Source: a virus. Taken from it: a stretch of DNA of 23,381 bases. Where the stretch lies: IMG/VR virus record IMGVR_UViG_3300043446_000407, positions 1-23,381 of that record. The stretch is one strand, 5' to 3'. Position 1 is the stretch's first letter. Each line of letters begins with the position of its first letter. Under the pieces are notes generated by a model. It was not told where the DNA came from. It saw only the letters and a program-made list of their open reading frames with translations, and did no database searches. The translations under genes and the position numbers were made by a program. This document shows, piece after piece, positions 1 through 23,381 of this stretch.

Positions 1-376
1 CCAGCACGATGACACGGTCGCCAAGGCGCCCGATCAGGTCGACGTTGCCGAACACACCCTCAAGGCCCTTGACGCCCTCGAACGACACCTCGACCTCTTG
101 GTTGAACACCATCTTTTGGTCGGGGTCAATCTGGTCAAGCGCGTCAAGGCAGAACTGGAGCTTGTTGGCCTGATCGTCGGTCAGCTTGTTCTTGGCGATG
201 ACGTCGCCCAGCTCACCATCGGCGAGCAGGTCTTCCATGCAGGCGTGCAGCATGGTGCCTTCGGCGGCGTACTTGCTCTCGACCTGCGGGGGCATCTTCT
301 GAACGAGCGCCACACTGCCGGGGCAGTTGATGACGCGCTTGGCGGTTGACCCGCCGACGATCTTGCTGTGTTGCAT
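1..376 (-). CDS. DUF2800 / RecB-Cas4-like PD-(D/E)XK nuclease, 5' part (runs off left edge)
   Basis: No stop codon occurs before the window edge, so only about the first 125 residues are visible, starting at the ATG at 376-374. A Shine-Dalgarno GGAG lies at 386-383. The N-terminus reads GGSTAKRVINCPGS, followed by YAAEGTMLHACMED, the Gly-Thr-x-x-His...Glu element typical of RecB/Cas4-type nucleases. Near the edge FGNVDLIGR places an Asp where the first catalytic acid of a PD-(D/E)XK fold is expected; the following E-x-K motif would lie outside the window. Phage members of this family (Pfam DUF2800) are thought to act in recombination or replication. It is divergent from the helicase operon, with only about 90 bases of control DNA between them. 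The family assignment is from motif memory and is fairly confident; the substrate is not known. Confidence 0.8.
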   Translation of the reverse strand, partial: MQHSKIVGGSTAKRVINCPGSVALVQKMPPQVESKYAAEGTMLHACMEDLLADGELGDVIAKNKLTDDQANKLQFCLDALDQIDPDQKMVFNQEVEVSFEGVKGLEGVFGNVDLIGRLGDRVIVL

Positions 377-406
377 ATTGGACTCCAGTGGATTGAACGA
401 GGCCCC

Positions 407-437
407 ATTATGGCACAGGTCAGAAAACAGTTGTCAA
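407..437 (-). promoter_or_regulatory. Sigma70-like promoter for the DUF2800 gene
   Basis: On the minus strand a perfect TTGACA (437-432) is followed after 19 bases by CATAAT (412-407), five of six matches to the -10 consensus. The predicted start near 400 gives a leader of about 24 bases that contains the ribosome site of the gene starting at 376. The 19-base spacer is longer than the ideal 17, so this is a moderate prediction. Confidence 0.5.
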
Positions 438-460
438 GAACTTTTTGACAGTGTTATGAT
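431..460 (+). promoter_or_regulatory. Sigma70-like promoter for the nuclease-helicase operon
   Basis: TTGTCA (431-436), an 18-base spacer and TATGAT (455-460) form a good host-type promoter. Transcription would begin around 467, immediately before the ATG at 468, so the message would be almost leaderless. The -35 half overlaps the inverted repeat listed separately. Confidence 0.55.
432..450. promoter_or_regulatory. Inverted repeat shared by the divergent promoters; candidate operator
   Basis: TGTCAA (432-437) and TTGACA (445-450) are perfect inverted arms separated by 7 bases. They form the -35 element of the minus-strand promoter and overlap the -35 and spacer of the plus-strand promoter. 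A dimeric regulator bound here could control both directions at once. The symmetry may also follow simply from the -35 elements themselves. Confidence 0.4.
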
Positions 461-467
461 GCGGCGC

Positions 468-755
468 ATGGAACGAGACATCGAAACCTACTTTTGCCAA
501 ATGACGGCCGTCCGGTTGGGCGGCCGCGCGTACAAGTTCACCAGCCCGGCCAACCGGGGCGTGAGCGACCGCGTCGTGTGCCTGCCTGACGGTAGCACAT
601 GGTTCGTCGAGATCAAGGCCCCCACGGGGCGCCTCTCGCCGTTGCAGCGGCACTTCCGCGAGGACATGGCCCGGCTCAAGCAACGCTACGCCTGCCTGTG
701 GTCGCGCGAAGACGTTCTCAACTGGATACTGGAGCGCGAACGTGAAGCTGCGTGA
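468..755 (+). CDS. VRR-NUC domain nuclease
   Basis: A 95-residue single-domain protein of the VRR-NUC family (a PD-(D/E)XK fold), which cuts branched or structured DNA in many phages. The visible active-site pattern is complete: NRGVSDRVV (Asp34), then FVEIKAP (Glu48, Lys50), then LSPLQ (Gln60), with an early Glu in MERDIE. The ATG at 468 is chosen because family members typically begin with a Met-x-x-(Asp/Glu)-Ile-Glu stretch at this point. Upstream ATGs at 456 and 459 overlap the predicted -10 box and would not lie in the message. No Shine-Dalgarno precedes 468. The 3' end overlaps the helicase start by 14 bases, so the two are likely co-translated. Proposed role: nuclease partner of the helicase in phage replication or recombination. 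Confidence 0.88.
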   Translation: MERDIETYFCQMTAVRLGGRAYKFTSPANRGVSDRVVCLPDGSTWFVEIKAPTGRLSPLQRHFREDMARLKQRYACLWSREDVLNWILEREREAA

Positions 756-2034
756 CTACCAAGAAGAAGCCGCCGACTTTCTGTTCGAGCATGACCGCGC
801 CATGATGCTGGCGTGGGTCGGCGCGGGCAAGACGGCCACGGCGCTCACGGCCATGCAGGATATGGTGCGTGAGGGGCTGGTGACGCGCTGGCTGGTGGTG
901 GCGCCCAAGCGCGTGGCGACGACGGTCTGGCCGGTTGAGCTGCCGAAATGGGCGCCGGGGCTGACGATGTCTTTGTGCGTTGGCACACCACGCGAGCGTT
1001 TGGTCGCCTACGCCGCAGACACGCAGGTCATGGTCATCAACTATGACAACTTGCAGTGGCTGTCTGAGCTGAACAACAACTTCGACGCCGTGGTGTTCGA
1101 TGAGCTGACCAAGCTCAAGAACCCCAGCGGCAAGCGCTTCAAGGCTATTGAGAAGCTGCTCAAGCCCATCAACATCCGTTGGGGCCTGACCGGATCGTTC
1201 ACCAGCAACGGACTGGAGGATGTCTTCGGCCAGTGCAAGATCGTCGACCAGAAGCTGCTGGGCCGCAGCAAGGGCGCGTTCATGCAGCAGTACTTCCTGC
1301 TGTCGACCTACGGCGGGTACGACGAGTGGTCGCCGCGCCCCGGCGCGTTGGAGCTGGTGATGCAGCGCATCAAGCCGGCCACCTATGTGCTGGAGCCGGG
1401 CGTCTACACCGATACGCTGCCGCCGCTGCACACGGTTGAGCTGCGCGTCGAGCTGGAGGATCGCCAACCCTACGAGACGATGAAGAAAGACTTCATCGTG
1501 CAGTTCCCTGACACCGCCGCCGTGGCCCAGAACGCCGCCGTGGTGACGCAGAAACTGCAACAGATGTCGTCTGGGTTCGTCTACACGCCCGAGCCGCATT
1601 GGTTCAGCACGCACAAGTTCGACGCGCTCGATGACCTTCTGGAAGAAAACCAACATGTCAACACCATCATCGTCTACAACTTCAAAGAAGAGCTTGCCGA
1701 ACTCAAGCGACGCTATCCTCACCTCACCACAGTGGACGATGTTGGTGCCATTGAACGATGGAACGCCGGCGTGGTTCCACTACTGGCAGTGCACCCGAAA
1801 TCCGCAGGTCATGGCCTTAACTTACAGCACGGAGGCAGACACATGGTCTTTCTGTCCCTGCCGTGGAGTCTTGAGCTTTACGAACAGACCGTTGGGCGAC
1901 TGCACCGTTCCGGCCAGCGACACGACGTCTGGTGCTACGTCCTGATGACGGAGAAGACCGTGGACGAGCGCATCTGGGCGGCGCTGCACAACAAGCGCGC
2001 CATCAGCAACGTAGCAATGGAGGAACTCAAGTGA
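742..2034 (+). CDS. SNF2-family DEAD/DEAH-type helicase/ATPase
   Basis: A 430-residue superfamily 2 ATPase of the small phage SNF2 type. Motif I (Walker A) is GAGKT at residues 27-31. Motif II is DELT (120-123) instead of DEAH. Motif III is LTGS (149-152). Motif V is SAGHGLNLQ (354-362) and motif VI QTVGRLHRSGQ (382-392), the hallmark of SNF2/Swi2-like proteins. Both RecA-like lobes are therefore present and intact, with no accessory domain. The start is a GTG at 742 with GGAG at 731-734, inside the end of the VRR-NUC gene. Phages often pair this helicase with VRR-NUC, which suggests a joint role in replication fork or recombination intermediate processing. The final codons overlap the GTG of the next gene. 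Confidence 0.92.
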   Translation: MKLRDYQEEAADFLFEHDRAMMLAWVGAGKTATALTAMQDMVREGLVTRWLVVAPKRVATTVWPVELPKWAPGLTMSLCVGTPRERLVAYAADTQVMVINYDNLQWLSELNNNFDAVVFDELTKLKNPSGKRFKAIEKLLKPINIRWGLTGSFTSNGLEDVFGQCKIVDQKLLGRSKGAFMQQYFLLSTYGGYDEWSPRPGALELVMQRIKPATYVLEPGVYTDTLPPLHTVELRVELEDRQPYETMKKDFIVQFPDTAAVAQNAAVVTQKLQQMSSGFVYTPEPHWFSTHKFDALDDLLEENQHVNTIIVYNFKEELAELKRRYPHLTTVDDVGAIERWNAGVVPLLAVHPKSAGHGLNLQHGGRHMVFLSLPWSLELYEQTVGRLHRSGQRHDVWCYVLMTEKTVDERIWAALHNKRAISNVAMEELK

Positions 2035-2228
2035 TCAAAGATGAAGAGCTGATCGAGATGATCCGCGCGGCCGCCACCGAGCGCCTGCCGATTGCGGTGA
2101 TGACGGTCAAGGAGATGCGCCAGTTCGCGCAGAAGGTAGCGATGGAATGCGCCCTGATCTCCGCAGTGCCCGGCCTGACCCCCGACGACATCATCCGCAC
2201 GATAAAGGAGCGCTATGACCTCAAGTAA
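2031..2228 (+). CDS. Small hypothetical protein (65 aa)
   Basis: Reading begins at a GTG (2031) that overlaps the helicase stop as GTGA, with a strong GGAGG at 2019-2023. The product is a mostly helical, charged protein (starts IKDEELIEMIRAAATERL, ends IIRTIKERYDLK) without cysteines in metal-binding spacing or membrane segments. I do not recognise a family. The tight overlaps on both sides (GTGA upstream, 14 bases into the next gene) indicate a real member of the operon, most likely an accessory to replication or host takeover. Confidence 0.65.
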   Translation: MIKDEELIEMIRAAATERLPIAVMTVKEMRQFAQKVAMECALISAVPGLTPDDIIRTIKERYDLK

Positions 2229-2406
2229 ATTGAAACTGTGGAAGGCCAAACTAAAGGCCGCCCGCGCCGACGAGCGCCAGTGGGCGCGCGTCTACAACCG
2301 CGCCGAGAAGGCCATGCTGCGCATCGGGCGCGAGATCGACGAACTGGAGAAGAAGATTGAAACTGAATTGGCGAAAGCTGAACAAAGACCTCGCGCTGCT
2401 CAGTGA
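2215..2406 (+). CDS. Small coiled-coil hypothetical protein (63 aa)
   Basis: The ATG at 2215 has AAGGAG a few bases upstream and overlaps the preceding gene by 14 bases. The protein is a lysine- and arginine-rich single helix with heptad-like spacing (RIGREIDELEKKIETELAKA) and probably forms a coiled coil. No family recognised. Its 3' end is overlapped for 50 bases by the next gene in another frame. Confidence 0.6.
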   Translation: MTSSKLKLWKAKLKAARADERQWARVYNRAEKAMLRIGREIDELEKKIETELAKAEQRPRAAQ

Positions 2407-2548
2407 AGAGCAAGTGCTGACGCTGCTCAACGAAGAGCGCGTAGGCGCGCGCAGGATCTCAATTCTTGAGCGCTTGCACCAGCGCTACACCACGCTGCGC
2501 GCAGCCCGGGAGCGCCGCGAGATTCTGAAGGAAGCCCGGGCTCTGTAA
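2357..2548 (+). CDS. Small helical hypothetical protein (63 aa), TTG start
   Basis: This frame has no ATG or GTG that fits; a TTG at 2357 preceded by GGAGAAGAA (2346-2354) is the likely start. The product (begins MKLNWRKLNKDLALLSEEQV) is a basic helical protein with the pattern EERVGARRISILERLHQRY, which resembles small conserved proteins I recall from other phage early regions. It overlaps the previous gene by 50 bases in a different frame, which is unusually long for this operon. Function unknown. Confidence 0.6.
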   Translation: MKLNWRKLNKDLALLSEEQVLTLLNEERVGARRISILERLHQRYTTLRAARERREILKEARAL

Positions 2549-2558
2549 GAGGTACATC

Positions 2559-2762
2559 ATGCGAGATTTGTACGAGGCCATACAGGCATATTTCCGCACG
2601 CCCAGCGCAGAAGTAATAGCGCTGCGTGAGTTGGAGGAGGCCAAACGCAAGCTGCTGGAGGCCCAGTCAGGGCGCGAATACGCCGACTCCATGTGCAAGT
2701 ACCACGAAGCGCGTATAAAGCGCCTGACGGCGTATTTGCACAGTGTGACGGAGGTGAAATGA
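2559..2762 (+). CDS. Small hypothetical coiled-coil protein (67 aa)
   Basis: The ATG at 2559 follows AGAGG and lies 10 bases after the previous stop. The product is charged and helical (residues 22-45, RELEEAKRKLLEAQ onward, look like a coiled coil) with a single cysteine. Its stop overlaps the ATG of the zinc-ribbon gene as ATGA, so translation of the two is probably coupled. No family recognised. Confidence 0.6.
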   Translation: MRDLYEAIQAYFRTPSAEVIALRELEEAKRKLLEAQSGREYADSMCKYHEARIKRLTAYLHSVTEVK

Positions 2763-2953
2763 AATGCCCGGTATGCGGAACGTGGACAACGGTTTTGGAG
2801 ACAAGAGGGACGCGCCGGCGCCGGGAGTGCGCGAACCTGCACAAGTTCGTTACCCTCGAAAGCGTCGTGAAGGTTGGCCCTTTCGCTTCTACCAAGAAGG
2901 CGGCAGAATCTACGAGAACTATCCACCCCGTCGGGAGCGAAAGCCGAGTCTAG
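2759..2953 (+). CDS. NrdR-like zinc-ribbon protein (64 aa)
   Basis: The ATG at 2759 overlaps the upstream stop and has GGAGG at 2750-2754. The N-terminus MKCPVCGTWTTVLETR followed by RRRRECANLHKF closely follows the zinc ribbon of NrdR (CPxCG...RRRxEC..C..RF), but the fourth ligand appears to be His28 in place of Cys. The ATP-cone domain of NrdR is absent, so this is a free-standing ribbon, possibly a nucleic-acid or protein binder. The C-terminal half (after residue 36) shows no motif. An overlapping frame (2764-2979) is rejected. Confidence 0.75.
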   Translation: MKCPVCGTWTTVLETRGTRRRRECANLHKFVTLESVVKVGPFASTKKAAESTRTIHPVGSESRV

Positions 2954-2975
2954 ACGACCTTGAGGAAGCGCTGAT

Positions 2976-3218
2976 GTGAACTGCTGTGACGACTTCGGAC
3001 AGTGCCATCAGGGGTTCAATTGCCCCGTCAGGTCATTTTGTTTTGCGGCTGTAGAACAGCGTGCGGTCGCCGAACAGATAAAACCCGACCGCTGCCGCAA
3101 AGTTGTCGACCGTATCGCTGGCCTGCCCTTGCAGTTTAAGCGTCGCCCATGTGCCCAGAACGATGGCGGCAACGCCGGGGCGCATGAGGCGCACAGCGGC
3201 CTCGACCCACGGATATGA
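2976..3218 (+). CDS. Possible Cys-rich small ORF overlapping the holin gene antisense
   Basis: A GTG at 2976 preceded by GAGGAAG (2962-2968) opens an 80-codon frame. Its first 18 residues, MNCCDDFGQCHQGFNCPV, resemble the start of small phage proteins with the pattern C-D-x-G-x-C-x-Q-G-x-x-C-P-V-R. After residue 20 the frame runs antisense to the last 186 bases of the holin gene and has no recognisable character. It may be a real gene whose tail was replaced when the two operons came to abut, or a remnant. The N-terminus is more credible than the whole. Confidence 0.4.
   Translation: MNCCDDFGQCHQGFNCPVRSFCFAAVEQRAVAEQIKPDRCRKVVDRIAGLPLQFKRRPCAQNDGGNAGAHEAHSGLDPRI
3011..3026. terminator. Weak hairpin between convergent operons
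   Basis: GGGG (3011-3014) and CCCC (3023-3026) pair around an 8-base loop, and a T-rich stretch (ATTTTGTTTT) begins about 9 bases downstream on the plus strand. This is the only hairpin seen at the junction where the two operons meet and could serve as a poor terminator. The distance to the T-run and the short stem make it doubtful. Confidence 0.2.
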
Positions 3219-3401
3219 GGGGTTGGAGCCGCCCGCCTCGTTCATGGCCTTGAACATGTCCAGATCGAGCTGGCGCATCTTGACGTACTCATCGACGTTG
3301 ACGGGCTTGTAGCCGTCCGTTTGGATGAATCGCCCTATAAGGGATTTCCCCAAGTCAACCGCCAGCGGCCCAAGCGCGGCGAGTATGGTCACTGGATCCA
3401 T
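3033..3401 (-). CDS. Holin, GTA 3TM-like (122 aa)
   Basis: The last gene of the late operon. The C-terminal part (YPWVEAAVRLMRPGVAAIVLG then DNFAAAVGFYLFGDRTLFY) matches the pattern of the three-TM holin family found in gene transfer agents and many phages (GTA_holin_3TM). Hydrophobic segments lie at about residues 5-17, 75-92 and 100-112. The start chosen is the ATG at 3401, overlapping the endolysin stop as TGATG; a longer upstream extension to 3470 would run inside the endolysin gene and has no support. It would open the inner membrane so that the endopeptidase reaches the cell wall. Confidence 0.75.
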   Translation of the reverse strand: MDPVTILAALGPLAVDLGKSLIGRFIQTDGYKPVNVDEYVKMRQLDLDMFKAMNEAGGSNPSYPWVEAAVRLMRPGVAAIVLGTWATLKLQGQASDTVDNFAAAVGFYLFGDRTLFYSRKTK

Positions 3402-3784
3402 CAGGGGTACTCCTCCCACGGCAGTTGAAAGTGAGGGCCGTCCTTGAACCGCACCCAATCGCCGCCCCACTCAATCGGCACTTTGACCTGCGCGGCAGCG
3501 GTCTTCATGGCCGACGCGATCTTGTAGTACAGCGGCCAATCCCAACGCACCTCGTCGTCCACCCACGCGCCTAGATCGACGGCGTGGCCCGTCAGATGGC
3601 GGCTGTTCATGGTCTGGCTGGCACCGGCGTCTACCAGCGCTCGCTGCCGCTCAGGCGACCGCAGCCCCTCCAGCACGGTGAAGTCCACCGGCGTAATCTG
3701 AATCGCTCGCTCGACCACTTTGACAAGGTCAGGATGCACGCCCTTGAGGCGCGACACTGACCGAGGGCCGAGCTTGAACGTCAT
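3401..3784 (-). CDS. Endolysin, M15-family L-alanyl-D-glutamate-type peptidase
   Basis: A 127-residue single-domain zinc peptidase of the VanY/M15 group, like the T5 endolysin. The zinc ligands are visible as SRHLTGHAVDL (His63, Asp70) and DGPHF (His118), with Asp115 as the expected catalytic base; the His-x6-Asp and Asp-x2-His spacings match the family. No signal peptide or cell-wall-binding domain is seen, so export depends on a holin. The start overlaps the stop of the 59-aa gene (ATGA) and the end overlaps the holin start, making a tightly coupled lysis unit. It would cleave peptide cross-bridges of the host peptidoglycan. Confidence 0.92.
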   Translation of the reverse strand: MTFKLGPRSVSRLKGVHPDLVKVVERAIQITPVDFTVLEGLRSPERQRALVDAGASQTMNSRHLTGHAVDLGAWVDDEVRWDWPLYYKIASAMKTAAAQVKVPIEWGGDWVRFKDGPHFQLPWEEYP

Positions 3785-3960
3785 TTCTTCATCTTGCGCA
3801 GGGTCTGCGCAAGGCGGGCGCGCTGGCCGGTCTTGCCGCCCTTCTCAGCGGCCTTGGCGAGCTTACCAGCGGGAATCTTCTCGCCTTCCTTGACGCCCAA
3901 CGTCTTGCGCAGCGCGCCCGGCTTCTTGATGGCGCCCGCGATCCAGTTCTTCGTTGCCAT
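3781..3960 (-). CDS. Small basic conserved phage protein (59 aa)
   Basis: The ATG at 3960 has a perfect AGGAGG upstream. The product begins MATKNWIAGAIKKPGALRKT and continues GEKIPAGKLAKAAEKGGK; I recall near-identical small Lys/Ala/Gly-rich proteins in many phage genomes. It has no membrane segment. Its stop overlaps the endolysin ATG (ATGA), so it is translationally linked to lysis, but the same type of protein is also found in structural operons. DNA- or virion-binding is possible on charge grounds; function unknown. Confidence 0.75.
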   Translation of the reverse strand: MATKNWIAGAIKKPGALRKTLGVKEGEKIPAGKLAKAAEKGGKTGQRARLAQTLRKMKK

Positions 3961-3969
3961 GTTGGCCTC

Positions 3970-4182
3970 CTAGTGTTTGCCGAGGAAGAACCCCAGCACG
4001 CCCGTCACCAGCGACCATAGGCCGATGCCGAGCCAGATTGCACCTTTGGAACGGCTTGCCATGTCGAGCAACTGTTCCATCTGGCGTTCCATCTTGTCCA
4101 TCTTCTTGTCCATGTCCTGAACCTTCTGCCACAGGACACCGTACTTCACGGGATCAATCTCCGCGCTTCCTTCCAACGCCAT
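3970..4182 (-). CDS. XhlA-like coiled-coil membrane protein (70 aa), possible holin
   Basis: The ATG at 4182, preceded by GAGGTG, is favoured over longer forms that would overlap the upstream gene by over 100 bases. Residues 16-40 (KVQDMDKKMDKMERQMEQLL) form a coiled coil and residues 48-67 (AIWLGIGLWSLVTGVLGFFL) one membrane helix, ending in GKH. This coiled-coil-then-single-TM plan fits XhlA/hemolysin-type proteins, which assist holins. Its position at the head of the lysis genes supports a lysis role. It could instead be a virion-associated membrane protein. Confidence 0.65.
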   Translation of the reverse strand: MALEGSAEIDPVKYGVLWQKVQDMDKKMDKMERQMEQLLDMASRSKGAIWLGIGLWSLVTGVLGFFLGKH

Positions 4183-4184
4183 AG

Positions 4185-6143
4185 TCACCTCGCCAACGCA
4201 TTCACGGGCGCTTGCGGCGCCAGATTGTTGATGGGAGGCATCTCGGGGTTTTCCACCGCGCCTCCGACGCCCATTGCGGCCTTCGGCGTAGCTGCGCGCA
4301 GCGCTGCCCAAGTCGCAGGATCATTGATAGCCTTCAGCACCTTGACTCGCTCGTCGCCGGGCAACATACCTAGCAGCTCGTCAAACGACTTGGCCGACAG
4401 GGATGCTTCGGCCATCGTCTTAATGGTCTTCTCGCCAACGCGGGTGCCCAACGTGTCCAGCACCTTGTTGGCCGTGGTCGCCAACACGTTGAAGATGTTG
4501 GGTAGCCGGTAGTTCGGCAGCTCGTCCTTGAGGAGCTGCGTCGCGCGCTGCTGGCCGGCGCTGATCTGCTGGCCGATGGCGGCCTCGGTTTCGAGCTGCC
4601 GTGCCACATCTCGCACCTTGGCAAGCTGCTCGGGAGTCAACACCTCGGTCAGCGACTCAAAGCGAGCGCCGCCTCGACCGCCGGCGCGCTTGAGCATGGC
4701 CTCCTCGCCTCGGCCCAGCACGTTGAGGAACGGCCCGATGCGCTCGCCGCCGCCGGGCTTCTCCAACACCGACACCATCTCCTTCAGCACCTGCGCCTGA
4801 TTCACGGGCGCGGACATGTCGGAGAAGATCTGGCGCGCTTTGCCGTAGTCGGGCACTTTCGTCTCAAAGACCTTGACGTAGTCGTCCAGCAACTTGCGGG
4901 CGGCAAGCTGGGTATCACGCCCAGCGCCGGTCGTGGCCGTCGGCCCATAGGCGATGTCTCCCAACGCCCGCTTGATGTAGTGCAGCGACTCGCCGGTGAT
5001 CTCGGCCGTCTGCCCGGGCACCTCACGCATGATGGGCTTGCCCGCAGCGTCCAACATACCCGTCTCAACCATCTTGGCCGGCGTGGTCTTGCCCATGATG
5101 AAGGGCCGCCCCTCCATCTTGGCAATGTTGGCGGCTTGCGCCAACGTGCCCTCGGGCATCCGAGAGATGACGTCGACCAGCTCGGCGTCAACAGGGACGA
5201 CAGCCTTGTCGGCGGCTTTATAGAAGGGATCGGCCGCCGCCTTGCGGGCCTTGACCGCCGCCTCCAGATCCGGCGTCACGCCTCGAATCGTTGATTTGCG
5301 TGCAGCTTCTTGGCTGGCCTCGATGGCCGCGCGGGTGTCCACCGCAGCGGTCTTCTTGATCGTCTTCTCAATCGTGGCCTGCGCGCTGGGTGAAATCACG
5401 CCGCCCTGCGCCATCGCTTGCTGTGCCGTCAGCCCTTGCGCCTCGGGCGCTTGCAGCGCCGCGCGGGCAGCAGCGACCTGCTCAGGCGTGCCGAGCGACT
5501 CGCGGGCCGTGCGAGCGGCCAACTGGTTGGGCAGCTTGGTGATGTCGGCGGCTTTTCCCGCCAACGTGACACCGCCCTGCACCAGCCGATTTACGACCGG
5601 CGCAGCCAGACGACCGCCAACCTCATAGGTAGCGCCTTCGACGACGTTCCCGCCCGCTTGGCGCAGCTCTTGCCCTAATGTCTGTGACGGCGGCTGCAAG
5701 CCAAGCGCCACATCGACAGCACGCAGACCTTGCTTGGCTGCGCCATAACCTAGCGCCGAACCTGCAATACCACCAGCAGCAGTGCCGAACGGCCCCGCGC
5801 CGAACGTGCCGGCCGTGCCGCCGACTAGGCCGCCCCCGACGCCCCCAAGCATCTCGACGGTCGGGCCGACCATCTGGCGCGTGGTGACAGCGGCCTTGTA
5901 CAGGCCGGGGTACTCGGACGCCCATGCAGGCGGCTGCGCCCGGGGGCCGGGCATTCCTTCGGGCTCGGCCGCGCGCGGCTGGGCCACGCCGAACTTGATG
6001 CGGATGGCCTCCTGCGTCGCGGCGTTCGCCTTGGCGTAGTTGGGATCCTGCGGCGCGTACTTGTCGAAGATGGCGCGCTTGGTCGCCTCGTTCGCGTTGA
6101 CGAAGTTCGGGTCTTGGATGATGTCAGCGAGCGCGGCAGCCAT
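4185..6143 (-). CDS. Ejection (internal virion) protein, gp16-like by position and size (652 aa)
   Basis: The largest of three consecutive candidate ejection proteins; P22 gp16 is about 609 residues and occupies the same place. The N-terminus has a tandem repeat (DPNFVNANEATKRAIF at 11 onward, DPNYAKANAATQEAIR at 33 onward). Residues 99-140 form a long glycine-zipper stretch (GGVGGGLVGGTAG, GGIAGSALGYG) likely to insert in membranes. The remainder is long, alanine-rich and probably helical with no enzyme motif found; in particular I see no lytic transglycosylase signature. The ATG has AAGGAGG upstream. Such proteins are packed in the capsid and ejected with the DNA to cross the host envelope. 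Assignment rests on synteny, length and character, not on a recognised domain. Confidence 0.65.
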   Translation of the reverse strand: MAAALADIIQDPNFVNANEATKRAIFDKYAPQDPNYAKANAATQEAIRIKFGVAQPRAAEPEGMPGPRAQPPAWASEYPGLYKAAVTTRQMVGPTVEMLGGVGGGLVGGTAGTFGAGPFGTAAGGIAGSALGYGAAKQGLRAVDVALGLQPPSQTLGQELRQAGGNVVEGATYEVGGRLAAPVVNRLVQGGVTLAGKAADITKLPNQLAARTARESLGTPEQVAAARAALQAPEAQGLTAQQAMAQGGVISPSAQATIEKTIKKTAAVDTRAAIEASQEAARKSTIRGVTPDLEAAVKARKAAADPFYKAADKAVVPVDAELVDVISRMPEGTLAQAANIAKMEGRPFIMGKTTPAKMVETGMLDAAGKPIMREVPGQTAEITGESLHYIKRALGDIAYGPTATTGAGRDTQLAARKLLDDYVKVFETKVPDYGKARQIFSDMSAPVNQAQVLKEMVSVLEKPGGGERIGPFLNVLGRGEEAMLKRAGGRGGARFESLTEVLTPEQLAKVRDVARQLETEAAIGQQISAGQQRATQLLKDELPNYRLPNIFNVLATTANKVLDTLGTRVGEKTIKTMAEASLSAKSFDELLGMLPGDERVKVLKAINDPATWAALRAATPKAAMGVGGAVENPEMPPINNLAPQAPVNALAR

Positions 6144-6153
6144 GTCGCCCTCC

Positions 6154-7596
6154 TTACTTCAACAGCGGGTTGTTGGCGTCCACGCCGCCGCCCGGGCCAG
6201 TGCCTTCAGCCGCCATACCAGTGGACACAAACTGGCCTTTGCGGTTCTCCATCAAACGAATGATGGTCTTGGCAGCTTCCTTGCGGATCTTCGTGGGCAT
6301 TGACGGATCGGCCAACTGACCAGCGGCCTCCTTGTAGGACTGCGTGTCCTTGTCGGACTGCGGCCCCTCGAAGCGCGGCACCATTTTGAGGACGATGTCG
6401 GCGATGGGCTTGAGCTTGCCGATGGCGATGTCGCCGGGCGTTGCCTGCCCAATCATCCGCGCGCCAACGTCGACCAAACGCCCCACGCCGCTGCCGGTGG
6501 ACTGATCAATCAGGCCGCCTTCTTTCACTGCGTCTTTCAGCTCAAACAGCGCCGTGTCGAGATCTCTCGACAACTGCTCACGTTGGCCGCGAGTCTTCTC
6601 AAACGTCGCGCTGGGCTTGCCCTTGAGCGCCACGGCTTCGCCGGTCGCGCTTTGCGCCGGGATGACTTGGCCGAACATGTTATACAACGTGACGTTGCCG
6701 GCCTCGTCGGTCGTGGTGTGTGCGACCTTGGTGGCTTCCTGCGACGCTGCGCGCGCCTGCTCCGGCGTGAGTCCTTTGGCCTGCCGGCCAATGATGCGGG
6801 TCGTCTTGGTGACCGGGTCGTACTCTTGCGTGAGGACGGCGCCGCCCACGTCGATGTTCGACACAGTCGGTTTGGACTCGCCGGGCGTAAGAGTCTTCGT
6901 GACCATCGAGCCGGGAACGACCGTAGCCGCGCCACCCAGCCCCGGGGTGGAAATGACGCGCAGTTGGCCGCCAACGTCTTGCGTTGTCAGCGTGGGCTTG
7001 TTCAGCTCCATGAACCGCTCGGTGCCGAGCTTGGACTGATTGAGCAGTTGCGCGAACGCCTGCGGGCCACGCTGGATCGCGTCTTGGATCCGCGCCATAG
7101 ATTGATCGGCCGTCACGCCGCGTGCGGCCAGCATAGGCCCCAACACGGGGTCACGGTGGTTGGCCTGATGCCACGCCAGATATTGCTGCGGCGCGCTGGG
7201 ATCGGTCGGATCAATCGTGTCCAAAAACGCGCGCGACTGCTTGAGCTTGGCGTCGACCAACTTTGTCTCGGCCTCGCTTTGCGCGAGTTGTTGCGTGCGC
7301 AGCTCGCCCAGTTTCTTTTCAACATCAGGCAGTTTGGCACCGACCCCGGAAGTGATCAGCGACCCACGCAGCTTGTTCATGTCGTACGCGCCCGTTTGGG
7401 GGTTGTACGCCTCTTGGTATGCGCGGCTCAAAGCATTCTGCGCGGCCTCTTCACGCTGCGCGGCGCCAAGCTGGAACTGCGCCAGCGCGTTCTGATTTTG
7501 CGCCTGCTGAAGAGCGGCGATCTTGCCGTACTGCGCCAGAGGATCAGTGATCTGGATCGGCTGGACGCCCATTGCGATTGCGGGATTGATCGGCAT
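6154..7596 (-). CDS. Ejection (internal virion) protein, gp20-like by position and size (480 aa)
   Basis: A long Gln/Ala-rich helical protein (N-terminal region QAQNQNALAQFQLGAAQREE, coiled-coil-like to about residue 120) followed by a Val/Thr-rich middle and a C-terminal domain with RFEGPQSDKDTQSYKEAAGQ. P22 gp20 is about 471 residues and lies between gp7 and gp16, as here. The ATG is preceded by AAGGAG. No enzymatic motif is visible. It likely assembles with its neighbours into the DNA ejection conduit. The C-terminal FEGPQSDKDTQSY pattern recurs in internal virion proteins of other phages that I recall. Confidence 0.65.
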   Translation of the reverse strand: MPINPAIAMGVQPIQITDPLAQYGKIAALQQAQNQNALAQFQLGAAQREEAAQNALSRAYQEAYNPQTGAYDMNKLRGSLITSGVGAKLPDVEKKLGELRTQQLAQSEAETKLVDAKLKQSRAFLDTIDPTDPSAPQQYLAWHQANHRDPVLGPMLAARGVTADQSMARIQDAIQRGPQAFAQLLNQSKLGTERFMELNKPTLTTQDVGGQLRVISTPGLGGAATVVPGSMVTKTLTPGESKPTVSNIDVGGAVLTQEYDPVTKTTRIIGRQAKGLTPEQARAASQEATKVAHTTTDEAGNVTLYNMFGQVIPAQSATGEAVALKGKPSATFEKTRGQREQLSRDLDTALFELKDAVKEGGLIDQSTGSGVGRLVDVGARMIGQATPGDIAIGKLKPIADIVLKMVPRFEGPQSDKDTQSYKEAAGQLADPSMPTKIRKEAAKTIIRLMENRKGQFVSTGMAAEGTGPGGGVDANNPLLK

Positions 7597-7605
7597 GATG
7601 TCTCC

Positions 7606-8337
7606 TTACGGGCCGGGCGGCGGGTTAGGCCCAACGGCGCCGGGGTTCTGGTAGGTGTAGTTGTACCCACCGAATCCCGGGGTGTAATTGAAGCCGGGTG
7701 GAGTACGCATCGCGTTCAGATAATTCTGACCCTGATAGTAATTCAACCCAGTGCCAAGCGCACTAGTGAGTGCGTTGGCGCCGCCTACATAGCCCGACGC
7801 GCGGGCGGCGCCTGCGGACTGCAAGGCTTCGCCGACGTTCTGGCCCATCTGGCCGGCGGCGCTCGTCAGAGTATTCGCAGAAGTCTGGCCGACGCCCGCC
7901 AACGCTTGCAAAGGCTGAAGCTGCGCCGCCCGTTCGGCCTGATAGCGATTGAAGGCGTTTTGGTACTCCTGCGAGGCCAGATCCTGCCCGAATCGTTGCG
8001 TGCCTTTCAACATGCTGCCCGACAACAAACCGCCCCGCGCGGCCGCCGACCGCTCCAGCGCCTTCATACCTTCTGACATTCGGAAAGCGTAGCCGGGGTC
8101 AGCTTGAAACTCTCCCATGCCAAACTTCTGGTATTCCGACATCGGAATCAGCTTGTTCAGCGCGGTGATGCCTGCCTGCCGCCACGGCTCTTGCAGTTGA
8201 ACCTGCCGTTCAAAAATCTCTTTCTGAACGTCGGCCGAACGATTAGCGGCCTCCGCTTGCGTGCTGGCGGCTTTGCTGGACGCAAGTCCACCGATGACGG
8301 CGCTGCCAACGACTGCGCCTGCTACCCAGAATGTCAT
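7606..8337 (-). CDS. Ejection / DNA transfer protein, gp7-like by position and size (243 aa)
   Basis: The N-terminal 20 residues (WVAGAVVGSAVIGGLAS) are hydrophobic and glycine-rich, then come a helical region (ANRSADVQKEIFERQVQLQEPW) and the stretch YQNAFNRYQAERAAQLQPLQ, widely seen in phage DNA-transfer/internal virion proteins. The last 35 residues are rich in Pro, Gly and Tyr and probably disordered. P22 gp7 has about 229 residues and the same position ahead of gp20 and gp16. GGAGG precedes the ATG, which overlaps the cupin stop as ATGA. Confidence 0.68.
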   Translation of the reverse strand: MTFWVAGAVVGSAVIGGLASSKAASTQAEAANRSADVQKEIFERQVQLQEPWRQAGITALNKLIPMSEYQKFGMGEFQADPGYAFRMSEGMKALERSAAARGGLLSGSMLKGTQRFGQDLASQEYQNAFNRYQAERAAQLQPLQALAGVGQTSANTLTSAAGQMGQNVGEALQSAGAARASGYVGGANALTSALGTGLNYYQGQNYLNAMRTPPGFNYTPGFGGYNYTYQNPGAVGPNPPPGP

Positions 8338-8798
8338 GGTGACACCTCCAGAAGTTCTTGTTTCAATACGTTGCCGGGGAGATAGTTGGTATTGTCTTCA
8401 ATTTCGACCAACTCGGCCTCAGCTTCTTCGACAGTTTGCGATTCGGTTGCGTGAAAGGTCATGCACAGCGCGTCCGTGACTGCGTACACAGCGCGCTTGG
8501 TGCCGGGCCTGCTTTGAAACAAATGCGGCCCGGTGACTTCTTGGACTTGTCCTTCGCCGTCAGTGATGGCGACCGTCCCCGACACGATGAGGTAGAAGTG
8601 TTCCTTCTTGTGCACCGCGCCGACGACCAAGACCCCCGCGTGGCGAAACACTTCCCGGCAGTACATGCCGCCGTGGAAGTAATGCTTCGTTTCGGGCTGG
8701 TACTGCGGCAGTTTGGACAGTTCGGCCTGTAGCGCGCCGATCTTCTGCTGCATCAGCCCGGCGAGCTGGCCGGGGTCTTGCGTCGTCACGTCACTCAC
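8334..8798 (-). CDS. Cupin-fold protein (154 aa) in the virion region
   Basis: The middle of the protein (residues about 40-116) reads like a small beta-barrel: KHYFHGGMYCREVF, then GAVHKKEHFYLIVSGTVAI and RPGTKRAVYAVTDALCMTFH. His63, Glu66 and His67 are candidate metal ligands of cupin motif 1. The N-terminus is helical (QLAGLMQQKIGALQAELSKL) and the C-terminus is acidic. It begins at a GTG overlapping the previous stop (GTGA) with only a weak ribosome site. P22 has gp14 (about 162 residues) at this position, ahead of gp7, but I see no sequence argument for homology. It might be a virion component or an enzyme acting on host sugars or small molecules. Confidence 0.6.
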   Translation of the reverse strand: MSDVTTQDPGQLAGLMQQKIGALQAELSKLPQYQPETKHYFHGGMYCREVFRHAGVLVVGAVHKKEHFYLIVSGTVAITDGEGQVQEVTGPHLFQSRPGTKRAVYAVTDALCMTFHATESQTVEEAEAELVEIEDNTNYLPGNVLKQELLEVSP

Positions 8799-9136
8799 GA
8801 TGTGATCTCGCGCCCGTTGGAGCGGATGTTGATGGACGACGCTACGCTTGCCAAAGTAGAGATGAAGCCGCCCGGGTCTAGCGCGACGCCAACGATCTCA
8901 GGGAACGTGTACGTCTCGGCAGGCTGAAGCGTCTTGGTCTTGACAATCAAGTTCTGATTGCCCGACGTGTCCCCGCTGGTGACGACGTTGACGCTGATGG
9001 ACGCCGCAGCCGCGCCGTAATTGGTCGCGGTGAACTTGTCCACAATCGTGGTGACGTTCGTCGCAGTGGTGTACTGCGTCGTTTGGGCGTTCTCCGCGAT
9101 TTTCGCGGGGATCAAAACTTTGACATACACGGCCAT
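8795..9136 (-). CDS. Hypothetical beta-rich virion protein (113 aa)
   Basis: A conserved-looking phage protein (pattern NAQTTQYTTATNVTTIVDKF, later LQPAETYTFPEIVGVALDPGG) with no cysteines and alternating hydrophobic residues suggesting a beta sandwich. AAGGAG lies ahead of the ATG. It sits between the fibre and the ejection genes and is probably a minor structural component. I do not know a named function. Confidence 0.65.
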   Translation of the reverse strand: MAVYVKVLIPAKIAENAQTTQYTTATNVTTIVDKFTATNYGAAAASISVNVVTSGDTSGNQNLIVKTKTLQPAETYTFPEIVGVALDPGGFISTLASVASSINIRSNGREITS

Positions 9137-9243
9137 AATAGGCTCCTTATTTCAATTTCCGCGCGTTGTTGGAGTTGAAAACTCACAATTTCGGCTGCGG
9201 CCTGATACTGACTGCGGGCAGAATCAATTTCTTTTACACGCAT
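9112..9243 (-). CDS. Small ORF (43 aa) coupled to the fibre gene
   Basis: The ATG at 9243 overlaps the fibre stop as TAATG, allowing re-initiation. The first 30 residues (MRVKEIDSARSQYQAAAEIV) form an amphipathic helix similar to short helical proteins often found after tail fibres. The 3' end overlaps the next gene by 25 bases in another frame, and the final residues (LLWPCMSKF) simply read through that gene's ribosome site and start. Filling the otherwise empty 106-base gap supports it; there is no strong Shine-Dalgarno. Confidence 0.5.
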   Translation of the reverse strand: MRVKEIDSARSQYQAAAEIVSFQLQQRAEIEIRSLLWPCMSKF

Positions 9244-12161
9244 TATGGCCCCGCATCGCGCCAAGCGCCACCGCTGTAGAAGTACAGTTTGTTGTTGGTG
9301 GTGTTCACGACAATCGGGGCCATGCCCGTGATGGTCGTCGGTGTGCCCGTAGGCGTCCCTGCGCACGTTGGCACATACAGGAACCCGTCTGTGGCAGTCG
9401 TGGCGAGCGCCGCAGACGGCCCGGCAACAAAGTTACCTGTGCTGGTGATGCGCCCGCGTTCCACCCCGTTGGTGGAGAAAATAATCGCCAGCGCCTGAGT
9501 CTGGCTGATAATAGTATTGCCTGCGGTATCGACGCCAAAATAGCTGCCGTTAAGGCCGGTATTACTGTTTCCGACCGCCATAACCGTCTGCGTAGCGCCA
9601 GTGCGGTATAGGTTTAGTCTTTGCGTCGGGGCGTTACCGTCGGCCAGCCCGAGGTTGGAACCGTCGAAATATGCGTTGGTGCTGGTCGTCAGCACCTTGG
9701 AGGCGTTGAGGTACGCAACGCTGTTGGCGGTGCCGCCGTTGAGCGTGACGGTGCTGGAGGTTGTCAGCGTCGTGAAAGCGCCCGAGGCCGGCGTGGTGGC
9801 GCCTACCGTGCCGTTGATGTTGATGCTGGCCGTGCCGGTCAGATTGGTCACAGTGCCCGACGAAGGCGTGCCCAAGGCGCCGCCATTCACCACAAACGCC
9901 CCAGCGGTGCCAGTATTGACCCCCAGTGCCGTTACGACGCCGGTGCCCGTGGTTATTGTAGAAGGCGCAGCGCCCGCCCCGCCGCCAACCATGAGCGCGT
10001 TGGCGGCCAGCAGCGCCGAGCTGGTCATAGCCGTCGTGCTGCTGAAGTACGGAATACCGCCCGAAGTGCCGCTGCTCAACCCTGTGCCGCCTCGGCTAAC
10101 AGCAAGCTGCCCTGTCCATCCCAACGTCAAGGAAGTGGCCGCCAACAGCGCGGTCGTAGGAGAGCCGCCCAGCGTCAGAGTCACGTTGGTGTCGTCGACC
10201 TTGGTCAACGCCGCCGCAGTAACGCCGATGGTCGGCGTCAGGCCGCCCGTGGACGTGATCGGCGCCGTGGCACCCACCGAAGTAACGTAGGACAGCGACG
10301 GGATGTCAGCGGCCACTAACGCACGGAACGTCGGCGCAGCCGCCGCGCCCGTGGTGGGGCCGGCCAGAACGTAGTTGGCGGTCTTGGTGCCGTAAGGATT
10401 CTGGGTGTCGCCGTAGCCAGATGCCAGACTGATGGCCGGCGTCGTGCCACCACTGGAGACAATTGGCGACGTCCCTGTGACGGACGTCACATAAGTGCCC
10501 GCCGGCTGTTTGTTGTTGAACGTGTTCCAGTCGGTCGACGACAGATAGCCGTTGGTTGACGTGGTGGCCTGCGTGATCGCCAGCGTGCCGGCCGAATAGG
10601 TCAGCGGGGCGCTGACGGTTGCGGCGGCAATCGCCGTGCCGTTGCCGTACAGCAGGCCGGTGATACTGGTCGAGAGCGTGATGGCCGGCGTGGTTGTCGC
10701 GGTGGCGACAGTACCAGCGAAGCCGTTGGCAGACACAACCGAGACGCTGGTGACTGTGCCGCCGCTGCCAGTGGCCGAAATCGAGATGCCACCAGCAGAA
10801 TTGGTGATGGTTACGCCGCTGCCAGCGGTCAAGTTGGCGACCGTGTAGTCAGTGCCATTACCGATCAGGAGCTGGCCGTTGGTCGGCGTTGTGCTGACGC
10901 CCGTGCCACCCCTGCTTACGCCAAGCTGACCTGTCCAGCCCAGCGTGAGAGAGGCTGCGTTTAACAAGGCGGTCGAAGCGCTGCCACCTAAAGTCAGCGT
11001 GACATTGGTGTCGTCGGTTTTCGTCAGCGCGGCCGGGCTGGCCCACTGTGGCGCGGTGGCGCCGCTGTTGACCTTGAGGTATTGACCAGCCGTGCCGATG
11101 CCGAGGAACGTCGTGGTGTCGGGCGCGGATTGGTACGGCACCGAGCCGGCAACACCGCCGGCCAGATTGGTGGCCGTGCCAACGACAACCGCCGTTGGCG
11201 CGACGTTCTTCCAGTAGCCCAGCGCACTGTCGTACTGAATGATGTTCTTGTCGACCAACGCGCTGAATTGCACGTTGCTGTCAGTACCACCAAGAGTAGA
11301 GCCGGGTGAAATGCGGATGCTCATTGACCCCGACCCGGCGGTCGCGGCATTGATGACTTCACCAAGGTAAGTCTTCTGATTCGGCGCAGACGGTTTGGTC
11401 TTGGTCATGCTCCCGACGTAAGCCGGGTTGTAATACAGCGGGTCACCATCAGCCCATGTTTCACCCACACTGCTGCCGGTAGTGTTGAACCCGCGCAAGA
11501 CGCCGCTGACTTGAATCAAACCAAAGCCGTTGAGGGCGATACTTTCGGCAGCGATGCCGACGATCTGGTTTGGGTCGGCCAGTGCCAGCGGTGTGGGCGC
11601 GGCCGTGATGACGCCCGACGCACCTACAGCGCCAGTGTGATAGCAGACCTGTCCTTTGGTGATCGCCGATGATGCTTTGACGTAGACATATTCAGATTCG
11701 CCGATGCGTATCAGGACGTTGGCCGTAGCCTGTACGCCCATCGTCGTGCCGCCGTCCCAGTACATGCTGCCCACAGCGGTGGGCACTGGAGATGGTGAGG
11801 TGTTGAACGTCAGCCACGGCACGTTGTCCTGCTGAAGCGGCGCCATCGTGCCGAACTGCGGCTCACGGCCCATCTCCAGACCGTACACCTGCTTTTGAAG
11901 CTCGGCGTAGTCAGAACGCAGGTCTTCATTGGTAGGCGCGGCATTGATGTCCGGGCTGTTGGAAGGGGGTACTTCCGCAGTGTTCCCGATAGGGCCGTAC
12001 TGCACGTCCAGCAGCGAGATCTGGTTGCTGCCGTTTCCAACAAGCTGAAAAAGATTGGCGAAAAACCGATACCACTCACGCGAGATCAAGCCCGTCCGCG
12101 CGTCCGTCAACGGGACGCGCGGCGGCGTGATGTTGGTGATGTTGATCGGATTGTTAGGCAT
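9243..12161 (-). CDS. Large tail fibre protein with internal repeats (972 aa)
   Basis: The N-terminus (ARTGLISREWYRFFANLFQL, residues 21-40) is typical of phage fibre attachment ends, followed by a coiled-coil stretch near 80-95. The body is Gly/Thr/Ser/Ala-rich beta structure with an internal duplication: residues 378-423 and 651-696 share DDTNVTLTLGGS and SLTLGWTGQL and RGGTG. GYLSSTDWNTFNNKQPAGTY (538-557) is a motif common in fibres. The C-terminus is small and compact (NKLYFYSGGAWRD). It overlaps the gp10-like gene by 8 bases and takes the place of the P22 needle gp26, though it is four times longer. No chaperone or enzyme domain seen. It could be a needle-fibre or a lateral fibre. Confidence 0.8.
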   Translation of the reverse strand: MPNNPINITNITPPRVPLTDARTGLISREWYRFFANLFQLVGNGSNQISLLDVQYGPIGNTAEVPPSNSPDINAAPTNEDLRSDYAELQKQVYGLEMGREPQFGTMAPLQQDNVPWLTFNTSPSPVPTAVGSMYWDGGTTMGVQATANVLIRIGESEYVYVKASSAITKGQVCYHTGAVGASGVITAAPTPLALADPNQIVGIAAESIALNGFGLIQVSGVLRGFNTTGSSVGETWADGDPLYYNPAYVGSMTKTKPSAPNQKTYLGEVINAATAGSGSMSIRISPGSTLGGTDSNVQFSALVDKNIIQYDSALGYWKNVAPTAVVVGTATNLAGGVAGSVPYQSAPDTTTFLGIGTAGQYLKVNSGATAPQWASPAALTKTDDTNVTLTLGGSASTALLNAASLTLGWTGQLGVSRGGTGVSTTPTNGQLLIGNGTDYTVANLTAGSGVTITNSAGGISISATGSGGTVTSVSVVSANGFAGTVATATTTPAITLSTSITGLLYGNGTAIAAATVSAPLTYSAGTLAITQATTSTNGYLSSTDWNTFNNKQPAGTYVTSVTGTSPIVSSGGTTPAISLASGYGDTQNPYGTKTANYVLAGPTTGAAAAPTFRALVAADIPSLSYVTSVGATAPITSTGGLTPTIGVTAAALTKVDDTNVTLTLGGSPTTALLAATSLTLGWTGQLAVSRGGTGLSSGTSGGIPYFSSTTAMTSSALLAANALMVGGGAGAAPSTITTGTGVVTALGVNTGTAGAFVVNGGALGTPSSGTVTNLTGTASININGTVGATTPASGAFTTLTTSSTVTLNGGTANSVAYLNASKVLTTSTNAYFDGSNLGLADGNAPTQRLNLYRTGATQTVMAVGNSNTGLNGSYFGVDTAGNTIISQTQALAIIFSTNGVERGRITSTGNFVAGPSAALATTATDGFLYVPTCAGTPTGTPTTITGMAPIVVNTTNNKLYFYSGGAWRDAGP
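10074..10211 (-). repeat. Fibre internal repeat, copy 2
   Basis: Codes for residues 651-696 of the 972-aa fibre; shares DDTNVTLTLGGS, SLTLGWTGQL and SRGGTG with the copy at 10893-11030. The DNA is similar but not identical. Confidence 0.75.
10893..11030 (-). repeat. Fibre internal repeat, copy 1
   Basis: Codes for residues 378-423 of the 972-aa fibre and is the partner of the copy at 10074-10211. The copies are separated by about 820 bases of coding DNA. Confidence 0.75.
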
Positions 12162-13587
12162 TGGTCGGGGTCACATACAGCTCCGCGCCCATGATAGCGA
12201 GCTTCACTGGATCAGTGCCCGACACTTCATACACGCGGTCGCGGATTTGATTGGTCATGCCCAAACGACGCCAGATCGTGCGGTATCCGTACTGCCCGAT
12301 CTTGCCCATCTTCTTCCAATGCTCATATGACCAAGTGTGGCCGCCGTTGTCGCTCCAACGCAGCATGACCTCAGGGTCGTTGCCTTGGCCTTGGTTGATG
12401 CCGACACCCGTTTCGCAATCGAGCTGGAGAGTGTGTTGCGCCGAGCGCTTGAGGTTGTTGGCCCCGGTCGGCAGCGCGCGCCACGTCCGATACCAGCGTT
12501 GGATTTGATCGTCGTCCTTGTAGTAGTCAAGGTCGAATTCGTAGATGCGCCCGTCTTTGTAATCGCCCACCACAACCATGTTGTTGTAGAAGACTTGGCA
12601 GTTGCTGCGATGGCGCGTCCAACTGCCGTTGTTCCACCCAGCGCGCTCATGCCATGCGTTGGTGGCGACGTCGTACACCCATGTCGTGTTGGCGCTGGGG
12701 AAGATCAGCACATAGAAGCTATGGCCGTCCTGCTGGTAGGTGTAGGCGATTGCGTCCGACATGGTGCCGTACTGCTGGATCTGCCACTCAACCGCATGTG
12801 TGCTAATGCGCGTCCCGGTGTAGCCGTTGGCGCGGTAGACGATACCTTGGCCGCGAGCGTCTTGGCCGAGCCAGAAGATGCCGTTATCCATCTTGGCGAT
12901 GGAGTACGGCGCCACGCAGCCGATCTCGTTGAACGCACCTTGGATGCGCTGAAGGGGAAAATCCAGCAGGCCGGCGTTGTACCAAACCTCCACCGATGTG
13001 GTGCCGAACAGCCAGACCTCTCGGTGGTCTACGATGAGCCCCACCACGCCATCAGGCGAGCCCTCAGCGCTGGCGAAGTCCAACGGGTCAACCGATGTGC
13101 CATCCAGCAGGCTTGTGATCCAGAAACGCTGGCTGTTGGGCTCATTGAATACGAAGTACCCGTCCAAATAGCCCACAGTAACCGCGCCGGGGAAGTCCGG
13201 GTCGGTTATCTGCGCGAAGGCGTTGGTCTGCGTGTTGTAGATGTAGCCCTGCGGGTTGGCGGCGATGAAGATCTGCGTGCCGTTGTCGCTGATGCTGACC
13301 GGGCTCGGCGAGTTGGCTATCGTGCCCAGAGGCGTGGCAACATACGCGCTGCTGACTTTGTACAGAGTCGGCCCGCTGACAACGTACAGATACCCGCCAA
13401 GCTGCCACAGGCCGCGAATAGGCCCTGTGCCAACTTCGGTGAGCTTGCGCAGCCCCGGCGCGCGCATGAGAAAGCCCGGCTCCTTGCCGCCCTCGGGGAT
13501 GACCTCGGGGAACATGTTGATCATCCGCGCGTCGGCCGCGTTGACCGAGCGCGTGACGTAGGTGGCCCCAAGGATCGGCGTTTTCAT
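12154..13587 (-). CDS. P22 gp10-like packaged DNA stabilization protein (tail hub)
   Basis: At 477 residues it matches P22 gp10 (about 472). The N-terminus ATYVTRSVNAADARMINMFP and then GFLMRAPGLRKL is the recognisable opening of this family, where successive beta-propeller-like strands follow (IRGLWQLGGYLYVVSG, FWLGQDARGQGIVYRANGY). It binds below the gp4 ring and plugs the portal channel after packaging. The ATG overlaps the gp4-like stop as TGATG. The order gp4-gp10 is conserved with P22. Confidence 0.88.
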   Translation of the reverse strand: MKTPILGATYVTRSVNAADARMINMFPEVIPEGGKEPGFLMRAPGLRKLTEVGTGPIRGLWQLGGYLYVVSGPTLYKVSSAYVATPLGTIANSPSPVSISDNGTQIFIAANPQGYIYNTQTNAFAQITDPDFPGAVTVGYLDGYFVFNEPNSQRFWITSLLDGTSVDPLDFASAEGSPDGVVGLIVDHREVWLFGTTSVEVWYNAGLLDFPLQRIQGAFNEIGCVAPYSIAKMDNGIFWLGQDARGQGIVYRANGYTGTRISTHAVEWQIQQYGTMSDAIAYTYQQDGHSFYVLIFPSANTTWVYDVATNAWHERAGWNNGSWTRHRSNCQVFYNNMVVVGDYKDGRIYEFDLDYYKDDDQIQRWYRTWRALPTGANNLKRSAQHTLQLDCETGVGINQGQGNDPEVMLRWSDNGGHTWSYEHWKKMGKIGQYGYRTIWRRLGMTNQIRDRVYEVSGTDPVKLAIMGAELYVTPTNA

Positions 13588-14306
13588 CAGAAGTTGTTGG
13601 CGTAGATGTTGTAACGCTGACGAGTCGCCACAATCGGGTACGGGATCGCCATCAGATCATTCGGGTTGTTGATACGCTTGAGGTTGCGCTTGCTGGTCAT
13701 CGCAATGCGCGTGACCTGCGGCGAAGGCTCGACGCCGAATTCCGGCGCTAGCTCCATCGCCAAGTTGTAGCGGAAAGCGCGCAGATAGCCCGGCGGGAAG
13801 TAGATGTCGGTGGCAACGCTGGCGACTTCCGCAAGCGTCTCCACCGAAATGATGTGCCATTCCAATGCCTTGATGGGCACAGGATAGACCGTCAATTCCA
13901 TGTCGGGGAACGTATTGTTCACCCACATGACTTGAGGGTACGTTGACGTCACGGTCTTGAACGCAATGCCGTCGTACTGCTGCTGGTTGATCAGCTTGAC
14001 GCCAAACGATAGCCCCGAGGACGGGTCTTTGAAGTAGGTGGCGTCGTCGATCTCAATCGGGCGGTTGCCGACAAAGTCCCCGGTCGGGCCAATCGTGCGC
14101 GACTTTTCGTAGGCGGGCCAAGTGAAGACCTGATCCTGCGTGCTAAACACCGACAGACGTTCAGTGTCCCAAGACTGAATCATCTGGTTCATCGCCATGA
14201 TCGAGTCTTGCATCGTGTCGGCAGAAGGCTCTTCACCTTCAGCCAACTGGCCGATCAGACGCAGCGATCCTTTGATGAGTTCGCCGGCGGTAGCAGAGGT
14301 GGTCAT
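13587..14306 (-). CDS. P22 gp4-like head completion / tail accessory factor
   Basis: A 239-residue protein whose start (AGELIKGSLRLIGQLAEGEE, SMAMNQ-type helix MNQMIQSWDTERLSVF) follows the tail accessory factor pattern: a helix, a turn and a helix that build a ring under the portal. The C-terminal helices (PPGYLRAFRYNLAMELAPEF) match as well. P22 gp4 is shorter (about 166) and some members also have muralytic activity; no catalytic motif is evident here. It lies directly before the gp10-like gene and overlaps the upstream 75-aa gene (ATGA). Confidence 0.85.
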   Translation of the reverse strand: MTTSATAGELIKGSLRLIGQLAEGEEPSADTMQDSIMAMNQMIQSWDTERLSVFSTQDQVFTWPAYEKSRTIGPTGDFVGNRPIEIDDATYFKDPSSGLSFGVKLINQQQYDGIAFKTVTSTYPQVMWVNNTFPDMELTVYPVPIKALEWHIISVETLAEVASVATDIYFPPGYLRAFRYNLAMELAPEFGVEPSPQVTRIAMTSKRNLKRINNPNDLMAIPYPIVATRQRYNIYANNF

Positions 14307-14530
14307 TCCGTGGCCTCCTTAGGCCGACGCCCACGGCGGCGCGGCAGTTGATTTACAGGTTCGGCCGGAACGGGTTCGGGGGCAGCAGGCGCCTCGGGCT
14401 CGTCTTGCGGCTCGTTTGCGTCGCTGGGGTCGAACTCCTCCCAGCCGTCTTGAATATCATTCTCGGCTTCCATCTCAGAAGTTGCAACCTTGGCGCCGTG
14501 AATGGGGTGTCGAAGGTAAATGACGGCCAT
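14303..14530 (-). CDS. Small acidic protein with basic tail (75 aa)
   Basis: Begins MAVIYLRHPIHGAKVATSEM, a start I recall in small proteins located between coat and gp4 genes in several phages. The centre (residues 30-60) is rich in Asp, Glu, Pro and Ala and probably disordered, and the end is RRRGRRPKEATE, resembling an AT-hook-like basic motif (RGRRPK). There is no Shine-Dalgarno before the ATG; instead a strong hairpin ends 8 bases upstream. Possibly a minor virion or assembly protein. Function unknown. Confidence 0.65.
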   Translation of the reverse strand: MAVIYLRHPIHGAKVATSEMEAENDIQDGWEEFDPSDANEPQDEPEAPAAPEPVPAEPVNQLPRRRGRRPKEATE

Positions 14531-14538
14531 GATTTAGG

Positions 14539-14561
14539 CAGGGGGCCGGTCGGGCCCCCTG
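14539..14561 (-). terminator. Perfect 9-bp GC hairpin between two virion genes
   Basis: Arms CAGGGGGCC (14561-14553) and GGCCCCCTG (14547-14539) pair perfectly around a 5-base loop. No T-run follows, so it may pause polymerase or protect message ends rather than terminate. It stands just upstream of the 75-aa gene. Confidence 0.5.
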
Positions 14562-14565
14562 TGGT

Positions 14566-14883
14566 TTACGCTACGACAGGGTACTGCCACTTGGTGCCGT
14601 CCGAAATGAACAGCTTGCCAAGGCCAGTGGCGTTGGTCGTGGTTGCCAACGAACCAACCGGCGCCGAAGTGGTCGTCGAGTTGGCGGTGATAGCGCTGGT
14701 CAGAAAGTACAGGCCAGCGGTGCCGTTGGCGACAGCGGCTCCGTTGGTTGCGGTACTGGTAACTGCGCCAGAAGCGGTAACCGTGGTGGCGGTAACAGCT
14801 TGCAGACTAGACGCGCCGGTGACGGTCACGCTGTCGAACTGCGGGTCGCTGTACGCCACGCCGACTGCTTTGGTATTAGGCAT
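14566..14883 (-). CDS. Hypothetical virion protein, head-fibre-like (105 aa)
   Basis: Thr/Ala/Val/Ser-rich with short repeating strands (VTVTGASSLQAVTATTVTAS, then GAVTSTATNGAAVANGT) and an ending GLGKLFISDGTKWQYPV similar to the small tip modules of head fibres and decoration proteins. ATG at 14883 follows AAAGGA. It lies in a run of separately spaced virion genes behind the coat gene, each with its own hairpin, which fits an abundant capsid accessory protein. No family name can be given. Confidence 0.6.
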   Translation of the reverse strand: MPNTKAVGVAYSDPQFDSVTVTGASSLQAVTATTVTASGAVTSTATNGAAVANGTAGLYFLTSAITANSTTTSAPVGSLATTTNATGLGKLFISDGTKWQYPVVA

Positions 14884-14897
14884 GGTGTTGTCCTTTC

Positions 14898-14921
14898 AAA
14901 AACGGGGGGCCAAGGCCCCCC
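14898..14921 (-). terminator. Rho-independent-type terminator
   Basis: On the minus strand GGGGGGCC (14921-14914), a 2-base link and GGCCCCCC (14911-14904) are followed by G and a run of five T (14902-14898). This is the best terminator in the window. It lies between the 133-aa and 105-aa genes, so downstream genes need read-through or another promoter. Confidence 0.75.
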
Positions 14922-14927
14922 TGTTGA

Positions 14928-15329
14928 TTACGACACGCGGTATGCCGTCCAAGTACCGTCGCCGGTCTTGCGAGCGCGGAAGTGAGCGGAAGTGTTCACC
15001 GTCACTGCTGCCGTGCCAACAATCGTCCAACCAGTCCCAGTCGTCAACGTGATGGTGTCCGAGCCGGACGCATCAATGTTGATGACGAAGAAGTCGAACG
15101 CAGCGTTCACCTTGGTAGCCGAAGAGACTTCGGCCTCCAGATCGGCCACGGTGGGCAACTGGAGGTTGCCGGCAGTGCCGTTGAAAGTGAACAGACCACT
15201 TGCGAGCTGGGCGGCCGTAGCAGTTGCGCCGGCCGTCAGCGCGGTGGGGGCGGGCTGAATGAACAGAAGAGCTTCGCCGGTATTGCCATCGTTGAACTGA
15301 TAGCCACCAGCACCATTAGGGATTGCCAT
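14928..15329 (-). CDS. Hypothetical capsid decoration-type protein (133 aa)
   Basis: Sits directly behind the coat gene with its own leader (GAAAGGA). The sequence (NDGNTGEALLFIQPAPTALT, FFVINIDASGSDTITLTTG, ending GTWTAYRVS) is beta-rich, has no Cys, and resembles coat-associated decoration or fibre-head proteins of related phages I recall. It is likely made in large amounts, since a strong terminator-like hairpin follows it. Exact role unproven. Confidence 0.65.
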   Translation of the reverse strand: MAIPNGAGGYQFNDGNTGEALLFIQPAPTALTAGATATAAQLASGLFTFNGTAGNLQLPTVADLEAEVSSATKVNAAFDFFVINIDASGSDTITLTTGTGWTIVGTAAVTVNTSAHFRARKTGDGTWTAYRVS

Positions 15330-15356
15330 GATGAATTCCTTTCAGAAAGAGTTTGG

Positions 15357-15375
15357 AAAGGGGGCCGTAGCCCCC
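15357..15375 (-). terminator. Hairpin with UACG tetraloop after the coat gene
   Basis: On the minus strand GGGGGC (15375-15370), loop TACG (15369-15366) and GCCCCC (15365-15360) form a 6-bp stem closed by a C-G pair, which is an exceptionally stable C(UNCG)G tetraloop. Three T follow (15359-15357). Likely a partial terminator or 3'-end stabiliser for the coat message. Confidence 0.6.
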
Positions 15376-15382
15376 GTTTCGT

Positions 15383-16591
15383 TTAGCCCCAGAGACGCAC
15401 GCCCATCTGCGGACGAATGACGCTGTAGCCGTACAACACGTCAATACGGCAAGGCATACGGTCATTGTTGATGTCGTACTGACGAACAATACGCATCGAG
15501 ATACCGTTGTGCACTTGGCGCGAAGCCATGTCGACGCCTTGCGGCAGCATCAGGTCGGCGGTAGCGAAGGTGATCGCATCCTTGTGGTACACAAGGTTCT
15601 GCGGGTACTGGCTGGAAGCCGCGCCCACAAACACAACAGCCTTGCTATTACCGGGCAGCGAATCCACAGTAGCCAGCGCGTTGCTGGCCGAGTAGATCGG
15701 CGACACGGTGATGTTGCCAGCGCCAGAACCGTTCAGCGTCACGTCAGCAGCGGCCACGAACTGGAACAGCGAGCCGGTGGACTCGCGGGTCTGCGGGTTC
15801 ACAGCGTAGCAGTCTGCCACGGTGAACACGTCGCCCTGCTTCACAGTAGCGTTGGCACCAGCGCCGGTGATGGCGATGGTCGTTGCGCCTTCGCTCGACA
15901 CAGCAGCAGAGGTCGTGCCGCCGGTCGCGGTGCGCGAGCCAGTGGTGAACTGCTTGATTGACTGAGACATGTTGACTTCGTCAAAGCCCAGCACGCCCAT
16001 GCCCATCATGCCATTCTTGAACTGGCGGCTGATGGTGTCGGTGGGGTTGAACAGACCCTTCATGCCTTCGACCAGACCAGCGTTGGCGGCCGGGTTGACG
16101 GTGGCATAACGGGGGCTCATCACCGCAGCGTTCTCGTTCAGCTTCTGCTGGGCCTGCAACAGCACCAGAGAGGTCGACGGCGTGGTGCCGGGGGTGCCGA
16201 CGCTGTTGCCGATGTACTTAAACGAATTGGCGACGTCAGCGTCGATGCTGGCGGCCAACTGGCTGATACGAGGCTTCAGCACGCGCTCTGCGAAGTCGTC
16301 CAATTGCAGAGTCAATTCGGCAGACGTGAAGTTCACGCCGATGTGCTTCTGCGAGGCGACCGTCAGGGTCGTGTACTGCTCGTTGTCGCTCTGCACTTGC
16401 AGGGCGGCGCCGTCGGTCACCAGAGCGCGGTCAGGCAGACGGATACGGAGGGTCGAACCAATCTTGGCACCTTCGACAGCAAAGCTGTCGTCGTACTGAC
16501 GGTTCACGTTGCGGGTCAGGACAAGATTGTTCTCAAGGATCTCAAGAGCCTTGCGAGTAATCATGTCGATGGTAAGCAGGCTGTTTGCCAT
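15383..16591 (-). CDS. Major capsid (coat) protein, P22 gp5-like
   Basis: A 402-residue coat protein of the P22 type (P22 gp5 has about 430). The N-terminus (SLLTIDMITRKALEILENNL) is the family opening, and SAELTLQLDDFAERVLKPRI (90-109) belongs to the HK97-fold core. Residues about 220-305, including ITGAGANATVKQGDVFTVAD and YAVNPQTRESTGSLFQFV, correspond to the extra inserted domain characteristic of P22-type coats. The end (VLYGYSVIRPQMGVRLWG) is also typical. AAAAGGA precedes the ATG, 20 bases after the scaffold gene. It forms the capsid shell. Confidence 0.93.
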   Translation of the reverse strand: MANSLLTIDMITRKALEILENNLVLTRNVNRQYDDSFAVEGAKIGSTLRIRLPDRALVTDGAALQVQSDNEQYTTLTVASQKHIGVNFTSAELTLQLDDFAERVLKPRISQLAASIDADVANSFKYIGNSVGTPGTTPSTSLVLLQAQQKLNENAAVMSPRYATVNPAANAGLVEGMKGLFNPTDTISRQFKNGMMGMGVLGFDEVNMSQSIKQFTTGSRTATGGTTSAAVSSEGATTIAITGAGANATVKQGDVFTVADCYAVNPQTRESTGSLFQFVAAADVTLNGSGAGNITVSPIYSASNALATVDSLPGNSKAVVFVGAASSQYPQNLVYHKDAITFATADLMLPQGVDMASRQVHNGISMRIVRQYDINNDRMPCRIDVLYGYSVIRPQMGVRLWG

Positions 16592-16611
16592 GACAATTCC
16601 TTTTCAAAAAG

Positions 16612-17403
16612 TTAGCGGACTCGGTTGTGAGCTTCCCATTTCTTGATCTGCCGCTGGCGCTCGGCTTCGATCCACTCTGACGTCGACATCTCCTTGATGG
16701 AGCGCGGGTCAGTCGTGTCCAGAACCCTTGCGTTGCCGCCCCGAGGGGTGACAGGCGAGATCGGAGTTGGGGCACTCGACGATTTCTTCACGGGAGGATT
16801 TTCAGCCAGTTTGGCCTCGATCTTCCCAATCTCTTTTGCCTGCAAGAAGGGCGACAGTCTGGCGATACGGTCAGCTTCCTTCGGGTTGGAACCAAGGTAG
16901 TAAGCCACCTCGGGGCCAATGTCGGACGCTTGGATCGTCTCGGCCATCACGGACGTGATCGGAAGACGCGGGTTGTACGCGACCTGTTCAAAGTCTTCGT
17001 ACTTGTTGCGGGCTTCCTCTTCACGCTCATGGTAGCTCTCGATACGCTCGGCTTCTGCACGTTCTGCTTCCCGACGCGCGAGCAGCTCTGCGGCCTTCCG
17101 TTCGGCCAACGCATCTGCGTAGGCTTCTGGAGACTCGAACTGTTCCTGCGTTGGGGGCGTAGCGGACAGATCGGGCGTTGCCGCCTTCAGCCTCTGCTCT
17201 CGTTCCCATTTGCGTTGCTCTCTTGCAAGGCGTTTGCTGATCATCGCGTCGATCTCAGCCTGAGTGAATTTCTTCTCCTCAGTCTGCTGCTCGGTGCTTT
17301 GTTCAGCGACCTCCGGCGCGTTTTGTGCCTGATCCGTGGTGGCCGTCACCTCGGGGGCTTGCGCGGATTCGACTTCCGCTAAGTTTTGACTTTCGTCGTT
17401 CAT
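16612..17403 (-). CDS. Scaffolding protein
   Basis: A 263-residue, highly charged and helical protein. It begins with an acidic Glu/Gln/Ala-rich tail, continues with long coiled coils (RLAREQRKWEREQRLKA; LLARREAERAEAERIESYHE) and ends in a basic helix (AERQRQIKKWEAHNRVR) suited to binding coat subunits, as in P22 gp8 (303 residues). It lies directly before the coat gene. It is the first gene after the promoter in the 79-base gap; its ribosome site (GAG) is weak. It would guide procapsid assembly and leave before or during packaging. Confidence 0.85.
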   Translation of the reverse strand: MNDESQNLAEVESAQAPEVTATTDQAQNAPEVAEQSTEQQTEEKKFTQAEIDAMISKRLAREQRKWEREQRLKAATPDLSATPPTQEQFESPEAYADALAERKAAELLARREAERAEAERIESYHEREEEARNKYEDFEQVAYNPRLPITSVMAETIQASDIGPEVAYYLGSNPKEADRIARLSPFLQAKEIGKIEAKLAENPPVKKSSSAPTPISPVTPRGGNARVLDTTDPRSIKEMSTSEWIEAERQRQIKKWEAHNRVR

Positions 17404-17421
17404 GGTTGCTCGTTTTGAGCC

Positions 17422-17438
17422 CTGATGTGCCGCATCAG
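17422..17438 (-). other. Small leader hairpin
   Basis: CTGATG and CATCAG pair over 6 bp with a 5-base loop, inside the predicted 5' leader of the scaffold message between promoter and start codon. It could affect translation or stability; no family recognised. Confidence 0.35.
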
Positions 17439-17452
17439 TACGGTTTGGTTAA

Positions 17453-17480
17453 ATTCTACGCCCAGTTACCCGGGCGTCAA
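17453..17480 (-). promoter_or_regulatory. Sigma70-like promoter for scaffold and coat
   Basis: TTGACG (17480-17475), a 16-base spacer and TAGAAT (17458-17453) differ from consensus at one base in each box. It begins right after the tailspike stop, in the only sizeable gap of the late operon, and would start transcription near 17446. The spacer carries a 6-bp inverted repeat (ACGCCC/GGGCGT) that could be an operator or a weak terminator. Confidence 0.65.
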
Positions 17481-17482
17481 GA

Positions 17483-19144
17483 TTATGTTTGCGTGCCGAC
17501 AATCGTGCCATCGGTACTGCTGGTTGGCAACGTGCCGTCACTCTTAATGCGGAGTTTTCCAAGCGCGTCAGTCCACAAATAGGCTTGCGCGTTCGTAAAA
17601 CCGTTTGCGACAACTGTGGGGTTGACCCAACCAGTTCCAGTGGTGGCTACCGTACCATTAGAAGCCCCGCCAACGATGCTCCCTACATAGTAACGAGTTG
17701 CATCACCAGTTTTGACAGCGTAACCGCTTGTAGTGTCAGTTGTAGGCGCTGCGGTGCTACTGGCCTCTAGCGTAGGCACGTTATTGTTGTCGTACAGGTA
17801 AAGCCAATATCTTGTGCCGGCAACTATAGGTAGAGTCGCGGGGTTGTAGTAAATACCCGAATAATCAAGTTGATGAGTTATCCACTCGCCACTGGTTGAC
17901 GCAACACCAACACCACCTTGATTCCGTGGCCCTTGCAGCCGCAACGGAATTTTGTTGCCTTTGCCGATGTAAGTATTCGGGCGAACATAAACTTCTACGC
18001 TACTGGCGATTTGAAGAATATACTCATCAGTAGGAACAGGATCAAACTGCCAGCCGTTAAATCGAGTTTGCCCCGCAAAATCAAAGTTATCCCAAACAAC
18101 ATTGCGAACGCGGCAGGTATCAAAATCGGTGTTAACACCACTGAGTTTGAATGCGGTGTATGGGTTGTTTCCGCTAGTTGCGCGCACAACAACGCCGTTG
18201 ATGTCGATCTGACGAATTGCATATGAATCGCCTTCAAACTCACACCCAACTGCGGCGGTGTACGAGTTGTTGTTGTAGAACTGAATGTTGCGAGCTTTGA
18301 AGGCGCTGATGCCTCGGCAGAACAAACCGCGCGCTTTGTTGTTCTCAAAAGCCGTGCCTTCAAGATCAACGGTTTGCCCCAAACCTGCTGCGCCGGGGAT
18401 GAACAATCCACAGTTCTCGTTCAGCGTGAACGCACACTGCTGCATAGTCAGAATCTGGCCCTTCCAGATCATGCCGCCACTTGGCGGCTGATAGGCGGCG
18501 TTGTAAGTGCCGCACGCTTGGATGAAGACGTGCTGCATGTAGAGGAAGCTGGTTTCGTTGAAACCAGACGCGCCGTCGGCCTTCACGCCCCAACCAGCAC
18601 AGTTTTCGATTCGCACATGGTCAAGACGAACCATGTTGCTGCCATCGTTGTCACCCAGCACGCACGGAATCTCGATGCCGTGCGATGACATGCCAATGAT
18701 GTGGACGTTCTGAACCGTGGGGTTGTAGGCGGCCGTCATCTTGATGCCAACGCCGCCAGTGGTCGACAAGGTGCGCTTGATCGTGAACCCATCAAGCACT
18801 GCCCCAAGCGCGCCAAAGAACGCAGACCCCGTACTGGGGGTCGTCATGTTGATCAGAGGGCCATTCGCTTGATTGTCGAATATGGTCTTGAGAGGGCCAT
18901 CGCCAAGCATCTTCAAGGCGGGGCCAAACGCAGCGGTATACGACGGGGGCGTATAGGTCAACGTGCTGTTGACCGCATAAGTGCCGGCGGGAAAGTAAAC
19001 CGGGCGCCCAGCAGACGCCGTGATGGCCGCTTGAATGGCCGTCGTCGTGTCTGTTGCGTTCGTTCCGTCGTTGTACGCGCCGTAGTCCAGTACGTTGACA
19101 TACTGGCCTTCGATCATCGAGTAGGTGACTTTAGTCAGGGCCAT
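17483..19144 (-). CDS. Tailspike with pectate-lyase-type beta-helix (probable depolymerase)
   Basis: A 553-residue protein. Residues 5-60 (YVNVLDYGAYNDGTNATD, then TTAIQAAI and VYFPAGTYAV) are the signature opening of the right-handed beta-helix family Pectate_lyase_3, used by phage spikes to bind and degrade surface polysaccharide. Successive turns follow (DGFTIKRTLS, VRIENCAGWGVKADG, GTAFENNKARGLFC) to about residue 400, then a C-terminal part with a trimer-tip-like end (YLWTDALGKLRIKSDGTLP). No N-terminal head-binding domain, so it probably attaches through the upstream fibre/adaptor. The body is AT-richer (about 47% G+C in one sampled line) than neighbours, suggesting acquisition. AAGGA overlaps the mini-ORF stop. 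Confidence 0.85.
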   Translation of the reverse strand: MALTKVTYSMIEGQYVNVLDYGAYNDGTNATDTTTAIQAAITASAGRPVYFPAGTYAVNSTLTYTPPSYTAAFGPALKMLGDGPLKTIFDNQANGPLINMTTPSTGSAFFGALGAVLDGFTIKRTLSTTGGVGIKMTAAYNPTVQNVHIIGMSSHGIEIPCVLGDNDGSNMVRLDHVRIENCAGWGVKADGASGFNETSFLYMQHVFIQACGTYNAAYQPPSGGMIWKGQILTMQQCAFTLNENCGLFIPGAAGLGQTVDLEGTAFENNKARGLFCRGISAFKARNIQFYNNNSYTAAVGCEFEGDSYAIRQIDINGVVVRATSGNNPYTAFKLSGVNTDFDTCRVRNVVWDNFDFAGQTRFNGWQFDPVPTDEYILQIASSVEVYVRPNTYIGKGNKIPLRLQGPRNQGGVGVASTSGEWITHQLDYSGIYYNPATLPIVAGTRYWLYLYDNNNVPTLEASSTAAPTTDTTSGYAVKTGDATRYYVGSIVGGASNGTVATTGTGWVNPTVVANGFTNAQAYLWTDALGKLRIKSDGTLPTSSTDGTIVGTQT

Positions 19145-19153
19145 GTTGAATCC

Positions 19154-19225
19154 TTACACAAAACATTTGGTCGTCATGCGAATCTGCGTGTGGGGCGCAA
19201 TCGCGGGGGTGATTTCGATAGCCAT
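19154..19225 (-). CDS. Mini-ORF (23 aa) between fibre/adaptor and tailspike
   Basis: ATG at 19225 gives MAIEITPAIAPHTQIRMTTK plus three more residues. It fills the 92-base gap between the 237-aa gene and the tailspike and its TAA overlaps the tailspike ribosome site. There is no clear Shine-Dalgarno of its own, so translation is uncertain; the gap may simply be a junction scar. Confidence 0.25.
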   Translation of the reverse strand: MAIEITPAIAPHTQIRMTTKCFV

Positions 19226-19236
19226 GCTGTGCCCAC

Positions 19237-19950
19237 TCAAGTAGAAATCACTTCGATGCTGGAGTTCGCCGGGGGCGCCGCCGAGAAAGTCAGCGTCGAG
19301 CCAACAATAGCGTAAGTGTTCTTCTGCTGGTATACGCCGTTTATGAACACGAACGTAGAGTTCTCGTTGTACGGTGCAGCGGTCAACGTAAACGCAGTCG
19401 TCGAGCCATTCCCAGTGAAGTCATTTATGCTGATGCTCTGGGCGATCTGGAGGTATGTGACTTCGACCGTGGAATTGAGCGGCGGTGCGACAGAGAAGGT
19501 CAGGGTGCTGCCAGAAACGCTGTAGGTTGCTTTGTTCTGGTACACGCCATTGATGTAGACGAACGTGGCGTCCTTACTGGCGGGAACCGCAGTCAACGTG
19601 TAGGTGGTTACCACACCGTTGCCGTTGAAATCGTCAACCAAGAACACCAAGGCGCTCGGGCCGCCGATGTTGTCCCAAGTACCCACCAGCGCGTCCGCGC
19701 TGGTCGTCAGCACAAACTTGTACGACTTGGAGACATCCAACCAAATTTCGCCGCCTGCGCTCACGCGACCGGCAGAATCCAAAATGATCGGATTCGAGTG
19801 GGCTACGTTCCCTGCAAAGGTCGTGTAAGTGACCAAGGGTGAAGTTGTACCCGCAGAGTAGGTGTACAACTTTCCACCAGACAATGGCGCGCCACTGCTG
19901 GTGAAGAACTGCCAGCCAGCGCCGCCGAGAGGGGATAGGTAGACGGCCAT
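19237..19950 (-). CDS. Tail fibre/adaptor with duplicated C-terminal module (237 aa)
   Basis: Residues 1-100 (VYLSPLGGAGWQFFTSSGAP, GKLYTYSAGTTSPLVTYT, DSAGRVSAGGEIWLDVSKSY) match the N-terminal attachment domain shared by many phage tail fibres and spikes. Two about 60-residue copies follow (107-168 and 177-237), each with (D)DF.GNG, TFV.INGVYQ and STLTFS.APP.NS. The second copy ends the protein, leaving no receptor domain. This suggests an adaptor for the spike that follows, possibly through the repeated modules. RBS AAGGA overlaps the previous stop. Confidence 0.78.
   Translation of the reverse strand: MAVYLSPLGGAGWQFFTSSGAPLSGGKLYTYSAGTTSPLVTYTTFAGNVAHSNPIILDSAGRVSAGGEIWLDVSKSYKFVLTTSADALVGTWDNIGGPSALVFLVDDFNGNGVVTTYTLTAVPASKDATFVYINGVYQNKATYSVSGSTLTFSVAPPLNSTVEVTYLQIAQSISINDFTGNGSTTAFTLTAAPYNENSTFVFINGVYQQKNTYAIVGSTLTFSAAPPANSSIEVIST
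19240..19422 (-). repeat. Fibre/adaptor module, copy 2
   Basis: Codes for residues 177-237 of the 237-aa protein; INGVYQ and STLTFS with APP-x-NS align with copy 1 at 19447-19632. Confidence 0.8.
19447..19632 (-). repeat. Fibre/adaptor module, copy 1
   Basis: Codes for residues 107-168 and is the tandem partner of the copy at 19240-19422, separated by a short linker. Confidence 0.8.
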
Positions 19951-19959
19951 GACGTGTCC

Positions 19960-20226
19960 TTACTCGTACGCGACGGTGTACTCAATCGTGTTGGCGATGT
20001 CGATGTACAGCCCGTTGCTGAACCACAGGCCCGCCGGGAAGCTGACGTACTGCGTACCGGCCGCCGGCGTGACGGTCGCCACGATCTTGGGGTCGCTGGT
20101 GCTGCTGGTGGCCGTGTCGTACAGCGCAAACGTGCCGCTCGATGTGCTGGAGACGAACACTCCGAACAGCTTGCCTGCACCAACCTTGATTTGCGCGTCA
20201 GCGCTGCCTTGTTTGTAGAGTGCCAT
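19960..20226 (-). CDS. Hypothetical beta-rich virion protein (88 aa)
   Basis: MALYKQGSADAQIKVGAGKL opens a small beta-sandwich-like protein (GTFALYDTATSSTSDPKIVA, WFSNGLYIDIANTIEYTVAY). The look and position, between portal-side genes and the fibre cassette, suggest a small structural protein. AAGGAAG sits upstream, within the preceding stop region. No named family. Confidence 0.6.
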   Translation of the reverse strand: MALYKQGSADAQIKVGAGKLFGVFVSSTSSGTFALYDTATSSTSDPKIVATVTPAAGTQYVSFPAGLWFSNGLYIDIANTIEYTVAYE

Positions 20227-20235
20227 GATTCTTCC

Positions 20236-20598
20236 TTATGCCAAGAAGCGAAGTTTGTAAAGCGTGCTGAGATACAGGCCCACAATCTCGTCGATGATAT
20301 TTTGCAGCGCGGTTTCGGTCTTGTCACACACCTGATACCGCACGTTTTCGATCTCGTCGAGCTGGTCTTGGAGAAACTCCACAATGTTCGACGTTTTGCG
20401 GGCGTTCATCAGAGAAATCGGCCCCATCAGCCCATGCTTTCCTTGGTACGCCTCGGCAAACTTGTCGGCCAGATCCACGATTTCGTCGTAGAACGTGTTC
20501 AAGGCCATGTGTTTGGAGAAACTGCGGGTATTGAGATGGACTGAGTGCGCAACATCGCGCGCCAAGAACATCATGCCGACGAAATCAGCGGCTTTCAT
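20236..20598 (-). CDS. DUF5856-like helical protein (120 aa)
   Basis: A helical protein with LARDVAHSVHLNTRSFSKHM, then FYDEIVDLADKFAEAYQG and a long C-terminal helix pair (SNIVEFLQDQLDEIENVRYQ). I recall this as a conserved phage family (DUF5856) found near the portal gene. The His/Asp/Glu pattern across two helices is reminiscent of Dps/ferritin-like proteins; that is inference. GGAGG precedes the ATG, which overlaps the portal stop (ATGA). Possible virion or DNA-protection role. Confidence 0.65.
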   Translation of the reverse strand: MKAADFVGMMFLARDVAHSVHLNTRSFSKHMALNTFYDEIVDLADKFAEAYQGKHGLMGPISLMNARKTSNIVEFLQDQLDEIENVRYQVCDKTETALQNIIDEIVGLYLSTLYKLRFLA

Positions 20599-22856
20599 GC
20601 TGCACCTCCTTGCGGAACGACGTTGGGCATCGGAGTGGCTTGCTGGGCCTCCTCCTGACGCTCGATAGCTGGCATTTCCGCAAGCTCATGTTGGGGGTTT
20701 TCTTCGACAGGGCCGCGCATCTGCTGCGGCGGGATGAGATCGCCAAGATCTTGCGCCGCAGCGATGGTGCCCATGACGATGTCTTGGATCTGTTCCATCG
20801 TCATGCCGGCCATCGTGGCTGAAATGCGCTTGGTTTCGGCGTCGAACGCCTTGACCTTGGACTCGAACTCGCGGATTTGCACGTCGCGGGCCTCGAACGA
20901 CTGATTGACGCCTTGCAGCATCTGGAACATCTGCTGCATTTCCTGCGCCATCGCTTGAATCTGCTGGTTTGCAGCCTGCAAAGCGGGATCGTCGTCCTCG
21001 TTGGACAACAGTTTCGGGTCGATGGTCTTGCGCAGACGGGCGGCCATCTGTTGGGCGCCCGGCCAGTCCATGTTCTTGACGAAAAGGTCGCCGGCCACGG
21101 CCCACAAGGTCGGGTTGCCTTGCAGAATCTGAGCCATTGCGTCCATCGCCTGCTGGCGCTTGGTCATGTAGCTCGGGCCGGTGGTCACCACGACGTCGTA
21201 GCGGCCCACAGACGGGTTGTAGATCTTCTCGATGACGACGCCTGCCTGATCGACGATCTTCTTGACCGGCTCGGCTTGCGTCGGGTCGATCTTGACCATG
21301 TTCGTTTCACCGTCGATGCCGATGATGCGAGCGATTCGCTGGGTGTCGTAGATCTTCGGGATCAGATCGACGAGCTGGCGGGTGACATAACGCACTGCGC
21401 GGGCCAGATTGTCGACGTAGTGGTACGTTCCGACGTCTGCTTGGCGCTCGCGGGCCATGATGGCCTTGCCTGAGCGCTCATTGGACACCTGCCCAAGGGC
21501 CGCATCGTACTGGCCGGTGGTCGTTTTGATGTCCTCGGAGGCACCCATCTTGGCCTGAATGAGGCCAGTTTGCGGCAGCGGAGGGGCCGCCCGTTGTGGG
21601 AGCGGCAAAACCGACCCGGAACCGTCTGTAACGTCCGGGTTGACCTCCAAATACGGCCAGTTTTGGGTGTTGGCCGTCTTCCACTGGAACTCGTAGCCCT
21701 CGAACTGGCCGCCGTAACCGATGAACGGGGCCTTGGGCGCCAGCGCGAGCATCTCTGCTTCCTGCGACGTCCAGTAGTTGTACATCCGCTGGGCATCCTT
21801 GGCGTTGCGCACGATGCCCGAAATGAAAATCCGACCGTCGACTTGGAACTCGTTGCCCACTACGCGGATCACCGGGATCCACTGGCCGGCCCACTCGCGC
21901 TCTTCCAGCACCTCGAAGCCGTTGGTCTTCATCCACATGACGCGCTTGCGGTCGACCTGACGCTCACGGATGGGCGTCAAACCCATAGAGCGCATCGTGA
22001 TGTCTTCACGCGAGCCCTTGAACGCAGTCTGGTTGCCCGGGTACAGGTACAGCGTGTCCTTCTTGTGGTCGATGTAGAAGTATTCAGCGATGCGGATCGT
22101 GTCGTCAGTGATCCACTGGCTGATGTCCTGATCGCCGATGCCCTGCGCCATGATGGACGACAGCGGCGCTGCGTCCGGGTACAGGCGCTCGTACTCTTCC
22201 TTCATCAAGTCTTCGGTGATGAAGCACCACTCGGCGTCCGCGCCGCACGGGTCTTGGATCAGCGGATCCATGTAGACCGAGAAGCTGTTGCGGATGCGAG
22301 CGATCTTGATGTCCTGATCGAACGAGTCCTCGTAGCAGTACTCGGTCAGGATGCGGATGTAGCCCTCGCCGTAGGTGACTTGGTTTTCGCACGCGGTGTC
22401 GTAGGCGACGTCCGCGTCCGAGTTCACCTCGATGTGGCGCACCATGCCGTCCAGCACCTGCGCGACCTCGACGTCGGCCTGATCGTTGACGGGGATGACC
22501 TTGCCGCTGGGGCGGTTCTGACGCTGCTCGTTCGTCACCTGACGGACGTGCTGCGGCAGCTTGTTGATTGTCAGGCACGGCCGCGCGTTGACGGTCTGCC
22601 CCTGCACCGAGCCCCGAGTCGCCAACACATCCTGCGGCCACTGCCACTGGTTGTCGGGCGACCCCGCCATGAATCGCAGGTCGTCCAGCTCGTCCTCGCG
22701 CGATTCCGAGTACGCGCCGATGGCCTGCCGCAGCCGGTCGCGCATCAGCGCCATCGTGTCGCGGTAGTCCTTCTGCGCCTCAGGCGACGGCCCACCGCGC
22801 GCAGACACTTTGCCTGCGCCGCTGATGCCTGTGGGGTCTTGGTTGATCGTTGCCAT
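20595..22856 (-). CDS. Portal protein, P22 gp1-like
   Basis: A 753-residue portal; P22 gp1 has 725. The P22-type core is visible as CLTINKLPQHVRQVTNEQRQNRPSGKV, VDGMVRHIE-like MVRHIEVNSDADVAYDTACE and ARIRNSFSVYMDPLIQDP in the first third, and ERSGKAIMARERQADVGTYH further on. The C-terminal about 150 residues are helical and Gln/Met-rich (QQIQAMAQEMQQMFQMLQGV), likely the barrel-type region that contacts packaged DNA. Start chosen is ATG 22856, overlapping the upstream stop as TGATG; a GTG at 22859 is possible. It forms the dodecameric DNA channel and the packaging motor dock. Confidence 0.93.
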   Translation of the reverse strand: MATINQDPTGISGAGKVSARGGPSPEAQKDYRDTMALMRDRLRQAIGAYSESREDELDDLRFMAGSPDNQWQWPQDVLATRGSVQGQTVNARPCLTINKLPQHVRQVTNEQRQNRPSGKVIPVNDQADVEVAQVLDGMVRHIEVNSDADVAYDTACENQVTYGEGYIRILTEYCYEDSFDQDIKIARIRNSFSVYMDPLIQDPCGADAEWCFITEDLMKEEYERLYPDAAPLSSIMAQGIGDQDISQWITDDTIRIAEYFYIDHKKDTLYLYPGNQTAFKGSREDITMRSMGLTPIRERQVDRKRVMWMKTNGFEVLEEREWAGQWIPVIRVVGNEFQVDGRIFISGIVRNAKDAQRMYNYWTSQEAEMLALAPKAPFIGYGGQFEGYEFQWKTANTQNWPYLEVNPDVTDGSGSVLPLPQRAAPPLPQTGLIQAKMGASEDIKTTTGQYDAALGQVSNERSGKAIMARERQADVGTYHYVDNLARAVRYVTRQLVDLIPKIYDTQRIARIIGIDGETNMVKIDPTQAEPVKKIVDQAGVVIEKIYNPSVGRYDVVVTTGPSYMTKRQQAMDAMAQILQGNPTLWAVAGDLFVKNMDWPGAQQMAARLRKTIDPKLLSNEDDDPALQAANQQIQAMAQEMQQMFQMLQGVNQSFEARDVQIREFESKVKAFDAETKRISATMAGMTMEQIQDIVMGTIAAAQDLGDLIPPQQMRGPVEENPQHELAEMPAIERQEEAQQATPMPNVVPQGGAA

Positions 22857-23029
22857 CACTTCTTGATTTTTGACAACACGCTATTGACGGTAGCCTTGAC
22901 GTTTTCCTTGGCAGGAATCGCACCGCGCGAGTCGCAGTGGTACGTCTCTTTGGTTCGCATGATGTTGCCGCCGCTGACCTTGGGCTCGCGGGCTTCAATC
23001 TTGCGGATCTGCTGGGTGGTGGATTTCAC
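22856..23029 (-). CDS. Small basic hypothetical protein (57 aa)
   Basis: A GTG at 23029 overlaps the stop of the previous gene (GTGA) and the stop overlaps the portal start (TGATG). The product (starts KSTTQQIRKIEAREPKVSGG, with RTKETYHCDSRGAIPAKENV) is basic with one Cys and no motif I recognise. Its conserved-looking position between the small basic genes and portal suggests a packaging or assembly accessory. Confidence 0.6.
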   Translation of the reverse strand: MKSTTQQIRKIEAREPKVSGGNIMRTKETYHCDSRGAIPAKENVKATVNSVLSKIKK

Positions 23030-23193
23030 TTTTTGCTCCTTGGTGCGGATTTGCTGGCGGGCTTGCGGCCGGCTTCGCGCTGTACGCTGTACGCGATGGC
23101 GACCGCTTGCTTCACGGGCTTGCCGGCGGCCACTTCAGCCTTGATGTTCTTGCGGAAGGCGGTCTTGGAGGTGGATTTGACCAGAGGCATCAT
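23026..23193 (-). CDS. Small basic protein (55 aa), DUF6496-like
   Basis: Starts at ATG 23193 (or the second ATG at 23190) with AAGGAGC just upstream. The sequence MPLVKSTSKTAFRKNIKAEV then GKPVKQAVAIAYSVQREAG matches a common phage pattern (MPLVKS...NI..E...GKPxKQAVAIA) that I associate with DUF6496. It is Lys/Arg-rich and probably binds nucleic acid. It overlaps both neighbours by a few bases. Confidence 0.65.
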   Translation of the reverse strand: MMPLVKSTSKTAFRKNIKAEVAAGKPVKQAVAIAYSVQREAGRKPASKSAPRSKK

Positions 23194-23354
23194 TTGCTCC
23201 TTGCTGGCTTCTTGGCTGTTTTGGCCGACTCGCGAAACGCTTTGTCGGTGGGCGCGCCCTTGCTGCCGGGCTTGCGCATCTTCTCGCCAGAGCCGGCCTT
23301 GATGCGCTCTTGCTTGGCGTGGATGTTGGCATAGAGCCCGGGTTTGGTTGCCAT
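23190..23354 (-). CDS. Small basic conserved phage protein (54 aa)
   Basis: The ATG at 23354 opens MATKPGLYANIHAKQERIKA followed by SGEKMRKPGSKGAPTDKAF, a pattern repeated in many uncultured and cultured phage genomes in front of the portal gene. Lys/Gly-rich with no membrane part or enzyme motif. It probably takes part in DNA or RNA binding, but this is inferred from charge only. Confidence 0.65.
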   Translation of the reverse strand: MATKPGLYANIHAKQERIKAGSGEKMRKPGSKGAPTDKAFRESAKTAKKPARSK

Positions 23355-23356
23355 GA

Positions 23357-23381
23357 TCAGCACTTCCATCGTTTGAGGGAT
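23357..23381 (-). CDS. 3' end of an upstream gene (possibly terminase)
   Basis: One frame gives eight codons ending at TGA 23359-23357 (SLKRWKC, then stop) and no other evidence. It would be the end of the gene transcribed just before the small basic genes; in P22-like phages that is the large terminase. Too short to identify. Confidence 0.25.

Follow-up and report, generated by a model that had tools for sequence, protein, structure and literature searches.

Introduction

In phage LUZ100, a promoter and a terminator bracketing the major capsid gene have been measured, together with sequential read-through across several termination sites, and the corresponding T7 (T-phi) arrangement is known (PMC10134795). 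Hairpins containing CUUCGG are described, in a passage of PMC8948821 that cites Tuerk 1988, as common in phage intergenic regions, one of them stabilizing the gene 32 mRNA of T4. T4 gene 38 and gene 25 have split ribosome-binding sites (PMC3014915).

The locus described here lies in a 23,381-base stretch of virus DNA (IMG/VR record IMGVR_UViG_3300043446_000407, positions 1-23,381; hereafter the window) and carries three hairpins, referred to as rungs 1 to 3, behind its coat gene. As in T7 (T-phi) and LUZ100, a hairpin directly follows the major capsid gene and a local, here putative, promoter lies upstream of it. Here, however, three successive rungs stand behind the coat, putative spike and fibre-like genes, the coat belongs to the P22 lineage, and termination is predicted from sequence. 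Like the T4-type CUUCGG hairpins, those of the locus and its relatives include extra-stable hairpins of the C(UNCG)G type, situated on the sense strand in intercistronic gaps. They are restricted to three fixed sites after the coat gene, whereas the T4-type hairpins are spread over the genome. As at T4 gene 38 and gene 25, the rung 3 hairpin separates upstream sequence from the start codon of the next gene, but it lacks an upstream Shine-Dalgarno (SD) sequence beyond background. The order and families of the portal, scaffold, coat, gp4-like adaptor and gp10 genes are those of the P22 morphogenesis operon, from which the locus differs by the spike and fibre cassettes that additionally lie between the coat and adaptor genes and by the rungs that separate them. 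No published description of a three-hairpin ladder was found in the part of the literature that was covered. The ladder, which is shared by a large group of P22-like phages known from uncultured material, most likely exerts control of a known type, its layout being unusually regular.

Gene content of the locus

The minus strand of the window encodes a P22-like morphogenesis operon in the order portal, tail-fibre-like genes, scaffold, coat, 133-aa gene, 105-aa gene, 75-aa gene, gp4-like tail adaptor and gp10-like stabilisation protein (Table 1). The P22 coat, portal and stabilisation families (PF11651, PF16510 and PF11134) are all present above their cut-offs, which identifies the module as P22-like. 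The tail adaptor and 75-aa genes overlap by 4 nt.

Table 1. Features on the minus strand of the window, in the direction of transcription.
Feature	Position	Strand	Basis or remark
Candidate sigma70-like promoter, TTGACG-N16-TAGAAT, before scaffold-coat	17453..17480	minus	Several relatives have similar sites near -75
Two-hairpin scaffold-gene leader, CUGAUG(CGGCA)CAUCAG then GCUC(AAAAC)GAGC	17408..17438 (region 17404-17482)	minus	Conserved in relatives
Scaffolding protein, 263 aa	16612..17403	minus	phrog_8865, E 1.6e-30
Major coat protein, 402 aa, P22 coat family	15383..16591	minus	PF11651, E 4.7e-38; phrog_283
Rung 1, GGGGGC(UACG)GCCCCC, coat/133-aa gap	15360..15375	minus	6 bp; tail UUUCCAAAC
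133-aa gene, probable capsid spike/decoration protein	14928..15329	minus	Predicted structure; phrog_673 weak
Rung 2, GGGGGGC(CUUG)GCCCCCC, 133-aa/105-aa gap	14904..14921	minus	7 bp; tail GUUUUUG
105-aa gene, fibre-like cassette between rungs 2 and 3	14566..14883	minus	Translations and alignment
Rung 3, CAGGGGGCC(CGACC)GGCCCCCUG, 105-aa/75-aa gap	14539..14561	minus	9 bp; without U-run
75-aa gene, acidic; SD-less start codon directly behind rung 3	14303..14530	minus	Sequence
Tail adaptor (gp4/Ad3-like), 239 aa	13587..14306	minus	phrog_12985, phrog_637; tail adaptor annotated in DSL-LC05
gp10-like packaged-DNA stabilisation protein (Hc3), 477 aa	12154..13587	minus	phrog_578, E 8e-138; PF11134

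The two genes enclosed by the rungs look like genes for virion surface proteins. The AF2 model of the 133-aa protein (pLDDT 81) has its best PDB match in the Pa223 capsid spike (PDB: 9ny6_C; E value 5e-5), with a modest TM score of 0.44, and the gene matches phrog_673 weakly (28/44 members); on the strength of the predicted fold, the product is probably a capsid spike or decoration protein. The 105-aa gene had no family match in protein family searches. In the window and its relatives, its product combines a constant N-terminal anchor, MxNTKxxGVAYxDP, with exchangeable C-terminal parts, several of which are unrelated. This cassette is absent from several relatives, in which a single hairpin is left (L020, L021, L022, L044, L068 and L083, among others).

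Three hairpins behind the coat gene

The first-pass annotation had reported three GC stems in three consecutive gaps, and they are located there, on the minus strand. Its stem lengths agree with ours for rung 1 (6 bp, UACG loop) and rung 3 (9 bp, no T-run), whereas the 8 bp given for rung 2 is reached only if a 2-nt loop is allowed and is otherwise 7 bp. Rung 1 starts 7 nt past the coat stop codon, and the end of rung 3 is followed after 8 nt by an ATG without an SD sequence. With predicted free energies of -13.8, -15.3 and -19.5 kcal/mol for rungs 1, 2 and 3, respectively, all three count as stable GC-rich hairpins. The loop of rung 1 is of the C(UNCG)G type, that is C(UACG)G, while those of rung 2 (CUUG) and rung 3 (CGACC) are not. 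When each gap was subjected to dinucleotide shuffling, its top stem was matched or exceeded in 25/2000, 31/2000 and 0/2000 shuffles for rungs 1, 2 and 3, respectively. A terminator scan of the whole window returned 24 candidates against 16.6 +/- 3.9 expected, a mild excess that is unconvincing alone, and no Rfam family matched within the window at gathering score.

Conservation and covariation in relatives

The comparison comprised 80 IMG/VR loci with a coat identity of at least 84%, two GenBank phages and 17 loci from bacterial genome contigs; since loci were picked by coat similarity, the close set is biased toward near relatives. Most relatives have in common the gene order coat, 133-aa gene, variable cassette, 75-aa gene and adaptor. 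Some automatic gap calls were wrong because an upstream in-frame ATG had been chosen (rung 3 of the window and several rung 2 gaps), and the sequences themselves were used in these cases.

The gap downstream of the coat gene contains a hairpin in nearly every close relative, mostly with a UUCG or UACG loop and with widely differing stems, including GGGGGC/GCCCCC, GGCCCTCGG/CCGGGGGCC and GCCCC/GGGGC. Hairpins with differing stems are likewise kept in the rung 2 and rung 3 gaps, and the loop is UNCG in 52/61, 38/51 and 33/48 relatives at rungs 1, 2 and 3, respectively. In 67 non-redundant loci (579 kb), a count made without gene calls found 164 sense and 17 antisense UNCG hairpins, compared with about 12 (11-15) per shuffled strand. 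Approximately 150 of the 164 sense hairpins are located 0-100, 300-500 or 800-1100 nt past the coat stop codon, that is, in the three gaps. Strong stems with any loop also peak in these gaps and are sparsely scattered elsewhere. The three sense-strand UNCG peaks behind the coat gene provide an annotation signature for an abundant group of uncultured phages.

Beyond the close set, a hairpin follows the coat gene in many phages with a coat identity of 30-41% (PAE2, PBR31, P26218, BA3, Vibrio, VvAW1 and X14), and it is directly followed by a U-run in PBR31, BA3, Vibrio, VvAW1 and X14. Among cultured relatives, rungs 2 and 3 are fused in phage DSL-LC05, which also has rung 1, as does Rhodoferax phage P26218. 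Rung 1 is cleanly missing in four close loci (L023, L043, L045 and L071), as well as in 6 of the 10 bacterial genome-contig loci that were informative, and is thus dispensable.

A search for covariation of stem pairing in relatives, one of the checks proposed by the first-pass annotation, bore out its expectation. Exchanges between GC and CG retain pairing in 90-100% of cases, compared with 53-64% in shuffles (pairs 4-5 of rungs 1 and 2, pair 5 of rung 3), and at most inner positions double changes preserve pairing much more often than in shuffles or slides. Mapped on the coat tree, the inner stems have changed at least 15, 16 and 13 times at rungs 1, 2 and 3, with pairing kept; these arms have also flipped polarity, from G-first to C-first, at least 6, 6 and 3 times, respectively, again without loss of pairing. 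The conservation in relatives thus establishes the hairpins as real, where the window-wide scan could not convince. The orientation of the UUCG loops and the covariation indicate that selection acts on the sense RNA and, on this comparative evidence, the ladder is selected as sense-strand RNA.

At rung 3, nine loci (L017, L024, L029, L043, L045, L050, L062, L071 and L081) have a fixed seven-base loop, GGGGG(CUAAUCA)CCCCC, which is absent from rungs 1 and 2 and is possibly a protein-binding loop.

Probable termination and alternative functions

Terminator d-scores were calculated with the classical formula after outer A-U and G-U pairs had been trimmed; they were +31.5, +25.8 and -1.6 for rungs 1, 2 and 3 of the window and exceeded zero in 51/61, 50/51 and 45/49 relatives, respectively. 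In the window, the tails are UUUCC at rung 1 and GUUUUUG at rung 2, and rung 3 has no U-tract. In relatives, at least four U among the first 6 nt behind the stem were found in 19/61 loci at rung 1, 43/51 at rung 2 and 40/49 at rung 3, so that U-tail quality is poorest at rung 1 and good at rungs 2 and 3. The proposal of stepwise attenuation with levels decreasing from coat to tail genes is consequently retained in part: the ladder is conserved, covarying, on the sense strand and mostly terminator-like in its tails, but only 5 of the 30 loci with all three rungs rank them as a monotone series 1>2>3. The decreasing order is unsupported because, among relatives, the weakest rung is the first, and in the window the third has no U-tract.

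On balance, we consider it probable that all three hairpins serve to form RNA 3' ends, most likely by acting as leaky intrinsic terminators. RNA polymerase would start upstream of the scaffold gene and lose a fraction of its transcripts at each rung, and this loss is proposed to result in a great excess of coat over spike, fibre and tail-adaptor proteins; each released 3' end would be capped by a stable hairpin, which would also protect the upstream message. Phages need hundreds of coat subunits and about a dozen adaptors from one operon. The sense-only peaks in three gaps, the pairing kept through repeated stem changes, the d-scores, the coat-gap hairpins and U-runs in distant phages, the candidate promoter and the LUZ100/T7 precedent are points in favor of termination, and the predicted spike-like fold of the 133-aa protein is also counted for it. 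On the other side, the stem of rung 1 is mostly not followed directly by a U-tract, in the window rung 3 has none, rung 1 is dispensable, strong stable stems are equally expected of mRNA stabilisers, and antitermination in a late operon would cancel the effect. We infer termination, its efficiency and its effect on protein ratios from the form of the hairpins only, and form alone cannot separate termination from mRNA protection. The main rival, which we regard as possible rather than probable, is that the hairpins stabilise mRNA or mark processing boundaries while causing little termination; they would block 3' exonucleases after endonuclease cuts and give each cistron its own half-life. The dominance of C(UNCG)G loops, the frequent lack of a U-tract at rung 1 and the precedent of the CUUCGG hairpin reported in a passage of PMC8948821 to stabilize T4 gene 32 mRNA are consistent with this, but U-tracts occur at rungs 2 and 3 far more often than a pure stability element would need.

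It is unlikely that the rungs as a whole act on translation, by insulating genes from read-in ribosomes or by setting the start of the next gene, since a normal SD sequence is free downstream of rungs 1 and 2; the downstream SD is missing in 0/61 loci at rung 1 and 4/51 at rung 2, compared with 28/48 at rung 3. There the usual geometry is a stop codon, 2-6 nt, the hairpin, 0-11 nt and the ATG, and the SD-less ATG of the 75-aa gene lies 0-13 nt behind the hairpin in relatives, or 18-22 nt in three loci. Given this proximity in most of these loci, ribosomes would begin the 75-aa gene by termination-reinitiation across the folded hairpin. In the window, rung 3 has no U-tract and adjoins an SD-less start, and may thus act on translation or stability instead. 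A split ribosome-binding site of the T4 gene 38/25 type was rejected, strong anti-SD pairing after removal of the hairpin being found in 4/28 loci, at the 16% background. More speculatively, ribosomes might finish the fibre gene, cross the folded, SD-less hairpin and restart at the ATG 0-11 nt further on, so that termination at the first rungs would be combined with reinitiation at the last; we give this hairpin-bridged start little credence, but if true it would couple synthesis of the tail adaptor to fibre-gene translation. The exchange of the fibre cassette, with its constant N-terminus, unrelated C-terminal parts and occasional absence leaving one hairpin, would be compatible with hairpins serving as recombination or mosaic boundaries. 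However, recombination needs sequence identity and the stems are diverse, the UUCG loop on the sense strand only points to RNA, and rung 1 is flanked by two conserved genes, making this reading very improbable. That the stems are chance products of GC-rich intergenic sequence might be argued from the window terminator scan, which is only mildly above shuffles, but this is excluded by position-specific conservation with stem replacement and by the gap shuffles, and we give it next to no weight. As the ladder is fixed in position and often rebuilt, it offers a natural series for dividing the roles of termination, mRNA stability and translation.

The scaffold leader and candidate promoter region

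The first leader hairpin of the scaffold gene covaries strongly, with 51 double-change cells in 41 sequences, a value reached in 0/500 shuffles; its fifth pair is recurrently C.A or U-A. The second hairpin often covers the scaffold SD sequence. Scaffold autoregulation is known in P22, and the leader is a candidate translational operator, perhaps for autoregulation by the scaffold. The spacer of the candidate promoter contains the inverted repeat ACGCCC..GGGCGT. In a second clade (L018, L030, L035, L059, L060, L078 and loci resembling them), the promoter position upstream of the scaffold gene is occupied by a long inverted repeat, TTGCCAGaCTGCA...TGTAGtCTGGCC, which is perhaps an operator or another hairpin.
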